Shown one piece after another: positions 1 through 64,000 of a stretch of 64,000 bases of DNA. The notes beneath the pieces are model-generated. The model did no database searches. It was not told where the DNA came from and was given only the letters and a program-made list of their open reading frames with translations. Numbering within the stretch: the first letter of the stretch is position 1; each line of letters starts with the position of its first letter. The DNA is from Thermoguttaceae bacterium. Lineage in GTDB: Bacteria > Planctomycetota > Planctomycetia > Pirellulales > Thermoguttaceae. The stretch lies in the NCBI GenBank assembly GCA_029975295.1, contig JARKPK010000052.1, forward strand, positions 1-64,000, in the 5' to 3' direction. The position numbers and the translations under genes are program-made.

Positions 1-96
1 CGGCGTGAAGATTTGGAAGTGCTGACACGCCCGCGGCCGTTGCCTTTCGGTTCCGACGGCAATCTGCCTTCCGTCAGCCAATGGAGCGACGGCTGA
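1..96 (+). CDS. Possible C-terminal end of a gene entering from the left edge
   Basis: Frame 1 is open from the first base to a TGA at 94-96 and encodes about 31 residues ending in SVSQWSDG. The other two plus frames close within the first 25 bases. Codon third positions are mostly G or C, as in the real genes here. If real, it converges on the minus-strand M50 gene, leaving a 46-base gap. The fragment is too short to assign a function. Confidence 0.3.
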   Translation, partial: RREDLEVLTRPRPLPFGSDGNLPSVSQWSDG

Positions 97-142
97 TCGA
101 CGGGCATGGCGGTTTCGTGCGCAGCGGCTCGGCGTTGCCGAA

Positions 143-2404
143 CTACAGTTCGAAACGGAAGGTGTGATAGAGCCAGCGCAGCACGCGGTAGCCAAGAGGC
201 TCCCAGGCCAAATAGACTCGGGCTTCGCCGCGGAGTCCTAGGCGGAGGTCGCCTGCCGGGTCGTCCAAGGGCGCGCCGGCCGGAAAGAGCGGCGTTCGCG
301 GCTTTTCCATGCCGGTGGCCTGATCGGTAGTTGTGACGATCGGCCCTCCTGCCTTGGCCGACAAACGGCCCGGGCAAGTTTTGACTTCGCTCGTGCCGAT
401 GGTGTCGATTGCGCTGCGCCAGGTTCTTCCGGGCAAATGTTCGAACTTGATATCGACCACGGGGCCGCCCTGCCGTTGGGCCACAGCCCGGGCAAGCTCC
501 ACTTGCGTTTGTTCCAGCAGAATCAACGCCGTGAAGGATCGCGGGTCGCCCACGTAGGCCAGCAGGGTTCCTTCTTCGAAGTGCGCGCCGAGGTTGAGTT
601 TGTCGAACGGCGAACCCGACCAGCTTCGGACCTCGGCCTCTCCGGAATGCGGTGTCGGCCGTTCCGGAGGCGGAAGGACGACGCCGTCGCGCAGGGCCGT
701 GAGGACCAGCCGCCGATGCTCTTCTTGTTTCTGGGCAAGTTGTCGTTCGAGTGAGGCGAGGGCTTCTTCAACCTGAGGGATTTCGGCTCCGGCCGCGGGA
801 TTGCGATGGCGTTCGATTCGCAGGCCGGCCAACTTCCGGCGAAATTGGGCGCAAAGCCCCTCGAGCCGCAACAACTCGTCTTCAAGGACCAGGTTTTCCA
901 ATCGGGCCAGCGGCTGCCCCTTCTGCACGCTCTCGCCCGGTTGGACGAGCATTTCCAGCAGGCGCCCGCCGTCGCTCACGGCGACATAAACCGGCTGCGC
1001 GTCGCGCGGCTGAAGCTCCAACGGGCAGAGCACGCTCTGCGGCAGCGGGACGAGGAAGCAGGCGGCCGACAATGCGGCCAGAACCGCTAGCGACGCGTAC
1101 ATCCGGGGCTTTTTCACCTGTTCGATCCTTCCCGGGATATAGAAGAATCGGCCCAGCTTGTACAAGGGCATTCCCACCAAGCTGGCCAGCGAGATGACGG
1201 CGAACGTAGCGCCGATCGATTCCAAACCCATCGGTTTGAAGAATTGGTAAAGGAACCACAAGATCGCGGCAAGCACGAACCACCGATAGACCGCCGCCGC
1301 CATGGAGTAGGCTGCGAACAACCAGGGGCGCTGCTGCGGCAGAAAGGGATCTTCGGGCGGCTCGATGCCGAGCAGCCATTGCCCGAGCTTGCGGTGGAGA
1401 AGCTGGTCGGCTTTCTGCCGCAAATTCGGGATTTCGACCAAGTCGGAGAGAATGTAGTAGCCATCGTATCGCAACAGCGGATTGATATTGAACAGGATGG
1501 TGCTGACCGAACAGATGAACATGACGTTCAGGCAGGTGTAGTGCAGCAAACCGGGTTCGGTGAACCACCAAATGAAGGTGGCCAGCGAGGCGAGCACCAG
1601 TTCGACGTACATGCCGGCCGCTCCGATGGCGGCGCGTTGCCATTTGCTCGGCAGCAACCAAGAGTCGGAAACGTCGCAATAGAGGCATGGGGTCAGCACC
1701 AGCAGCATGACGCCCATCTCATGGCATTCGCCGCCGAAATGCTTGCAGCTCAATCCGTGCCCGAACTCGTGCAGGATCTTGGTGACTCCCAGCGTCAGCG
1801 CCAACCACAGGGCGTTGCGGAAATTGAAAAAATCGTGAAACCCCGGCAAGCGGCTGCGAAACTCGTGGAATTCGACCGTCACCAGCAGCAGCGCAGCCAA
1901 GCCGACCAAAACGCAAATCACCACCGTCCAGACGGAAAAGAACCACCGCACCTTCGGATAGATGGCGTTGAGCAATCGTTCCGGATCAAAGCCTCGAAAA
2001 CGAATGCTCAGCAAATTGGCCGCTTTGGCCAGAAATTGCCGCCGCTTCTGCTTGCTCCGCCGTTTCAGCAGTTGCACGTCCTGCCCGGGGGCGTCGGCGG
2101 TGACGAGTCCGCCGCGATGAAGCATTCCGATGAATTGCTGAAGTTCTTCCAGGGTGATCTTCTGCGGGCGGAACTGCGCCTCGAAGCGGCTCTTCAACTC
2201 GTCGAGGCTCGTTCGGCCGTCGAGCATCATCAGCAGCGAGTACTCTTCCTCGTGAAAGCGGAAGTACCGCAGCCCGAGCGGCTCCTTGATGATCCAGTAG
2301 CTGCGCCCCTGATAATGGTGCCGCCGGGCGACCAAGTCGCGCCGCCGCCGCACGCGCAAAGGGCGGGCGGAACTCGAATTCAGCGAGTCGCGGAGCGTGA
2401 GCAT
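143..2404 (-). CDS. M50-type membrane metalloprotease fused to an HlyD-like domain
   Basis: Residues 20-100 look like a PqqD-type peptide-recognition domain. Then come several membrane helices carrying HEFGH (about residues 212-216), the zinc site of site-2 protease (M50) enzymes, and NPLLRYDGYY, the expected third-ligand region. The C-terminal 270 residues carry a lipoyl/HlyD half-motif with a coiled coil and a beta-barrel (roughly residues 460-740). This domain order suits a membrane component that handles or exports a modified peptide or protein across the inner membrane, as in planctomycete and bacteriocin-type export clusters. It is the last gene of a three-gene minus-strand group, 87 bases after the HlyD adaptor stop. 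An in-frame TTG lies at 2422, but the ATG at 2404 was preferred. The substrate is unknown. Confidence 0.85.
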   Translation of the reverse strand: MLTLRDSLNSSSARPLRVRRRRDLVARRHHYQGRSYWIIKEPLGLRYFRFHEEEYSLLMMLDGRTSLDELKSRFEAQFRPQKITLEELQQFIGMLHRGGLVTADAPGQDVQLLKRRSKQKRRQFLAKAANLLSIRFRGFDPERLLNAIYPKVRWFFSVWTVVICVLVGLAALLLVTVEFHEFRSRLPGFHDFFNFRNALWLALTLGVTKILHEFGHGLSCKHFGGECHEMGVMLLVLTPCLYCDVSDSWLLPSKWQRAAIGAAGMYVELVLASLATFIWWFTEPGLLHYTCLNVMFICSVSTILFNINPLLRYDGYYILSDLVEIPNLRQKADQLLHRKLGQWLLGIEPPEDPFLPQQRPWLFAAYSMAAAVYRWFVLAAILWFLYQFFKPMGLESIGATFAVISLASLVGMPLYKLGRFFYIPGRIEQVKKPRMYASLAVLAALSAACFLVPLPQSVLCPLELQPRDAQPVYVAVSDGGRLLEMLVQPGESVQKGQPLARLENLVLEDELLRLEGLCAQFRRKLAGLRIERHRNPAAGAEIPQVEEALASLERQLAQKQEEHRRLVLTALRDGVVLPPPERPTPHSGEAEVRSWSGSPFDKLNLGAHFEEGTLLAYVGDPRSFTALILLEQTQVELARAVAQRQGGPVVDIKFEHLPGRTWRSAIDTIGTSEVKTCPGRLSAKAGGPIVTTTDQATGMEKPRTPLFPAGAPLDDPAGDLRLGLRGEARVYLAWEPLGYRVLRWLYHTFRFEL

Positions 2405-2491
2405 GGGGTTCGGTGGTTTCAATCAGGCGGCCGGATCGACCGGCAAACGGCGTGCCGCAATCGCCTTGCGACTCGGCGCAAGCGATCCGAC

Positions 2492-3409
2492 TCAGCGCAA
2501 ACGAATGGTCATGCGGGCTTCCAACCCTGGGCGGAGCAGCCAGTGGCCGTCGACTTGGCGGTTCTGCACCTCGGCCCAAACTCGGTATTCGCCGCCGGCC
2601 TGCAAGATCGACTTGACGTGCGTAACTTGCCCGGCAAAGGCGGCTCGCTGCCCGCGGGCCAATTCCACCTCGGCCTGCACCGGGCGACCATCGACCTCGC
2701 CCGGCATGGCGACCGATGACTTGACGAACCCTTCAATGCGCAGCCGATCGAGGCGAACGACATGAACCACCGCGTCGCCCGGCTGAACCCATTCGCCCAC
2801 GTGACGGCGGATTTCTTCCACAACCCCGTCGAGCGGCGACTTGATGGAACGGCGTTCCAGGTTCTGCTGCGCTATTTCCAATTCGCCCGCCATGGCCTGC
2901 GCGCGAATGCCGCTGATCTCCAAATCGAGTTTCGACTTCTCGATCTCCAGATTTGAGCGAACGCAGATCAGCCATTTCTCGCGCATTTCGGTCTGCGAAA
3001 ACGTGTTGGGAGAACGGCGATTGGCTTCGTTGGCCGCGTCGTAATTGGCCCGCGCTACGTCCGCCGACGCCTGCGAGAAACGAACGCTCACGTCGCTTTT
3101 GGCTTCCTTTTCGGCCTGCTGCTGTTTGAACTCGGCCACACGGAATGCGGCGCGGGCGCTCAGATCGTCGAGCCGGAACAGCAGCTCGCCGGTGCGGACA
3201 TTTTGACCCTCTTTGACGAGCAATTCGGCAATGACCCCGCTCTCTTGCGCGGGAACCTGGGCCTCGTCGATGATCGAAACCAGGCAGTGCTCGAGCGTGA
3301 GTTCGCCGGGCAACGGGGCAGCGCGATCTCCGGCCGCCGGCGCAGCGCTGGGCGCGGCCCCCGAAAGCAACAAACCGAGCAACAGTCCGCTTAGCGACGG
3401 AGACATCAT
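2492..3409 (-). CDS. Secreted HlyD-family membrane-fusion (periplasmic adaptor) protein
   Basis: A 305-residue protein starting MMSPSLSG with a Sec signal peptide (about residues 1-25). It continues with a lipoyl-like half (near VKEGQNVRTGELLFRLDD), a long coiled-coil hairpin (KQQQAEKEAK onward) and the second lipoyl half (RRSIKSPLDGVVEEI), then a beta-barrel. This is the standard layout of adaptors that link an inner-membrane exporter to an outer-membrane channel. The start was moved from an upstream in-frame GTG at 3565 because GAGG sits just before the ATG pair at 3409/3406 and a signal peptide begins there. It lies between two further genes with HlyD domains, so the three probably form one export machine. 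Confidence 0.9.
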   Translation of the reverse strand: MMSPSLSGLLLGLLLSGAAPSAAPAAGDRAAPLPGELTLEHCLVSIIDEAQVPAQESGVIAELLVKEGQNVRTGELLFRLDDLSARAAFRVAEFKQQQAEKEAKSDVSVRFSQASADVARANYDAANEANRRSPNTFSQTEMREKWLICVRSNLEIEKSKLDLEISGIRAQAMAGELEIAQQNLERRSIKSPLDGVVEEIRRHVGEWVQPGDAVVHVVRLDRLRIEGFVKSSVAMPGEVDGRPVQAEVELARGQRAAFAGQVTHVKSILQAGGEYRVWAEVQNRQVDGHWLLRPGLEARMTIRLR

Positions 3410-3616
3410 GGAACCTCGCAATGGAAGAAACCGTGGCAACCCGTTTTGGTTGAACGCCCATCGATCCGACACATCGGCGCACGGTCGCCGCGACGCCGAC
3501 GATGGCTCGCCGTCGCCATCGCCGCGGCGATACGGCCCAGACGAACTGCAACCGGCAACGGCCAAACATGCCGCTTATCGCTCTTCCGTTGGTGTGTGCT
3601 TGTGCCGATCATCGGG

Positions 3617-5692
3617 CTACAAGTATCGAAAAACGATGCGCGACTGCCAGAACGCCCAAACGTCGTGGAACCACACATAGATCAACGGCCGGCGTCCGCA
3701 ATACACTTTGGCATTGGTCGTTGCCCCGGGGCGAAGATGGGGCAACACGTCTTTGTTGATGCTCACTTTAACCTGAACCGAGTTGCCTTGTTCGCCGCGC
3801 ACCTCGGCGCCCAGATGGATTTCCGCCACGCGACCCGTGAACGTTTGGCCCGGATCGGTGGCCAATTGGAACCGAACGGGCAGGTCGGGCAGATCAAGGC
3901 TGCGTTGCGCCGCGACGATCCGCCCAACGTGGCGTTCGGGCACATCGAGTTCCAGTTGCCACTGCTGCGAAGGGTCGGCCACGGTGAGCAACAATTGCCC
4001 TCGCTGAACCGGAAGGTTCAGCAGCCGGTTCTCCACGTCCCAAGTGATGACGATCCCGTCTATCGGACTGACAACCTTGAGCTCTTCCAGACGGCGGTTG
4101 AACAGCTCCCGCTGCACGGCCAGCGTTTGCAGTCGCTCGCGGGCCTCGGCAAGCTCCCCGCTGATGCGCAATCGCTCTTCGGTTGCCATGCCCTTCGGCT
4201 CGAGCAAGAGCCGCTCCAACGAAAGAACGCGCTGCGAGAGGGTGATGCGCTGCCCTTCGTTTTCCGTGGCGGCCATCTCCAATTCAGGGTCGCGCAACTG
4301 GACCAGCGTTTCCCCGGCCCGCACCTGAGCGCCGTGCCGGGTCAACACTTCGGCGACACGGCCCTTGGCTCCGGCGTACACATGTCGGCGCACAACCGGT
4401 TGCAGCGAGCCGGGCGATTCGACCTCGAACGCGGCGGGCCATAGTCCGATCACCCCGAGCAACACAATCGCGCAAAGCGCGCCGGCCACCCAAGGACGAT
4501 TACGCGCGGCGATAATCCAACGGGTGCGTCCGATCGCCTGCCACAAAGGCAGAAGGAAGACGCTATGGTGGTCGAGCGAGTTGGCCAATGCTGTGGCGCT
4601 ATGGCGAACCACGACGGCGGCTCGCTGCGTCATTCCTTCGGGAATTCGGCTGTCCTCGATCTGTTCGACAACTAAGGCGCCTAGGGCGGGTTCCGCGTCG
4701 TCGCGGCGAGAGTCTTCGCTGTCGTCGTCGCGCCGCGGGCGAGTGAGCGGCAGAACGGCCACCGTCTTCGAGTGCGATTCGTCCACATAGGCTTGCACGG
4801 CCTCTTCGACTTGAGGGGCCAGGTCTCGGCTGTCGCCGCTGTACCAAACCGGATCGCCCGCGCCTGCTACCGCGGCGGCCAAGTCTTCCAGCAGCCGAAC
4901 CGTGTTCGATCGACGTTCGAAGATGTCTTGCCCGCTGATCGCCTCGACCGTATAGCGGGCGCCGCGGCGCAGCACAACGGTCAACCGATCGCATTCGATC
5001 AGACGGCGCCCTTCGTTGGCTACGGTGTAGGCGGTGGCGCGTGGATTCAAGTCGGCGTGGACGGCCCGGCAGAATTCTTCGAGCCGGGCCCAGAGGACTT
5101 GGCGATGCGAGAAGTGGCGCAGTTGGTGGCTCTTGAGGAATTCGGCCGCCAGTTCGCACATCTGACCGACAAACCGCAGGTAGCCGCGTTGCGTGTTCGG
5201 CCCCCCGTCGGGACGCTGCATGATCTCGACCAGACCGACGGTTTCCAGGTCGGTCTTCAGCAGTCCAAACACCAGGACATGATCCGTGGGATTGCCCGGC
5301 TGGTCCGCTTCGGCCCCGCCCGACCTTGGCGGAACCAGAAGGGGATCGCCGTGGCGAAGCACTTGCGCGAGCAAACGGCCGTGTTGCCGCTGGGCGGCAT
5401 CGCTTTCGAGCCGCGCCTGTTGGAGATTGATTTGATATTGAAGCGACAGCCGTCCTTCACCATCGAGAGCCCAAACCGCACCGCCCACGGCTGCCAGCGC
5501 CGAAACAACCCGATCAAGAAACTGAGGATAGAACTGCTCGGGAGTCAGGTTCGACTTCGCCAATTCGGCGATTTCTGCCACAAGGGCCCGAATCTGTTGT
5601 CGGGTTTGTTCGAGAAGGGCGGCATCGGGCGCCGCTTCGGTTGCCTCGGCGGTGTGCGACTTGTCCGTTCCGCTACGCGATGCTTCGCTCAT
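3617..5692 (-). CDS. GAF-domain and HlyD-domain membrane protein
   Basis: A 691-residue protein. The first ~380 residues are soluble and contain two GAF-like segments (about 30-190 and 220-380). One membrane helix follows near residues 400-420 (VAGALCAIVLLGVIGLWPAA). The rest is an HlyD-type lipoyl/coiled-coil/barrel module, with LQPVVRRHVYAGAKGRV marking the first lipoyl half and VVSPIDGIVITWDVENR the second. The GAF part would be cytoplasmic, coupling a sensed ligand or a regulatory protein to an exporter adaptor. It is the first gene of the three-gene export group, with a candidate promoter at 5947-5976. A GTG at 5740 would add 16 residues; neither start has a strong ribosome binding site. 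Confidence 0.85.
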   Translation of the reverse strand: MSEASRSGTDKSHTAEATEAAPDAALLEQTRQQIRALVAEIAELAKSNLTPEQFYPQFLDRVVSALAAVGGAVWALDGEGRLSLQYQINLQQARLESDAAQRQHGRLLAQVLRHGDPLLVPPRSGGAEADQPGNPTDHVLVFGLLKTDLETVGLVEIMQRPDGGPNTQRGYLRFVGQMCELAAEFLKSHQLRHFSHRQVLWARLEEFCRAVHADLNPRATAYTVANEGRRLIECDRLTVVLRRGARYTVEAISGQDIFERRSNTVRLLEDLAAAVAGAGDPVWYSGDSRDLAPQVEEAVQAYVDESHSKTVAVLPLTRPRRDDDSEDSRRDDAEPALGALVVEQIEDSRIPEGMTQRAAVVVRHSATALANSLDHHSVFLLPLWQAIGRTRWIIAARNRPWVAGALCAIVLLGVIGLWPAAFEVESPGSLQPVVRRHVYAGAKGRVAEVLTRHGAQVRAGETLVQLRDPELEMAATENEGQRITLSQRVLSLERLLLEPKGMATEERLRISGELAEARERLQTLAVQRELFNRRLEELKVVSPIDGIVITWDVENRLLNLPVQRGQLLLTVADPSQQWQLELDVPERHVGRIVAAQRSLDLPDLPVRFQLATDPGQTFTGRVAEIHLGAEVRGEQGNSVQVKVSINKDVLPHLRPGATTNAKVYCGRRPLIYVWFHDVWAFWQSRIVFRYL

Positions 5693-6270
5693 GTTCGACG
5701 ACTCATTGCGGCCTTGCGGCAAACCGGCCTTTCGGAACACACAACTGCGCGCAAGTCACGGCAACGCACCACGAAGGGAAAACACCTCGGAGTCGGAATC
5801 CCTCCGCCTGGTTTTCAGCCTCTGATCGCCAGCGAAGGCGGGCAGCCGTTCGCAATGGCTCTCCGGGCGTCGAGAACCACCCCCCAGCATCCCTTGGTGA
5901 CATCGTGGGCGAAATCCAATTCACGCTAGCAGTTGCGCACTATTTCCTTATAGAGGATTTTCGCCGCCCTCCGCAAGTCTAGTTTATTCGGGCCCGAGGG
6001 TCGGTGGTGGGCTGCCGACGGCGGCGATGTTTGCGACCCGAGCCTGCTCCGACGGACGGGGCCGCCCGCATGTGACGCCAACCGGCTTCGGCAAACGGGC
6101 GCGTTCCGAGGGCGTTGGCACTGAGAATGACAATTTTGCCAATTGCGCCATCGAATTCCCCGGGCGAGGGTGCGGCTCGCCACGGTCTTCGTGGCGCCCA
6201 CGGGGCTCTGGCCACCGCTTGCTCACTGCGGCCTAGCCAACGCCGTGAGCAAAAACACTTGGGACACACG
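5693..6270. other. Intergenic region upstream of the export group
   Basis: No convincing gene on either strand; the open frames are short and arginine-rich. It contains the minus-strand promoter candidate at 5947-5976 and a perfect 10-base palindrome, TCGGGCCCGA, at about 5988-5997, just upstream of that promoter. Confidence 0.6.
5947..5976 (-). promoter_or_regulatory. Candidate sigma70 promoter of the GAF-HlyD/HlyD/M50 group
   Basis: On the minus strand TTGCGG (5971-5976) is followed after 18 bases by TATAAG (5947-5952), a 5/6 match to the -10 consensus. The predicted leader to the ATG at 5692 is about 250 bases. Confidence 0.45.
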
Positions 6271-7164
6271 CTAGCCGGCGCGACGCTGGCTCTGGCCGGC
6301 CGCGGCTCGGTGAAGTGGATAAGCCACAATGGAAGCGGGATCTACGGAGAGCATGGGATCTCGTGGCGAAATTCGCGATTCGTGTGATGGCTCCCGAGTT
6401 GCCGGACGGCCGACCAGCGGCGTCAATGCGCCAACGGCCAGAACAATCAACAGCGGATCTGCGAGAAGGCGCCAGGGCGGTTCGGCATCGCCGACGACGA
6501 GCATAAACCCGACGATGATCGGCGGCAGAACGAGCGGCCACAACGACAGTCGGTGTGGAAGCCAAAGTGCTGCCCCCATGAGCGAGGCAATCCCGAGGGC
6601 AATCGCACCGATCGACTCGATTCGGCTCCAAGTCGAATTACTCTTTGGGCTCACATGAAGGATGTCGGCGAAATGCATCGACCCGTGGCTTGCCGCGACC
6701 GCTTCGGCATGGTTTAGCCTGTTGCCAAAAGCGTCGCCGCGCATCAGCAACCAGACGCCAACGATGGCGACGAGGCCGAGCAAGGGAATCGGCCAAAGCG
6801 ACGATTCTCGTCGCGGAGTTTTCGTGCGCGGGCCGATAAGTACGTCGAAATCAATCAACGAGAAGGTGATGATCAGGGAAATCGCAAGAACGGGGCTTCC
6901 GGCAGCGCCCGCCCAGACCGCGGAGGGAAACGCGGCTGCGGCCATTGCGGCGAACCAACCCCACCGGGGCTGATCGGGCAATCGCGACCAGCTCAGCAGC
7001 GCTACAGTCAAGGGCAGAAGACTGCCGGCAGTCAGCCCGACGATCCATTGCGGCCAAGGGAGCAGATCGGCCTCCAGCGGCATCCATCGCGAGGCGAATA
7101 CGCGCAGGGCAACCGCGCCGAAGAAGAGGATCGACAGTCCCCAGCAGCGAGAACGACTGAGCAT
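6271..7164 (-). CDS. Polytopic membrane protein of unknown function
   Basis: A 297-residue protein with about seven or eight hydrophobic helices separated by short loops, including LSILFFGAVALRVFASRW near the N-terminus, WPIPLLGLVAIVGVWLLM in the middle and LWPLVLPPIIVGFMLVV later. The last ~45 residues are soluble and Ser/Arg/Ala-rich. AGGA lies five bases before the ATG. No family motif is recognised. It stands between the divergent upstream region of the export group and the histidine phosphatase gene, all on the minus strand, but 287 bases from the phosphatase. A conserved hypothetical transporter-like or sensor-membrane protein is the most that can be said. Confidence 0.65.
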   Translation of the reverse strand: MLSRSRCWGLSILFFGAVALRVFASRWMPLEADLLPWPQWIVGLTAGSLLPLTVALLSWSRLPDQPRWGWFAAMAAAAFPSAVWAGAAGSPVLAISLIITFSLIDFDVLIGPRTKTPRRESSLWPIPLLGLVAIVGVWLLMRGDAFGNRLNHAEAVAASHGSMHFADILHVSPKSNSTWSRIESIGAIALGIASLMGAALWLPHRLSLWPLVLPPIIVGFMLVVGDAEPPWRLLADPLLIVLAVGALTPLVGRPATREPSHESRISPRDPMLSVDPASIVAYPLHRAAAGQSQRRAG

Positions 7165-7451
7165 GGCGTCCTGGAAATCGACGTCAATAAGCCGATTTAC
7201 TTTGCCCCCGCCCTGCGGGCAAGGATTGCTGATGTCCGCGATAGAATGCGCTGTTTCAAAGTGTCAACGCTTTTGGGGCTTGTAGTCGAAACGGGCAGTT
7301 GGGGCAAGAGCGAAATCGGCAGGCGGCAGGCACAGGCGGGCAGCAGGGAACGGCTTGCCGCGCACGGTTGGGCGGCCTTGTCAGCAAAGCGAAAGATAGT
7401 CGGCCGGGCTGTTTCGCCGGCCCATCGCAGGCGCTGTGTTCAGCCGCGAAC

Positions 7452-8171
7452 TCACAAATCGCCGCTGCCGGCGGGTCCGATGTCCCGCAGATGCGCGGTG
7501 TCGTTCAGGTCAAGCAAGGTTGCGCCGGCCGAGTCGATTTGCACTCGGGTAATCGACGCGTTTTGCAGCGCAAAGGGGTTGAGCGTTTGCTCGGTTCCCA
7601 GCAAAACGCGGAGGGCAGCCGTCAGCAGCCCGCCGTGGGTGACCACGACCACATGGCGCTGCGGCCCGGCCGCAATCTCGCGGAACACGGCCGTGCCCCG
7701 GGCCATCAATTGTCGGCGCGATTCGCCTTCGGGAATGACGAAATCGAGATCGCCGGCGAGCCAACGGGCGTATTCTTCCGGGAACAACGCTTCCAAGTCG
7801 CGGCGCAGTTGCCCCTGGAATACCCCGGCATCGAGCTCCTTCAACCGCGGATCGGTAACAATCGGCACATTCAGTCGTCGGGCGATGATCTCGGCCGTTT
7901 GCATGGCTCGCCGCAGCGGGCTGCTCCAGATCAGCTCGATCGGTGGCCAAGGCCGACGTTCGGCTGATTCTGGTGATGGGCCGGCTTCCGCGGTTGCGTC
8001 GGCAACTGCACTGGGCGCCGATGGCCCTGCTGAAGATGCGGCGGCCAGGGCTGCGGCCACGGCCTCGCTTTGACGGATTCCCAGGTCGGACAGCGGAATG
8101 TCGCACTGGCCTTGAACGCGGTTCTCTGCGTTGTAGGTGCTCTCGCCGTGTCGAACGCAACTCAGCAGCAT
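7452..8171 (-). CDS. Histidine phosphatase (phosphoglycerate mutase-like) family protein
   Basis: A 239-residue protein. The N-terminal CVRHGES contains the RHG phosphohistidine motif, followed by YNAENRVQGQCDIPLSDLG, typical of cofactor-dependent phosphoglycerate mutase-like phosphatases. The second catalytic histidine is in VVVVTHGGLLTA near residue 180, and the SSPLRRAMQTAE motif is present. The start at 8171 was chosen because GGGAG precedes it by five bases; an ATG at 8183 would add four residues. An insert of about 30 Ala/Pro/Ser-rich residues (around 45-75) between the first motif and the SSPLRR strand is unusual for the family. The substrate cannot be told: these enzymes act on sugar phosphates, nucleotides or alpha-ribazole phosphate. 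Confidence 0.9.
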   Translation of the reverse strand: MLLSCVRHGESTYNAENRVQGQCDIPLSDLGIRQSEAVAAALAAASSAGPSAPSAVADATAEAGPSPESAERRPWPPIELIWSSPLRRAMQTAEIIARRLNVPIVTDPRLKELDAGVFQGQLRRDLEALFPEEYARWLAGDLDFVIPEGESRRQLMARGTAVFREIAAGPQRHVVVVTHGGLLTAALRVLLGTEQTLNPFALQNASITRVQIDSAGATLLDLNDTAHLRDIGPAGSGDL

Positions 8172-8282
8172 CGATGCTCCCATCAAAGGTTCTCAAGAGC
8201 GCACAAAAACCACGTTCGCCCAAACCGCAACACCTGCGGCTGGCGACGGCCGTTGCCGTTGTTCCCCGTTGCCGCAATCGGG

Positions 8283-9833
8283 CTAGCCGAGCACTTCCCA
8301 TGTAATGCCCAGACGCCGCAGGGCGTAACCGATTTCACGGATGTAGTCGCCGTAGCATGTCATCCAGTGGAAGCCGGGCATGCGTTCGGCCAACAAAAGG
8401 CTGTCGCACGAGAATGAGATGTCGATTTGCGAACGGCAAATCGGGCGGAACGGGCTATCGACGATTTCGCCGAGCAGCCCCACCCATCGCTTGAACGCGA
8501 AGTCGGGAATGATGTTCGTCACCTTCTGCCCCCGCGGCATTTCCACCTTGGGCGCGGCGCCGTAGTCCGACTCGAAATGAGTGAGAATCCGTGCCGGATC
8601 GCGCTTCTTGCCGTCGAGTTTGCGCGGCGCTGTGCAATGGGCCAGCGTGATGATTCCTGCGTTCGGATAGGTCGGATCGTTGAGGAACACCGGCTTGCCG
8701 GCGATGTGGGCCATCAGCACCCCCGAGGGAATCACGACGAAGTCCGACTCGCAGAAGGCCAGATAGCCGTCGTCGTTGAGCGTGCTGAGCGTCAGGCAGG
8801 CCGACGTTTCGGCCAGCGGCATGATTGTGCCCATGCAACTGTTAATCGTAATTGCCCGGCAGTCGGCCTTTCGCATCAAACCACGGAAAAGATCGTCGAG
8901 CAAAAAGCCGTTTTCCACGTAGCTTAGCTCGGTTTCGAGCTTCGTATCCGGCAGATTCAGATACTCGGCCGCGCGCCGTTTGGCCCGCGCAACGGCCTGC
9001 TCGTCGGCTCGGGCTTGAGAGATCAGTTTTCCGAGTTCGTCGTACGCAACCACTTGAAGATCGAACTTGAAAATATCGCGGACGAGCTCCGGCACCTTCG
9101 TGTCGCGCGGTTGGGCCCACGCCCCGACACCGCCGACGCAAAGAATCCGCTCGCCGAGCGTGTTTCGCAGCCCGCACAGGGCTCGAAGCCGCCAAAGCAG
9201 CTCCTGTTGATCGTCCACAACAACGTCTTCCTCACGAACATGGGGCACCTTGCGTTCGTCCGTATGCTGCCGAAGATACCGCGGGCTGACAATCTCGTAC
9301 CAAAGATAAACCGGCCCCGACTTCCACCGAACGAAGAAGATCACATCCTTGCCGGTTTTCGCAACCTCGTCGAAGATGGTCATCGGTCCGCCGGCGGCAT
9401 AAACAATCACCGCGTCGGCTTGGGGAAGTGAAGCGATTTGCCCGACCTGGGCCGCACCGCGAACAACGGCCAACGGCAAGAACTTTACGGGAAAGTCGGC
9501 ACGCTGCGCAATAGCGGCCAATTCCGTCTCGATCTGTTTCGCCTCGGCAGCGGCTTGTTCTGCCGTTTCGATCCCGCCCCAGTTGCGCCAACTCGAGTGC
9601 GGGCGACGCTGCGGGAGATCGTGCGTCAAAATCGGCTGAACAACCAGCGGCTTGCGGGCCGGCGCGACGGCTGGTTCATCGCCCTCTGCGGCCAAGGCCG
9701 TCCAGCTGAGCCCTGCCAACATCGTACCGCCCAGGGCCGCAGCGCCAAGGAAATCGCGCCGTCGAACGCCTGCGTTACTCGAATCACCACAGTGCGGGCA
9801 GCAATGGGGCCGAAAGGTCGTTTCTTCGTACAT
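8283..9833 (-). CDS. Tat-exported L-fucose/L-arabinose isomerase-like protein
   Basis: A 516-residue protein. It starts at the ATG preceded by GCGAGGATG; an upstream in-frame start at 9911 lacks support. The N-terminus has a cysteine cluster (CCPHCG) and then a twin-arginine signal, RRRDFLGAAALGG. The body resembles the FucI/AraA-like fold: an alternating alpha/beta N-domain, a conserved INSCMGTIMPLAETSACL segment and a C-terminal ACESD-type segment (FCESDFVVIPSGVLMAHIAG). Enzymes of that fold isomerise or epimerise sugars in the cytoplasm, so Tat export is notable. A probable paralogue lies divergently at 10344, and both share the order of the central motifs. Substrate and activity are inferred only from fold-level resemblance. 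Confidence 0.75.
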   Translation of the reverse strand: MYEETTFRPHCCPHCGDSSNAGVRRRDFLGAAALGGTMLAGLSWTALAAEGDEPAVAPARKPLVVQPILTHDLPQRRPHSSWRNWGGIETAEQAAAEAKQIETELAAIAQRADFPVKFLPLAVVRGAAQVGQIASLPQADAVIVYAAGGPMTIFDEVAKTGKDVIFFVRWKSGPVYLWYEIVSPRYLRQHTDERKVPHVREEDVVVDDQQELLWRLRALCGLRNTLGERILCVGGVGAWAQPRDTKVPELVRDIFKFDLQVVAYDELGKLISQARADEQAVARAKRRAAEYLNLPDTKLETELSYVENGFLLDDLFRGLMRKADCRAITINSCMGTIMPLAETSACLTLSTLNDDGYLAFCESDFVVIPSGVLMAHIAGKPVFLNDPTYPNAGIITLAHCTAPRKLDGKKRDPARILTHFESDYGAAPKVEMPRGQKVTNIIPDFAFKRWVGLLGEIVDSPFRPICRSQIDISFSCDSLLLAERMPGFHWMTCYGDYIREIGYALRRLGITWEVLG

Positions 9834-10343
9834 CGGTTCATCCTCGCATAGCAGAAGGTGAAGGATCGCGCACCTCGGTTGGGAAAACGTCGCAATATCC
9901 TCCCCCCGCATCCCACGAAGCAGATGCGGTTTTTCATTAGCAAGGCGGTATGCCGCCGCACTCTGCCCACCACGATCGCTTGCCGCGGAATCCGAGCAGA
10001 TTCTTTTCTCAAACAGAGCTATTCGTGCCGGACGTGCCGCGTATTTATATCATCGTACCGGCGGCCGAGCTGTTAGCGAACATTGTCGGTGTGTGGTCGC
10101 AGTTGGCCATCGGGGAATCCAGAAACAACGAGATTGACTTTACCGCGTCGCTTTCTCGTGTGCAACAGGCGCATTTGATCGAGAATGTCGTTGACAGGAC
10201 GATCAGGCGGAAGACAATAATCGCATGGTCGCTGGTTTCCCATGCTGGCTGTCCATCCCCCCTGCCCAGCCTGCGGTCGCGCCCCACGATTCGTTCGAAC
10301 GGCCCGGTCCCCAATAACCCCCCGATAACGCAGTGAGGAACGA
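9834..10343. other. Divergent promoter region between the two FucI-like genes
   Basis: 510 bases between opposed starts with no plausible gene. It includes a plus-strand promoter candidate at 10191-10221 and an AT-rich patch around 10041-10050 (TATTTATAT) that could serve the minus-strand gene. Confidence 0.6.
10191..10221 (+). promoter_or_regulatory. Candidate promoter of the plus-strand FucI-like gene
   Basis: A perfect -35 TTGACA (10191-10196) is followed by GACAAT after 16 bases or AATAAT (5/6) after 19 bases. The leader would be about 115-120 bases. Confidence 0.4.
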
Positions 10344-11918
10344 ATGATGACGATCGATTCTCGGACTGTCGGATTCGACGCTTGCCGGTGTTGCTTGAGC
10401 CGTCGCCGTTTTCTGGTGGGTTGCGGTGCGTGCGGTGCTGCCGCCTTGACGGCCCCGGGTGCGTCGGTGGCTGCGGCTGAGGGCGAGCGACATCGGCCGC
10501 GCGTGCGCCTTGTGTTCGCCTGTTGGGCGCTGGTGCAAGATCGGCCCACCTGGCCAAACATCGGACACGATATGCGGCCGGAGATCGAGCGGGTGACGAA
10601 GTCGCTGCAACAAGGCTGCCCCGAAGTGGAGTTCCTGCCACAGGCGGCCCACAGCCCGGAAGACGCCGACCGCATTCTGGCCAAACACGACGCCGACGGG
10701 ATCGATGGCTACATCGTTTATCAGATGAACAACTGGATTCAGGTCTTCCCGCGGATCGTCGCCTCGGGCAAGCCGACGTTGGTGGCCGACTTTTCCTTTG
10801 CCGGCAGCGGCGGATTCCTGCTCTACACGGCCGGACTGCGCAACAAACACTCGAATTTCTCGGTCGTCAGTTCGCGTCGCACCGACGATTTGGTGGCGGC
10901 CGCTCGCTGCTTCACCTTGTTGAAGACGGAGGGGATCACCGGCTTCGTTGCCGCATGCGATCGGCTGCGGAAGGAACGCACGCCCGCCTATGCCAACGCC
11001 GCCGTCGAGAACGACTCGCCGCCCCTGCGGACGCCAAGCGAATGTCTTGCAGCATTGCAGAAGTCCGTCGTGTTGTCGTTGGGCGGGGGAAACAAAGTCG
11101 TGGCCCAGGCGTTGAGCGAACAGTTCGGCGTGACGGTCAAGTTCGTCGCCTTTGAAGAACTGGCCGAGGCGGCCGCACAAGCCGACGCCGATCAGGTTGC
11201 CGCAGTGGCCTCGCGGTGGAAGAGTGCGGCTAAGAAAATCGAGATCGACGATCCCGACGACACCCTGCTCAAGTCGGCCCGCAATTATTTGGGCCAGCGG
11301 TCGCTGCTGCAACGGCACGGCGCCGAGGCGATTACGATCAACTGCTTGGGCGGTTTCTATAGCGGCAAGCTGAACGCGTATCCGTGCTTGGCGTTTGTCG
11401 AATTGCTCAACGAGGGCCTGATCGGCGCCTGCGAGGCCGACCTGCTATCGACGGGAACGATGGTCGCCATGCGGCACTTGGCGGGCCGGCCCGGTTTCAT
11501 TTCCGACCCGGTGCTCGACACATCCACCCGGCAGGTGATCTATGCCCACTGCGTGGCGATGACCAAGCCCTTTGGTCCGGATGGCTCCGGTTGCAACTAC
11601 GAGATTCTGACTCACTCCGAAGACCGTCGCGGCGCATCGGTCCGCAGCTATTTGCCCACCGGTTATCGAGTGAGCACGCTGGAAATCCATCCGGTGCGGA
11701 AGGAGATTCTGTTTCATAGGGGCCGTGCCGCCGAGAATGTGCTCGAAGATCGGGCGTGCCGCACGAAGTTGGCGTGCGAAGTCGATGGCGACTTCGAAAG
11801 GCTCTTCACCTTCTGGGACAAGTACGGATGGCATCGTGTATCGTTCTACGGCGATTTGCGCGAACCGGTCAAGGAATTCGCCCAAGCGACGGGCTTCCGG
11901 TTCGTGGAAGAGGCGTAA
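10344..11918 (+). CDS. Tat-exported L-fucose/L-arabinose isomerase-like protein, paralogue
   Basis: A 524-residue protein. Residues 15-45 hold a Cys-rich stretch (CRCCLS) and the twin-arginine signal RRRFLVGCGACGAAALTAP. The mature part has FucI/AraA-like features: a Rossmann-like N-domain (VRLVFACWALVQDRPTW), the central ITINCLGGFYSGKLNAYPCL segment and ACEADLLSTGTMVAMRHLAG, matching in order the segments of the divergent gene at 8283. The C-terminus, FWDKYGWHRVSFYGDL, parallels FHWMTCYGDYIREIGY of that paralogue. Paired export of two related sugar-isomerase-like proteins suggests a heteromeric or sequential role on a periplasmic sugar or sugar acid. No catalytic residue could be assigned with certainty. 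Confidence 0.75.
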   Translation: MMTIDSRTVGFDACRCCLSRRRFLVGCGACGAAALTAPGASVAAAEGERHRPRVRLVFACWALVQDRPTWPNIGHDMRPEIERVTKSLQQGCPEVEFLPQAAHSPEDADRILAKHDADGIDGYIVYQMNNWIQVFPRIVASGKPTLVADFSFAGSGGFLLYTAGLRNKHSNFSVVSSRRTDDLVAAARCFTLLKTEGITGFVAACDRLRKERTPAYANAAVENDSPPLRTPSECLAALQKSVVLSLGGGNKVVAQALSEQFGVTVKFVAFEELAEAAAQADADQVAAVASRWKSAAKKIEIDDPDDTLLKSARNYLGQRSLLQRHGAEAITINCLGGFYSGKLNAYPCLAFVELLNEGLIGACEADLLSTGTMVAMRHLAGRPGFISDPVLDTSTRQVIYAHCVAMTKPFGPDGSGCNYEILTHSEDRRGASVRSYLPTGYRVSTLEIHPVRKEILFHRGRAAENVLEDRACRTKLACEVDGDFERLFTFWDKYGWHRVSFYGDLREPVKEFAQATGFRFVEEA

Positions 11919-12235
11919 AACGGACGGTCGGAGCCGCTGCGCAGTCCTTCGCGCCTTCGGGCCCGCGGTGATTCTCGGAAAACCGTGTTGAGGTGTTCCG
12001 GCAAGTCGTTCGGGGCTGCTCGGGCGTGCGGATTTTGCGGCCGTTCCGCTCTCGAATCGCAACCGCCCATGGCAAGCCGGGTTGCGAAAAGATGCCCCGG
12101 TTCTCGTGCTCGCAACCAAGAATTACGCTACTGTTTCGGCCGAAATGACGGGTTAAATTCATAGCGGTGCCTTGGCAGATGCGCGCCGCCACCGAACAAC
12201 AGATCAACGAAGTTTGCGGCGAATGACGCAATCTG
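11919..12235. other. Intergenic region before the ECF sigma gene
   Basis: 317 bases without a plausible gene. No clear terminator or promoter was seen; an ECF-type autoregulatory promoter would be expected here but no confident match was found. Confidence 0.5.
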
Positions 12236-12850
12236 TTGTCTGACAATGCGGTGCGTTTCTCGCGGTTTGTCGCGCGGAAGTTCGCTGAGTTGTCGGGGGT
12301 GCTTGTGGACGATTGGGAACAGAACCAGACGCAACGCGACCGCATGGAGCAGTTCGCCCGATTGCTGGGCAGTTGCCAGCGGCAAGTCTTTCTGTTTGCG
12401 CTGGGGATGTTGCACAACACGGCCGACGCGGAAGAGGTGTTGCAGGAAACCAACATGGTGCTCTGGCGGAAGTTCAACCAGTACCAGCCGGACACCGATT
12501 TCGCCAAATGGGCGCGGCAAGTCGCCTACTATGAGGTGCTGAAGTTCCTAGAACGCCGCCGTTCCAACGAGATTGTGCTGACAGCGTCGGCCGTTGAGCA
12601 TTTGGCTGCGGAATCGCACCGGCAGGCGGACCTTGCCGACATGCGTCGCGATGCCCTTCAGAAGTGCCTCCAGAAGTTGCGCGACGAAGATCGCCGACTG
12701 CTCACCCTGCGGTATCAAGAGGGAGAGCCGACGGGCGAAGCCGCCAAACTCTTGGGGCGAAGCGTTCAAGGCGTACGGAAGTCGCTTCACCGAATTCGAA
12801 TGGCCCTCTTGGGGTGTATCGAGCGAACTTTGGCGGCGGAACAGAGATGA
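12236..12850 (+). CDS. ECF-type RNA polymerase sigma factor (planctomycete family)
   Basis: Up to 204 residues. Sigma region 2 covers FALGMLHNTADAEEVLQETN and the following WRKF...FAKWARQVAYYEVLKF. Region 4 is the helix-turn-helix EAAKLLGRSVQGVRKSLHRI. Regions 1 and 3 are absent, as expected for an ECF factor. The outer start is a TTG; a GTG at 12305 behind a GGGGG run is a good alternative and would give about 181 residues. Its TGA overlaps the ATG of the next gene (ATGA at 12847-12850), so the two are translationally coupled. The FecR-like partner is the likely membrane regulator of this sigma factor. Confidence 0.92.
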   Translation: MSDNAVRFSRFVARKFAELSGVLVDDWEQNQTQRDRMEQFARLLGSCQRQVFLFALGMLHNTADAEEVLQETNMVLWRKFNQYQPDTDFAKWARQVAYYEVLKFLERRRSNEIVLTASAVEHLAAESHRQADLADMRRDALQKCLQKLRDEDRRLLTLRYQEGEPTGEAAKLLGRSVQGVRKSLHRIRMALLGCIERTLAAEQR

Positions 12851-14607
12851 CAAACGAGTATCGACAATCAGACGCTGCGGCGGAGTCGCCCGATCCGGTG
12901 CTCGAATATGCCGCTGCTGTTTGCGACGGCGTTCCGACCGCCGAGCAGGCTCGGCGTGTGACGGATTTGCTCAACGAATCGAGCGATGCCCGGGCGCGGT
13001 TCGTCGAGTATCTCTTCCTGCACGGTGAACTGTACTGGGGCCTGGCTGCGTCGTTGCCGTCGGAGGCGGTCGCTTCGCTCTCCGGTGGGTGCGTTGACGG
13101 CATGCGGGCCGCGGCAAGTAAGTCCGTCGGGGCACTTAAGACGGTGCCTGAGTCGTTGGCGGCAGATGCAGGATCACCGGAGCCGGGCGTTGGACGCGGA
13201 GTTCGGCTTCGGACGATTGTGGGTGCGTTATTGACCGCGGCGGCGGGGCTATTAGTTGCTGTGGCCCTGCTTCGATCGTGGCGGCATGCAGACTCTCCGC
13301 TGCCGCTGCCGTCCGCGCGGCTTGTCGAAACATTCGCAGCGGAGTGGGGGGACGATGCCGCGCCGGTGGTCGGCGAGGCCCTTGATGCGGAACAATGGTG
13401 GACCTTGACCAGCGGGTTGGCCAAAGTGGAAACGCCCGCCGGGGCGACGGTCATCATCGAAGGGCCCGCCCGATGGGGTTGCGCGGGGCCGGAACGTGTT
13501 CGCTTGGCGTTTGGCGCATTGTCGGCCGAGGCGCCGGAGTCGGCTCGCGGGTTCTGCGTCGAAACCGCCGATGCGCGGGTGATCGACCAAGGAACGTCGT
13601 TTGGCGTTCGTGTGGAACCGGATGGCCGAAGCGAGGTCCATGTGTTTCTAGGCCGGGTTGCAGTGGTCGCCGGCACGCACGACCAACCGGCTTTGGTTCT
13701 TAGCGGGGGGCAATCGGTTCTCTGGTCGCCCGATCAACGCGATCGGCTGTCGCTGCTTCAGCCGGCCGCATCGAGCGAAGAGCGATTTGTCCGCACAATG
13801 CCTCCAGCTTCAGGCGGGTCGGTTGCCCAACTTCGCAAGGCGATGGCCGAGCATCCGCGGCTGATTCATCTTTTCAGTTTCGAGGGGGCAGATCCTGCGA
13901 CGGCTTTTCGCGATGCAAAGGGTGCTTTGAACCTGCACCGCATCGTCATGTCGGGCGGCGACGGCGGAGGATCGCTGCGCGTGGGGGCCAGAGGGTTCGA
14001 TGCGACAACGCGAGCCGTGCGGTTCTATCGCGCAGCCCGCGAAGGCAATCGGGTCGGCGTCGGGCTGGTGTCGGAGCTTTCCTTCGAGCCTCCGGCCGAG
14101 ATGACCGTTGAGATGCTGGCGCGGTTCGATGCCCAACCTCGCGAGCCGGGCGGAATCTTCTCGGCCGTGGCGAGCCGCAGCAGCCGACGACAGTGCAGCT
14201 TCTTTGTAGCGGCTGTGGACGACGGGCGACTTGCCCATCTTTTCGACGCCGATGCGCCTTGGACCACCTCGGCCGGTGAGCCGCTGTGGCGACCGTTGAT
14301 CGGCTCGACGGGCGATTGGCACTATTTGGCTGTACGGCTCGAGCGGCGAGCAGCGAACACTCGGCTTGCCACGTTCGCGGCGAATCTTTCTCGGGGGGAA
14401 CGCTCGCTCAACTGTGTGATCGATGCGGCATTGGCTCCCGGGCTTCCGGCACGAGGCCCATTGGCCGTTGGCTGCGGGTTCGCCGATGATCTGACCCACG
14501 CTTATCCGTGGGCGGGGGTGATCGACGAACTGGCGATCTACGACATCGCGCTGGCGCACGAGACACTCCAGCAGCATCTCGATCTGCTCTTCGTCGGCTT
14601 GCGGTAG
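12847..14607 (+). CDS. FecR-domain, LamG-domain membrane protein (probable sigma regulator)
   Basis: A 586-residue protein. The N-terminal ~110 residues are cytoplasmic, with an anti-sigma-like helical start (YAAAVCDGVPTAEQARRVTD). One membrane helix follows at about residues 120-140 (IVGALLTAAAGLLVAVALL). A FecR-type beta domain comes next (around 180-310, with TPAGATVIIEGPARW and FLGRVAVVAG), then a C-terminal LamG/concanavalin-like domain (about 390-586, ending in AYPWAGVIDELAIYDIAL). In FecIR-type systems a FecR protein senses an envelope signal and controls the sigma factor; here the lectin-like domain could bind a glycan. ATG/TGA overlap with the sigma gene supports a two-gene signalling unit. 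The in-frame extension upstream lies inside the sigma gene and was discarded. Confidence 0.88.
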   Translation: MTNEYRQSDAAAESPDPVLEYAAAVCDGVPTAEQARRVTDLLNESSDARARFVEYLFLHGELYWGLAASLPSEAVASLSGGCVDGMRAAASKSVGALKTVPESLAADAGSPEPGVGRGVRLRTIVGALLTAAAGLLVAVALLRSWRHADSPLPLPSARLVETFAAEWGDDAAPVVGEALDAEQWWTLTSGLAKVETPAGATVIIEGPARWGCAGPERVRLAFGALSAEAPESARGFCVETADARVIDQGTSFGVRVEPDGRSEVHVFLGRVAVVAGTHDQPALVLSGGQSVLWSPDQRDRLSLLQPAASSEERFVRTMPPASGGSVAQLRKAMAEHPRLIHLFSFEGADPATAFRDAKGALNLHRIVMSGGDGGGSLRVGARGFDATTRAVRFYRAAREGNRVGVGLVSELSFEPPAEMTVEMLARFDAQPREPGGIFSAVASRSSRRQCSFFVAAVDDGRLAHLFDADAPWTTSAGEPLWRPLIGSTGDWHYLAVRLERRAANTRLATFAANLSRGERSLNCVIDAALAPGLPARGPLAVGCGFADDLTHAYPWAGVIDELAIYDIALAHETLQQHLDLLFVGLR

Positions 14608-15034
14608 TCGTGCCGCTTGGTGCAGCGCGCAATACCAATGGCGTCTAGGCAACAGGGCGAGGCCGAATAATTGCGGGCAAACATCGATTGCGCCATTGCA
14701 TTGCTCCTCCGGCGATCGGTGAACACGACGGCCGCTTCGTTGTAATTGTGTTCGTGGCCCCTTCCATCGAGATACAACGAACTTCTTGATGCGAGGTTCC
14801 GCACGATTCAGCGCTCTGCCAGTCTGCACCGCGGCCATTCCAATGGGCTTGCCGAAGGCGGGCGTCCTCCTCGTGGCAGGTCGGCGCCGCCACAAACGCT
14901 GCTCGTATTCGCTTGCCGCGAAGCCGGGGCGAGATTATCATGCGATCGAAGGTCGCGGTTTCATTATTTAGACGTGGAACCGATCTCGTCGTCCCGCCGT
15001 TTTTTTGTCCCTCCGATCAGGTGAGGAGTCAACC
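14608..15034. other. Intergenic region with promoter of the FAD oxidoreductase gene
   Basis: 427 bases without a gene. It holds the promoter candidate at 14913-14941, a run of seven T at 15000-15006 not preceded by a GC-rich stem, and the strong ribosome binding site GTGAGGAG at 15021-15028. Confidence 0.6.
14913..14941 (+). promoter_or_regulatory. Candidate sigma70 promoter of the double FAD oxidoreductase gene
   Basis: TTGCCG (14913-14918), a 17-base spacer and TATCAT (14936-14941, 5/6 match). The leader would be about 87 bases and ends in a strong Shine-Dalgarno sequence. Confidence 0.5.
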
Positions 15035-18000
15035 ATGAAGTCTCAGGCTGTTGCTGTCGGTGGTCTTCTGTCGCTTGCATCGGGGCTTTTCATTTGCGGG
15101 GCGATTGGCGAGGCGTTTGCCGCGGGCGGCACGGCGCCGCAGTCGGTTGCGGAGAGCGCTCGGCAGGTGCCGGTGGCCTACGAGGTGGATGTGGTGGTTG
15201 TCGGCGGCGGCACCGGTGCGGTGTCGGCGGCGGTTGAGGCGGCCAAGGCAGGGGCCAAAGTCTTCTTGGCCGCTCCCTATCCGTACCTTGGCGACGACAT
15301 GACCGCCACGCTCCGGCTTTGGCTCGAAGACGGCGAAACGCCGCAAAGCGAACTGGGCAAGCGCATCTTCAGCGACCGCGGTGCGAGCGCGTTGCGAAGA
15401 AACTTGGCTGCGTTCACCTATTCGGCCGATCAGGAAAGTGATCGGACGCATCGCGACACCACTCCACCCAGCCGGCTGTCGGACGGCAAGTTCGGCGAGC
15501 CGGCCAGCGATAGCGTGCAATACAACAGCGATGTGGCCATCACCTGCAACCTCGCTAAGCCGACCGAGTTGGTCCAGCTTCGTCTGTTGGGCTATCATCG
15601 CCAGGCGTCGACGGCCGCGGGCGGCGGCTTCACGATCTCCAGCGTGGAGGTCGAGGGAAGCGACGACGGCTCTCAATGGCGTTCGCTAGGAAAGATGGCC
15701 TTGGAGCCGGGGCAAACGGACGCAATGATCTACACGCTCGACCTACCGAAAAGCACGCGACTGAGCGGTGTACGCTTCAAGGTCGCCAAGCCTGCTGAGT
15801 ATTCGCGAATCCTTTTGGGCGAGATCGAACTGGTGCGTTCGCTCGAAGCGATCGCCCAGCAAAAACGGCCCGCTCCGCGGCCGATGCACGTTAAGAAGGT
15901 GCTCGACCAGGCGCTGCTCGAGGCGGGCGTCGAATACCTTTACTCATGCTACGCCACGGACGTGTTGGTAGATGCGAATGGGAAACCTTCGGGTATTGTG
16001 ATGGCCAATCGCGCCGGTCGGCAGGCGGTGAAAGCCAAGCAGATCATCGACGCCACGGATCGGGCGCTGGTCGCTCGGTTGGCCGGGGCGCAGTTTCGGC
16101 CCTATCCGGCCGGGACGCATACGTTTCAGCGAACAGTGATCTGTCCGCAGGTGGTCGAGGCCGAGGGGGTCGTTGCACGGCTGCCCGCCGCGCCCTACGT
16201 CGGCCCGTACCCGAACAAGGCCAAGACCTCTAGCGGCGAGTTCCAACTGATCGAATACACTCTGAAACTGCCGATGGCCGACGACAGCCATGCGTCGTTC
16301 GCAGCGGCCGATCAGCGGGCGCGAACGATCACCTATCATCCGGAACAGCAGTTCACGGCCGATCGACTGTTCCAAATTCCTCCCGACCCGGTGTTCGCTG
16401 TTGCGGGTTCGGAAGCGATGGATTTCGATGCATTCAATGTATCGCTCGACGTCTGCCGGCCGAGAGGCGTGGAGAACATTTTTGTGCTGGGCGGCTGCGC
16501 CGATGTTTCTCGGAAGGCGGCCGAGAAGGTGTTGCGGCCTTTGGCATTGATCGATTTGGGGGCGCGGATCGGGCGAACGGCGGCAGAAGCCGCCAAAGCG
16601 CGGCCTGCGTTGAGTAACGTGGCCGTTGCGGCGCCGTTGCCGGCCGCCGCGGACACGGGGCTGGAAGTGCGCGAGTTTTTGACCGGTGTCCGCCCCACGC
16701 AGAAACTGCCCAGCGTGCCGCAACCGGCTCGGGGGTTGCCGGTGTTCGGCCGGTACGATGTCGTGGTCGTTGGCGGCGGAACAGGCGGCGCCCCGGCGGG
16801 GATTTCTGCCGCGAGGCAAGGCGCGAAGACTCTGGTGATCGAGTACTTGCACGGACTAGGCGGCGTGGGAACGCTCGGGGCCATTTCCACCTATTACTGG
16901 GGCAATCGGGTAGGGTTCACGGCCACGGTGCCGGGTTCGTCTTGGGTTGTCGAGCAGCGGATGCAATGGTGGCGGTCCGAAATCCTCGACGCCGGCGGCG
17001 ACATCTGGTTCGGCACGATGGGCTGCGGGGCCGTGGTGAAGGGAAATCAGGTGGTCGGCGTTGTGGTGGCTACCCCCGCGGGCCGAGGCGTAGTGTTGGC
17101 CAAAACGGTGATTGATGCCACGGGCAATTCCGACGTGGCGGCGGCCGCCGGCGCGGAAACATATTACACCGATGAGACCGAATTCGGGATGCAGGGCACC
17201 GGTTTGCCGGGGCGTCGGCTCGGCGAAACCTACAACAACACCGATTTCACGATCGTCGATGAAACCGACATGGTCGATGTGTGGCAGATGTACGTTTTTT
17301 CGAAACACAAGTATCCCGACGCGTTCGACCACGGGCAACTGATCGACACGCGCGAGCGGCGGCGGATCGTCGGCGACACGACGATTCGTCTGGTCGATCA
17401 GATTCTGGGACGCACGTATCCCGATTCCGTCGTTCAGGCGCGAAGCAACTTCGACACGCACGGCTACACCGTCGATCCGCTGTTGCTGGTCGAGCATCCG
17501 GAACACAAGGGCTTCAATGTCTATATTCCGTATCGCGCAATGCTCCCCAAGGGATGGGAAGGGATTTTGGTGATCGGGTTGGGCACCAGCGCCCATCGCG
17601 ATGCCGTGCCGCTGATTCGAATGCAACCGGATATTCAGAACCAGGGCTATGCCGCGGGCGTGGCGGCGGCCATGGCTGTGAAAAGCGATCGGCCGCTCCG
17701 TGGAATCGACATCAAAGCGTTGCAGCGGCATCTGGTCGAAATCGGCAACTTGCCCGAGAGCGTGCTGACCGATCAAGACTCGTTCCCGCTGCCCACCGAA
17801 AAGGTGGCCGAGGCGGTGCGCACGCTGCCCGAGGGCGTGGGGGCGGCGGTGATCATGGCCCAGCCGCAAGACGCCTTGCCCTTGCTCCGCGACGCCTACC
17901 GCACGGCGAAAGACGCTGCACGGCTGGAATACGCTCGAATCTTGGCCGTGTTGGGGGATTCGAGCGGTGTGGACACTTTGTTGCACGAGATTCGCCGCCA

Positions 18001-18514
18001 GAATCAGTGGGACAAGGGGTGGAACTACCGCGGCATGGGGCAGTTCGGCGCGGCGCTGAGCCCGCTTGATGGTCTGATCATTGCCGCGGCCCGCACCGGC
18101 CGGCGCGAGGTGCTGCCGGCTGTGCTGGAGAAGGCGGCGCTGCTTGACGCGTCGGTAGAGTTTTCGCACCACCGCGCTATTGCGTTGGCGTGCGAGTTGA
18201 TTGGCGACCCGGCGGCCGCCCCGGTTTTGGCGGAGGTGCTGAAGAAGAAGGGCATGATGGGCCATCATCACGATTCCGTCGCAAAGGCCATTGAACGGGG
18301 TGCCCCGGGCGGCACCAATGCCGAGCAAACCCGCCGCGAATCGCTGCGCGAGCTGATGTTGGCCCGGGCGCTGTTCCGCTGCGGCGACCACGAAGGGTTG
18401 GGCCGTGCGATCCTCGAGAAATACGCGCACGATTTGCGCGGCCACTTGGCCCGTCACGCGCAGGCCGTGCTCGACGAAGCATCGCGGCCGGCCGCGGAAA
18501 AGCCTCGGCGGTAA
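15035..18514 (+). CDS. Secreted double FAD-dependent oxidoreductase with inserted discoidin-like domain
   Basis: A 1159-residue protein with a Sec signal peptide (to about residue 36). The first FAD/Rossmann motif is VVVGGGTGAVSAA near residue 55. Roughly residues 150-265 form an F5/8 type C (discoidin-like) insert, shown by SVQYNSDVAITCNL, ISSVEVEGSDDGSQW and SRILLGEIELVRS. The first oxidoreductase domain then resumes. A second complete FAD motif, VVVGGGTGGAPAGISAARQG, occurs near residue 578, followed by another FAD_oxidored-type domain. The last ~240 residues are helical and HEAT-like. Secreted FAD_oxidored proteins occur in planctomycete and Bacteroidetes polysaccharide loci, where their substrates are mostly unknown. 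Two catalytic units plus a carbohydrate-binding-type insert in one chain is the main oddity. GAGGAG precedes the start. Confidence 0.85.
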   Translation: MKSQAVAVGGLLSLASGLFICGAIGEAFAAGGTAPQSVAESARQVPVAYEVDVVVVGGGTGAVSAAVEAAKAGAKVFLAAPYPYLGDDMTATLRLWLEDGETPQSELGKRIFSDRGASALRRNLAAFTYSADQESDRTHRDTTPPSRLSDGKFGEPASDSVQYNSDVAITCNLAKPTELVQLRLLGYHRQASTAAGGGFTISSVEVEGSDDGSQWRSLGKMALEPGQTDAMIYTLDLPKSTRLSGVRFKVAKPAEYSRILLGEIELVRSLEAIAQQKRPAPRPMHVKKVLDQALLEAGVEYLYSCYATDVLVDANGKPSGIVMANRAGRQAVKAKQIIDATDRALVARLAGAQFRPYPAGTHTFQRTVICPQVVEAEGVVARLPAAPYVGPYPNKAKTSSGEFQLIEYTLKLPMADDSHASFAAADQRARTITYHPEQQFTADRLFQIPPDPVFAVAGSEAMDFDAFNVSLDVCRPRGVENIFVLGGCADVSRKAAEKVLRPLALIDLGARIGRTAAEAAKARPALSNVAVAAPLPAAADTGLEVREFLTGVRPTQKLPSVPQPARGLPVFGRYDVVVVGGGTGGAPAGISAARQGAKTLVIEYLHGLGGVGTLGAISTYYWGNRVGFTATVPGSSWVVEQRMQWWRSEILDAGGDIWFGTMGCGAVVKGNQVVGVVVATPAGRGVVLAKTVIDATGNSDVAAAAGAETYYTDETEFGMQGTGLPGRRLGETYNNTDFTIVDETDMVDVWQMYVFSKHKYPDAFDHGQLIDTRERRRIVGDTTIRLVDQILGRTYPDSVVQARSNFDTHGYTVDPLLLVEHPEHKGFNVYIPYRAMLPKGWEGILVIGLGTSAHRDAVPLIRMQPDIQNQGYAAGVAAAMAVKSDRPLRGIDIKALQRHLVEIGNLPESVLTDQDSFPLPTEKVAEAVRTLPEGVGAAVIMAQPQDALPLLRDAYRTAKDAARLEYARILAVLGDSSGVDTLLHEIRRQNQWDKGWNYRGMGQFGAALSPLDGLIIAAARTGRREVLPAVLEKAALLDASVEFSHHRAIALACELIGDPAAAPVLAEVLKKKGMMGHHHDSVAKAIERGAPGGTNAEQTRRESLRELMLARALFRCGDHEGLGRAILEKYAHDLRGHLARHAQAVLDEASRPAAEKPRR

Positions 18515-18643
18515 ACGCAGAGCGATCGAAAATCGCTGACGTCGCCTCTGGACGCGTTTTCAAGAATCCGTCCGTCGTTCGCCCGTTGGCGCTCGGCGCT
18601 GTGAATGGTCCGGCGCAGCGCGGTGGGAACTGCCGGTGCGCCG

Positions 18644-21600
18644 TTATTCGCCGCTGAGCAGCACGCCGAACGCCCCGGCCGGACATGTAACGTGGAGCGT
18701 ATCGCCGTCGCGGCGGATCGGAAGTTCGTCGGCTGTTTGTCCCTTTGCGTCGATTGTAACGGCACGCTGCGGGGCGGGCCCCTTCCCGGGCAACCCGGCC
18801 GGCCGGATGGCCAAGACGCAGCCCTCGGCCGACCCCTCGGGCAACGGAACGATGAGCAAGCCGTTCTTGGCCCGTGTGATCCGTACCGCATCGGCAGTTA
18901 CGACCGCCCCGAAATCGATCGGCTTGCCCGCGGCGTTGTGCCGTTGCCGCCACGCCTCGACCGGGTCGGCCTGATCGACCTGATCGGCGAAGTACTCCGG
19001 CGCGGGATCGCGCGGACCGGCCGAGAGCGGTTCCGCCTGCTTGAAGCCCGACCAGACAACCGACAGCCGATGCTCGTTGCCGGGGCCGATCTTCACCACT
19101 CCGGCGCGGATGCGGCGCGTGCCGTCGTCGCGGCCGGGCAGCTCCAGCCTCGGGCCGTCGCCGGGCTGGTAGAATCCGTAGCGAAGTTCCAATGCGACGG
19201 GCAGCCGAACCTCTTGCGGCAGTCGGCAGCGAGCCTCTACTTCCACCTCGCCGGTGCGGCCTGCAAGGACGCGGGTGTCGAAACTCGCCTGTGTTACGAT
19301 CTCGCCCTCGGCATCGCAAACGTGCAAGAATGGGCGATAGCCCTCGGGTATGGGCTGATCGAGGTGATACACCAGTTTCCACCGCAGCTCGCCACCCTCG
19401 GCCGATTCGACGGTGTTCACGCTGAGGCGGATTCTCCGTCCGGCTTCGACAACACGCCGGCCGTTGACGTAGATCGCCTCGGCCGTACGCGTCTCTTCCA
19501 CAATCACCCCATCGCGGCGGATGATGCCCGCGGTGATCGGTCGGCCGTGGGCGTCGGTCAGTTCCGCCCAGAAACCGTGCGGGGGCAACACCACCTCCGG
19601 CTTGGGCGACCAATCGGCGCCCGATCGGTTGACCCACACGCTGCCGTTTTCCCAAACGACGCGCTGCCGGTGCATAGTTCCGTCAACGAATTCCACTCGC
19701 TCGATCTTCTTCATCGCCAGCGCTCGGGCCACCGGCTGGGTGAGCCAGTACTTTCGCACAACGTCGCGGCCGAACGGTTGCGGCGCCATCGCGGGGCGTC
19801 CGCAAAGCATTTCGGTAGTGATGTAGTCGTCGCTGAAGATGCCGTGCATGCGGCGGTCGAGCCCGGCTTGATAGCGTTCGGAGTAGCCCGCCCCATGAAG
19901 GACGAAGCGGTCGTGATGGGCAGCATCGAACCAGGCGACCCGCTGTGCCTCGGCGCATGGCCAGTTGATCGCGCTCCAGGTGTAGCGGCCTCGGCCGGCG
20001 CCGATCCGCAGATGATTGGCCTGCGCGCCGTCGAGGTAGCCGAGTTGCCCGTCGTGGCCGCTCTCGGAGATTTGCGGGGCGCAGCCGCCGAGTGTGTCGC
20101 GAATCCACGCGAACTGCTCGCACCAAACGCGATTGGTGTAGGCGCTGTCGAAGAATCGCCCCTCGGCCGTCCAATAATCGTAGGGGTTGATGCTCGCCCA
20201 CACGTCGATGAAATAAGCGGTGGGCGCAAATCGATCGCGTAGCTGGGTTACGTTGCGGCGGACGAAAGGCGCCAAGGTGTCGGCCCGAAAGCGGTACGAT
20301 TGCGCCCCTCGCCCCTCGTTGAACCAGGCCTTCACCGGCCGGCCGTCGGCGTGAAACGCGATTTGCTCGACGTAGGAAAACCCGTCGGCATCGGGATAGA
20401 AATCGATGTAGTTGTCGTGCGGGGCGAACAGCACGCCCTGCTCGCGGCATACTCGGGCGAGTTGGGCAAAATCGTCGTCCGAGCCCAGTTGCGGGTTGGG
20501 CGGCAAGATGTCGGGCAGGCGGTAGTCGTATCCCCATCGCTGCCAGTTGTGCCAAACCACGCAGGCGTCGGTCAGGCCGTAGGCAAACGCCTTGCGAAGC
20601 GCCTCGGCCGATTCGGCGTAGCGCCCACCCCAAAGATCGAACACGAATCGCCCGGCGAGCTTTTGCACCCCACCGGCGGCCGGGCGGTCGTTGCGGTCGC
20701 GCCCGTGGCGCGCCGCGGCCCACACGTCGCCGCCGAGAACAAAGGTGAACAGGCTCGGCCCGCTTCCGACCAATGTGTAGCACCGGCTCTTCGGGCGGAC
20801 TTCCAGCCGCTCGGGCGGTTGTTCCACGGCCAACAGCAACGCACCGCCCGAGGTGAACTCTAATCCGATCATCGACGTGGAAAGCCGATGGCCGTCGTAG
20901 CCAACGACATATTCGCCCGGCTGCCGCACCGCGTTCCCCGGGCCGAAGTAGATCAGCTCCGCCGTTCGGTCGAGCGGTCCCACGGCTGCCTGCTCGATGC
21001 GACAGACGTGCCACGGCCGAGGCGGCGGCGCATTCTCGAGCCACCAAGCCGCCCTGAGCATCCCTCGATCGATCCACAGCCGCCCCAGCAAATCGAACTC
21101 GCCCCAGACAGTCCGAAACCGATGGCGCACTTGATGGGCGCGCGCCGGCCCGCCGGCTGTTGGTGACTGAAGTGACGATTGGTCGCCCCCTTCGGTTCGC
21201 GCGGCCTGCACGCTGGGACGGAACAACTCGTTGGGCATCGCCCCGGGCGGCTCCGGCACGGCCGAAAGCAACTGCACGGGCGAACGCGGGTCTTCGAGGG
21301 CGAATCCCCACACGGCCACGCGAAACCCATCGAACGCCAAAGTGTTCCCGTCGCGGCTCAGGCGAACACGGGCGTCGAGCAGGCCGCGACGGCCCGGAAC
21401 GATCTCGACCGATAACGCTTTGGTTGCCGCCTCTGCTGCGTTGCCTTCTTTGCCGGCTGCGATGTCGGCGGCAGCGGACCAGCGAATGGCCGGACGGCTT
21501 GCCTCGGGCGCTTGCGCCGACGCGGAGCTATCGCCCGATCGGCTCGTGCTCAGCACCGGTTCGCCCCAAAACGAAAGATCGAAGGCGGTATTCCGCTTTG

Positions 21601-22543
21601 GCCCCGGATGCGATTCGAGTTGAAGCCGGACCGCTTTGCCCGCCCAGCGGCTCAGATCAATCTCGGCCGGCGTCCATCGCTGCTGCTGGCGATGCTCTTC
21701 CCAAAGGATTTCGCCAGCTTGCCCATCGGGCGCATCGAACGCAACGGCTCGAACGCGAAACTTGACGCCGTCGCCTCCTTGTTCCGGCTGCTGGTTCATC
21801 GCAGTGAACACGTGCAGCTTGATCGGGCCGCCCTCGGGCAATTGAAGCGGATACTCGATCCAGCCCGTACCCACTTGGCCCTGATGCCACGGCGGGTGGA
21901 TGCTGAGGGCCGGCTTCGATTCGCCGCCGACCGCCTGCACCCCACCACCGCATGTGCCCCGATGGCCTTGATGGCTGCCCGACCAACCGACCGGCATCGT
22001 CTCGGCAGGCCGATCGAAAACGGTGAAGACCGCCCGTTGGACCGGAAGCTGCCAAAGGGCCAGCTCTCGGCCCGATTCGACAACGAAGGGTTTCCATTCG
22101 GGGCGCGGTTGCGGAGACGGCCGGGCCGGCGGTTTCGCTTCGAAGATATGGATCGGGTGAAGCGACCAACTGTGGTCGCCTTCGCGGCACTCTGCGCGGA
22201 CGTGGATCGGATAGAGCGCACCGTAAACCGTTCCGGCTGCACTGAGCTCGAATACGTTCTCCATCTTCCCGTGGGCCGGGACTTCAACCGTCCACCGCGG
22301 CGGCGTAATCCGCCAGGCATCGACGACCGCGGCGGTTACAGACGCCTGCGCCGGTCGTTCGCTCCGGTTCTCGATAACGACGCGAACCTTGATGGCCGAG
22401 TCGAACGATTCGACGACCTCCGGCGCGACAATCGTCGCCGTGATCGGCCCGGCCGTATCCTTCGGCGGGGTGAAACCGTGGGCGTTGGAACCGGCCAACC
22501 CGACCACGACCGAAAGAAGCAGAGCAACTGGAAGACGATTCAT
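18644..22543 (-). CDS. Large secreted glycoside-hydrolase-like protein
   Basis: A 1299-residue protein starting at the ATG behind GCGAGGCC, with a Sec signal peptide (RLPVALLLSVVVGLAGSNAHG). An N-terminal beta-sandwich (about 30-150) and a jelly-roll-like domain precede a central (beta/alpha)8-like region. That region carries HDNYIDFYPDADGFSYVEQI, APTAYFIDVWASINPYDYW and a C-terminal strand with ISESGHDGQLGYLDG, so acidic residues sit at the strand ends where retaining glycosidases keep them. Beta-rich accessory domains follow. It resembles the DUF5696/alpha-galactosidase-like superfamily, but the exact family and catalytic pair are not certain. It converges on the FAD oxidoreductase gene with 129 bases between stops; both are secreted and may act on the same polymer. 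Confidence 0.7.
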   Translation of the reverse strand: MNRLPVALLLSVVVGLAGSNAHGFTPPKDTAGPITATIVAPEVVESFDSAIKVRVVIENRSERPAQASVTAAVVDAWRITPPRWTVEVPAHGKMENVFELSAAGTVYGALYPIHVRAECREGDHSWSLHPIHIFEAKPPARPSPQPRPEWKPFVVESGRELALWQLPVQRAVFTVFDRPAETMPVGWSGSHQGHRGTCGGGVQAVGGESKPALSIHPPWHQGQVGTGWIEYPLQLPEGGPIKLHVFTAMNQQPEQGGDGVKFRVRAVAFDAPDGQAGEILWEEHRQQQRWTPAEIDLSRWAGKAVRLQLESHPGPKRNTAFDLSFWGEPVLSTSRSGDSSASAQAPEASRPAIRWSAAADIAAGKEGNAAEAATKALSVEIVPGRRGLLDARVRLSRDGNTLAFDGFRVAVWGFALEDPRSPVQLLSAVPEPPGAMPNELFRPSVQAARTEGGDQSSLQSPTAGGPARAHQVRHRFRTVWGEFDLLGRLWIDRGMLRAAWWLENAPPPRPWHVCRIEQAAVGPLDRTAELIYFGPGNAVRQPGEYVVGYDGHRLSTSMIGLEFTSGGALLLAVEQPPERLEVRPKSRCYTLVGSGPSLFTFVLGGDVWAAARHGRDRNDRPAAGGVQKLAGRFVFDLWGGRYAESAEALRKAFAYGLTDACVVWHNWQRWGYDYRLPDILPPNPQLGSDDDFAQLARVCREQGVLFAPHDNYIDFYPDADGFSYVEQIAFHADGRPVKAWFNEGRGAQSYRFRADTLAPFVRRNVTQLRDRFAPTAYFIDVWASINPYDYWTAEGRFFDSAYTNRVWCEQFAWIRDTLGGCAPQISESGHDGQLGYLDGAQANHLRIGAGRGRYTWSAINWPCAEAQRVAWFDAAHHDRFVLHGAGYSERYQAGLDRRMHGIFSDDYITTEMLCGRPAMAPQPFGRDVVRKYWLTQPVARALAMKKIERVEFVDGTMHRQRVVWENGSVWVNRSGADWSPKPEVVLPPHGFWAELTDAHGRPITAGIIRRDGVIVEETRTAEAIYVNGRRVVEAGRRIRLSVNTVESAEGGELRWKLVYHLDQPIPEGYRPFLHVCDAEGEIVTQASFDTRVLAGRTGEVEVEARCRLPQEVRLPVALELRYGFYQPGDGPRLELPGRDDGTRRIRAGVVKIGPGNEHRLSVVWSGFKQAEPLSAGPRDPAPEYFADQVDQADPVEAWRQRHNAAGKPIDFGAVVTADAVRITRAKNGLLIVPLPEGSAEGCVLAIRPAGLPGKGPAPQRAVTIDAKGQTADELPIRRDGDTLHVTCPAGAFGVLLSGE

Positions 22544-22949
22544 CGAAGGCCTCGCTTTGACAAAGGTGTGCGACGTGGCGGGGTGCTGCAACAGCGGCCG
22601 GCCAACTTGGAGCAGAACCATTATGGGCGGCCGGGAGGCCAATGCCAAGCGTTGAACGAATCGCTGGCCCGTCGGCAGGGCGCGAGCGAACGGCCCGGAC
22701 CGAACAGGCGGGCGCGATGCGCAGGTGTGCGCGATGGAACGAGGGTGGAACTCGCTACGGGCCAACTCAGGCGCAGAGAAGACGGCGACCATTTCCGGCA
22801 ACGCCGCTTATTGGCGCGCGGATCGAGCGGCGCGCTCGGAGTTCATTGAAGCAACAATGCAGCAGCCTGAAAGCGGCGCGGTTTTTGAGGCGTTATTCTC
22901 CTGGTCGCGATCTGCCTTCGCCGCCGCTTCGCCCCGTGAGCGAACTCGA
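22544..22949. other. Gap between the hydrolase start and the mvhA stop
   Basis: 406 bases without a plausible gene. No rho-independent terminator was seen after mvhA. Confidence 0.5.
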
Positions 22950-24416
22950 TCAGCCGACGTGCTGCGCGAGCTTGCGAACGATTTCGCCCTGAGGATCGCG
23001 AATGGTCACTTCGAGAGGCATTTGCCCCGGCAAGCTGTGCGTGGCGCAGCCGAAGCATGGATCGTAAGCTCGAAACGCCATCTCCACCATGTTGAGCAAG
23101 CCTTCGCTCACCTTGCCCTTCTTGATCAAGCCCTGCGCGGCCTTTTTGACCGACATGCAGATCGGCGCGTTGTTGTTCGTTGTGCCGACGATCAGGTTGA
23201 CCTTGGTCAAGATGCCGCGCTCATCGGTGGTGTAGTGATGAGTGAGCGTGCCGCGCGGGGCCTCGACGCAGCCGACGCCGTCGTCGGGCGTTGCCGTCGG
23301 AATCACGCGATACTCTTTGCCGGTGATCTCGGAGTCCGTGGCCAACTCAACCCATCGCTCGGCCGCGTACAGCAACTCGACAAGACGGGCCCAATGGGTG
23401 GCCAACGTGTGGTGAACCGGCTTGCCGCCGAGGGTTTCGTACATCCGCTTGAATTCCGCTTGGGCCAACGGCGTGGCCATCGCGTCGGCCACATTGCAGC
23501 GTGAAAGCGGAGTGGCTTTGTACACGCCGCTGTCGTTGCCGTCGACCAAGCCCTTCCAGCCGACGCTCTTTAAGTAAGGGAACTTCAAATACGACCAGGG
23601 CTCGACGCGCTCTGCGACATGCTGGCGATAGTCCTTCGCATTGTACTTGACCAGTTCCTTGCCGTCGGGATCGGTCACGCGGATCAAACCATCGTAAAAG
23701 TTGGTTCGATTCTGCGCATCGACCATGCCCATATTGTACGTGCGATGCGTATAGTCGCCGCCGGTGATGATCTTAACGTAGTCGCTGTTCTTGAGCACTA
23801 CGTCTTCGAAGAGCTTCAGCGAGAACTTGGCGAACTCGACGGCGTGCCGGCCGAGCTCCTCGATCTCGCGGCGTTGTTCTTCGTTAATGCCCTTGCTCAC
23901 GCCGCCGGGCAAGCCCCAGTTCGGATGAACGCGGCGACCGCCCATCATTTGGATGAGATGATGCCCGTCGTGGCGCATCTTCAGCACTTTGCCGGCGATC
24001 TCCATACCCACCTTTTTCACCACGCCGAGGATGTTCCGCTCGGCGGGCGGGGCGGTCGGGCCGACGACGAAATCGGGACCGCCCAACGCATAGAAGTGCG
24101 TGGTGTGATCGGTGGCGTAGAAGATGCTGTAGAACAGCTCGCGGAGTTTCTTGGCCGTCGGCGGCGGATCGACGTGCCACAGGGCGTCGAGCGCCTTGGT
24201 GGCCGCCATGTGATGCGCCTCGGGACAGACGCCGCAGATGCGGGCCGTCAGGTTGGGCATGTCTTCGGCGGGCCGGCCGACGCAGAACTTCTCGAATCCG
24301 CGAAGCTCGGGAATCTGAAGATACGCGTTGGCCACGTCGCCTTGCTCGTCGAGGAAGATGTCGATCTTGCCGTGACCTTCCAGACGCGTAATCGGATCAA
24401 TCGAAATTCGTTTCAT
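22950..24416 (-). CDS. mvhA: [NiFe] hydrogenase large subunit, MvhA-like (group 3c type)
   Basis: A 488-residue protein, the catalytic subunit that binds the Ni-Fe(CN)2CO centre and oxidises H2. Both signature motifs are intact: RICGVCPEAH at residues 59-68 and DPCFGCATH at 452-460. A 28-residue tail follows His460, so a maturation endopeptidase should cleave it; none is encoded in this window. GHGKIDIFLDEQG at the N-terminus is also typical of the group. It is the last gene of the operon, 49 bases after mvhG. In methanogens MvhAGD feeds electrons from H2 to HdrABC for flavin-based bifurcation, and the gene order here implies the same partnership. F420-reducing FrhA is excluded by the mvhD-hdrA neighbourhood rather than by the sequence alone. 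Confidence 0.95.
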   Translation of the reverse strand: MKRISIDPITRLEGHGKIDIFLDEQGDVANAYLQIPELRGFEKFCVGRPAEDMPNLTARICGVCPEAHHMAATKALDALWHVDPPPTAKKLRELFYSIFYATDHTTHFYALGGPDFVVGPTAPPAERNILGVVKKVGMEIAGKVLKMRHDGHHLIQMMGGRRVHPNWGLPGGVSKGINEEQRREIEELGRHAVEFAKFSLKLFEDVVLKNSDYVKIITGGDYTHRTYNMGMVDAQNRTNFYDGLIRVTDPDGKELVKYNAKDYRQHVAERVEPWSYLKFPYLKSVGWKGLVDGNDSGVYKATPLSRCNVADAMATPLAQAEFKRMYETLGGKPVHHTLATHWARLVELLYAAERWVELATDSEITGKEYRVIPTATPDDGVGCVEAPRGTLTHHYTTDERGILTKVNLIVGTTNNNAPICMSVKKAAQGLIKKGKVSEGLLNMVEMAFRAYDPCFGCATHSLPGQMPLEVTIRDPQGEIVRKLAQHVG

Positions 24417-24465
24417 GGCAAAGAAATCGTTGGGTTCGGGGTTTGGGGGCGAGTTCGGCGGGGGC

Positions 24466-25476
24466 TTATCGGGCCGCGGCCGCCGGCCGATGCACTTCCA
24501 CCTCCACGCCGTTGGGCTTCTTGCTCCGCCGCAACAGGCTGCGCGCTAGGCTGAACCGATAGAACGTGCCGACCGGATCGGGAATGCCTTCGTGAATGAT
24601 CCGGTCGATTTCTTCCGGATCGTTCGAGTCGATCACCGACGCCAATGCGCTCATCAACCGAGCGCCGAAATCGGCCACGCCGTCGTTCGCCCCATGGCAA
24701 CCGATGCACGGCGAATTGACTTGCGGGCAAAGGGCCTTGCAACCGGCGCGCGTGGCGACACCGCAGCACACCAGCCCCTGCTCGAGCAAGCAGGTTTCTT
24801 CGTCGGGCTGAATCTGCCACGTGCGGTAGAACTTCTTGATCTTCTTTTCGTTCCGCTTTCGCGGGCACTCGTCGCACACCGTGGTGTTGCGGCCGATGAC
24901 CGCGCCCTTCGGCGGCAGCTTGTTCTCGATAATCGCCGTCAGCGCCGCCCAAATGTTTTCAGCCTCGGGCGGGCAGCCGGGAAGGGAGTAGTCCACCTCC
25001 ACCGTCTGATCGAGCGTGCGCAGCGTGTCGTAGAACACGGGGAGGTAGAGCGTGCCCTCGGGCACCTTGGTGTGCGGCTGCGGCCGCAGGTCTTGCGGGT
25101 TTTCGCAGTGGGTCATCTCACCCTGCTTGTACACCGCGTCGAAGATCTCTCGCTTCGTGTTCACATTCGACAGGCCCGGAATGCACCCTTCGCTGGCGCA
25201 CGAACCGAAGCTCACCAGAACCTTCGACTTGCGGCGCAACAACTGCGCCATGTATTCCTGTTCGCTCGTGCGGATGCCGCCGTTGAACAGGCAGACGTCG
25301 ATGCTCCCATCGGGGAGCTTCTCGACATCGCGGACCTTGCCGTCGGCCGCGCAGGGCCAGAAGACGATGTCGAACAGCTCGGCGACTTTGAGAATCTTCT
25401 CGTCGATCGCCAGCACCGCGATCTCGCAGCCGCCGCACGAGGCCGCCCAGTAGATGGCCAATTTGCCCTTGCTCAT
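24466..25476 (-). CDS. mvhG: [NiFe] hydrogenase small subunit, MvhG-like
   Basis: A 336-residue protein carrying the [4Fe-4S] relay from the Ni-Fe site toward MvhD. The proximal-cluster ligands are visible as CGGC (C14 and C17), GSCASEGC and PGCPP. The C-terminal third is ferredoxin-like and rich in cysteine (CDECPRKRN, CLLEQGLVCCG, CKALCP, CIGCHG), enough for the medial and distal clusters. There is no Tat signal, so the enzyme is cytoplasmic, consistent with group 3c. Its start overlaps the 3' end of mvhD by four bases, indicating translational coupling. The family resembles complex I NuoB, but the cysteine-rich C-terminus and the mvhA partner settle the assignment. Confidence 0.95.
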   Translation of the reverse strand: MSKGKLAIYWAASCGGCEIAVLAIDEKILKVAELFDIVFWPCAADGKVRDVEKLPDGSIDVCLFNGGIRTSEQEYMAQLLRRKSKVLVSFGSCASEGCIPGLSNVNTKREIFDAVYKQGEMTHCENPQDLRPQPHTKVPEGTLYLPVFYDTLRTLDQTVEVDYSLPGCPPEAENIWAALTAIIENKLPPKGAVIGRNTTVCDECPRKRNEKKIKKFYRTWQIQPDEETCLLEQGLVCCGVATRAGCKALCPQVNSPCIGCHGANDGVADFGARLMSALASVIDSNDPEEIDRIIHEGIPDPVGTFYRFSLARSLLRRSKKPNGVEVEVHRPAAAAR

Positions 25477-25970
25477 GCTTGCACCTCCATCGCCTCGGCG
25501 TGTTCGTGTACGATTTCTTCAAGGGCCTTGAGCCGTTCCGGCGACTCTTCCCAGTTCCGCGACCAACAGAGCGGTCCGAGCTTGCGGACATCGGCCACCA
25601 ACGCGTCGATATGCTCAGCCAAAAGTTGGCCCTCCGCGGCCGAGGCCCAAACAAGCCGCACCCGTTCCGGCTCGACGCCCATCGCCGTCAGCGTGTGTTT
25701 CAGCATGGCGTACCGCCGCATCGCTTTGTAGTTCTGTTCGATGTAGTGGCACTCGCCCGGGTGGCATCCGGCGATCATCACGCCGTCGGCTCCCTGGGCC
25801 AACGCCTTGAACACAAAGCTCGGATCAACCCGCCCGCTGCACATCACGCGAATGATCCGCACGTTCGGGGCGTACTTGATCCGCGCCGAACCGGCCAGAT
25901 CGGCCGCCCGGTACGAACACCAGTTGCACAAAAATCCCACGATTTTCGGCTCGAAGTTCTCGTTGCTCAT
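25473..25970 (-). CDS. mvhD: MvhD/FlpD-like hydrogenase iron-sulfur subunit
   Basis: A 165-residue protein, the [2Fe-2S] linker that passes electrons from the hydrogenase to HdrA. Conserved cysteines are C15 and C18 (FLCNWCSY), C44 (VMCSGRVD), C69 and C74 (GCHPGECHY). The length fits the MvhD/FlpD family (about 140-170). The ORF is open for 82 further codons upstream, but that part is arginine-rich and non-conserved in character. MSNENFEPKIVGFLCNW is the natural start. It lies 139 bases after the hdrA stop and overlaps mvhG by four bases. Presence of this subunit is the clearest sign that the hydrogenase docks onto Hdr. Confidence 0.94.
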   Translation of the reverse strand: MSNENFEPKIVGFLCNWCSYRAADLAGSARIKYAPNVRIIRVMCSGRVDPSFVFKALAQGADGVMIAGCHPGECHYIEQNYKAMRRYAMLKHTLTAMGVEPERVRLVWASAAEGQLLAEHIDALVADVRKLGPLCWSRNWEESPERLKALEEIVHEHAEAMEVQA

Positions 25971-26109
25971 CGCTTCGTCAGCCCAAGAGTTCTTATAGAA
26001 AAATGTCTTCCACGCATGTCGGCGACGCATGCTGTTGCCGTTGGGCGGCCGCACGAGCGCCTGCGGCGCGCCGACCGCCGCCGAGGCGATGCGCGCCGCT
26101 CTTGCGCCC

Positions 26110-28116
26110 CTATCGGCCGCCCTCAGTCGCGGCCGCGGCGGGCTGCGCATCCCACAGGATTCCCTCGATCTCCGCGTAGATCTGCTCGTTCTTGAAATGT
26201 GCGCCGCTGATCGCATCGCACGGGCAGGCCGCCACGCACGTGCCGCAGCCTTTGCACATGGCCGTGATCACGCGGCTGACGTTCTTGGTTTCGTCAAACT
26301 CGATGGCGTTGTACGGGCACATGTTGTTGCACACGCGGCAGCCCGAACACGACTCCTCGTCGATCGAGGCCACGATCGGCTCGATCATCACTTTGCCGTT
26401 GGTGATCATTCCGGAGATTCTTGCCGCGGCGGCCGCCCCTTGAGCGACGGCCGCGGGAATGTCCTTCGGGCCTTGGCATACGCCGGCGACGAACACGCCG
26501 TCCGTCATGGTGGCCACCGGGTCGAGCTTCGGATGGCGTTCGGTGAACCAACCGGCCATGCTGCACGAAATGCCGCACTTCAGCCCCATTTCCTTGGCGT
26601 CGGCTTGCGGCTCCATCGCGCCCATCAGAATCACCATGTCCACCGGCAGCCGCTTCTGTTCGCCCAGCAGGGTGTCTTCATACTGAACGATCAGCTTGCC
26701 TTGTTCTTCGGGGCGCCGCGCCGCGTCGGTCACTTCGGCCACCCGTCCGCGGACGAAATGCATTCCCTCTTCCAGCAGCCGTTGATAGAACTCCTCGTAG
26801 TCCTTTTGATTGGGCCGCATGTCGATGTAGAACGAGTACACCTCGGCGTTGGTTTTTTCCAAGACGAGATGGCCGAACTTCATCGCCGCCATGCAGCAAA
26901 CGGCCGAGCAGAAGCTGTTGTATCGGGAATCGCGGCTTCCTACGCAGTGGATGATCGCCACGCGTTGCGGCTCCGTCTTCCCGTCGCGGAGCACGATCTT
27001 GCCGTTGGTCGGACCGGCGGCATTGCACAACCGCTCGAACTCGAGATTGGTGTATACGTTGGCCAGGCGGCCGAAACCGTAATTGGGCAGCCGCTTGCAG
27101 TCGAACAGTTTCCACCCGGTGGCCAGCACGATGTTGCCGACTTCCAATTCGACGATCTCGTCTTGCTGGTCGTAGCGCACCGCGTCGGTCGGGCAGACTT
27201 TCGAACACACCTTGCACTTGCCCGACTGAAAATACGTGCAGTTCGCCGTATCAATCACCGGCACGCGCGGCACGGCCTGCGGAAACGGGGTGTAGATCGC
27301 CTTGCGATAACCCAGGCCGGCTTCAAAGTCGTCGTCGACGACTTTTCGCGGGCACTTCTCCACGCAGATTCCGCAACCGGTGCACTTGTCGTAATCGACA
27401 TAGCGGGCCCGCTTGCGGATTTTCACCTTGAAGCTGCCGACCGAGCCGCTCACTTCCTCCAGCTCGGAGTAGGTGAACATTGTCACGTTCTCGTGCTGGC
27501 CTACTTCCGACATTTTCGGCGTAAGGATGCAGGCCGAGCAGTCGAGCGTGGGAAACGTCTTGTCGAACTGGGCCATGTGCCCGCCGATCGACGGCTCGCG
27601 TTCGACAAGGTACACCGGGTAGCCGGCGTCGGCCAGTTCGAGGGTCGCCTGCAAACCGGCGATGCCGCCGCCGATGACCAGCGTGGCCGGGTTCACTTTG
27701 ACGAAGAACGGCTCGAGCGGTTGCTGGTGCTTTACCCGCTCGGCTGCGGCCGAAACCAGCGACTTGACCTTTTCCGTGCCCGCCTTCTTGTCGTTGTTGA
27801 CCCAAGAGACGTGCTCGCGGACGTTGGTCATGTGGCAAAGATAGGGATTCAATCCGGCGTTTTGGCACGCGCGGCGGAAGGTCTTTTCGTGAAGGTGGGG
27901 CGAACAGGCGGCCACCACGACCCGTGTCAGGCCTTCCTTCTTGATATCGTCTTCGATCAATTGCTGGCCGAGCGACGAACACATGAACTTGTAGTCGCGA
28001 GCCACGGCCACGTCTCGAATGTTCTGCCCCGCCCAGCGCGCGACCTCTTCGCAATCGACCGTGCCGGCGATATTGCTGCCGCAGTGACACACGTAGATGC
28101 CGACCTTCTCGGCCAT
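26110..28116 (-). CDS. hdrA: Heterodisulfide reductase subunit HdrA, electron-bifurcating flavoprotein
   Basis: A 668-residue protein and the bifurcation core. The N-terminal domain (CHCGSN, residues 10-15) is typical of HdrA. The FAD motif VIGGGIAG is at 147-154 and a conserved DCSAC at 192-196. Ferredoxin-type clusters are at C245/C248/C251/C255, C293/C301/C304/C308, C590/C593/C596/C600 and C621/C624/C627/C631. The CX11CX3CC pattern at 391-408 matches the non-canonical flavin-proximal cluster of methanogen HdrA. Electrons from MvhD would split between a low-potential ferredoxin and the HdrBC branch. GGAG lies seven bases before the ATG, so the upstream extension to 28236 was rejected. Neighbours are hdrB (76 bases upstream) and mvhD. 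Confidence 0.96.
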   Translation of the reverse strand: MAEKVGIYVCHCGSNIAGTVDCEEVARWAGQNIRDVAVARDYKFMCSSLGQQLIEDDIKKEGLTRVVVAACSPHLHEKTFRRACQNAGLNPYLCHMTNVREHVSWVNNDKKAGTEKVKSLVSAAAERVKHQQPLEPFFVKVNPATLVIGGGIAGLQATLELADAGYPVYLVEREPSIGGHMAQFDKTFPTLDCSACILTPKMSEVGQHENVTMFTYSELEEVSGSVGSFKVKIRKRARYVDYDKCTGCGICVEKCPRKVVDDDFEAGLGYRKAIYTPFPQAVPRVPVIDTANCTYFQSGKCKVCSKVCPTDAVRYDQQDEIVELEVGNIVLATGWKLFDCKRLPNYGFGRLANVYTNLEFERLCNAAGPTNGKIVLRDGKTEPQRVAIIHCVGSRDSRYNSFCSAVCCMAAMKFGHLVLEKTNAEVYSFYIDMRPNQKDYEEFYQRLLEEGMHFVRGRVAEVTDAARRPEEQGKLIVQYEDTLLGEQKRLPVDMVILMGAMEPQADAKEMGLKCGISCSMAGWFTERHPKLDPVATMTDGVFVAGVCQGPKDIPAAVAQGAAAAARISGMITNGKVMIEPIVASIDEESCSGCRVCNNMCPYNAIEFDETKNVSRVITAMCKGCGTCVAACPCDAISGAHFKNEQIYAEIEGILWDAQPAAAATEGGR

Positions 28117-28192
28117 GAGCGTTCTCCGTCTCAAACGAACATCATCATCGTGGGAATCGATCAAGGGAACACGTCGGCGCCGCGGGGGCGCC

Positions 28193-29086
28193 TCAACCGC
28201 TCGACGCCATCGCGCCGTTAAGCTTCGCCTTGACAACCGGCATGGCGGCCACCAACTCTTTGCCGAAACCGAGCTTCTTCGGCTCGATGCCGAAGGCCAG
28301 GCCGAGGATCTGCGTGAAGTACATGATCGGCAAGCGGAAATTCGTATTGAAGTGCTTGTTGACCCGCGCCTGATAACCGTCGAGGTTCAACTGGCACATC
28401 GGGCACATGCACACGATCATGTCCGCCTCGTACTCGGCAGCGCTTTGCAAGAGCCGGCGGATGAGTTCAAACGCCTGCGGCTCGCTGATCTGGGTCATGT
28501 GGCCGCCGCAGCAATGCGCCTTGACCGGATAGTCCACCACCTCGGCCCCGAGCCACGAAAGCAGGCGGTCCATCTTCGTCGGATATTCCGGGCTGTCGCC
28601 GTTGTCGAGCGGGCGGACAACCTGGCAACCGTAATAGGGAGCAAAACGCAGCCCAGCCAATGGACGCGAAACCTTGTCGCGCACGGCCGTTTCGCCCAGG
28701 TCATCGACGATCACGTCGAGCATGTGGCGGACGGTCACTCGCCCGGGGCGATAAGAAAGCCCGCCAGCGGCCAGCGCTTCGTTGACTTGCGAACCCAATT
28801 GAGGGAACTTGCCCATCAAGTGGTCCACTTTCTTAAGGTTCAAGTAGCACGCGGCGCATGGGGCCACCAACTGGTTGAGCTCGGGCTCGACCAGCGCCAG
28901 GTTTCTCGCGATCACCGAACAGGCGGTCAGTTCATCCTGCGAGAAGTACTCCGTCGCGCCGCAGCAATTCCAGTCTTCCAGTTCGACGAGCTTGATGCCG
29001 AGCAAATCGGCCACGGCCTTGACCGAAACGTCGTAGGCCGCCGCGTTGCACTCGAGCGAACACCCGGGGTAGTAAGAGTATTTCAC
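28193..29086 (-). CDS. hdrB: Heterodisulfide reductase subunit HdrB, double CCG domain
   Basis: A 297-residue protein. Two complete CCG repeats are present: C9, C41-C42, C77-C80 and C154, C192-C193, C228-C231. In HdrB these hold two non-cubane [4Fe-4S] clusters where the disulfide is reduced. All ten cysteines are retained, so a disulfide-reductase-type site should be functional. The start is a GTG preceded by a near-perfect GGAGGTGA. That GTG overlaps a TGA that closes a small upstream frame. Bacteria are not known to make CoM-S-S-CoB in general, so the physiological acceptor is open. Confidence 0.95.
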   Translation of the reverse strand: MKYSYYPGCSLECNAAAYDVSVKAVADLLGIKLVELEDWNCCGATEYFSQDELTACSVIARNLALVEPELNQLVAPCAACYLNLKKVDHLMGKFPQLGSQVNEALAAGGLSYRPGRVTVRHMLDVIVDDLGETAVRDKVSRPLAGLRFAPYYGCQVVRPLDNGDSPEYPTKMDRLLSWLGAEVVDYPVKAHCCGGHMTQISEPQAFELIRRLLQSAAEYEADMIVCMCPMCQLNLDGYQARVNKHFNTNFRLPIMYFTQILGLAFGIEPKKLGFGKELVAAMPVVKAKLNGAMASSG

Positions 29087-29397
29087 GTCCGCGTCACCTC
29101 CGCTTCAGCCCCAGACGCACCGCAACGATCGCAATTGCGCGGCTTGGGCTCGGGTTGTCCTTCTAATTGACTGTTGTTCCACTCGGAAAATTGCGGTCGA
29201 TTCCACTGGCGGCGAGCCTTCCGAAGAATCGTCGCCGGCCCTTCAGCGGAAGCGGGCTCGCTGGGCCGCTTCCGAAACGCTTCGGGCAGGGGCCTCGGTT
29301 TATCCCCCGACCCAATGGGCCAACCTCCATTAGCGGCCGGCGTGTTGTTGGGCGCCGATTTGGCGAGCCTTCTTGATGATTGCCTGGAGTTGACCAA
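29083..29397 (-). CDS. Possible small gene between hdrC and hdrB
   Basis: A frame of up to 104 codons whose first part overlaps the end of hdrC out of frame. The part outside hdrC encodes about 80 residues, Pro/Arg-rich and ending with a CxxC (NCDRCGASGAE). Its TGA shares bases with the GTG start of hdrB, a pattern typical of coupled genes, and it fills a 243-base gap in an otherwise compact operon. No family is recognised, no good start was seen outside hdrC, and composition is biased, so it may be chance. Confidence 0.2.
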   Translation of the reverse strand: MVNSRQSSRRLAKSAPNNTPAANGGWPIGSGDKPRPLPEAFRKRPSEPASAEGPATILRKARRQWNRPQFSEWNNSQLEGQPEPKPRNCDRCGASGAEAEVTRT

Positions 29398-29911
29398 TGT
29401 TCTTGATCTTCGACGGCGTCAACGCCATGCGACCGCGCGAGAACATGGCCATGCCCATCGGGCCCATCGCCATCATCTTCAAAGGCCGGTTAAGCAAGTG
29501 GTACCCGGTTGCCAAGCCGAATTCGAAGCTCCGTCCATACTTGTCGACGTAGCCGGTGAACGTCTGAGCAAGGGCGACCGCGTCGGTTTCTTTGTAGGCC
29601 TTCTCGGCGATCGAAAATCGCTTGCAGGTGTAGATTATGTCAGTAATTGGAATCTCTTGCGGGCAGCGGCTGGTGCAGAAGTAGCACGAAACGCACGCCC
29701 ACAGCATGTTCGACGAAAGCACCTGCTCTCGCTCGCCGGCGCGAATCATGTTGATGATCGCCCGTGGGGTGTGGTCCATGTCGGCCCCGCTGGGGCACGA
29801 TCCCCCACAAGTGCCGCATTGAATGCAATGCACCAGGCGCTCGCCGCCAGGAGTGCTTGCAATCACCCGCTCGATGAAGGTTCCCTTTTTCAGCGTTGTT
29901 TTTCCACTCAT
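29330..29911 (-). CDS. hdrC: Heterodisulfide reductase subunit HdrC
   Basis: A 193-residue iron-sulfur protein that relays electrons from HdrA to HdrB. Two [4Fe-4S] motifs are complete: C29/C32/C35/C39 (CIQCGTCGGSCP) and C73/C76/C79/C83 (CVSCYFCTSRCP). It is the first gene of the hdrCBA-mvhDGA operon. GGGAG stands nine bases before the ATG. The upstream region carries a TATAGT -10-like element and three TTGCGAAA-type repeats. HdrE and membrane anchors are absent, so the complex is the soluble cytoplasmic kind. Confidence 0.95.
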   Translation of the reverse strand: MSGKTTLKKGTFIERVIASTPGGERLVHCIQCGTCGGSCPSGADMDHTPRAIINMIRAGEREQVLSSNMLWACVSCYFCTSRCPQEIPITDIIYTCKRFSIAEKAYKETDAVALAQTFTGYVDKYGRSFEFGLATGYHLLNRPLKMMAMGPMGMAMFSRGRMALTPSKIKNIGQLQAIIKKARQIGAQQHAGR

Positions 29912-29992
29912 CCCAAGCGTCTCCCTGCGGGTCGTTGTCTCAAGGGTTGCTCTAGTGTTAGCAATCCGTGTGCCGAAACGGGATTTGCAAGC

Positions 29993-30055
29993 ACTATAAG
30001 TACAACTTGCGAAAGCTTTTGCAGTTGCGAAAAATACAAGGAAGGTTGCGAGAAA
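29993..30055 (-). promoter_or_regulatory. Promoter/operator region of the hdr-mvh operon
   Basis: The minus strand carries TATAGT (29993-29998) without a good -35 box. Upstream, in the promoter's sense, plus-strand copies of TTGCGA(A/G)AA begin at 30007, 30025 and 30046 (spacings 18 and 21). The first copy is part of a near-palindrome, TTGCGAAAGCTTTTGCAG, and an inverted pair TTGCAAG/CTTGCGAA flanks the -10. This looks like an activator-dependent promoter with repeated regulator sites. Confidence 0.4.
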
Positions 30056-30172
30056 TGCCCGGCGGGTGCAGACTCACGGATTTCCGTCCTGATTCGCGGG
30101 ATTCCGTGGCTTCGCGGGGATGGGACGTGAGCGATTAGGTTTTGTCGGACGGTCGCGGCAGCCTCGGCGCAA

Positions 30173-31735
30173 TCAGAAGACGACTTGATAGCGCAGGCCG
30201 ACCACCACTGAATCGCGATAAATGCCCGAGGGGCTGAAGACGTACTGGCAGTCGGGCTGAATGGTGCTCCACTTCGTGATGTGGGCTTTGTAGAACAGCT
30301 CCAGCGCCGTTTCGGTGCCGGTGCCGCCGAGGTTGTGGCGAACGTGGTTGACGCCGATTCCCAATCGATCGTCGTTGCGACGAGGCAGCAACCCCTTATA
30401 CACCAACCCTGCCCCGACAAAGTCTTTGATTTGCACATTTTCTCTGGGCCACGCTGTTCCCCAGCGGAAGAACGCGAACAGCCCTTGATCGTTTGCCTCG
30501 TCGCAATAGTCTTCGCGCGTAATCGCTTGCCCCCAATCGAGATAAAATGCGTGTTGTTCGGCGAATGCGAGTGATTCTTCGTTGTCGGCCGGCAGTGTCA
30601 GGTATCCGTAGCCGATGTCGAATTCGCCAGGCAATCGTCCCTGGAATAGTGAGTACTTCTTCTCCAACTCGGCGGCCGCAAAGAGGGCGCCGGTGCCCGA
30701 GAACCCCCAAGTAGCCCCATTGGGCATTCCGTCCCAAACGCCGGCCTTCGCGGCCCACGACTCGGTCAACTGCCAAGTGACCACGGCCGCTGCGCCGTTA
30801 TGGGGATAGGTAGGACCAGGCAGCGACAGCGGCATCCCGTGAGCCGAATGCACGAACTCGGCCGCCTGATCGATCAAGTGGAACTCGGCGTTGGAGTCTT
30901 GCTTGCCTAATCGGACGGTCACTCGGCCATCAAAGAGCGAACACTCCCACCAATATTCGGAAACCTGGTTGATGTTTACTGAGGGATCGATGCTGCTGAC
31001 GTATTGAATGTCTCCCACGTAATCGTCGGTGATTCCGCGGCCGTGCGTGTGCTGAAACACCATGAAGAACCGGCCCGGCATACGCACGGGCAGCTTTTCC
31101 AATTGCAAGTCTGCACCGAGGTTGAATAGGCCCTCGTACGTAGTGGCCCGGCGGGTCGACCGTCCGCCGCGGGCGTTGGTCATGACTTCGCCGATATAGA
31201 CATACTCGATTCGAACCGGGCCCCGGCCGTGCAATCGTTGACCGAGAAGGCCGTGGTGTTCTTCGGCCTCCTCCTCGCCTTCTCGTTGCGTTTCCTGTTG
31301 CATGGCCTGGGCCATCTGGCCGCCGACGCTGGGATCAAAATGGCCGAGCGGGTCGCGGAAGCCCTCGCTCAACTGGGTGGAGAAGGTCTCGGCGTCGAAA
31401 AGGCCCGCAAACGGGTTCGCGTTGTTACGACGGCTGCTCGTGGTGGAGCGACTGCCGGAGCGGGCGGCGTTGCGGTCCTGCATCGCCCTCTCGGCCGGGC
31501 TGGGAATTGGTTCGCTTGGGCGGAACGAGGCGGCCGACGCTTTCGGGTCGCGGCTCCACGCAAACGGCCGCGCTTCGGCCGCCAATGCCCCGGCTGCCTG
31601 AACAACCACAGCGGCGGCGGCTGCGAAGGCTGCCAGCAAGCCGAGTCCACTGCCGGCCGTAGCGAGTCCGGTGCGACGGCTCGGTTTTCGGGGGCCTATC
31701 GGCGGGAAAGCCGTGGGGGAAGTTGGGTGAAACAC
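30173..31735 (-). CDS. OprB-like carbohydrate-selective outer-membrane porin
   Basis: A 520-residue protein. A long hydrophobic signal region covers about residues 20-52 (GLATAGSGLGLLAAFAAAA). A Ser/Arg/Glu-rich segment follows (60-165). The beta-barrel domain shows OprB-family features, such as VTVRLGKQDSNAEFHLIDQA, the SYSLFQGRLPGEFDIGYGY-like strands and a C-terminal GLRYQVVF ending in phenylalanine, the usual signal for outer-membrane assembly. The ORF opens with a GTG and no clear ribosome binding site, so the true start is uncertain. OprB porins allow diffusion of sugars. The gene sits upstream of the hdr operon on the same strand but 261 bases away. Confidence 0.82.
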   Translation of the reverse strand: MFHPTSPTAFPPIGPRKPSRRTGLATAGSGLGLLAAFAAAAAVVVQAAGALAAEARPFAWSRDPKASAASFRPSEPIPSPAERAMQDRNAARSGSRSTTSSRRNNANPFAGLFDAETFSTQLSEGFRDPLGHFDPSVGGQMAQAMQQETQREGEEEAEEHHGLLGQRLHGRGPVRIEYVYIGEVMTNARGGRSTRRATTYEGLFNLGADLQLEKLPVRMPGRFFMVFQHTHGRGITDDYVGDIQYVSSIDPSVNINQVSEYWWECSLFDGRVTVRLGKQDSNAEFHLIDQAAEFVHSAHGMPLSLPGPTYPHNGAAAVVTWQLTESWAAKAGVWDGMPNGATWGFSGTGALFAAAELEKKYSLFQGRLPGEFDIGYGYLTLPADNEESLAFAEQHAFYLDWGQAITREDYCDEANDQGLFAFFRWGTAWPRENVQIKDFVGAGLVYKGLLPRRNDDRLGIGVNHVRHNLGGTGTETALELFYKAHITKWSTIQPDCQYVFSPSGIYRDSVVVGLRYQVVF

Positions 31736-32159
31736 TACGAATACCTGGAAGCAGTGTTCTTGTTCGGCGGGTGTGGAGCGGCATGCGCGAACGAGGATGC
31801 GCAGGCTGCCTCACTTCCGAGTGTGCTCCCCCTGGGCTATCGCATCGGGGGGGCCGGTTCTAAAGCTTTTTGTGAGCGGGTTTTCTCGGTGTAAAGGGAT
31901 GCCCTCAGCGCACGGCCGCAGCAGTAGTATCGAGTGTGGCGAATGGGGCGCTTGATCGGGAGACGTTTGCGCGTCATCGCTTGCCCGACAAAAATAAGCT
32001 GAACGATTGACATCCCCGGCAAAGTTGTCGCTTGCCGGTGAATGCGGCGTTGGCCGCAAACTCTGCGCCGTTGGAATCGCCGATCGGCGGGCCGGCCGAG
32101 AAAGCAACTTTTCCCCCGCGCGATGGCTGCCAGAGATGAGCGGCAGAATCTGGCGCAAT
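31736..32159. other. Gap between porin start and pabA stop
   Basis: 424 bases without a plausible gene. It includes the hairpin CCGGCAA/TTGCCGG at 32016-32038. Confidence 0.5.
32016..32038 (-). repeat. Perfect 7-base hairpin downstream of pabA
   Basis: CCGGCAA (32016-32022) and TTGCCGG (32032-32038) enclose a 9-base loop, 120 bases past the pabA stop. There is no adjacent T run, so it is at best a weak terminator or processing site. Confidence 0.3.
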
Positions 32160-32741
32160 CTACACGCTGAGAAATCGCCGGAGTATTTCTGTTCCGCAGT
32201 CGGTCAGAAAGCTTTCGGGATGGAACTGCACACCGAACAGCGGATAGTCGCGATGGGAGATCGCCATGATCTCGCGGTCGCCGTTGGGGGCGTCGGACCA
32301 TGCGCAGACATCGAACGACTTGGGCAGTGTGTCGGGCTGAATGACCAAGCTATGGTAACGAGTGGCGACAAACGGATTGGGCAGCCCGGCGAATAGCCCC
32401 GATTCCGTGTGGTAAATCTCATCGGTCTTGCCGTGCATCAATCGCCCGCAACGGACAATCGTCGCCCCAAAAGCCTGGCCAATCGATTGATGGCCCAGGC
32501 ACACCCCAAGCAGGGGCGTCTTGCCGGCGAACCGGCGCACGCAATCGACCGAGATGCCCGCTTCGTTCGGGGTGCAGGGGCCGGGCGAAATGATCAGATG
32601 CGAAGGCGCCAACTGTTCGATTTCCTCTAACGACACCTGATCATTGCGGAAGACCCTCAGGTCGAGCGAGGGATCAATCTCGCCCAAACGTTGGACGAGG
32701 TTGTACGTGAACGAATCGTAGTTGTCGATCAGGATGATCAT
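32160..32741 (-). CDS. pabA: Glutamine amidotransferase, anthranilate/aminodeoxychorismate synthase component II
   Basis: A 193-residue class I glutamine amidotransferase that supplies ammonia to chorismate for p-aminobenzoate (folate) or anthranilate (tryptophan) synthesis. The catalytic triad is evident: Cys in LLGVCLGHQSIGQAFG (about residue 80), and His and Glu in FGVQFHPESF near residue 172-175. The N-terminal IDNYDSFTYNLVQRLGE and ISPGPCTPNEAG are family hallmarks. No component I (PabB/TrpE) lies next to it, so whether it serves PABA, tryptophan or both cannot be decided; the symbol is a choice between pabA and trpG. Confidence 0.93.
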   Translation of the reverse strand: MIILIDNYDSFTYNLVQRLGEIDPSLDLRVFRNDQVSLEEIEQLAPSHLIISPGPCTPNEAGISVDCVRRFAGKTPLLGVCLGHQSIGQAFGATIVRCGRLMHGKTDEIYHTESGLFAGLPNPFVATRYHSLVIQPDTLPKSFDVCAWSDAPNGDREIMAISHRDYPLFGVQFHPESFLTDCGTEILRRFLSV

Positions 32742-32884
32742 GCGAGGATTCTTCGGTATATCGGCAGCGATACCGCGGGCCTGACGTCCTCAAGTGTATC
32801 GTGCGGCCCCGATGGCGAGAAGAGGCTGCCGATGGATGCCTCGCGGCAAGCGGTGCGCTGTAGCGACCGCATTGCTCGGCCGTG

Positions 32885-33928
32885 CTATTGGGCGGGGCGG
32901 AGCGGTTCGAACCGCTCTTCGGGCATGGCCATCGAGGTGATGCGAAGCCCGAATTTGTCGCCCACCTTGACGGCCTCGCCGACAGCAACGCGATGGTCGC
33001 CCACTTGGAGATCGAGCGTCTCATCGCAGGATTTGTCGAATTGGATGATCGCGCCCGGCCCGAGCTCGATAATGCGTTTCAGGGGCTGGCGTTTTTCGGC
33101 CAAGGTGACGATGACCGGCACGCTGATCTTCAGCAAACTCCGGGTGTACGCCGGCAGTTCCTCGATTCGCGTGGGACGGCGTTGCTGAGCCGGCTTTCCG
33201 ACGGGGCTTTGTGGCGCTGCCGGTGGGACCTCGCGACGGGCGACGGCATCTTCGTGGCTGGTTCCCTTTCCGGCCGAAGCGGCGGCGCGCGGCGGGGCGG
33301 AGGCCGAGGCGGCGGCAGTTGCTCCATGATCGGGCGCGGCGGAGGCGGCGTCGGAGGCCTCTGGCGGCGTTGGCTCGGTTGCCGGAGCGGCTGCTAATGC
33401 GGCTTCGCTCGCGGCAGGGGCCGCTCCGACGATTAGAGCTGGGGCTGTTAACGGCCAAAGGAGCAGGCAGTCGGCCGATTTCCCCTCGCCCGTTACAGTA
33501 ATTGGAATGGCGGCGGCGCCTTCGGCCGGACGCCCTCGCTGGATGCCGCCGGCGAGGTTCTTGATTTGGGCCGCTTTGAAGTCGTCGGGCATCAAGTCCT
33601 CGGGCAGCAGAAGCATGCCGAGTTCTTGAGCCAGAGTGGTTAGTTTGCTCGTGCCGGTTGGATCGGGCGCGGCGCACCACGAGGGAACGATGCCCGAGGC
33701 GACGGGGACGACAAACAGGGCCGCCTGATTGCCCACGACCATTACAACGGCCAGACCGGGAGCCGCCCACGATTCGCCCAACGGCATTGCTTCGAGAGCA
33801 AGGGGTTGGCCAACGCTCAGCGTGAACGTGCCGTCGATTGCTCGGCCGAGCGCAGCCGATGCCTCGGCCGCATTGGCTTGGCAGGCGGCGACGATCGCTT
33901 CGATCTGCTTGGGCGTCAGTTCCGACAT
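32885..33928 (-). CDS. fliN: FliN/FliY-like flagellar motor switch protein
   Basis: A 347-residue protein. The C-terminal ~96 residues (252-347) are a SpoA domain with the FliN pattern: ISVPVIVTLAEKRQPLKRII, LGPGAIIQFDKSCDETLDL and VGDHRVAVGEAVKVGDKFGL. The N-terminal ~165 residues form a globular domain that may correspond to the CheC-like part of FliY. An Ala/Pro-rich linker of about 90 residues joins them. FliN forms the lower ring of the flagellar C-ring that CheY-P acts on. No other flagellar genes are nearby and no Shine-Dalgarno is obvious before the ATG at 33928. The gene is either an isolated motor-switch gene or a secretion-related SpoA protein. Confidence 0.85.
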   Translation of the reverse strand: MSELTPKQIEAIVAACQANAAEASAALGRAIDGTFTLSVGQPLALEAMPLGESWAAPGLAVVMVVGNQAALFVVPVASGIVPSWCAAPDPTGTSKLTTLAQELGMLLLPEDLMPDDFKAAQIKNLAGGIQRGRPAEGAAAIPITVTGEGKSADCLLLWPLTAPALIVGAAPAASEAALAAAPATEPTPPEASDAASAAPDHGATAAASASAPPRAAASAGKGTSHEDAVARREVPPAAPQSPVGKPAQQRRPTRIEELPAYTRSLLKISVPVIVTLAEKRQPLKRIIELGPGAIIQFDKSCDETLDLQVGDHRVAVGEAVKVGDKFGLRITSMAMPEERFEPLRPAQ

Positions 33929-35016
33929 CGGGGGGCAGTGATTCGAACCTTGCGTAGTGCAATAAACGAGCACGTACGAAAGAGCACTCGGCCTTGGCAG
34001 GCCTGGAAGGACGGCTTTGAGTTGCCCGGCCTTCCGCTGGCGTCTGTGGCAACGGACTGTCGCCCTAAAGCCTGTTGGCTTTGGCGCCGTTGGTTCCGCG
34101 ACTTCGCCGCGATCATCCTCAAGACAGTCCGTACGGTCTTTCGGCTAGATCGGATGCTGAAGCCGTAAACTTTACCCAGAATGCACAATCAGGCGTTTCG
34201 GACGGTCATGGCATCGTGGGTTTTTTGTAGAAGGGCCATTTCGAAACGGCCTCCGGCCAACTGCGATGGTCGAGAACCGATTCGAAGCTCGAACATTTTG
34301 ACTTTGTGGTAGTTACTGCATAGAGTTAACAGTAGCGGTTTGCGTCCGTTCCGATTGGCTGTGTTGGTGCGTTTCGGCACGCCAATAGGCGCTGGTGCCT
34401 TTCGGGCGGCGGGTGCCGCAGCTCTTTTCGGCCGGATAGTGGTCTTTCTAGCTTCTCCAGGTTCTCAGTGATTCTTTGAGGCAGCGAGTCTCGCCCGCGG
34501 CTTTCGGCCTCGGGCTTCGTCGCAGGCAGCGATCGATTCAGCGATGGAACGAGCTGCCCTCTTGCGGACGGCCTCATCCGGGAATTGTCCGCTGGCGGCT
34601 GTCGGGGCCGTTGGCGGGCTTGATTCGCCCGTTCGCTTCTCGGGCGGATCATGTGCCCCCGGGTTTCGACACAGCGGGCCGAACGCCAGCGACGTTCCGT
34701 CCCAGAACGCAACGGCTTGGTTGATCGGCCAGGCTGCGAACTTGATCAGCCAGGCTGTCAACGGTCAAACAAACAGACAGGGTTGTTCTAGTGTGCCGAT
34801 CGGATCGGTGAGGTGTCGTCTGTTGGTGGCCACAAGCACGGCAAGGCACAACTGACGAAAATGGGTTCTTCCTTCAGCACAACCGAGCAAGCGACGAATT
34901 GCCGCGCCCCCTCGGGCGAACGAGCCCGGATTGCGCGCCGAGCCCGGGCCATCGGTGCGACGGCATTGGATTGCAAGCCGTGGAAGAAGCCGACAGAGCC
35001 GCCGGCACGGTGGCAG
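33929..35016. other. Divergent intergenic region before the subtilase gene
   Basis: About 1.1 kb, much of it without protein-like frames; short arginine-rich frames on both strands look like chance. It contains the 21-base-period direct repeat at 34721-34757. An in-frame extension of the subtilase gene back to 34813 is possible. Confidence 0.5.
34721..34757 (+). repeat. Tandem direct repeat, 21-base period
   Basis: TTGATCGGCCAGGCTG at 34721-34736 and TTGATCAGCCAGGCTG at 34742-34757 differ at one of 16 bases and are spaced by two helical turns, which suits a dimeric regulator site upstream of the subtilase. Confidence 0.35.
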
Positions 35017-36849
35017 ATGCGACGCCGCGGCCGAGAGCTCCTCGGCTGCCTGGGCAAATGGTGGCTCTCCGTGGCGCTGCTTGTCGCAACTTATGCCTTC
35101 GTTTGCTTGGGGAATACGGCTGTCGTTTACGGAATTGTCAGCAGCAACGTCGATCCGATCTTCAACGGAGTGAACATCAACGAATGGGTTGGTGCCGAGC
35201 AGTTCTACGTCAACGGCTACTGGGGGCAGAGAGCCGTGATTGCCAACGTGGAGGCCGGGCACGTTTGGAACGGTCACATGACGCTGGAACACGTGGCGGA
35301 CTACATCAATCATTCGTCGATCGCCGCGACGCCCCCAAACTACGATGTGCATGCGACGGCCGTGGGACATGTGCTCGTCGGCCGGAGCGATCTGAACGTG
35401 ACTTTGGCGCCGGGCATCACGTTTACCATTCCCGCGCCCGATTCGTATTTCTACCTTGCCAGCGACAGCGCCGGCACGAACTATAATTGGTCGGCGTTCA
35501 CCGGGTTGGCCCCGATGGCGACGCTGTGGTCGTCGGCCCTGGCCACCGGCTTCTCGTCTGATGGATCGTTCAGCACGACCAACACGACAATTCGTTATGC
35601 CTATCAAACGGCGATGCAGCCCAACGCCTTCAAGAGCGGACAGGCGGCTCACGTGGTCAACAGCAGTTGGGGGTTCTCGGACCCGAGCGGTTCGGGCTAT
35701 ACCTCGCGTTTGGTGGACGGATTGGCCTATGCCTACGGCACTACGGTGGTTGTGGCTGCCGGCAACCACTTGGGCGCAATGCAACAGGTTACCGGGCCGG
35801 CCTCGGGGTACAACAGCATCGCGGTGGCTGCGCTGGCTTCCGACACCTCGACCCCGGCCTACGGCTCTGTTGCCGCCTTCTCCAACGCCGGCCCGAACGA
35901 CTTCTACAATCCGAAGACGAAGACAACGATCGCCGGGGTTCGCGCCGCGGTGGACTTGGCCGCGCCCGGCGCGAATATGACCTTGGCCTACTACGGCGGA
36001 ACGACGGGAAGCAACGCAGGCGGTACGGACATTACGTCGGGCAGTCCGTACTATTTTCTGGTCGATGCCGCTGGAACCAGCTTCTCAAGCCCGGTTGTGG
36101 CCGGGGGGGCGGCGCTGTTGGTTGATGTCGGGCTCGACATCTACGCCGGCAACAACGCGGCGGTGGACGGCCGGGTGATCAAGGCCGTACTCTTGAATTC
36201 GGCCGCGAAGACCGCCGGGTGGGACAACGGCCAGAGTCTGCTCGGCGGGGTGGTTACGACGACCCAGTCTTTGGACTATGCCGTGGGCGCCGGTGCGCTC
36301 GACCTGGGCAAGGCCTACGCTCAATACACTGCCGGCACAGGCGATGTGCCCGGCCTGGGCGGAGGGAGCGTGGCCTCGATCGGTTGGGACTACGGGCAGG
36401 TGAGCGAGGGGAGCCCGAACTGGTACAACTTGGGGTCCGTCGAATCGGGCAAACGACTGACAGCGACCTTGGCGTGGTTCGTTCATCGCTCGTTCACGCC
36501 CTTTCAGCTCGACGTGCAGTTCGCCAATCTCGACTTGGAGGTTTGGACGCTCGACGGGATTGGCTCTCCGGCCGCCCTGGTGGCTCAGTCGCAGAGCATC
36601 TACAACAACGTCGAGCATCTGCAATTCGATTTGCCCTACGCTTCGGATTACGCTTTGCGCGTGCTTTGGGCCGGTGAAGTGTACGATATGGGCGTCACGG
36701 CCAACACGGAGCGCTACGGCTTGGCTTGGCGTATCGAAAGCGCCATTCCGGTGCCCGAACCGGCCGCGGCAATGCTCGTTGCAACGGCTTTGAGCCTAAT
36801 GATCGCGCGCTTCGCGCTTGGGTTGCGGTGGAAGAAAATGCAACGCTAA
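35017..36849 (+). CDS. Secreted subtilisin-like (S8) serine protease with PEP-CTERM tail
   Basis: A 610-residue protein counted from an ATG that opens a signal peptide (LGKWWLSVALLVATYAFVCLG). Subtilase features: HATAVGHVLVGR (His112), the oxyanion Asn in VVVAAGNHLG (Asn250) and GTSFSSPVVAGG (Ser355). At the usual catalytic Asp position the sequence reads ANVEAGHVW, with Glu79 instead. A beta-rich domain (about 440-570) resembles the P/proprotein-convertase type. The C-terminus VPEPAAAMLVATAL followed by a hydrophobic helix and basic RWKK is a PEP-CTERM sorting signal, which implies exosortase processing and an envelope location. In-frame starts at 34861 and 34813 would add 52-68 residues of poor signal-peptide quality. 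Confidence 0.82.
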   Translation: MRRRGRELLGCLGKWWLSVALLVATYAFVCLGNTAVVYGIVSSNVDPIFNGVNINEWVGAEQFYVNGYWGQRAVIANVEAGHVWNGHMTLEHVADYINHSSIAATPPNYDVHATAVGHVLVGRSDLNVTLAPGITFTIPAPDSYFYLASDSAGTNYNWSAFTGLAPMATLWSSALATGFSSDGSFSTTNTTIRYAYQTAMQPNAFKSGQAAHVVNSSWGFSDPSGSGYTSRLVDGLAYAYGTTVVVAAGNHLGAMQQVTGPASGYNSIAVAALASDTSTPAYGSVAAFSNAGPNDFYNPKTKTTIAGVRAAVDLAAPGANMTLAYYGGTTGSNAGGTDITSGSPYYFLVDAAGTSFSSPVVAGGAALLVDVGLDIYAGNNAAVDGRVIKAVLLNSAAKTAGWDNGQSLLGGVVTTTQSLDYAVGAGALDLGKAYAQYTAGTGDVPGLGGGSVASIGWDYGQVSEGSPNWYNLGSVESGKRLTATLAWFVHRSFTPFQLDVQFANLDLEVWTLDGIGSPAALVAQSQSIYNNVEHLQFDLPYASDYALRVLWAGEVYDMGVTANTERYGLAWRIESAIPVPEPAAAMLVATALSLMIARFALGLRWKKMQR

Positions 36850-36882
36850 CGACCCGGTGGCCGACGGGGGTGCCTGCCGCCG

Positions 36883-39800
36883 CTATTCTCGTCCTCGGCT
36901 GCCCGCCACGGCCCGTTGATATTCCCCGATCTGCTCCAGCCATTCGCGCGGCGGCTCGAACCTGATGTTCTCGCGCAAGCCGCCTGGGGTGTCGGCGGTC
37001 GATCCGCCGCGCAACTCGGTGCCGCGGGGACGCACACCCAAACTGCGCAGGGCGTCGTCCAGCTTCTTCTTTGCCGCAGGCTGTTGCGGCCCGGGCTGAG
37101 CGGCCGAGCGTTGCAACTGCTCCCAGTGATCGAGGAATCGCCGAGCCTCTTCCGGCGTCCAGCCGAGTCGCTCGAGTAGGTCGGAACGATCGCGCGCCAA
37201 TTGATCGCGCAGATGCTCCAACGCCAGCGACGTTTGCCGGCGTGCGAACTCCAAGTTGCCCGCATCGGCGCCGGGTTCGCTTCCCGGCGGCAACGCGCCG
37301 GTTTCCGCCGGCTGACCGCCTCCGGCAGGCATTCGCGATGGAGTTCCTTCGCCGGGCTGTCCGGAGAACTGATCGGGCATGCCGCCGCCCTGCACGTCGG
37401 AGGCTGGACGCCGTGTGCCGCCCGTGGTGTCGGCTGAGTTGTTGAGCTGATTCGGCCCGACACCGTCGCCGGGTTGACGCTGCCCGGAACCGTTCTGTTC
37501 GCCTGGGCCGCGCATCGCAGCCGAACCATCCGAGGGCCTTCCTGCTGCCCGTTGGTCGCCCGGCCTGGCGGATAGTTCGCCCGGTCCCCGCTGATCCGAC
37601 TGCCCTTGACCGCTGGCAGAATCGGTGCCGGAGCCGGGCGCGCCTTGTCCGGGCTGCTTGGCCTGTTGTCCCCCGCCCTGCTGCCCGCCGCCGCTTTGAT
37701 CGCCGCTGGTTTGCCCTTGGCTGTTCGACTCCTTGTTGCTGCCGCTGGGCGAAAGCGGGTCGTTGGCCTTCGAAGGCTGGTTGCCCTGCGCTGCGCGTGG
37801 GTCTTTCGATCGCGTTTTGTTGTCGCTTTGCGGCTCGGGGCTGCTCGAAGGTGTTTGCGACGGTTGCCCTGCGCCGGGGGACTCATGCGGCTGCGTCATC
37901 TGCGCTTCTCGCCGGGCTTGCGCGTCGTCCGTGCTGCTCCGCTCGCCCGGCTGAGGGTTGGCCGTGCCTTGCATCGGCTGGTTCGACCCGGCGTCTTGTG
38001 GCTGGGAACCGTTGCGTTGACCCGATGACCCAGTGTTTGGCGAGGTGTCGGGCGGCTGGGCGCCGTTCGGGCCGCCCTGTTCATTCCGGCGGTCGGGCGG
38101 CTGATCGGCCGACGCCCCTGTTTGCCCGCCTGTTGCCGAGGGCGGCTTCTGATCGGCGCCCTTGGGCGGCTGGCCGGTGGCGCTACCGGGTGATGCCGAA
38201 GGCTGGCCGCTTCCGCCTGATTGATCGGGTTTCGGCCGTTGCGTCCCTTCGGGCAGTTGATCGGCCGCCCCGCTCTGCTGCTGTCCGTCGGCCGACTTGA
38301 CCGCCTGGCCCCCGCCGGTGGGCGATCCACCATTATCGTTCGGTTTCAGCGGCGGGCGATTATCATTCGACGCACCGGCTTGCCCGCCGGCATTGCCTTG
38401 CGCGCCCGGCTGTTGGCCTGCGCCGGTCTGCGGTTGAGACGGCGCCTGCCCCGGTTGCCCGCTCGCCGGGTCGTTCTTCGCTGCCGACGTTTGCCCGGCT
38501 TCATTGGGCTTAGGCGGTTGCGGCATTTCCTGTGGGCGATCGGACGGACTGCCCGTTGCGGGCTGATTCCCTTGGGAATTGTTCGGCGCACCGTTGCCGG
38601 CCGGCTGCTGATTCGCCTCGGGCTTCTGGCCGCGCGTGTCGCCTCCCACCTGATTGCCGCCCTGATCGTTCGAAGGCCTCGGCTGGTTGGGCGACTGCCG
38701 ATTCTGCCCGCCGGTTTGCGCCGGGGACGGTTCGGAAGGCGCGCCCTCGGGTGATTGCCCGTTGTTCTGCGAGTTGTCTTGTTTGCCTTCCTTCGGCTCG
38801 GCCGATCCGCCGTTCGATTGTTGCGCGCGATGCGCCAAGATGCGATCAATGGCATCACCGGCCTGACTATCGGGGTCGATCGGTTCGGGCACGCTCGATT
38901 CGTCACCGGGCTGCCCTGTCGCGTCCTTGGGATTCGCAGAGTTGCGCTGGCCGGGATCGCTATTTCCCGACGCCGCTTCGCCCGGCATTTGTTCGGCCGC
39001 ACCGGGGGCGGCCGAATGGGCGGAGTTCGCTTGCGGTGCGGCGTTGTCTTGCGCATCGGGCGGAGCCGGGCTGTCGCCTGCCGGCTTGGCAGCCGAATCG
39101 CCTTGGTTCATTGCGGGCGTGGGATCGTCTGCGGGCGTTGCGCCTCCGGCATCCGACGCACCGTTAGGACGCTCGCCCTGCCCGGGCTGGTCGGCGTTCG
39201 GCGCTGCCTCGGGACGGCGATCGGGGCGCGAGGCCGCCGGCGCGCCGACGATCATCCACCGCTTGCTTGTGGCGGCGCGGTTGGGCTGCGGTTCACGGTT
39301 GTCTTCCGCCTCGGCCCAGTAGGCCACCCGCTGTCCGGGGGCCAGTTTCAACGCGCGAGGCTCCAGCGCGATCTCGCCTTGCCACGGGCGGTTGTCTCCG
39401 GGCTGCGCGGCGGGGCGGTCGAGCAAAGGCGGGATCGCCAGTTCGCGGCCGTCTGTCTCGGCACGGACGGCCACCCGCTTCAGCCCAAAGTCGGGATCGC
39501 GGGCAGTCACCTGCACATCGAGGCGTCCGTCAAGGGGCACGACCGTCTCTTCTTCTTTCGGCGCGATGATCTCCACCTCAGGCGGTTCGTCGGGGATGAT
39601 CTCGATGCGATGCCTAATGGGCCGCGGATTCTCGCGACGGTCGATATCGACAAAGCGAAGTTGGTACGACTCGAATTCCGGACGATCCGGATCGGCCGAG
39701 CTTGCTCGCAACGTGAACCGCCCCGAGGCGCGGTTGCCGTTTACCTCCATGCGCAGGCCGGGCTTTCCGGTGCAATTCAAGTCGATCTCGGCCCGCTGAA

Positions 39801-40863
39801 TTTCATAGTTGGCCACGGCCTCGATCGTAACTTGGGTTCCCAGCGGCGCTCGCAAGTCGCCCTGGCCGATCGACGTCCGCGGGGGCAGGCCGGTGTACTT
39901 CGGGAAGTCGTAGCGAACCGATTCGACCGTAATGTCCGGCGCCACGCGCACGACCACGCGGTGAGTGTCGCTGCGGCAGTCGCCCGCGGAAAGGTGGTAC
40001 ACAATGTCCTGCTGCAACCCCAGATTACCCGGAGGCAACACGGCACGGCGGCGAACGCCGTCGCTGTCGGGCCGCAACGCGATCCTCTGATCGACGACCT
40101 TCCCGTCCGTCGTGCTGAAATGCAGCCAGGCTGATTCTTCGGGCTTCAGGCCGCGAACTTCAGCGGAGACTTCGACCTGCTCGCCCATGAACGATACGGC
40201 GTCGCCGGGTGCAACTTCGCTGATCGTTACGCGGGTGGGCGCAGCGATTCTCGCCCACGGAAAGAGAACGCGCGCCGCCGAAACAAGCGGGTTCTTCGGC
40301 GAAAGGAGCAGGTACAGGCAGAACAGCCCGACCGCGCCGGCGAGAATGTAGCCCCGACGCAGGGCGCTGTGCGTATCGGGTACGGCTTCGACGGGCGCCA
40401 CGGCGATGTCGCGCGCCGCCCGATCTTCAATCGCCACGAACACGACCGGAGCAACAACCTCACGGGCCCGACGCAGCATAAGAAAATTGACCAGGCTGTT
40501 TTTCAACGTCGGCTGACGCTGTTCGATCGAATGAGCCACGTAGATCGGGCTGATCCGCTTGGCAATGGGCGGAAGAACGTTCCGCCAAATATGGATGCCT
40601 GCGGCGGCAACCATCACCAACCACCAGACAACGCGCCCGAACCGCCCCAAGCCGCCGAAGACGAGCCAGTGATCGACAACGGCGGCCGCCAGCAACCAGA
40701 GAAGCACACCGACCAACAGCGCCAACAACGCCGAGGCCAACTCAACGCGTTGAATCTGCTTCTGCGTTTCGGCCAAACGCTGTTCGATGAACTGTTCGAC
40801 CGGGTCGGCCTCGCCCGGCGCCGTTGTGTTGGCTGGGGGCGGGGCCATGGTGCTGCTGGTCAT
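36883..40863 (-). CDS. DUF4175-like membrane protein with a 660-residue disordered region
   Basis: A 1326-residue protein. N-terminal helices are at about 40-70, 78-95 and 168-186 (LASALLALLVGVLLWLLAAA, WWLVMVAAAGIHIW, ILAGAVGLFCLYLLL). A series of beta domains follows to about residue 535 with an MPL-type bacterial Ig-like character. Residues ~540-1200 are low complexity (Pro, Gln, Gly, Asn, Ser and Asp). The chain ends in a helical domain (FARRQTSLALEHLRDQLARD). Planctomycete genomes often carry such a protein near BatA/MoxR-type genes; the function is unknown. GGGAG lies eight bases before the ATG and a consensus TATAAT lies on the minus strand at 41011-41016. It converges on the subtilase with only 33 bases between stops. 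Confidence 0.8.
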   Translation of the reverse strand: MTSSTMAPPPANTTAPGEADPVEQFIEQRLAETQKQIQRVELASALLALLVGVLLWLLAAAVVDHWLVFGGLGRFGRVVWWLVMVAAAGIHIWRNVLPPIAKRISPIYVAHSIEQRQPTLKNSLVNFLMLRRAREVVAPVVFVAIEDRAARDIAVAPVEAVPDTHSALRRGYILAGAVGLFCLYLLLSPKNPLVSAARVLFPWARIAAPTRVTISEVAPGDAVSFMGEQVEVSAEVRGLKPEESAWLHFSTTDGKVVDQRIALRPDSDGVRRRAVLPPGNLGLQQDIVYHLSAGDCRSDTHRVVVRVAPDITVESVRYDFPKYTGLPPRTSIGQGDLRAPLGTQVTIEAVANYEIQRAEIDLNCTGKPGLRMEVNGNRASGRFTLRASSADPDRPEFESYQLRFVDIDRRENPRPIRHRIEIIPDEPPEVEIIAPKEEETVVPLDGRLDVQVTARDPDFGLKRVAVRAETDGRELAIPPLLDRPAAQPGDNRPWQGEIALEPRALKLAPGQRVAYWAEAEDNREPQPNRAATSKRWMIVGAPAASRPDRRPEAAPNADQPGQGERPNGASDAGGATPADDPTPAMNQGDSAAKPAGDSPAPPDAQDNAAPQANSAHSAAPGAAEQMPGEAASGNSDPGQRNSANPKDATGQPGDESSVPEPIDPDSQAGDAIDRILAHRAQQSNGGSAEPKEGKQDNSQNNGQSPEGAPSEPSPAQTGGQNRQSPNQPRPSNDQGGNQVGGDTRGQKPEANQQPAGNGAPNNSQGNQPATGSPSDRPQEMPQPPKPNEAGQTSAAKNDPASGQPGQAPSQPQTGAGQQPGAQGNAGGQAGASNDNRPPLKPNDNGGSPTGGGQAVKSADGQQQSGAADQLPEGTQRPKPDQSGGSGQPSASPGSATGQPPKGADQKPPSATGGQTGASADQPPDRRNEQGGPNGAQPPDTSPNTGSSGQRNGSQPQDAGSNQPMQGTANPQPGERSSTDDAQARREAQMTQPHESPGAGQPSQTPSSSPEPQSDNKTRSKDPRAAQGNQPSKANDPLSPSGSNKESNSQGQTSGDQSGGGQQGGGQQAKQPGQGAPGSGTDSASGQGQSDQRGPGELSARPGDQRAAGRPSDGSAAMRGPGEQNGSGQRQPGDGVGPNQLNNSADTTGGTRRPASDVQGGGMPDQFSGQPGEGTPSRMPAGGGQPAETGALPPGSEPGADAGNLEFARRQTSLALEHLRDQLARDRSDLLERLGWTPEEARRFLDHWEQLQRSAAQPGPQQPAAKKKLDDALRSLGVRPRGTELRGGSTADTPGGLRENIRFEPPREWLEQIGEYQRAVAGSRGRE

Positions 40864-41483
40864 CAGTCACGCTCCCTCGGGATAGCGTTGCGGCAGGCCG
40901 CCGATTCAACCCGCTGCGCGGGGCCGTTTTCATAGGTTCCGCGGAGCTTGCGGCAGAACGCCGTGCCTGGGCTGCTGCCGGCGCATTGCGCAAGTCGTTG
41001 CCTTACTGGTATTATAGACGGGCCGGCGACTCTAAGGTTCCCGCCGAGGCCGATTTCTGCGCGGAATTCTGTGGTTTTCGCGGCCGTCTGGGCCGTTTAG
41101 AGCATCGCTTTGGGAAAAGCGGAACAGACGCGGCTCGCTAGCGGGGCAGTCGAGTCGGGCGACCGTGAGGATATGTCGGCCGTAAGGGGTGTCGTGACGC
41201 GGTGCCGAGCAACCGTAATCACTGCCGGGGTGCGGGGGCGGGCGCGCCGGCAAGGTTAGGGCCGTGCGAGGCTGCGGCTCGATGATTGCAAGGCTTCAGC
41301 CGGCAGGGCCGAAGCAAGACCGCGGGCCATGGCGATGCGAAAGCGTGCCTTCCGGCGGCTGGGCGTGCGGCAACGACGATCGGTGCAACTCTTTGGAAGA
41401 ATGCGGAGTGCCGCGGAACCTGCCACTGCGGTCCCTCGCCCTGCCAGTGGTTTTGCCGCCAACCTTCGGCAAGAACGACTCGG
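40864..41483. other. Intergenic region before the DUF4175-like gene
   Basis: 620 bases without a plausible gene; it carries the minus-strand promoter candidate at 41011-41040. Confidence 0.5.
41011..41040 (-). promoter_or_regulatory. Candidate promoter of the DUF4175-like gene
   Basis: On the minus strand a perfect TATAAT (41011-41016) lies 18 bases downstream of GAACCT (41035-41040). The GGAAC-like -35 is not a sigma70 consensus, so an alternative sigma factor is possible. The leader would be about 145 bases. Confidence 0.4.
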
Positions 41484-44132
41484 TCAGCTCACCGTGCGCC
41501 GACGCTGCGTGCGGATATGTGTGCCGGGCAGGGCCGAGGGTCCATCGTGCCGGAGCGTGATTGGGATCGTAACGTCCTCGTCCTCGGGCAATACGGCCTC
41601 GTCAGCGCCGTGGGCCAGCTCGGCAGTCGAGTGAACAGCCGCTGCCGGTTGAGTCGCCTCTTCCAGCAGCAATCCGTCATCGGTCGAAGCCGGAAGAAAC
41701 GCCGGGCTGGCGCTCTGCATTTGGCCGTGCGATGCCTCGGTTTGCTCGTCCGTCGTCGCAGCCTCAGAAGTGAGCGGTGTCGAACCATTCTTCCAGAAGC
41801 GGCGGGCCAGCGGGCTTGCCAGCAACGCGGGCAGCAACACCAGGTTGCCGATCGACGAAACAGTGAGCATCGTGAACATCAGGTAGCCGAACCGCTGAGT
41901 CGGCGTGAAGGTGCTCAGGGCGAAGGCGGCCAGTCCTAGGCCGATCACGCCCCAACTTTGGTAGATGGCCCGGGCGCAGTCTTCGTAGGCGAACATAATC
42001 GCCTCCGACTTCGACATCCCGCGTTCCTCGCCGTGCCGGCACCAGAGCATGAAGTGGATGGCGTCGTCGACGGTGACGCCCAATGCCACGGCGGGCACCA
42101 TCACCGTGCCGACATCGACGACAATTCCCGTCCACCCCATGAACCCGAAGACGATGGCCAGGGGGAAGAGGCAGGGAAGGATCAGAAGCAATCCGGCGAT
42201 CGCTCGCCGCAGCAGGCAGATGATGGCTATGCCGATGAGGATGAGATCGCCGACGAAATTCAGGGCCAGCCCATTGAGCATCGAGCTTTGGGCCTTATAG
42301 ATGAGCGGCACCAATCCCGTGTAAACCGTTTCGAGCCCCTCGACCCCTTTCTCGCGGTAGGCTTCGACGACCGGTTCGACCGCGGCGCGGATGTCGGTGA
42401 CAAATTGGCCGTAGTCCAGATCGTTCAGCGCCGCCACGCGCGCGCTGACGCGCCAGAGTTCCTCGTTGCCGTCGGCATAGACGTAGTCGCGCAGTTCTCC
42501 GCGATGCTTTTCGAGCTGGGTGATCCATGTGCGGCGCTCCAGCAGGCTGGGCTTCTTGGGCATGTTCGGCGCGAAGGTGGGCGCCGCCAGCGTGCTGCCG
42601 ACGTCGGGCAATTGCATCACGGCACGCTGAACGTGCGAAACGAGCACCATTCGTTCAAACGTGTCGAGTTTGCAACGCTCTCGATCAACGCGGATCACAA
42701 CTTCCATCGGCACCAGCGGACCGAGCTTGTCTTCCAACCAAGCGTAGTCCTTGATGATGCGCGCTTCGGGCGAGAAAAGCCGCATCAACTTGACCGACGT
42801 CTCCGTCTTCAGCACGCCGTAACCGCCCACAATCATCAGCAAGATGCAAGCCGCCGCCACCGGGATGTTGTGGCGAATGATGAAATTGCCCACATGGCGC
42901 CAGCGAGGCGAAAGGCCCGGATCGAATCGGGTTTCGCGCGGGGCTGCGATATTCTTCAGCGGAACCAAGTGCAACAACGACGGCACGTAGAGAATGACGA
43001 CGAAGAAACTGATCACTACGCCGATTGCGGAGAACAATCCGAACATGCGAATCGGCATCAGATCGGTGATGCACATCGAGAGCAAACCGATTCCCGTGGT
43101 GCCCGAAGCCAACGCCAGTGGAATCCAGGCGTTGCGCGCGGTGATATCCGGCGCGTTCTCGAACCCATGTTGACGAACGGTGTCGCGGTAGTAGTTCGCC
43201 AAATGGATCGCGCCCGACGCGGCGGCCACGTAAACCAGCGACGGCATCGAGAGCATGATGGCGTTCATGGAAACGCCGCTGACGGCCACGGCGAACATCG
43301 CCAGGCCGGCCGTCATGATCGCCGACGAGAAAACCATGCCGGTCAGCGACCAACTGCGCAGGCACCACCAAGACATCAGTAGGCCGACAATCGCCGACAC
43401 GCCTGCCAGGCGCATCAGCGACTTTTCGCCCTCTTGGTCGATCGAAACATTGTCCACCGGCGGGCCGCCCAGGTGGAGTTTGTCGCGCGGGATGGCGCAC
43501 TGGGTTTCCGCGACTTGATAGACGTGCTCAACCAGTGCGTGGAGGAACTTCTTGTTGGGATTGATTCCCAACGCTTCCGCCTCGCGGAAGAGTTCGGAAC
43601 GCCGGCCGAGCAGCTTGTCGATCAGCGACGGCGCGGCCCGCTTGCGATACGATTCCCAAATCGCTTCCGAGTTCTGGTCAACGCTGACAATCGCGCAGGT
43701 CTGGTTTCCGTCGCGGCCGATGACGATGCCGCGGAGCCGATCGATGGCCTGCTCGCGGGTGAGGCCCTGCTTCTCGACGAGTTGATCGACCAACTGTTTG
43801 CCGGTGATGGCTTTGGCGAAGAACCGCGCCTTGGCCGTGGCGGGCCGCCAGTCTTCCTCAACCGGCGGAACGAGCTTCTGCACGAAAAGCTCCAGGGCGG
43901 TGCTGTCCAGCGTGCAGCCCTCCCAACTGGCCAGCACGAACATGTCGCTGGGGAAAATATTGCGATACCACTCGAAGGTGGTCGTCTCTTCGTAGCCTTC
44001 GGGCAGCCATTCTTTGATGTCGTTGTGGTTGCTCATCATGGCGCGGCGCGTGCCGGCGAGCATCAACGGCATAAGAAAGAACAAGCCCATCAAAATGAGC
44101 ATGTGATGGCGCGAGAAGAACGACGACTTCAT
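41484..44132 (-). CDS. MMPL/RND-superfamily transporter
   Basis: An 882-residue protein with the MMPL layout: a first helix (HHMLILMGLFFLMPLMLA), a ~200-residue periplasmic domain, five helices containing MMLSMPSLVYVAAASGAIHLANYYRD-like features (conserved between about 285 and 345), a second periplasmic domain and a second helix bundle (near 640-780). MMPL proteins export lipids, hopanoids or lipopeptides using the proton-motive force. GGAGG precedes the ATG. It is the next gene after the ABC permeases on the same strand, but 671 bases away. The C-terminal ~90 residues are acidic and soluble. The family member and cargo are not determined. Confidence 0.88.
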   Translation of the reverse strand: MKSSFFSRHHMLILMGLFFLMPLMLAGTRRAMMSNHNDIKEWLPEGYEETTTFEWYRNIFPSDMFVLASWEGCTLDSTALELFVQKLVPPVEEDWRPATAKARFFAKAITGKQLVDQLVEKQGLTREQAIDRLRGIVIGRDGNQTCAIVSVDQNSEAIWESYRKRAAPSLIDKLLGRRSELFREAEALGINPNKKFLHALVEHVYQVAETQCAIPRDKLHLGGPPVDNVSIDQEGEKSLMRLAGVSAIVGLLMSWWCLRSWSLTGMVFSSAIMTAGLAMFAVAVSGVSMNAIMLSMPSLVYVAAASGAIHLANYYRDTVRQHGFENAPDITARNAWIPLALASGTTGIGLLSMCITDLMPIRMFGLFSAIGVVISFFVVILYVPSLLHLVPLKNIAAPRETRFDPGLSPRWRHVGNFIIRHNIPVAAACILLMIVGGYGVLKTETSVKLMRLFSPEARIIKDYAWLEDKLGPLVPMEVVIRVDRERCKLDTFERMVLVSHVQRAVMQLPDVGSTLAAPTFAPNMPKKPSLLERRTWITQLEKHRGELRDYVYADGNEELWRVSARVAALNDLDYGQFVTDIRAAVEPVVEAYREKGVEGLETVYTGLVPLIYKAQSSMLNGLALNFVGDLILIGIAIICLLRRAIAGLLLILPCLFPLAIVFGFMGWTGIVVDVGTVMVPAVALGVTVDDAIHFMLWCRHGEERGMSKSEAIMFAYEDCARAIYQSWGVIGLGLAAFALSTFTPTQRFGYLMFTMLTVSSIGNLVLLPALLASPLARRFWKNGSTPLTSEAATTDEQTEASHGQMQSASPAFLPASTDDGLLLEEATQPAAAVHSTAELAHGADEAVLPEDEDVTIPITLRHDGPSALPGTHIRTQRRRTVS

Positions 44133-44803
44133 GAACGATCATCCTCCGAGTCGGAGAGCCGGCTCCGAAGAACCGCGGCCCTGGCGACGAGGTCTATCGG
44201 TTTCGCATGCAAACAGTTGTCCGAATTGGCGGTGCGCTCGGCGAGCAGGCGGCGACAGATGGCAGCCGCTTCTCCATGAACCGGAGCTTCCGGCAGGGCG
44301 ACACCCCCGCCCGCCTCGAACCAACATCGCGTTTTCCCACCCCTGCCTCCGAGCCGGGAATCGATCGCCCGCAACGCCGCGGAAAGCGGCAGCGCAGGGC
44401 TTTTCGCCGGTCCCCGTCTTCTGAGGCGGCAGGCGTCGCAATTCGTTCAATAGCGGCCTTACGCCGCCGCAAGCGACCCGAGCGAGAAGCCATTCGAATA
44501 CCTCGGCGGCTGCCGCTCACGGCCGATTCTGCGACTGCGCGGGATCATTCGGTACGAGCCGCGGGCCTGCTCTTATTGCTCATCGGCGGAATATCCCTCC
44601 GAAACGAACACAATCGGCATGTTCCGCCAGAGAGACGCGAGTGAGAACAAGACAGATTTCCCAATCGCCGCAAACTACCTGTCTTGTGACTTCTGTTCTG
44701 GGGGCTTGGCGGGAGTGGCCGGATGCGACGCACCGGACCCGTCAACGGACCTCGATGCGTCGAGAATTGAGTCGGGATGGTCGAATCGACGGCAGAGGTT
44801 GAA
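44133..44803. other. Gap between MMPL gene and ABC permease
   Basis: 671 bases without a plausible gene. It contains the inverted repeat at 44647-44687; no convincing promoter for the MMPL gene was found. Confidence 0.5.
44647..44687 (-). repeat. Perfect 9-base inverted repeat
   Basis: ACAAGACAG (44647-44655) and CTGTCTTGT (44679-44687) with a 23-base spacer, about 120 bases past the permease stop. It could be an operator or a weak transcription-end structure; no T run follows. Confidence 0.3.
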
Positions 44804-46141
44804 CTAGCGAAGGGCTTCCAACGCCTTCAGTCGCATGGCGTTGAGACTGGGAAGCAGCCCGCCGACTGCGCCCATGATCATCGTCAACACGGCCCCAAGG
44901 GCCAGAGTGTTGGCATCGACGACTAAGCGGAGCACGACGGTCTTTCCGGCGCCGGCATTGCTGCTGACAACGCTCGTGGCGGTCCAGCCGTCGGCCAGCG
45001 ATCCGATGAAACACCCCAGGGCGCCGCCGATAATGGCGATCCCCAGCGATTCGAGCATGAACGATGCGAGAATCTGAAGCCGCGAGTAGCCCAAGAGGCG
45101 AAGCACGCCGATGTCTTTGATCCGCTGGCTGATCGCGGCGTACATCGTATTCATCACACCGAACACCCCGCCAACCGACATGATGACCACCACGAACCCG
45201 ATGGCCCACGCGAACTGCTGACTCGTTTCGGAAAGGCTCTTGTAGTAGTCGGTTTCAACTTGCGCCGAGACGGCCACATTGCGGTAGTTGGCCAAAAAGT
45301 CCTTCATTTCGACAGCGGCTTGCGGGCTGGGGCATCGGACGACAAGGGTGGTGTACACATTCTTGCCGAAGATCGCGGCCACCAGTGATCGCTTCGCCCA
45401 AATCTCCGAACCGAAGGTGGTGCTGGCCGAATCGAGGATGCCGGTGATGAGCCAAGTGCGGTTGCCCATGGTGAACGTGTCGCCGACATCAAGGCGTTTC
45501 GGGTTTCGCGCCGAGGCCAATTGGGCCGCGTCGCGGTCGCGTCCGAGCTCGCGGGCCACACCTTCGCCAACGACGCATTGAATGGCCACGACCGGCCGAG
45601 CCCGCTCGCCGTCGGGCGGCAGTTCGACCGCGCCGGCGGGCGAGAACCAAGCGCCGCCGGGCAGCAGCCCCTGGTCGTGAACGTAGGCTGATCGCAGCGG
45701 ATCCTCGATTCCGCGCAATTGCAGAAATCGGCGTTTGGGCCGATCACGCCGGGTGGTTTCGACCGCTTGATTGACGATGATGAACGTTTCGCGGCTGGCC
45801 ATCGGTCGGCCGCCGCGCCGTTCGACGAGCGGGAGGTTTTCGATTTGCGGCAGATCGCCGAGATTCAGCGTGCTGATGGCCTCGTCCGGCGCGCCGTCGG
45901 AGAGAACCAACACGTTGTCCGGCCGTCCGCTGCTGTCGGTCAACCGATTCATTCCGTTGACGAAGGCCGTCATCACCACCAGCAAGGCAATCACCAACGT
46001 GAACGCCGCGGCTGTCATCATGGTGGTTCGCCAGCGCACGGTGAGGTTTCGGAGGTTGTAGCCGATCGGCACGCGGCTGACGGCCGCCAACAACAGCACG
46101 ACGACCGACCAGAAGGCGAGTTGATTCCAAACGTCGAACAT
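44804..46141 (-). CDS. ABC transporter permease, FtsX/MacB type (second permease)
   Basis: A 445-residue FtsX-fold permease. An N-terminal helix (about 35-60) is followed by a large extracytoplasmic MacB-PCD-like domain and three C-terminal helices: FAWAIGFVVVIMSVGGVFGVMN, MLESLGIAIIGGALGCFIG and TLALGAVLTMIMGAVGGLLP. RIKDIGVLRLLGYSRLQIL is the conserved cytoplasmic coupling helix that contacts the ATPase. Such permeases transmit force to periplasmic partners to expel lipids or peptides rather than passing substrate through the membrane. It follows the other permease by 107 bases, so the exporter is probably heterodimeric. Confidence 0.9.
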   Translation of the reverse strand: MFDVWNQLAFWSVVVLLLAAVSRVPIGYNLRNLTVRWRTTMMTAAAFTLVIALLVVMTAFVNGMNRLTDSSGRPDNVLVLSDGAPDEAISTLNLGDLPQIENLPLVERRGGRPMASRETFIIVNQAVETTRRDRPKRRFLQLRGIEDPLRSAYVHDQGLLPGGAWFSPAGAVELPPDGERARPVVAIQCVVGEGVARELGRDRDAAQLASARNPKRLDVGDTFTMGNRTWLITGILDSASTTFGSEIWAKRSLVAAIFGKNVYTTLVVRCPSPQAAVEMKDFLANYRNVAVSAQVETDYYKSLSETSQQFAWAIGFVVVIMSVGGVFGVMNTMYAAISQRIKDIGVLRLLGYSRLQILASFMLESLGIAIIGGALGCFIGSLADGWTATSVVSSNAGAGKTVVLRLVVDANTLALGAVLTMIMGAVGGLLPSLNAMRLKALEALR

Positions 46142-46248
46142 GAAAACACTCGCAAATCATTTGCCCGCTTGCCAGACCGCGACGATTCGGCGGGCGAACC
46201 GGTTTATCGATCCGACGCCGAGGCCCATGGCCGCGCCGCCCGGCATCG

Positions 46249-47520
46249 TCAGGTGATCTTGGCGAACACTTCTGCCGCTTTCACGTTGCGCGCCGACCAC
46301 GCCGGCAGCAGGCTCCCCAGCAGCGCGGCCAAGCCGCCGACCGATGGTCCCCACCACAGCGCCGCTTCGGGCACCATGAAACGATCGAAAAAGGCGATGG
46401 GAAACTTCAAACCGCCCATCAGGACATTGATGACCAAATAAGTTCCACCGGAACTGAGCATGCCCGCTCCCGCCCCCAACAGCAGCGACTCGCCGAGCAC
46501 AAGGGCCAAAATCTGCCAAGGCCGGAACCCCAGCACCTTCATCACCGCCATTTCCTGTCGCCGTTCACGCACGCTGATGCTGATGGCGTTGGCGATCACC
46601 AAGAGAATGGTGAACAAGCACGCCGGGGCCAGCAACCAGCGCATGCCCCAAATCAGGTCTTTGAATCCTCCGAGGAACGACGCATAGCCCGACGCCGCGG
46701 TTTCGCATTTCACGGCCGGGTTGGCAAAGTCGGGCGCGTTTTCGATCTGCTCGGCCAAACGGGTGAAGCTGTTGGTGTCGGGCACCTTCAACCACACAAG
46801 GTTCAGGTTGGCACCGGCCAGCGGATGCGTGCGCCCGGTGTTGCGTTGATAGGCGTCGAAGGCGTTGTTGTAATACTCGCGATTGATGGCGGCCAAGGTG
46901 TCGTAGCGGCCCGGCGGAAACAATCCGACCACCTCGAACTCGAGGTCGATTCCCTTGAAGGTGGCCAGTCCGGTCACGTTGATGCGCTTGCCGATGATTT
47001 CTTTCGGCTCGAAGAGTGATTTTTGCAGCAAGTTCACCGCGTGGTTTCGCCCGAGGATGATGCCTTGCCGCTTCTCTTCCAAGACTTTGACATACCGGGT
47101 CAGTTCTGCCAGATCGTTGCCTTCGAGCAGGTCGAGGCCGTCCATCATGGTCAAAATCTTCGCGGGCTCGACGGCCACGCAGAAAAGCAGGCTCTCGCGA
47201 GTGATCTTCTCTTTGTCGAGCGTGCTGACGTAGAACTGCCATGTCATCGAATCGGTCGGCATGACGTCGCCGGGCCGACGCGCCGCGCCGCGACTGAGCG
47301 GGTCGGCGTAAGAAAAGGGCAACCGGCTGGGGATCGACCAGCGTTCTGTGACCAATCCGCGAAAGTTCTGGCTCTTCTCGGTGGTCAGGTAGTCGAGCAG
47401 GGAAAGAACCGACCAAACGACAATCACCACGAACACAAGCACAACCGTGACCAGAACGGACAGAATCGACCGCATGGGGTTGCGGATCACGTTGCGAAGA
47501 ATGAGCATCGCGAATTTCAT
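46249..47520 (-). CDS. ABC transporter permease, FtsX/MacB type (first permease)
   Basis: A 423-residue permease. The first helix (ILSVLVTVVLVFVVIVVWSVL) is followed by an extracytoplasmic domain of ~220 residues and a three-helix C-terminal bundle including WLLAPACLFTILLVIANAI and LALVLGESLLLGAGAGMLSS. The cytoplasmic coupling region RERRQEMAVMKVLGFRPWQI matches FtsX-family permeases. It lies 97 bases after the ATPase gene and just before the second permease, giving the order adaptor, ATPase, permease, permease. Confidence 0.9.
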   Translation of the reverse strand: MKFAMLILRNVIRNPMRSILSVLVTVVLVFVVIVVWSVLSLLDYLTTEKSQNFRGLVTERWSIPSRLPFSYADPLSRGAARRPGDVMPTDSMTWQFYVSTLDKEKITRESLLFCVAVEPAKILTMMDGLDLLEGNDLAELTRYVKVLEEKRQGIILGRNHAVNLLQKSLFEPKEIIGKRINVTGLATFKGIDLEFEVVGLFPPGRYDTLAAINREYYNNAFDAYQRNTGRTHPLAGANLNLVWLKVPDTNSFTRLAEQIENAPDFANPAVKCETAASGYASFLGGFKDLIWGMRWLLAPACLFTILLVIANAISISVRERRQEMAVMKVLGFRPWQILALVLGESLLLGAGAGMLSSGGTYLVINVLMGGLKFPIAFFDRFMVPEAALWWGPSVGGLAALLGSLLPAWSARNVKAAEVFAKIT

Positions 47521-47617
47521 GGCATTTCACTCCGGGCCGACGCGGCTCAGCGGGCGCCGGGCCGTTGATTCGCGCCGATCGACCGTCGCCCGGGCCGGCC
47601 CGCGGCAAGCGCTTTGG

Positions 47618-48457
47618 TCAACTGCCGCCGCCGCCGTTGGCTACGACCAATTGCCCCTTCTCCAGATGCAAAATGCGGTCGGCTCTCGAAGCGGCTCGGG
47701 GATCATGAGTCACCAGGATGATGGTCTTGTGCAGCACTCGGCGCAGCTCGCCGAGCAAATCGAGAATCTCTTCGGCGGAACGGGCGTCAAGGTCGCCGGT
47801 CGGCTCGTCGGCGACAATCAAGGTCGGGTCGGTGACGATGGCCCTTGCGATGCCGACTCGCTGCTGCTGCCCCCCGGAGAGCTGGCCCGGCCGATGCCGC
47901 ATGCGGTGACCCAACCCGACAAGCTCCAGCGCCGTGTTCACCTGCCGGCGGCGTTCCGAGGCCGACAGCGGCAAGAGCAGCAACGGGAGCTCCACGTTCT
48001 CGTATGCGCTGAGCACCGGCAGCAGGTGATAGAATTGGAAGATGAATCCGATATGCCGCGTTCGCCATCGGGCCAACTGCGACTCGCTCATGGCCGAGAC
48101 GAGTTGGTCTCCGACCCAAACCTCGCCCTCGCTGGGCGTATCGAGCCCGGCCACTAGATTCAGCAGAGTGGTCTTGCCCGAGCCGCTCGGGCCCATCAGC
48201 GCAAGGAACTCGCCGGACGGCACATCAACCGACAGATCGTGGAGCACGTCGATCTGTTCGCTGCCCCGACGGAAGTATTTGTGGACATGGCGCACGCGCA
48301 CGATCGGCGTCGATCGGGTTGCCGTCGATGGTTCGCCTGGTTGCACCAAAGTCACTTCGCTGTTCCTTGAAACCGGATGATTGACGCTCGGATCAGCCGA
48401 AGAGCGCCGACGCGACGATGGCTTCTCGGCGTCGGCCTTCCGTTGGCGGCCCTTCAT
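47618..48457 (-). CDS. ABC transporter ATP-binding protein, LolD/MacB type
   Basis: A 279-residue ATPase. Walker A is GPSGSGKTT, the signature is LSGGQQQR and Walker B is [12 protein letters not shown], followed by the H-loop in [10 protein letters not shown]. The Q-loop is in [18 protein letters not shown], the pattern of LolD, MacB and FtsE-type exporters. An N-terminal basic tail of ~33 residues is dispensable; a GTG at 48355 with AAGGA upstream may be the real start. It energises the two FtsX-type permeases encoded just downstream. Confidence 0.95.
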
Positions 48458-48550
48458 CCCTTACTGCTTCGAGCGAGAGCGGCGAGCCGAATTGCCGTCC
48501 GCCGTGACCCGCCATCCGCGCCCCGCGCCGGCCATTGCCGTCAGCACTGT

Positions 48551-49804
48551 TCAATGGCCCTGAGGCGGCTGATCCTTTTTCAGGAAGGTGACCAGCGCCG
48601 TCATCTCGGGCTTCAGGTACACGCCCTCTTCCTCCTGCTTGATTGACGTGATCTTCACCCGCACCGAGACCACGCCCTTGGCCCGGTCGGCAATCGGCAT
48701 TAGGCGCGACACGTAGCCCTCATCGGTCCGGTCGGGCCACGACTCCGTCTTGATCTGGCACTTCTGGTTGAGAAACACCTCGGCGATGTCGCGCTCTTGG
48801 ATCGACACATCGACCTCCAAATCGGAGAGGTCGGCCATCTCGCACAGACTGTAGGAACCTTGCATGGCGATCGGGTTCACCAAATTGCCCTTCTCGGCGT
48901 TCTTGCGCAATATCGTGCCGGTAACCGGCGCGCGGATCACGCAATTGGCCAGCCGCCACTCGGCCTTCTCGAGCTCTGCTTCCGCCCGCGCCAAGTCGGC
49001 GGCGGCCATGCGGCGTCGTTCGTCTCGGGCTCCGTCGCGAACCAAATACCATGCGTTCTCCAGGCGGCGAGCCCGCTGCTCCGCCGCGGTAAAACGAGTG
49101 ATTGCGTCGTCGTACTGTTCCTGAGGGATCGTCTTCGTTTGCAGCAGCTTCTGATAGCGGTCGACCAACGTGCGCCAATAGTCGCGCTGAATCTCCGCTT
49201 CCTTCCAGTCGGCATACGCCTGCCGCTTCTCCTCTTCTCGTGATCCATTCTCAATTTCGGTCAGCGTCCACTTGGCAATATCGACCATCGCCTTTGCGCG
49301 ATCCCGATCCGCCCGATACTCGGTGTCTTCAATGCGAGCGAGCACGTCGCCTTCGTTGACCCGCTGACCTTCCAGAATCCGCAGCTCGACGATCCGGCCC
49401 GACACTTGCGGGCTGATGAGTATCTGCCTGGCGGGCACGATATAGCCTTTCGCTTGATTGGCAATCGTTCCGCTAGGGGCGACGGGCGCCGAGCCGGATT
49501 TCCCTCCGGCGCCGCGATTCGCCCCATCGGCCTTTGACGAGGCCGCGACGCCCGAGGAAGGCTTCTCCGACGAAGCATTCGCCTCGGAATTGCCTCGGCG
49601 CAGCGCGAGCCACCCACCGACGATCCCGACCAGAAGCAGAACCAAACCCAGCCCGATCCACCATCGCTGCCGTGAGCGATCGGCCGTCACATCGGGAGCC
49701 AAACGGAGCGACCGGACCCGATCGCTGAGAGTGGCCGATGTTGCGTCGTGGGCGGGATCGGTCCGCGTGGGAACTCGACCTTCCGGCGCGTCGGTAACTT
49801 GCAT
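48551..49804 (-). CDS. HlyD/MacA-like periplasmic adaptor of the ABC exporter
   Basis: A 417-residue protein with a single N-terminal membrane anchor (WIGLGLVLLLVGIVGGWLAL, about residues 47-66), a Ser/Ala/Gly-rich linker, the first lipoyl half (QVSGRIVELRILEGQRVNEG), a long coiled-coil hairpin with many Glu/Arg/Ala residues, the second lipoyl half (RAPVTGTILRKNAEKG) and a barrel. GAGGTGA precedes the ATG by five or six bases; the longer frame upstream to 50074 is not protein-like. As first gene of the adaptor-ATPase-permease-permease set it would bridge to an outer-membrane channel, which is not encoded here. Confidence 0.92.
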   Translation of the reverse strand: MQVTDAPEGRVPTRTDPAHDATSATLSDRVRSLRLAPDVTADRSRQRWWIGLGLVLLLVGIVGGWLALRRGNSEANASSEKPSSGVAASSKADGANRGAGGKSGSAPVAPSGTIANQAKGYIVPARQILISPQVSGRIVELRILEGQRVNEGDVLARIEDTEYRADRDRAKAMVDIAKWTLTEIENGSREEEKRQAYADWKEAEIQRDYWRTLVDRYQKLLQTKTIPQEQYDDAITRFTAAEQRARRLENAWYLVRDGARDERRRMAAADLARAEAELEKAEWRLANCVIRAPVTGTILRKNAEKGNLVNPIAMQGSYSLCEMADLSDLEVDVSIQERDIAEVFLNQKCQIKTESWPDRTDEGYVSRLMPIADRAKGVVSVRVKITSIKQEEEGVYLKPEMTALVTFLKKDQPPQGH

Positions 49805-50091
49805 CAGATCACCTCGATTCACGAGCCGCGCTCCAACGCCCGAGGAGCTGCGTGCGAGAACAAACCGCCGGCGCACTCCGACGGCCACGGTTGACGGCGG
49901 TTCTGTGCAATGCCGAGCCTTTCGGTTCGCAACGGCAGTCGCGAGCGATAGGCGATAGGTCGGTTGCCTGCACGAGCGGACGCGTTTTCCCTCGTAGATT
50001 ACTGGGCCCAATGCCGCGGCCGGTGGCTCAGACAGACGGCGGCATTTCGTCAGATGAGCGTTGGAGGAAAGCATCTCCGTGTAATTCCTCT

Positions 50092-50120
50092 ATTATGTTT
50101 CGTTGCAACGGACTTGGCCA
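50092..50120 (-). promoter_or_regulatory. Candidate promoter of the ABC exporter operon
   Basis: On the minus strand TGGCCA (50115-50120) is followed after 17 bases by CATAAT (50092-50097, 5/6 match). The leader to the ATG at 49804 would be about 280 bases. Confidence 0.4.
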
Positions 50121-50171
50121 GATGCAGGCCAAGTGGATTCCACATCCGCGGAATTTGACTCGCACGGCGAC

Positions 50172-50226
50172 AAAAAAAGCCCGGCGCGGCCAACGATCGG
50201 GCAGGACCCGCCCGTTGGCCTGCGTC
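50172..50226 (-). terminator. Rho-independent terminator, minus strand
   Basis: On the minus strand a stem with GGCCAACG/CGTTGGCC (50188-50195 and 50213-50220), an inner CGGG/CCCG and outer extension pairs is followed four bases later by seven T (50172-50178). It ends a transcript that starts upstream on the minus strand, where no protein gene is seen. Confidence 0.55.
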
Positions 50227-50381
50227 CCAAGGTGATTCGTCGGGCTGGACCTTCGCCACGTGGCCGCAGATGCGGCCTTGGGGGGCGATCGTGCCCCTTC
50301 GGTTGGTGGAATTCCTTGCTTTTCCTCCGGGCGGCAAACACAATGCTACTGTTGATTGGCTAACCATCGGAGGAAGTACGC

Positions 50382-52286
50382 ATGGCCATCCGTTCTGCGC
50401 TGTTGTTCGTTCTGATAATTGCGGTTGTGTCGATTGTTACGATCGATCGATCCCTTCTGCCGTCCGCCAAGGGCGCCGAGCGAACCAGCGCTTCGGCCGA
50501 CACTGAGAGCGAAGCCCTTGTCGATAACGTGGCCGCAGCCAACGGGATGGCAGCGACGCCCGAAAAAGATCAAGAAGGGCAGAAAGAAAAGAATCGCGCG
50601 GAGAAGCCTCGCGACACGGGAGAAAAGAAACCGGAAAAACCAGCGCCCACCGAGGAAAAGAAGCCGGAAGGCGGCAAGAAACCCGACGGCGAAAAACCCG
50701 TCCAGAAGGCGGGCGGATCGAATGCTGAAGCCAAGTCGGGCGCGGCGGCCGACAAAGATCCGGCCAAAGCGGCGGCGGCGACGCCCGAGGCGGCGAAGAC
50801 GGAGCCGCCCAAGCCGGCCACGGTCGAGGTGAAGCGACAGCCGTTGAAAATCGAAGCGACGTTCGACGGGGTTTTCGAGTCGCAGCAGATGGCCGAGTTG
50901 GTGTTGCGCCCGGCGGAGTGGCAAGGCTTGACCGTCATGCACGCAGTCGAACATGGAAAGGTGGTCCGACGCGGCGATGTGATTGTAACGCTGGAGTTGG
51001 AGAAGATCGACCGCGCGCTGGCCGACCTTCGTGCCGATTTACGCCTGAACGAGCTTTCCCTCAGACAGGCGGAAGAGGAGTTGCGGGCCATCGAGGCGCT
51101 GGCACCGATCGATTTGGCGTCCGCCGAGCGCATCAACAAACAAACGCGCGAAGACACCGAGTTGTACAAGGGCGTCTTCCGGCCGATGAACGTACGCAGC
51201 GCGGAGATGATGATGAAACTGGCCGATTTCCGGCTTCAGAACGCTGAGGAGGAAATGGAACAGCTCGAAAAGATGTACAAAGCCGACGACTTGACGGAAG
51301 AAACCGAGAAGATCGTCCTCAAGCGGGCTCAAATGCAACTGGAAGTTGCGAGATTCAATCGCGAGATCGCCAAGATCCAATTCGAAGACGCGATCAAACG
51401 CGATATTCCGCGCGCGGACGCGCGCATCGACGAGGCGGCCCGACGCGCCGACATTGCCTGGCAACGCACGCGCGTGCTCGCGCCGGTTGCGTTGGAAAAG
51501 CAGCGATTGGAGGTGGAAAAGCTCCGCGTGGCCCGAGCCCGTTCCGAGGAGCGATTCGCAAAGTTGTCGGCGGACCGCGAGCAAATGACGGTTCGAGCCC
51601 CGATCGACGGGGTCGTTTACTACGGCGCGTGCGATCGCGGCCGTTGGGGCACCGGTCTCGGCGAGCAATTGCAGCGGGGAGCAACGCTTCAGCCCAACAA
51701 GGTGTTTGCGACGGTCGTGCAGCCTCGCCCCTTGGCGGTGCGAATCAATGTTCCCGAAAAACAGCTTATCAATGCGCGCGTCGGGATGAAAGCGACCATC
51801 AAGCCGGCGGCGTTGCCCGAAGTGCGACTGGACGGCATCGTCGATCGGGTGACGGCTGTTCCGTTGAGCGGCGGGGTGTTTGATGCGAAGATCACCTTGG
51901 CTGCGGAAAAGGCAGCCGAATCATTGATGCCCGGCATGACAGGCGAAGTGAAGGTTCTGGCCTACGACAAGCGCGACGCCGTGGTGGTTCCAGCGGCCGC
52001 CGTTGCAACCGACGAAGACGATGATCGTAAGCATTTCGTCTATCTCATGGCCGAAGGGAAGCCGAAGAAACAGCCGATTAAGATCGGCCGCAAGACGGAC
52101 AAACTGGTCGAAGTGCTTGCCGGCGTGGAGCCCGGGCAGCACGTGCTGGCCGAAGCTCCCAAGGATAAATCGGCCGATGCGGGGGCGGCGAAACCCGCTG
52201 CGGCCGGGAAGGCCGAACCGACTGGATCGGGCAAGCCGACCCAGCCTGCCGCGTCGGCGGGCGATTCGGCCAAGCAATCGAAATAG
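50382..52286 (+). CDS. HlyD-family adaptor with long charged linker
   Basis: A 634-residue protein with an N-terminal signal anchor (ALLFVLIIAVVSIVTI). A Lys/Glu/Pro/Ala-rich linker of ~95 residues (about 50-145) precedes the HlyD core, starting at KRQPLKIEATFDGVFESQQM. Then come a first lipoyl half, a long coiled-coil hairpin (residues ~195-400), a second lipoyl half (MTVRAPIDGVVYYGACDRG) and barrel/MP domains. GGAGGA precedes the ATG. It is divergent to the ABC operon's adaptor and followed by the terpene-cyclase-like gene. The linker composition suits a tether crossing the periplasm or peptidoglycan. Confidence 0.9.
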   Translation: MAIRSALLFVLIIAVVSIVTIDRSLLPSAKGAERTSASADTESEALVDNVAAANGMAATPEKDQEGQKEKNRAEKPRDTGEKKPEKPAPTEEKKPEGGKKPDGEKPVQKAGGSNAEAKSGAAADKDPAKAAAATPEAAKTEPPKPATVEVKRQPLKIEATFDGVFESQQMAELVLRPAEWQGLTVMHAVEHGKVVRRGDVIVTLELEKIDRALADLRADLRLNELSLRQAEEELRAIEALAPIDLASAERINKQTREDTELYKGVFRPMNVRSAEMMMKLADFRLQNAEEEMEQLEKMYKADDLTEETEKIVLKRAQMQLEVARFNREIAKIQFEDAIKRDIPRADARIDEAARRADIAWQRTRVLAPVALEKQRLEVEKLRVARARSEERFAKLSADREQMTVRAPIDGVVYYGACDRGRWGTGLGEQLQRGATLQPNKVFATVVQPRPLAVRINVPEKQLINARVGMKATIKPAALPEVRLDGIVDRVTAVPLSGGVFDAKITLAAEKAAESLMPGMTGEVKVLAYDKRDAVVVPAAAVATDEDDDRKHFVYLMAEGKPKKQPIKIGRKTDKLVEVLAGVEPGQHVLAEAPKDKSADAGAAKPAAAGKAEPTGSGKPTQPAASAGDSAKQSK

Positions 52287-52494
52287 GTCGTTCATTTCCC
52301 GTTGAATCGCAACGCACCCGCGAACAACTAGGCGGGAGAGAACCCCGGGGAGATTGTCGGAGCTGCGGTTCCGAATCGGCTGACGGCTGTTGCCCAGGTG
52401 CTGCATAATGGAATGGTGCAGTTCGGCGGCAAGCCGACCGCCCGGCTCCGGTCGCAAGGCGCTGTCGTCTTCGAAAGGTCTGCGGCCCGGTGGG

Positions 52495-53865
52495 ATGAAA
52501 GAGAACGTACTAGCTGACGGAGCAACCGAAGTGCCTCGATCGTTTCCATCGGTTCGTTTTGTTCGAGAGCAGAGTCGCGATTCGACATCGGAGCGTCGTT
52601 CTCGGTCGGCTCCCTCCGATCGCGCAAGAATCGCCCGATCGAGTTGTTGTCGCCGTAGTGCTTGTGCGATTCGGGCGGCGGTGATCGGTTGGGTCGGCTC
52701 GTGGGTGTTGATCGGCGGCTGGGCCGATGGCTTGCGGACGGTGGCTGCTGCCGAGGCGGTTGCGGCCGCCTTGGGGGCGTCGCCAAAGCCGCCGCCCATC
52801 GAAGCGCCCACGCGCAAACAGATCGACGAGGCGATCGCTCGCGGCGTCGATTTCCTTCTGCAACGGCAGAACCCCGATGGTTCCTGGGGCTTGCCCGACA
52901 TGCGGCGCCCGTATCAGGTCACCGCGCCGATTCCCGGGGCGCACCATGCGTTTCGGGCGGGCACGAGCGGGCTGTGCATTTCGGCGCTGATCGAGGCCGG
53001 CGGCGATCGGCCCGACGTTCAAAAATCGCTCGATCGCGCGGAGCAATGGGCGTGTCAAACGCTGCCGCGATTGCGCCGGGCCACGCCCGATGTCTTCTAC
53101 AACTCGTGGGGGCACATTTATTCCATCGCGGCTTTGGTGCAACTGCGAACGCGCTGCGGAGATGATGCGGCCAGGCGGCAGCGAATCGATGAGACACTGA
53201 AACAGCAGATGGAATTGCTCGAACGATACGAAGTGGTCGATGGTGGATGGGCGTATTACGATTTCGAGATCGGCACGAAGAAGCCCGCCGGATCGTCGAT
53301 CAGCTTCGTGTCTGCTGCCGCGCTGGTTTCGCTCGACGCCGCGAAGCAGGCGGGCTTTCAGATGGATCGTAAGACAATCGATCGCGCCATCGAGTCGATC
53401 AATCGGCAACGGAAGTCCGACTTTTCGTACTGCTACGGAGAGTACCTAAAGTACAATCCGATGCATCCGGTCAATCGGCCCGCGGGCAGTCTCGGGCGCA
53501 GCCAGTGCTGCAACTTGGCGCTGCGGCTGTGGGGCGACGCTTCCGTCACCGACGAGGTGCTGAAATCTTGGCTCGATCGCCTCTACGCCCGCAACGGCTG
53601 GCTCGACATCGGTCGCAAACGGCCCATTCCGCACGAATCGCACTTCGCCATTGCGGGCTATTTCTTCTACTTCGGCCATTATTACGGCGCCCGTTGCATC
53701 GAACTGCTTCCCCAAGAGCAGCGCGCACCGTATCAGGTGCAGTTGGCCCGCATCTTGATCGACTTGCAGGAAAAAGACGGTTCGTGGTGGGACTTTCCCA
53801 TGTACGACTATCATCAACAGTACGGCACGGCCTTCGCCCTGATGTCGCTGGCGCGCTGCCGCTAG
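52495..53865 (+). CDS. Secreted terpene-cyclase-fold (prenyltransferase/squalene oxidase repeat) protein
   Basis: A protein of about 456 residues. The last ~350 residues are alpha-alpha toroid repeats with QW-type motifs: QRQNPDGSWGLPD, VVDGGWAYYDFEIG and LQEKDGSWWDFPM. A hydrophobic stretch (VIGWVGSWVLIGGWADGL) just before the domain is signal-peptide-like, so a start near a GTG at 52681 is possible; the extent given is tentative. Squalene-hopene cyclases share the repeats, but no DxDD acid motif was found, so catalysis as a cyclase is unlikely or different. It sits downstream of an HlyD adaptor gene. Confidence 0.72.
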   Translation: MKENVLADGATEVPRSFPSVRFVREQSRDSTSERRSRSAPSDRARIARSSCCRRSACAIRAAVIGWVGSWVLIGGWADGLRTVAAAEAVAAALGASPKPPPIEAPTRKQIDEAIARGVDFLLQRQNPDGSWGLPDMRRPYQVTAPIPGAHHAFRAGTSGLCISALIEAGGDRPDVQKSLDRAEQWACQTLPRLRRATPDVFYNSWGHIYSIAALVQLRTRCGDDAARRQRIDETLKQQMELLERYEVVDGGWAYYDFEIGTKKPAGSSISFVSAAALVSLDAAKQAGFQMDRKTIDRAIESINRQRKSDFSYCYGEYLKYNPMHPVNRPAGSLGRSQCCNLALRLWGDASVTDEVLKSWLDRLYARNGWLDIGRKRPIPHESHFAIAGYFFYFGHYYGARCIELLPQEQRAPYQVQLARILIDLQEKDGSWWDFPMYDYHQQYGTAFALMSLARCR

Positions 53866-53952
53866 CCTTGCCGCAGCGCCGCGCAAAGAGGGATAAGGCC
53901 CGCTTCGCGCGGCGCGTATCGCTGCAGGTCGCCGTTGGTTGCGGCTGCGTTG

Positions 53953-55116
53953 TTACGGCAGTTCCGGGGGATCGACCACGGGAAACTCGCCGGAAAGAGC
54001 GTTCAGGAAGGCCACGATGTCTTTCTGATCCGTTTCGGTCAGCTTGGCCTCGCGAACCGGGCGAAACATGCGATCCAGATTCGGATTGTCGCGCCCTCCG
54101 GCGGCCATCAGCGCGACCGCTTCTTCGAGGGTCGCCGCACTGCCGTCGTGGAAGTAGGGCGCCGTCTTGGCGACATCCCGCAGCATGGGCACGCGGAACT
54201 TGCCCTTGTCGCTTTCCTTTTTCGTAACTTCCATCAATCCGCCATCGGGCGATTCTTTATCCCAGCTCACGCCGGCGTTATAGAAGCGGAAATTGCTGAA
54301 CAGTTCCGGGGCGTGGCAGGTGGCGCAGCCGGCGTCGTCGAATTTCTGCATGCCCCGCTTCTGCGCGTCCGTCAGCGCGCTTTCGTCGCCGTCTTGGTAT
54401 TTGTCGTACGGCGAGTTGCCGCTGAGCACGGTCCGCTCGAAGGCGGCAATCGCCTTGGCTACGCCTTCTTCGGTCACATCCGTGCCGAACACCTTCTGGA
54501 AGTGTTCTTTGTAGGGAGTCAGTCGATTCAACTCGGCGATCATGGCGTCGAGGGTGTGGCCCATCTCGATCGGATTGGCGATTGGCCCCAGCGCCTGTTC
54601 TTCAAGCGACTTGGCCCGACCGTCCCAGAACAGCACCGGCGCGTAGGCTGTGTTGATCACCGAGGGCGAATTGCGCCCGCCCTTCTGGCCGCCGATGCCC
54701 GTGCTCACCGGAGTTGTTTCGGCCCAGGCGTGTTTCGGGTCGTGGCAAGTGGCGCACGAAACGGTTCCGTCCTTGCTGAGCCGCTTGTCGAAGTAGAGCA
54801 TGCGTCCCAAGGCCACCTTTTCCACAGTCATCGGATTGTCGGCCGGCACCGGCACGGCCGGCAATCCCTTAGGCACCTTGATCGTGTAGGGCGTTCCTTG
54901 CGGGGCCTGCGCGGCGGCGGGATCGGGTTTCGGCGCGGGCGGTTCTTCGCTCGGCGCTGGTGGCGTTGCCGCCGCGGGGTCTTTGGCCGGCGCGGCGGGC
55001 TCGGTCTTCTTGGCGGAAGGCTGCGGCCCGCCCGCTTTTTGATTCGGCCCGCATCCCACCGAAAAACCAATCGAGCAAGACAACGCGAACGCGATCAGAC
55101 CTGTACAGCGTCTCAT
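53953..55116 (-). CDS. Di-haem cytochrome c peroxidase (MauG/CcpA family) lipoprotein
   Basis: A 387-residue lipoprotein with lipobox SVGC (Cys22). A Pro/Ala/Glu-rich tether of about 65 residues follows. The catalytic domain has two CxxCH haem sites, CATCHDPKH and CATCHAPEL, the pattern of bacterial cytochrome c peroxidases and MauG. The surrounding RNSPSVINTAYAPVLFWDGR and RVPMLRDVAKTAPYFHDG segments are diagnostic of the family. It reduces H2O2 or oxidises a protein substrate in the periplasm. GGAGG precedes the ATG; the upstream frame to 55317 was discarded. Confidence 0.93.
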   Translation of the reverse strand: MRRCTGLIAFALSCSIGFSVGCGPNQKAGGPQPSAKKTEPAAPAKDPAAATPPAPSEEPPAPKPDPAAAQAPQGTPYTIKVPKGLPAVPVPADNPMTVEKVALGRMLYFDKRLSKDGTVSCATCHDPKHAWAETTPVSTGIGGQKGGRNSPSVINTAYAPVLFWDGRAKSLEEQALGPIANPIEMGHTLDAMIAELNRLTPYKEHFQKVFGTDVTEEGVAKAIAAFERTVLSGNSPYDKYQDGDESALTDAQKRGMQKFDDAGCATCHAPELFSNFRFYNAGVSWDKESPDGGLMEVTKKESDKGKFRVPMLRDVAKTAPYFHDGSAATLEEAVALMAAGGRDNPNLDRMFRPVREAKLTETDQKDIVAFLNALSGEFPVVDPPELP

Positions 55117-55886
55117 GGCACGATCCCTCCCGGATGGTGAATGTTCTGCGCGGCGCGGCAACGGTTCGCGGTCGCTAACGAGACTGTCAATCCCTTGACC
55201 AGAGACAGAGAGACAGACGCCGAGATCTCGATCGGCGACCGGCCGATGTGACTGGGCGAGCGCTATTCCGTCGTTCCGCTTCTTTCTGTAAGGATCGACA
55301 TGACCGATTGCGACCACGATTGCAGCGATTGCTCATCGCGCGAAAACGTGTTTACCGCGCCTGTCTGGTTCTGGCAAGCATTAGACAGCCAAAATCGGCG
55401 CGATTTCGGCAAAGGCGTCATTCGCCCTCGACCCGGCGGCCAGATTTTGCACGAAAACATGCGGAATCGCGGCTTGCCGATACGCGACGCGGCCGACAGA
55501 GACATCAAACGCGCACCGAGCGCCATCGCTGCAATTCTGAAGGACGCAGCGTTCTCGGGCTCGGCGTCGGACCTTGGCGAAATACGACGGGGTGTTCCGC
55601 CGATCACCCAACGCAGTCAATGGCCTTTCGTTGCGGCCATCGTGAATGGGCTTTCATCGCAGCCATCGACAGAGAAGAACTGGAACCCGGCCGTACCGGG
55701 GGCGGTGAGCTGCTCCCGGCGAAGGAACGGACGCACTCCGAAAGCCTCGAACACGGCAAAAAATGGCCCGCGACGCGATTCGGCACGGCGCCTTATTGCC
55801 GGCGTCGCCGACGGCAGGTCCATAGAGGCTCGACCGTTTACGTGCCAACGGACCGCTGCTGCCCCGACGAACCGCTGCCGGAACGA
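55117..55886. other. Gap between peroxidase and PilZ genes
   Basis: 770 bases. An open frame on the plus strand from 55300 to 55890 has AAGGA before its ATG and a first third that looks plausible (CDHDCSDCS), but it becomes compositionally biased and runs into the PilZ gene. It is not called as a gene. No other structure was seen. Confidence 0.4.
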
Positions 55887-56243
55887 CTAGAGGTACACAC
55901 GCTCGGTGAACTGGCAGCCGACGCGGAAGAACTCGCCGTTGACGGCCGAAATCGGCGCCACGTTGGTCACCTTGGCGACCACGTACATCGGCATCTTTTG
56001 CGGTCCCAAAGCGACGACGAGCGACTCGAAGTCGGGTTTGTCGGCCGTGACAAAGCAGAGCCCGCCGCAGGAGATATCGACGCACGAAACGCGATAGAAG
56101 TCGCATTTCCGCGGCAATTGGCCGCCGCAGATCGGCGCGATTTCCTGTTGGAATCGATACTGCATGCGAGGGCTCTTGCGCAGCTCCTCGACGCGCTGGC
56201 TCACTTCAACAAGATTGGCGATGGATGGAAGTGCTTCGATCAT
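55887..56243 (-). CDS. PilZ-domain protein, probable c-di-GMP receptor
   Basis: A 118-residue protein. The RxxxR motif is R26-R30 (RMQYR) and the DxSxxG motif is D56-G61 (DISCGG). Together these are the c-di-GMP-binding signature, and both are intact. The rest is the six-stranded barrel expected of PilZ. There is no output domain, so it acts as a stand-alone adaptor that binds a partner when loaded. Neighbours do not identify the partner; c-di-GMP in this phylum controls attachment, motility and exopolysaccharide. Start choice is not in doubt because upstream sequence is not coding. Confidence 0.85.
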   Translation of the reverse strand: MIEALPSIANLVEVSQRVEELRKSPRMQYRFQQEIAPICGGQLPRKCDFYRVSCVDISCGGLCFVTADKPDFESLVVALGPQKMPMYVVAKVTNVAPISAVNGEFFRVGCQFTERVYL

Positions 56244-56910
56244 AGCGATTGCCGAATGATGTCAGGCGGGGAAACGGAAGGATGGTTCAACGGCGGTCCG
56301 GCAGTCCATCGCCGAACAGCCTATCGTCACTTGTTTGCGCGATTTGCTTATGTTGTCTGGTTGCTGTAATTGGTGCGACCGGCATTTGCCGTAAGAAGTT
56401 CGGCAGGATGCGGTTCGTCGCTTGAGCATTTTCGTCAAACAGGCTGCATCGAAGCGAGTGATTACACTAATTCGCGTCGTCGTCGCAAGCCAGAAAAATA
56501 TACGTTATTTGCCTAGCGCAGTACGACTATGATCCCTTCTGAGGGGTGGGAAGGCCGTCGCGGCAGGCTTCGGGCGATCGGTTCGCAACGGATGAATCGA
56601 TGCTGACGGCGAACCAGGGACGCGTGACATGGGCCGGTGCCCTGCTGCTGCGGCTTGCCGTTGGGCTGGGCGACTGACGGATCGCGTTGAGCCAGCACGG
56701 CCCGCGGCTGTTCTCGTGGGCGCCGACGGGTTTGCTCTGGAGTTGGGGGACGGATATGATGGGCTGTCGCTGTTGGTTCGCCTCGCGTTTAGGCCGTCGG
56801 CCTCTCGCCCGACGGGTCGGTTGCATCAGTTGGCTGAGTAATTGCGGGCAGCGCCATGCCGAACGGCGGTTGGCTGGCGGTCGGTGTCTTGTTTTAGATA
56901 GGGTCCATCG
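56244..56910. other. Gap between PilZ gene and M16 peptidase
   Basis: 667 bases without a convincing gene. It includes an AT-rich stretch around 56490-56515 (AAAAATATACGTTATTTG). No promoter with both boxes was clear. Confidence 0.5.
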
Positions 56911-59727
56911 ATGAGCAATGAGTTCGCGCGATATTTCGGCCGAAAATCGTCGGCCGAGTGCGGTGCGGTTGTCTCTCTGGCCAAGCTTGTGCGCCCAGCG
57001 GGGCGGCGGGCCGATTGGCCCTTGAATTGGGCGGGGAGGCTTGGTTGGTGGGCGTGGATATGCGCGCTGGCGGTCGTTTGCGGAATGCAGATGGCGGCGC
57101 GGGCGGGGGAACCCGAACGGCGAAATCAAGAGGCAAGAACGACGATGGTAAAGCGATTGCAGCGGTTGCCCGATCAAATCACCTTGGCCGAGTTGTCGAA
57201 CGGCCTGACGGTTATCGTTCAAGAGAACCGCACGGCCCCGGTGGCGACGGTGCGGTGTTTCGTGCGCAACACCGGCAGCGCCTTCGAGGGGCGGCATTTG
57301 GGGGCCGGATTGAGCCATGTGCTGGAGCATGTGGTGGCCGGCGGCAGCACGACGAAAAGGACGGAAAAAGAGATCGAGCGATTGATCGATCGAATCGGCG
57401 GGGCGACCAACGCCTTCACCTCGGACGACCGCACCGTGTATTTCATCGATTGCCCGGCCAAAGACGTGAACTTGGCGGTGGAATTGATCGCCGATTCGAT
57501 GGCGCGCTGCGCCTTTGCACCGGAGGAATTCGCCCGTGAGTTGGCCGTGGTGCGTCAGGAACTGGCCGACGGCGAGGTCGACCGCCGCCGGGTGCTCTGG
57601 AAGATGCTTCAACAGACGATCTACTTGGAACACCCGGCGCGTCATCCCGTGATCGGCTACCTCGATGTGCTCAATCGAACGACCAACGATACGATTGTGG
57701 CGTTCTATCGAGAGCGGTACGTGCCGAACAATCAAGTGTTCGTCGTGGTGGGCGACGTGGAAGCGGATGCGATCGTTGAAAACGTAGCGCGGCATTTTGA
57801 AGGAGTGCCCCGGGGCGCGGAGACATTCGTGCCGATGCCCGACGAACCTATGCAGAGCAGCCCGCGCGAGGCGATCCGCGAAATGGACGGGGCGACGTTC
57901 GACCTGGTTCTGGCTTGGCCGACGGTGCGGTTGAACGACCCGGACATGTACGCCCTCGACTTGGCGGCGGCCGTGCTGAGCGATGGCGACAGCTCGCGCC
58001 TGGTGCGACGGCTCAAGCACGAGCAACCCTTGGCGCTGGCTGTGCGCGCGGCGAGCAACACGCCCTCGTACGTGCGCGGATTTTTCATGGTTCAGGCCTC
58101 GGCCCCGCCCGACACTTGGCGCCAGGTCGAGAAGGGAATCGCCGAGGAGATCGAACGACTGCACAACGAGTTGATTACGCCGGCGGAGTTGGCCAAGGTG
58201 CGCAAGCAGATGACCGCCGGTTTGGTTTTCGCCCGACAGACGGTGAAAAGCCAGGCGATGAGCATTGGCAACGGCGTTCTGGCGGCCGGCGATCCGTTGT
58301 ACGAAAGCCGCTATGTGGAACAACTCGCCAAGGTGACGGCCGAGCAGGTGCGCGACGCGGTGCGCAGGCACCTCGTTCCGCAACGGCTCAACCGAGTGGT
58401 GCTGGCGCCGCCGGGCGGCGCGGGCGCAACGGCATCGGAGGCCGCTAAGGGCGACGAATCGCCGATTCGCCGCGAGGTTTTGCCCAACGGATTGCGGGTA
58501 TTGATCAAGCGCAGCGCCCACCTCCCGATGGTGAACATTCAGATGTGCGCCCTCGGCAGCGCACTGGTTGATACTCCGCAGCAGGCGGGCCGGTCGCACT
58601 TGGTGGCGGCCATGCTCGACCGCGGCACGGACAAGCACAACGCCCGAGAGATTGCCGAGTACTTCGACTCGATTGGCGGCACGTTGAATTTTAGCGCGGG
58701 TCGGTTCACCATCTCGGGCAGCGCGACCGTGTTGAAGGAAGACTTCGCCGGGGCGATGGAGATGTTCGCCGAGTGCGTCACGCGATCGACTTTTCCGGAA
58801 GACGAGTTTGCCAAGGTTCGCCAGTTGGCTTTGCGGGCGATCGAGGCTCGCCGGAACAGCCCTCAGGCGGAAGCTCAAGAGTTGTTCTTCGACCTCTTGC
58901 CGGCTGATTCGCCCTATCATGTGATTCAGGGCGGGAAGAAGGAAACCGTCGGCGCGCTGACTGCCGAGGCGTTGCGGGAGTATCGTTCGCGCTACTTTGC
59001 GCCGAACAACATGGTTGTTTCGGTGTTCGGCGACATTGATCCCGAAGAGGCGCTGGCGCTGGTGCGGCGGCAGTTCGGCGGCTTGAAGGCCGATCCGGCC
59101 GTCGGGCAATGGGACTTCCGCAGGAATAACCGCATTGCTGAAACGGTGCGCAAACGCTACACGACGGCCAAGCCGACGGGCATGGTCATTCTCGGGTACG
59201 AGGGGCCGAGTATTTTCGAAAAAGACGACTACGCCGCCATCACCCTGCTCGACGCGGTGACCTCGGGCTACTCGTACCCGGGCGGCTGGCTGCACGAAGA
59301 GTTGCGCGGCGCCGGTTTGGTGTACTGGGTTCACGCGATGCCGCTGTCGGGGCCGTCGCCCGGTTTCTTCCTGGCGATGGCGCAAACGCACCCGGGCAAG
59401 GTTGACGAGGTTGTCGAGCGCATCGAGAAGAACATCCAGCGCGCGCGTCGCGGCCAGATCTCGGAAGAGGAGTTCGAAACGGCCGTCGATATGGTGCTGT
59501 CGCTGCATGCGCATGAGAATACGACCATTTCGGAGCAGGCAAGGCAAGCGGTTCTCGACGAGTTGTACGGATTGGGCTACGACTACGACACCCGATTTCC
59601 GGAACGGATCAAGGCGGTTAAACGCGACGACCTTGCCCGGGTGGCCAATAAGTACCTGAACCATGCGATCATCTTGACGATGGCCTCGGAGCCGGCTGCT
59701 AAAGAGGCGGCTCCGGCCCAACAATAG
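56911..59727 (+). CDS. Secreted M16 (insulinase-like) zinc peptidase, two-domain
   Basis: A 938-residue protein. A hydrophobic signal sequence covers about residues 45-65 (WICALAVVCGMQMAARAG), preceded by a long N-terminal segment, so a shorter start is possible. The first M16 domain carries the inverted zinc motif HVLEH (H136, E139, H140) and the third ligand E217 in VVRQELADGE. The second half (from about residue 515) is an M16-like domain lacking the HxxEH motif, the usual inactive partner in two-domain M16 enzymes. These peptidases cut unfolded peptides in the periplasm. It is a likely single-gene unit upstream of ppdK. Confidence 0.93.
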   Translation: MSNEFARYFGRKSSAECGAVVSLAKLVRPAGRRADWPLNWAGRLGWWAWICALAVVCGMQMAARAGEPERRNQEARTTMVKRLQRLPDQITLAELSNGLTVIVQENRTAPVATVRCFVRNTGSAFEGRHLGAGLSHVLEHVVAGGSTTKRTEKEIERLIDRIGGATNAFTSDDRTVYFIDCPAKDVNLAVELIADSMARCAFAPEEFARELAVVRQELADGEVDRRRVLWKMLQQTIYLEHPARHPVIGYLDVLNRTTNDTIVAFYRERYVPNNQVFVVVGDVEADAIVENVARHFEGVPRGAETFVPMPDEPMQSSPREAIREMDGATFDLVLAWPTVRLNDPDMYALDLAAAVLSDGDSSRLVRRLKHEQPLALAVRAASNTPSYVRGFFMVQASAPPDTWRQVEKGIAEEIERLHNELITPAELAKVRKQMTAGLVFARQTVKSQAMSIGNGVLAAGDPLYESRYVEQLAKVTAEQVRDAVRRHLVPQRLNRVVLAPPGGAGATASEAAKGDESPIRREVLPNGLRVLIKRSAHLPMVNIQMCALGSALVDTPQQAGRSHLVAAMLDRGTDKHNAREIAEYFDSIGGTLNFSAGRFTISGSATVLKEDFAGAMEMFAECVTRSTFPEDEFAKVRQLALRAIEARRNSPQAEAQELFFDLLPADSPYHVIQGGKKETVGALTAEALREYRSRYFAPNNMVVSVFGDIDPEEALALVRRQFGGLKADPAVGQWDFRRNNRIAETVRKRYTTAKPTGMVILGYEGPSIFEKDDYAAITLLDAVTSGYSYPGGWLHEELRGAGLVYWVHAMPLSGPSPGFFLAMAQTHPGKVDEVVERIEKNIQRARRGQISEEEFETAVDMVLSLHAHENTTISEQARQAVLDELYGLGYDYDTRFPERIKAVKRDDLARVANKYLNHAIILTMASEPAAKEAAPAQQ

Positions 59728-60240
59728 CGTCGCCACTTGCGTTGGGCCCGATCGATCAAGCAGGGCCGCACCGGCGGCTCAGAGGCTGGCTGCGGCTGAT
59801 AACTAGTGGCAGATTATCGATTTACGATTGGCGGCGCTATCGACGCGACGTCCTGCGCCCCACCGGCTTCCTTGACGCTCCGGGAAAACACTGCTAGATT
59901 GGTCCGTTTCGTTTTCCACGGGCGTGCCGGGTTTTTCGTCGACCAGCGGCCGAGTCTTCGGTCGGTCTGTCGGTCGATCCTCTGACTCAGATTATCGGAA
60001 GGCGAATTGCGCCTCGGGCGATGCGCGAACCGTGCATTGCTCGGCGGCCAACGTTCTTCCGGCGGCGCGGACGCTGTCGTGCGTTATGTCTGTGTCGGGC
60101 CGCTTTCAGGTCGGCCCCAGAAATGCGAGTGACGGCCGTGAGGCTTCGAGGGCTGTTCGGGTCATCGGTGCGATGGCAGGGAAGCCGACGGCGGCCCTCC
60201 GGTTCGATTCGTAACGTTTTGTTGACAAAGGGATGTTGAG
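59728..60240. other. Leader and promoter region of ppdK
   Basis: 513 bases without a gene. It contains a good promoter candidate at 59872-59900 and then about 330 bases of untranslated leader. Confidence 0.6.
59872..59900 (+). promoter_or_regulatory. Candidate sigma70 promoter of ppdK
   Basis: TTGACG (59872-59877), 17-base spacer, TAGATT (59895-59900). It is the best placed -35/-10 pair upstream of ppdK and predicts a leader of about 335 bases. Confidence 0.5.
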
Positions 60241-63015
60241 ATGGCGGAAAAGTACGTTTATTTCTTCGGGCCTGAAGGCACCGAGGGCGATGCCGGCATG
60301 AAGAATCTGCTGGGTGGCAAGGGCGCGAATTTGGCCGAAATGGCCAAACTGAATCTGCCCGTTCCCGCCGGCTTCACGATTGCGACTTCGTTTTGCAACG
60401 TTTATTTGGCCGGCGGACGCCAGTTCCCCGATTCGGTCCGCGCCGAGGTTCAAGAGGCGTTGGCCAAGGTGGAAAAGGCGATGGGCCGCAAGTTCGGCGA
60501 CCCCGACAACCCATTGCTGCTCAGTTGCCGCAGCGGCGCTCGCATGTCGATGCCCGGCATGATGGAAACCGTGCTCAACGTCGGTCTGTGCACGAAGACC
60601 ATTCCCGGCTTGATTCGCAAGACGGGCAACGAGCGATTCGTGTACGACGCGTACCGCCGCTTGATCATGATGTATTCGGACGTGGTCATGGAGAAGGCCG
60701 AAGACATCGAACCGGCTGAGGGCCAAGGCATTCGCGTCCAGCTTGAGCACCTGATGGCCAAGCTGAAGAAGAAGAAGGGCTACCAGGCCGACACGGACAT
60801 GACGGCCGAGGACCTCAAGAAGCTTTGCAAACAGTTCAAAGACAAAGTCAAGCAGGTGCTGGGACGCGAGTTCCCCGACGATCCGCACGAGCAGCTCTGG
60901 GGCGCCATCGGCGCCGTGTTCAAAAGCTGGAACGGCCGACGCGCGGTTGCCTACCGCAAGATCGAAGGGATTCCGCACGATTGGGGCACAGCCACCAACG
61001 TGCAAAGCATGGTTTTCGGCAACTTGGGCGACAGCTCGGCGACCGGTGTGGCCTTTTCGCGCAACCCGGCCACCGGCGAGAACAAGTTCTATGGCGAGTG
61101 GTTGGTCAACGCGCAGGGTGAAGACGTGGTGGCGGGCATCCGCACTCCCAATCCGCTGAACGAGGCCACGAAGAACCCGCAAAACGAGCATTTGCTGTCG
61201 TTGGAAAAGGCCATGCCCGAGCTGTACAGACAACTCGACGGCATTCGGTTGCGGCTCGAGCAGCATTACAAAGACATGCAGGACATCGAGTTCACGATCG
61301 AAGAAGGCAAGCTGTACATGCTGCAATGCCGCAACGGCAAACGGACCGGCACGGCGGCGTTGAACATGGCGATGGACATGCTTGCCGAAGGCCTGATCGA
61401 CGAGAAGACCGCCACGCTTCGCGTGTCGCCGGCGCAGCTCGACGAATTGCTGCACCCGATCATCAACCCGAGCGCGGAAAAGAAGGCTTCGCCATTCGCC
61501 AAGGGGTTGCCCGCGGGTCCCGGCGGCGCGTGCGGCAAGATTGTGTTTACGGCCGCCGACGCCGTGGAAGCCAAGGCCCGCGGCGAGCATGTGATTCTCG
61601 TTCGCGAAGAAACCAATCCGGAAGACGTCGAAGGGATGCGCGCGGCCGAGGGCATTCTGACGGCCCGCGGCGGCATGACCAGCCATGCCGCGCTGGTGGC
61701 CCGCGGTTGGGGCAAGTGCTGCATCGTCGGCGCCGGCGAGCTGAAGATCGACCTGGCCGGCCGCAAGCTTTCGGCCGGCGAAGTGAAGCTGAAAGAGGGC
61801 GATGTGATCACCCTCAACGGCACCAAAGGATTGGTGTACGAAGGCGCGCTGGAGATGATGGACGCCTCGGAAAACCCGCGTTTCCAGCAGTTCATGAAAA
61901 TGGTCGACAAGTTCCGCACGTTGGGCGTGCGCACCAATGCCGATACGCCCGAAGACGCGCGGGTGGCCCGTTCGTTCGGGGCTGAGGGCATCGGCCTGTT
62001 CCGCACGGAACACATGTTCTACGGCGCCGGCAGCGATGAGGCTTTGGCCAAGCTTCGGCAACTGATCATGGTGTTGGGCGAGAAGCCCAAGTCTGCTCGC
62101 AACAAAGAGAAGGCCGAGGCCGAACGCGCCCGGCTGATCGAAAAGCGTCGCGAGGCGGCCTTCGGTCTGTTCCCGTTCGTCAAGCGCGACGTGCGGGCGA
62201 CGCTGGAGGCGATGGACGGCATGCCGGTGACGATTCGGCTGCTCGACCCCCCGCTTCACGAGTTCGTTCCGCAAGACAAGGCGAAGCAGGCGGAACTGGC
62301 CGCGGCGATGGGCTTGAAGCCGGCCGAGGTGAAGAAACGCGGCGATGCGCTGCACGAAGTGAACCCGATGATGGGGCATCGCGGCGTTCGCCTTGGGATC
62401 ACCTATCCCGAAGTGACCGAGATGCAAGTGCGAGCCATCTTCGAGGCTGCTGCCGAGTTGCTCAAGGAAGGCAAACAGCCGAAGCCGGAAATCATGGTGC
62501 CCGTCACCTGCACCCCGCGCGAACTGGAAGTCACCAAGCAGATCTTCGATCGCGTGGCTGCGGAAGTGAAGCAGCAGTTCGGCGTGGAAGTGAAGTGCCC
62601 GTACGGAACGATGATTGAGATTCCGCGGGCCTGCCTGGTGGCCGATCAGATGGCCAAGACGGCCGAATTCTTCTCGTTTGGCACAAACGATTTGACGCAA
62701 ATGGCCTTCGGTTTCAGCCGTGACGACATCGGCGGTTTCCTCCAAGCCTATCTGGATCAGAACATCATTCCGGCCGATCCCTTCCAGACGATCGACCAGG
62801 AGGGCGTGGGCCAACTGATTCAAATGGCCGTCGAGCGCGGCCGCAAGACGCGCGGCGAGCTGAAGATCGGCATTTGCGGCGAGCAAGGCGGCGAACCGGC
62901 CAGTGTCGAGTTCTGCTTCCGCACGGGCCTGAACTACGTCAGTTGTTCGCCGTTCCGAGTGCCGATCGCTCGGCTGGCGGCTGCTCAGGCCGCCTTGAAG
63001 GCCGCGAAGAAGTAG
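60241..63015 (+). CDS. ppdK: Pyruvate, phosphate dikinase
   Basis: A 924-residue enzyme that interconverts pyruvate + ATP + Pi with phosphoenolpyruvate + AMP + PPi. The N-terminal nucleotide-binding domain starts VYFFGPEGTEGDAGMKNLLG. The phosphohistidine domain has GGMTSHAALVARGWGKCC with His482. The C-terminal PEP/pyruvate barrel carries GICGEQGGEPASVEF with catalytic Cys879. The length slightly exceeds the usual 880-900 owing to a Lys/Glu/Arg-rich insert around residues 620-640. Its own promoter candidate lies at 59872 and a strong terminator follows at 63085, so it is monocistronic. In anaerobes PPDK supports PPi-linked glycolysis or gluconeogenesis. Confidence 0.97.
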   Translation: MAEKYVYFFGPEGTEGDAGMKNLLGGKGANLAEMAKLNLPVPAGFTIATSFCNVYLAGGRQFPDSVRAEVQEALAKVEKAMGRKFGDPDNPLLLSCRSGARMSMPGMMETVLNVGLCTKTIPGLIRKTGNERFVYDAYRRLIMMYSDVVMEKAEDIEPAEGQGIRVQLEHLMAKLKKKKGYQADTDMTAEDLKKLCKQFKDKVKQVLGREFPDDPHEQLWGAIGAVFKSWNGRRAVAYRKIEGIPHDWGTATNVQSMVFGNLGDSSATGVAFSRNPATGENKFYGEWLVNAQGEDVVAGIRTPNPLNEATKNPQNEHLLSLEKAMPELYRQLDGIRLRLEQHYKDMQDIEFTIEEGKLYMLQCRNGKRTGTAALNMAMDMLAEGLIDEKTATLRVSPAQLDELLHPIINPSAEKKASPFAKGLPAGPGGACGKIVFTAADAVEAKARGEHVILVREETNPEDVEGMRAAEGILTARGGMTSHAALVARGWGKCCIVGAGELKIDLAGRKLSAGEVKLKEGDVITLNGTKGLVYEGALEMMDASENPRFQQFMKMVDKFRTLGVRTNADTPEDARVARSFGAEGIGLFRTEHMFYGAGSDEALAKLRQLIMVLGEKPKSARNKEKAEAERARLIEKRREAAFGLFPFVKRDVRATLEAMDGMPVTIRLLDPPLHEFVPQDKAKQAELAAAMGLKPAEVKKRGDALHEVNPMMGHRGVRLGITYPEVTEMQVRAIFEAAAELLKEGKQPKPEIMVPVTCTPRELEVTKQIFDRVAAEVKQQFGVEVKCPYGTMIEIPRACLVADQMAKTAEFFSFGTNDLTQMAFGFSRDDIGGFLQAYLDQNIIPADPFQTIDQEGVGQLIQMAVERGRKTRGELKIGICGEQGGEPASVEFCFRTGLNYVSCSPFRVPIARLAAAQAALKAAKK

Positions 63016-63084
63016 AGGTTTGTACGCTCGCTGCGGTTTTGCTCTAAAGGGGCATCGCTGCGGAATGAGGCGTTGTTGACACCG

Positions 63085-63125
63085 ACCGCCGGAATCGGAC
63101 ATTCGTCTGGTTCCGGCGGTTTTTT
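63085..63125 (+). terminator. Rho-independent terminator of ppdK
   Basis: A perfect 10-base stem, ACCGCCGGAA (63085-63094) and TTCCGGCGGT (63111-63120), with a 16-base loop, runs directly into a T tract (63120-63125), 70 bases past the ppdK stop. Confidence 0.85.
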
Positions 63126-63276
63126 GTGGGCAATCCGCCTTTGGGCAAGGATTGTTTCGGGGGGCGTGTTGGCGCGCCCGGCGCGATCGCCCGCCGCGGA
63201 TGAGGGGGCATTCCCTCGCTTGTCAGCCCTTTTCCTGTTGGGCAACGCAGCCGGCGCGGTCAGCGACGCCGCCCAG

Positions 63277-63306
63277 TTGTCGGCCGAGTTTGGCCGTGGA
63301 TACAAT
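63277..63306 (+). promoter_or_regulatory. Candidate promoter of the HEAT-repeat secreted protein
   Basis: TTGTCG (63277-63282), 18-base spacer, TACAAT (63301-63306, 5/6 match). Leader of about 265 bases. Confidence 0.35.
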
Positions 63307-63577
63307 AGAATGAACAATGTGTGCCGTCAGCGAGCCATCCTCGTGCGCCGACGTGATCGGTCAGAGTCGATAGTTGCCGTGCTGAAGTTTGTCGCCTTGT
63401 CGTCTCGACACGGCGACAGTTGACGCAAGCCATCCGTCTTGACGAAGTTGGGGTTGCCGGGCGCGTCAGGCGGGAAGAGCGAGTCTGCAACGACGACCGA
63501 GCCACCGTCGCCGCGGTTTTTGCGGGGCTTTGGGGCGGACGATCGGCTGCATTTCGATCAGCGGGATCGGAGTATCT

Positions 63578-64000
63578 ATGGTCGCATTCATCGGTGGGCG
63601 GACTGTGTTCCGTGCGGCGATGGCGTTGTTCGTGGGGGTCGCGGCCGCAGGATTGTTGCTGCCGGCCGCCGTGCAAGCGCAGGGGATTCTTGTCGATGGC
63701 GACGGCATGTTGGTTCTGCCGCCCGATTCCGAGGCGAGCCGATTCGACGCCGACCAATTGGAACGCCGCGGCATGGATGGCCTGCGCGAAATTCTCGACG
63801 AACTGTTGCCCGACACGGCGGCCCCGGCGGTTTTGCAAACGCCCGTTTCGCAGGTGAATGATCTGATCTCGCAGTTGAGCCACGACCAATTTCGCGTTCG
63901 CCAGTCGGCTATGGAGCGATTGCGCGACGTGGGCGAAGGCGCCCGGCCGTTGTTGATGCGGGCGGCCAAAAGCGAAAACGCCGAAGTCAGTTGGCGCGCC
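63578..64000 (+). CDS. Secreted HEAT-repeat protein, truncated by the window edge
   Basis: 141 codons are open to the last base of the window, so the C-terminus is missing. GGAG lies five bases before the ATG. A Sec signal peptide is clear (AMALFVGVAAAGLLLPAAVQAQG, cleaved after about residue 35). From about residue 97, LISQLSHDQFRVRQSAMERL followed by RDVGEGARPLLMRAAKSENAEV is the alternating helix pattern of planctomycete HEAT/YTV-type repeats, in which each unit reads roughly LsdddFevReaAerrLvelG. Such proteins are envelope scaffolds of unknown role. Confidence 0.75.
   Translation, partial: MVAFIGGRTVFRAAMALFVGVAAAGLLLPAAVQAQGILVDGDGMLVLPPDSEASRFDADQLERRGMDGLREILDELLPDTAAPAVLQTPVSQVNDLISQLSHDQFRVRQSAMERLRDVGEGARPLLMRAAKSENAEVSWRA

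Follow-up and report, generated by a model that had tools for sequence, protein, structure and literature searches.

Six genes on the minus strand of a planctomycete contig encode what is likely a reversible flavin-bifurcating hydrogenase that would connect H2, ferredoxin and a disulfide, with a high-potential partner that is neither CoM-S-S-CoB nor DsrC. The genes lie in the window, by which we mean the whole stretch of 64,000 nucleotides analysed here, from the genome of a Thermoguttaceae bacterium. Enzymes of this type (HdrABC-MvhAGD) are best known from methanogens, in which CoM-S-S-CoB is reduced while ferredoxin is reduced.

Gene order and subunit identity

The original prediction of a complete HdrABC-MvhAGD in a planctomycete was confirmed by Pfam, NCBIfam and PDB searches, which identified six ORFs at 29911-22950, all inside this span. 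Read from 29911 to 22950 on the minus strand, the order is HdrC-HdrB-HdrA-MvhD-MvhG-MvhA. HdrC (29330..29911, 193 aa) contains Pfam Fer4 families, with two C-X2-C-X2-C-X3-C [4Fe-4S] motifs (CIQCGTCGGSC at 29 and CVSCYFCTSRC at 73), and has 8rvv_C and 8rvu_c as top PDB matches. HdrB (28193..29086, 297 aa) begins at a GTG start after GGAGG and matches Pfam CCG in two stretches; its top PDB matches are 9sfi_C, 8rvv_B and 5odc_B. HdrA (26110..28116, 668 aa), which combines an FAD-type domain with iron-sulfur motifs, matches 5odc_A with an E-value of 6.5e-212. Its ORF is open to 28236; the ATG at 28116 is backed by homology, as is the ATG start of MvhD. MvhD (25473..25970, 165 aa) carries an FlpD domain (PF02662, 178.5 bits), the single FlpD match in the genome, and is matched by 8rvu_F, 8rvv_F and 5odc_D. 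MvhG (24466..25476, 336 aa) is a hydrogenase small subunit (PF01058; 5odc_E, E-value 2.6e-59), and its gene overlaps mvhD by 4 nt. MvhA (22950..24416, 488 aa; PF00374) is a [NiFe]-hydrogenase large subunit of the group 3c type, whose match to 5odc_F (5.6e-112) is nearly equalled by 9sw2_F and by the non-Hdr NiFe-HydABCSL chain 7t2r_D (1.5e-109).

For each of the six subunits the top match in the PDB sequence search is a methanogen Hdr-complex chain, and the best E-values (1.4e-20 to 6.5e-212) exclude chance. The metal motifs had been described as intact, and they are: HdrB has its ten cysteines, HdrA has CX11CX3CC at residue 391, and MvhA has both L1 (RICGVCPEAH, from 59) and L2 (DPCFGCATH, from 452), followed by a C-terminal tail of 28 residues. 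The window shares with the methanogen complexes (PDB 5odc, 9sw2) the six subunits, 28 of 31 HdrA cysteines (52% identity to the aligned 5odc_A), 10 of 10 HdrB cysteines, the L1/L2 motifs, the MvhD FlpD domain and, as predicted here, the HdrB fold. Unlike in methanogens, the six genes stand in one run. In two relatives, UGA codons occupy the positions of the catalytic L1 cysteines of MvhA.

A further difference is that all six subunits score under the curated cut-offs of the NCBIfam methanogen models (equivalog or exception models). The scores are 185.4 bits versus 345.15 for HdrB, 804.5 versus 1100 for HdrA (HdrA2), 82.6 versus 160 for HdrC (TIGR03290), 375.6 versus 800 for MvhA (VhuA), 212.6 versus 450 for MvhG and 117.5 versus 215 for MvhD (VhuD). 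Because of these scores, a changed function, even a loss of bifurcation, is possible.

The genes probably form one operon. They share a strand and a conserved order, but the gap between HdrC and HdrB is 243 nt, whereas the same pair overlaps in two related loci (L039 and L065). From strand, spacing and synteny we infer one operon; promoter-like and terminator-like sites did not rise above the level of shuffled sequence.

Distribution and probable inheritance

A single scan returned at least 585 relatives. Among the best 80 of these (named loci), 37 keep all six genes in this order, and 23 of those 37 carry Chloroflexota titles. In 24 of the others less than 6 kb of sequence precedes mvhA on its upstream side, and the remaining 19 have another architecture. 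The locus had been thought remarkable for a bacterium, a view not upheld by these counts or by earlier reports (PMC5673643 and PMC2702500, as far as their available text goes). Judged by sequence, the HdrABC-MvhADG set is common in anaerobic bacteria and no bacterial oddity.

The available text of PMC5673643 reported in 2017 a group 3c [NiFe]-hydrogenase, THTE_4311-4313, in Thermogutta terrifontis; it names the hydrogenase alone, with 0 occurrences of 'hdr' and 'heterodisulfide' in the main text. This enzyme is probably the same complex as that of the window. The likeness runs through a same-family, one-contig genome (G167; 4,810,751 bases), inferred to be the same strain, in which the gene order is identical and MvhA and HdrB are 78% and 70% identical. 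For Desulfobacterium autotrophicum, the accessible part of PMC2702500 described in 2009 MvhADG beside HdrA in a bacterium, and the window resembles it in that mvhADG adjoins hdrA. D. autotrophicum has selenocysteine forms, many Hdr paralogues and Dsr sulfate reduction (same source), whereas DsrC is without a match in the window genome. 'Heterodisulfide reductase' and 'Thermoguttaceae' also occur together in one paper (PMC9137090).

Within the family, an HdrB match of at least 63% identity occurs in 32 of 101 genomes, and 29 have no HdrB match. The HdrB tree contains a clade of 30 rows for Thermoguttaceae; like our other trees, it was built in 'quick' mode with SH-aLRT support only after dropping rows with <85% coverage, and it was flagged for long branches that meet. 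From this clade and the 32 genomes, the complex looks inherited within Thermoguttaceae.

Other relatives carry different acceptor-type genes at the equivalent place. Locus L070 (MvhA 82%, HdrA 75% and complete) has EtfB, EtfA and two CCG proteins where HdrBC would stand; the planctomycete locus L073 (MvhA 79%) has NuoE- and NuoF-type proteins and a divided HdrA; and L042 (MvhA 61%) has MetF and a CCG protein, its HdrA-like ORF being only 54 aa. These arrangements favour a reading in which HdrB passes its electrons not to a small disulfide but to a protein or enzyme whose gene lies elsewhere (a thioredoxin-like protein, a lipoate protein, methylene-THF reductase or an electron-transfer flavoprotein). 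We regard this as unlikely for the window, where HdrB is intact, whereas no classical HdrB was seen at the operon in L070 or L073. Moreover, neither the window nor L065, L066, L068, L069, L071 or L072 showed a partner gene of this kind next to the operon.

HdrB

The ten cysteines of the CCG domains, expected to bind two non-cubane clusters, are C9, C41, C42, C77, C80, C154, C192, C193, C228 and C231. They are invariant in all 77 aligned rows (73 relatives, the window and three methanogens); from a set of 81 relatives, the rows of L046, L047, L048, L097, L108, L132, L167 and L183 were left out of this alignment. The AlphaFold model (pLDDT 88.9) resembles methanogen HdrB closely in predicted fold (Foldseek TM 0.89-0.91), at an identity of about 30%. 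At 37 sites the residue fixed in the clade (93% threshold) differs from that common to three methanogen HdrBs, these being related sequences compared by alignment. Many of the 37 changes are also present in other bacterial HdrBs, and they may represent ordinary divergence.

Selenocysteine in HdrB was considered and rejected. HdrB of several family genomes has one in-frame TGA; in those whose stop positions were read, it falls at the C-terminus (query residues 282-296) and was taken as a plain stop. A second HdrB was likewise dismissed. The genome has seven CCG matches, two belonging to this HdrB and five lying in three other loci, which by eye are of LutA, GlcF and FAD-oxidase type.

The nearly methanogen fold would fit use of CoM-S-S-CoB itself or a close analogue, with cofactors from other routes, and CoM does occur in bacteria (Xanthobacter). 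We give this very little credence: residues common to the three methanogen HdrBs are replaced at the 37 sites, and ComA has no match in the window genome. As an indicator of CoM this ComA search is weak: among its controls it found Methanocaldococcus jannaschii and Bacillus subtilis but missed the methanogen Methanosarcina acetivorans, and it gave a partial match (6.5e-5) in G167.

The search for an acceptor

DsrC had no match in the window genome or G167, being found in 3 of 12 genomes searched, and was rejected as the HdrB acceptor. In Desulfovibrio, HdrABC-FloxABCD receives its input from FloxABCD, with DsrC as the proposed partner. The window shares the HdrABC core, but here MvhADG adjoins HdrABC instead, which speaks against a partnership of the Flox kind. 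The MetFV-HdrABC-MvhD complex of Moorella likewise shares HdrABC and MvhD, whereas here a hydrogenase, MvhAG, supplies the input. Neither a Flox nor a MetFV gene was recognised next to the operon, and no MTHFR domain was found in the ten window proteins scanned with Pfam, neighbours on both sides included. The sHdr system of sulfur oxidation requires two HdrB/HdrC pairs and a lipoate-binding protein, whereas the window genome has one classical HdrB.

Among ORF clusters from 81 loci and the window (clusters of at least 3 loci, mostly named by eye), no conserved neighbour names an acceptor. Gene calling was incomplete (even MvhA was recovered in 80 of 82), and the counts are therefore lower bounds. 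Outside the operon the most widespread cluster is a HycI-type protease, with 52 loci, followed by a cyclic-nucleotide-binding protein with 15, Hyp genes with up to 12 and a response regulator with 7. Rarer enzyme clusters, none of them represented in the window, are NuoF-like (8 loci, including planctomycete L073), a fumarate-reductase-type flavoprotein (4) with an iron-sulfur partner (3), transketolase (3), and pieces of 2-oxoacid:ferredoxin oxidoreductase (3) and cytochrome b (3).

Thermogutta reduces sulfur, and HdrB might reduce polysulfide, persulfide or a small-thiol persulfide derived from elemental sulfur, in which case the complex would act as a soluble sulfur reductase fed by H2 (or ferredoxin). 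The lack of a DsrC match and HdrB residues near the clusters that appear to differ from those of methanogens would suit such a route. It is nevertheless improbable, since no sulfur gene stands among the scanned operon neighbours and no sulfur-gene cluster, as named by eye, surrounds the operon in the compared loci.

The suggestion that the acceptor may be new survives in part. It is favoured by the missing DsrC and ComA matches and the absence of an acceptor-naming neighbour, but the question is not special to this genome, and the available text of PMC5296606 already raises the possibility that HdrABC homologues outside methanogens act on other disulfides, e.g. DsrC.

Maturation, ferredoxin and H2 metabolism

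Hydrogenase maturation genes and an endopeptidase are present, as are ferredoxin-using enzymes. HypA, HypB, HypD and HypF are encoded elsewhere in the genome, HypC and HypE were named by eye, and a HycI-type protease, a candidate for MvhA processing, lies on contig C36. Ferredoxin metabolism is represented by PFOR, Rnf-type subunits and four [FeFe]-hydrogenase domain matches. The H2 flux could instead run through the [FeFe]-hydrogenases; H2 from T. terrifontis fermentation was ascribed to group 3c and/or [FeFe] enzymes (PMC5673643, available text).

Proposed working of the complex

The proposed product of the locus is a soluble HdrABC-MvhADG complex, of a type conserved in Thermoguttaceae and Anaerolineae. 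By analogy with the methanogen complexes, MvhA would split or make H2, and electrons would pass through MvhG and the MvhD [2Fe-2S] cluster to the HdrA FAD. There bifurcation would send one electron to ferredoxin, while the other would travel via HdrC to HdrB, at whose two non-cubane clusters a disulfide or disulfide-like sulfur compound would be reversibly converted to thiols. Two further points are less certain: that the HdrB substrate is something other than CoM-S-S-CoB and DsrC, and that the complex serves to balance the ferredoxin, thiol and H2 pools in a family that ferments and makes H2. Two directions are candidates, namely confurcating H2 evolution when H2 is low and bifurcating H2 uptake when it is high. 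The wider proposal, plausible but tentative, is that one kind of bifurcating hydrogenase is common to Thermoguttaceae and Anaerolineae and that its HdrB reduces an undescribed anaerobic thiol disulfide or sulfur carrier, neither CoM-S-S-CoB nor DsrC.

For the question of HdrB substrates outside methanogens and sulfate reducers, this genome is a fairly clean case, because it has one HdrABC-MvhADG, a maturation set and no DsrC or ComA match (the ComA search having missed one methanogen), and because Thermogutta, a related genus, is cultured and would allow work on a pure culture. With EtfBA and CCG proteins at the HdrBC place in L070, the family also lends itself to testing how far acceptor modules can be exchanged in a bifurcating complex. 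If the wider proposal is true, an undescribed thiol couple would link H2, ferredoxin and disulfide pools in fermenting bacteria.

Composition of the operon

The original prediction of a complete HdrABC-MvhAGD bifurcation operon in a bacterium was borne out. Six minus-strand ORFs (29911-22950), named using Pfam and NCBIfam, follow one another in the order HdrC, HdrB, HdrA, MvhD, MvhG and MvhA, and the metal-binding motifs listed in that prediction are present. In PDB sequence searches, the top match of each subunit is a methanogen Hdr-complex subunit: 5odc_A for HdrA (E = 6.5e-212), 5odc_F for MvhA (5.6e-112), 5odc_E for MvhG (2.6e-59), 8rvu_F of the Elp-Hdr complex for MvhD (7.8e-45), 9sfi_C for HdrB (1.7e-43) and 8rvv_C for HdrC (1.4e-20). 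On its own, MvhA is a less specific indicator, with chain 7t2r_D of NiFe-HydABCSL next in rank (1.5e-109). Intergenic distances from hdrC to mvhA are 243, 76, 139, -4 and 49 nt; the 243-nt gap between HdrC and HdrB is absent in the related loci L039 and L065.

The window operon encodes a known type of complex, well preserved here and common among anaerobic bacteria. MvhADG with HdrA has been described in a sulfate reducer, as has an Mvh:Hdl complex in Archaeoglobus profundus (PMC2702500). HdrABC of Thermoguttaceae is absent from the titles and abstract portions of the non-subscription literature searched. Elsewhere in the window (15005-18514, plus strand) lies a 1169-residue protein in which Pfam finds four FAD_oxidored stretches and, under its cut-off, an F5/8 type C match; we saw no tie between it and the operon.

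Distribution and descent

Another member of the family, G167 (one contig of 4,810,751 bases), carries the same six genes. It shares the genus code g2 with G453, and in G453 both MvhA and HdrB match locus L071 (titled Thermogutta sp.) exactly, which points to Thermoguttaceae as the family. Across the phylum, 49 of 392 sampled genomes had an MvhA match (E of 1e-30 or better). The match reached at least 49% identity in 15 of them (only partial in G223 and G099), and the other 34, at 28-45%, were judged to represent different hydrogenase groups. MvhA had no match in any of the 10 genomes sampled from other families of the same order. HdrB was matched (E of 1e-40 or better) in 72 of 101 family genomes and in none of the other 29; identity was at least 63% in 32 genomes, the host included (G460 over 136 residues only), and 30-43% for the best match in 40. 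Four loci from other family genomes (L185, L189, L193 and L194) code for distant HdrC, HdrB (33-37% identity), HdrA and MvhD, with no match to MvhA or MvhG in the stretches read; the genes are followed by one for a 4Fe-4S protein in L185.

A GTDB genome scan with an alignment of seven MvhA sequences confirmed at least 585 relatives, the best 80 of which were analyzed. The same six-gene order occurs in 37 of these 80, including 23 titled as Chloroflexota and seven as Planctomycetes lineages; in 24 others the sequence upstream of mvhA is shorter than 6 kb, and the remaining 19 are arranged differently. The HdrA match is split in two pieces in six of the 37 (L079, L101, L117, L126, L135 and L139).

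The 95-row MvhA tree puts the window inside a 15-row set (support 100) comprising eight sequences titled Planctomycetota, the window, four family loci, one Gemmatimonadetes and one Anaerolineales bin. In the 85-row HdrB tree it falls inside a 30-row set (support 100) of six titled Planctomycetota and 24 rows from the window and family loci, some sharing one genome; this set joins 17 Chloroflexota at support 99. Both trees fit inheritance inside the family plus an old link with Anaerolineae, and imply no direction of transfer. An earlier MvhA tree likewise contained a clade with Chloroflexi (PMC6085437).

Acceptor side in related loci

At L070 (1215-6471), where MvhA is 82% identical and HdrA 75% identical and complete, EtfB and EtfA, together with a pair of CCG iron-sulfur proteins, one of which has a Nar-gamma-like part, precede hdrA-mvhDGA in the place of HdrBC. 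The locus may encode a hydrogenase-HdrA complex linked to acyl-CoA or menaquinone redox. In L073 (MvhA 79%) HdrA is split in two, a NuoE-type domain belonging to one of the parts, and a NuoF-like protein is also present; L042 (MvhA 61%) has MetF, a CCG protein and an HdrA-like ORF of only 54 residues ahead of mvhDGA. L126 keeps HdrBC, and its HdrA contains an inserted GltD/NfnB-like FAD-NAD(P) domain that recalls HdrL of D. autotrophicum (PMC2702500). The acceptor side is therefore variable, and the intact HdrBC argues for a disulfide-type acceptor in the window complex.

The GltD/NfnB-like insert (Fer4_20 and Pyr_redox_2) lies at about residue 289-300 of the window HdrA. It was identified by Pfam in L126 (5121-8453) and L041 (1398-5093), and by gap pattern only in L079, L122 and L135.

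In-frame TGA codons

Several relatives have in-frame TGA codons at catalytic or cluster cysteines: in mvhA and mvhD of L042/L006 (genome G008), in all of mvhA, mvhD and hdrA of L112, in mvhD and hdrA of L085, and in hdrA of L096 and L109. TGA occupies both L1 cysteines of the G008 MvhA (UGVU) and the second one in L112; the other sites are MvhD C69 and HdrA C196. These codons likely encode selenocysteine; a tRNA search of L042 found none. The MvhA selenocysteine motif has been tabulated as UxxC, with VhuU as the example (PMC13188914). We take this to be an L2-type site, and selenocysteine in L1, doubled in G008, therefore looks unusual.

Host genome

Hydrogenase maturation genes and ferredoxin-using enzymes, which the original prediction had proposed to seek, were both found in the host genome (5,011,136 bases, 99.99% complete), of which the window is contig C175. 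HypD, HypF, HypC and HypE (the last two named by eye) are on contig C15, HypA and a HycI-type protease on C36, and HypB on C127. Adjoining HypA and the protease is a small protein (L198, 4284-4808) for which Pfam shows only a cyclic-nucleotide-binding domain. A matching cluster occurs in 15 of 82 sources, and the protein stands beside mvhA in relatives such as L067.

The ferredoxin-using enzymes are PFOR (C84), Rnf-type subunits (two matches, C30; zero in G167 in the same search) and [FeFe]-hydrogenase domains (four matches). In T. terrifontis, fermentation H2 has been proposed to come from the group 3c enzyme THTE_4311-4313 and from [FeFe]-hydrogenases (PMC5673643), and two digester Thermoguttaceae isolates are reported to have genes for two hydrogenase complexes of the bidirectional type (PMC11929135).

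Disulfides other than CoM-S-S-CoB have been discussed, for example DsrC (PMC5296606); DsrC was present in three of 12 genomes searched and was not found in the host or G167. ComA gave a single weak partial match among 12 genomes (G167) and none in the host; this search is a poor test for CoM, because the controls B. subtilis and M. jannaschii were detected and M. acetivorans was missed.

HdrB structure and sites

The AlphaFold model of HdrB (28193-29086; pLDDT 88.9) resembles methanogen HdrB closely (TM 0.89-0.91, rmsd 1.7-1.8 Å), and all 10 cluster cysteines are invariant across 77 aligned rows, three methanogens among them. At 37 sites the three methanogens have one residue in common and a different one is found in 93% or more of a 45-row set (the window, 27 Thermoguttaceae and 17 Anaerolineae), the methanogen side of this comparison being thin, with three related sequences. 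Many of these sites adjoin cluster cysteines (P7, S10, N40, G43, T45, A79 and M230, with Y151, H196 and T198 in the second CCG domain). Several, P7, W39, G43 and Y151 among them, are fixed in the remaining bacterial rows too, and thus mark bacterial HdrB generally. An extra cysteine, C226, lies two residues ahead of cluster cysteine C228; of the 27 rows from Thermoguttaceae, 89% retain it, the position being mostly T in Anaerolineae and mostly non-Cys in other groups.

The original prediction had suggested that the HdrB acceptor may be new. The site changes would suit a substrate other than CoM-S-S-CoB, and plain divergence could also yield them. The HdrB substrate is a real, testable question posed by the window complex.
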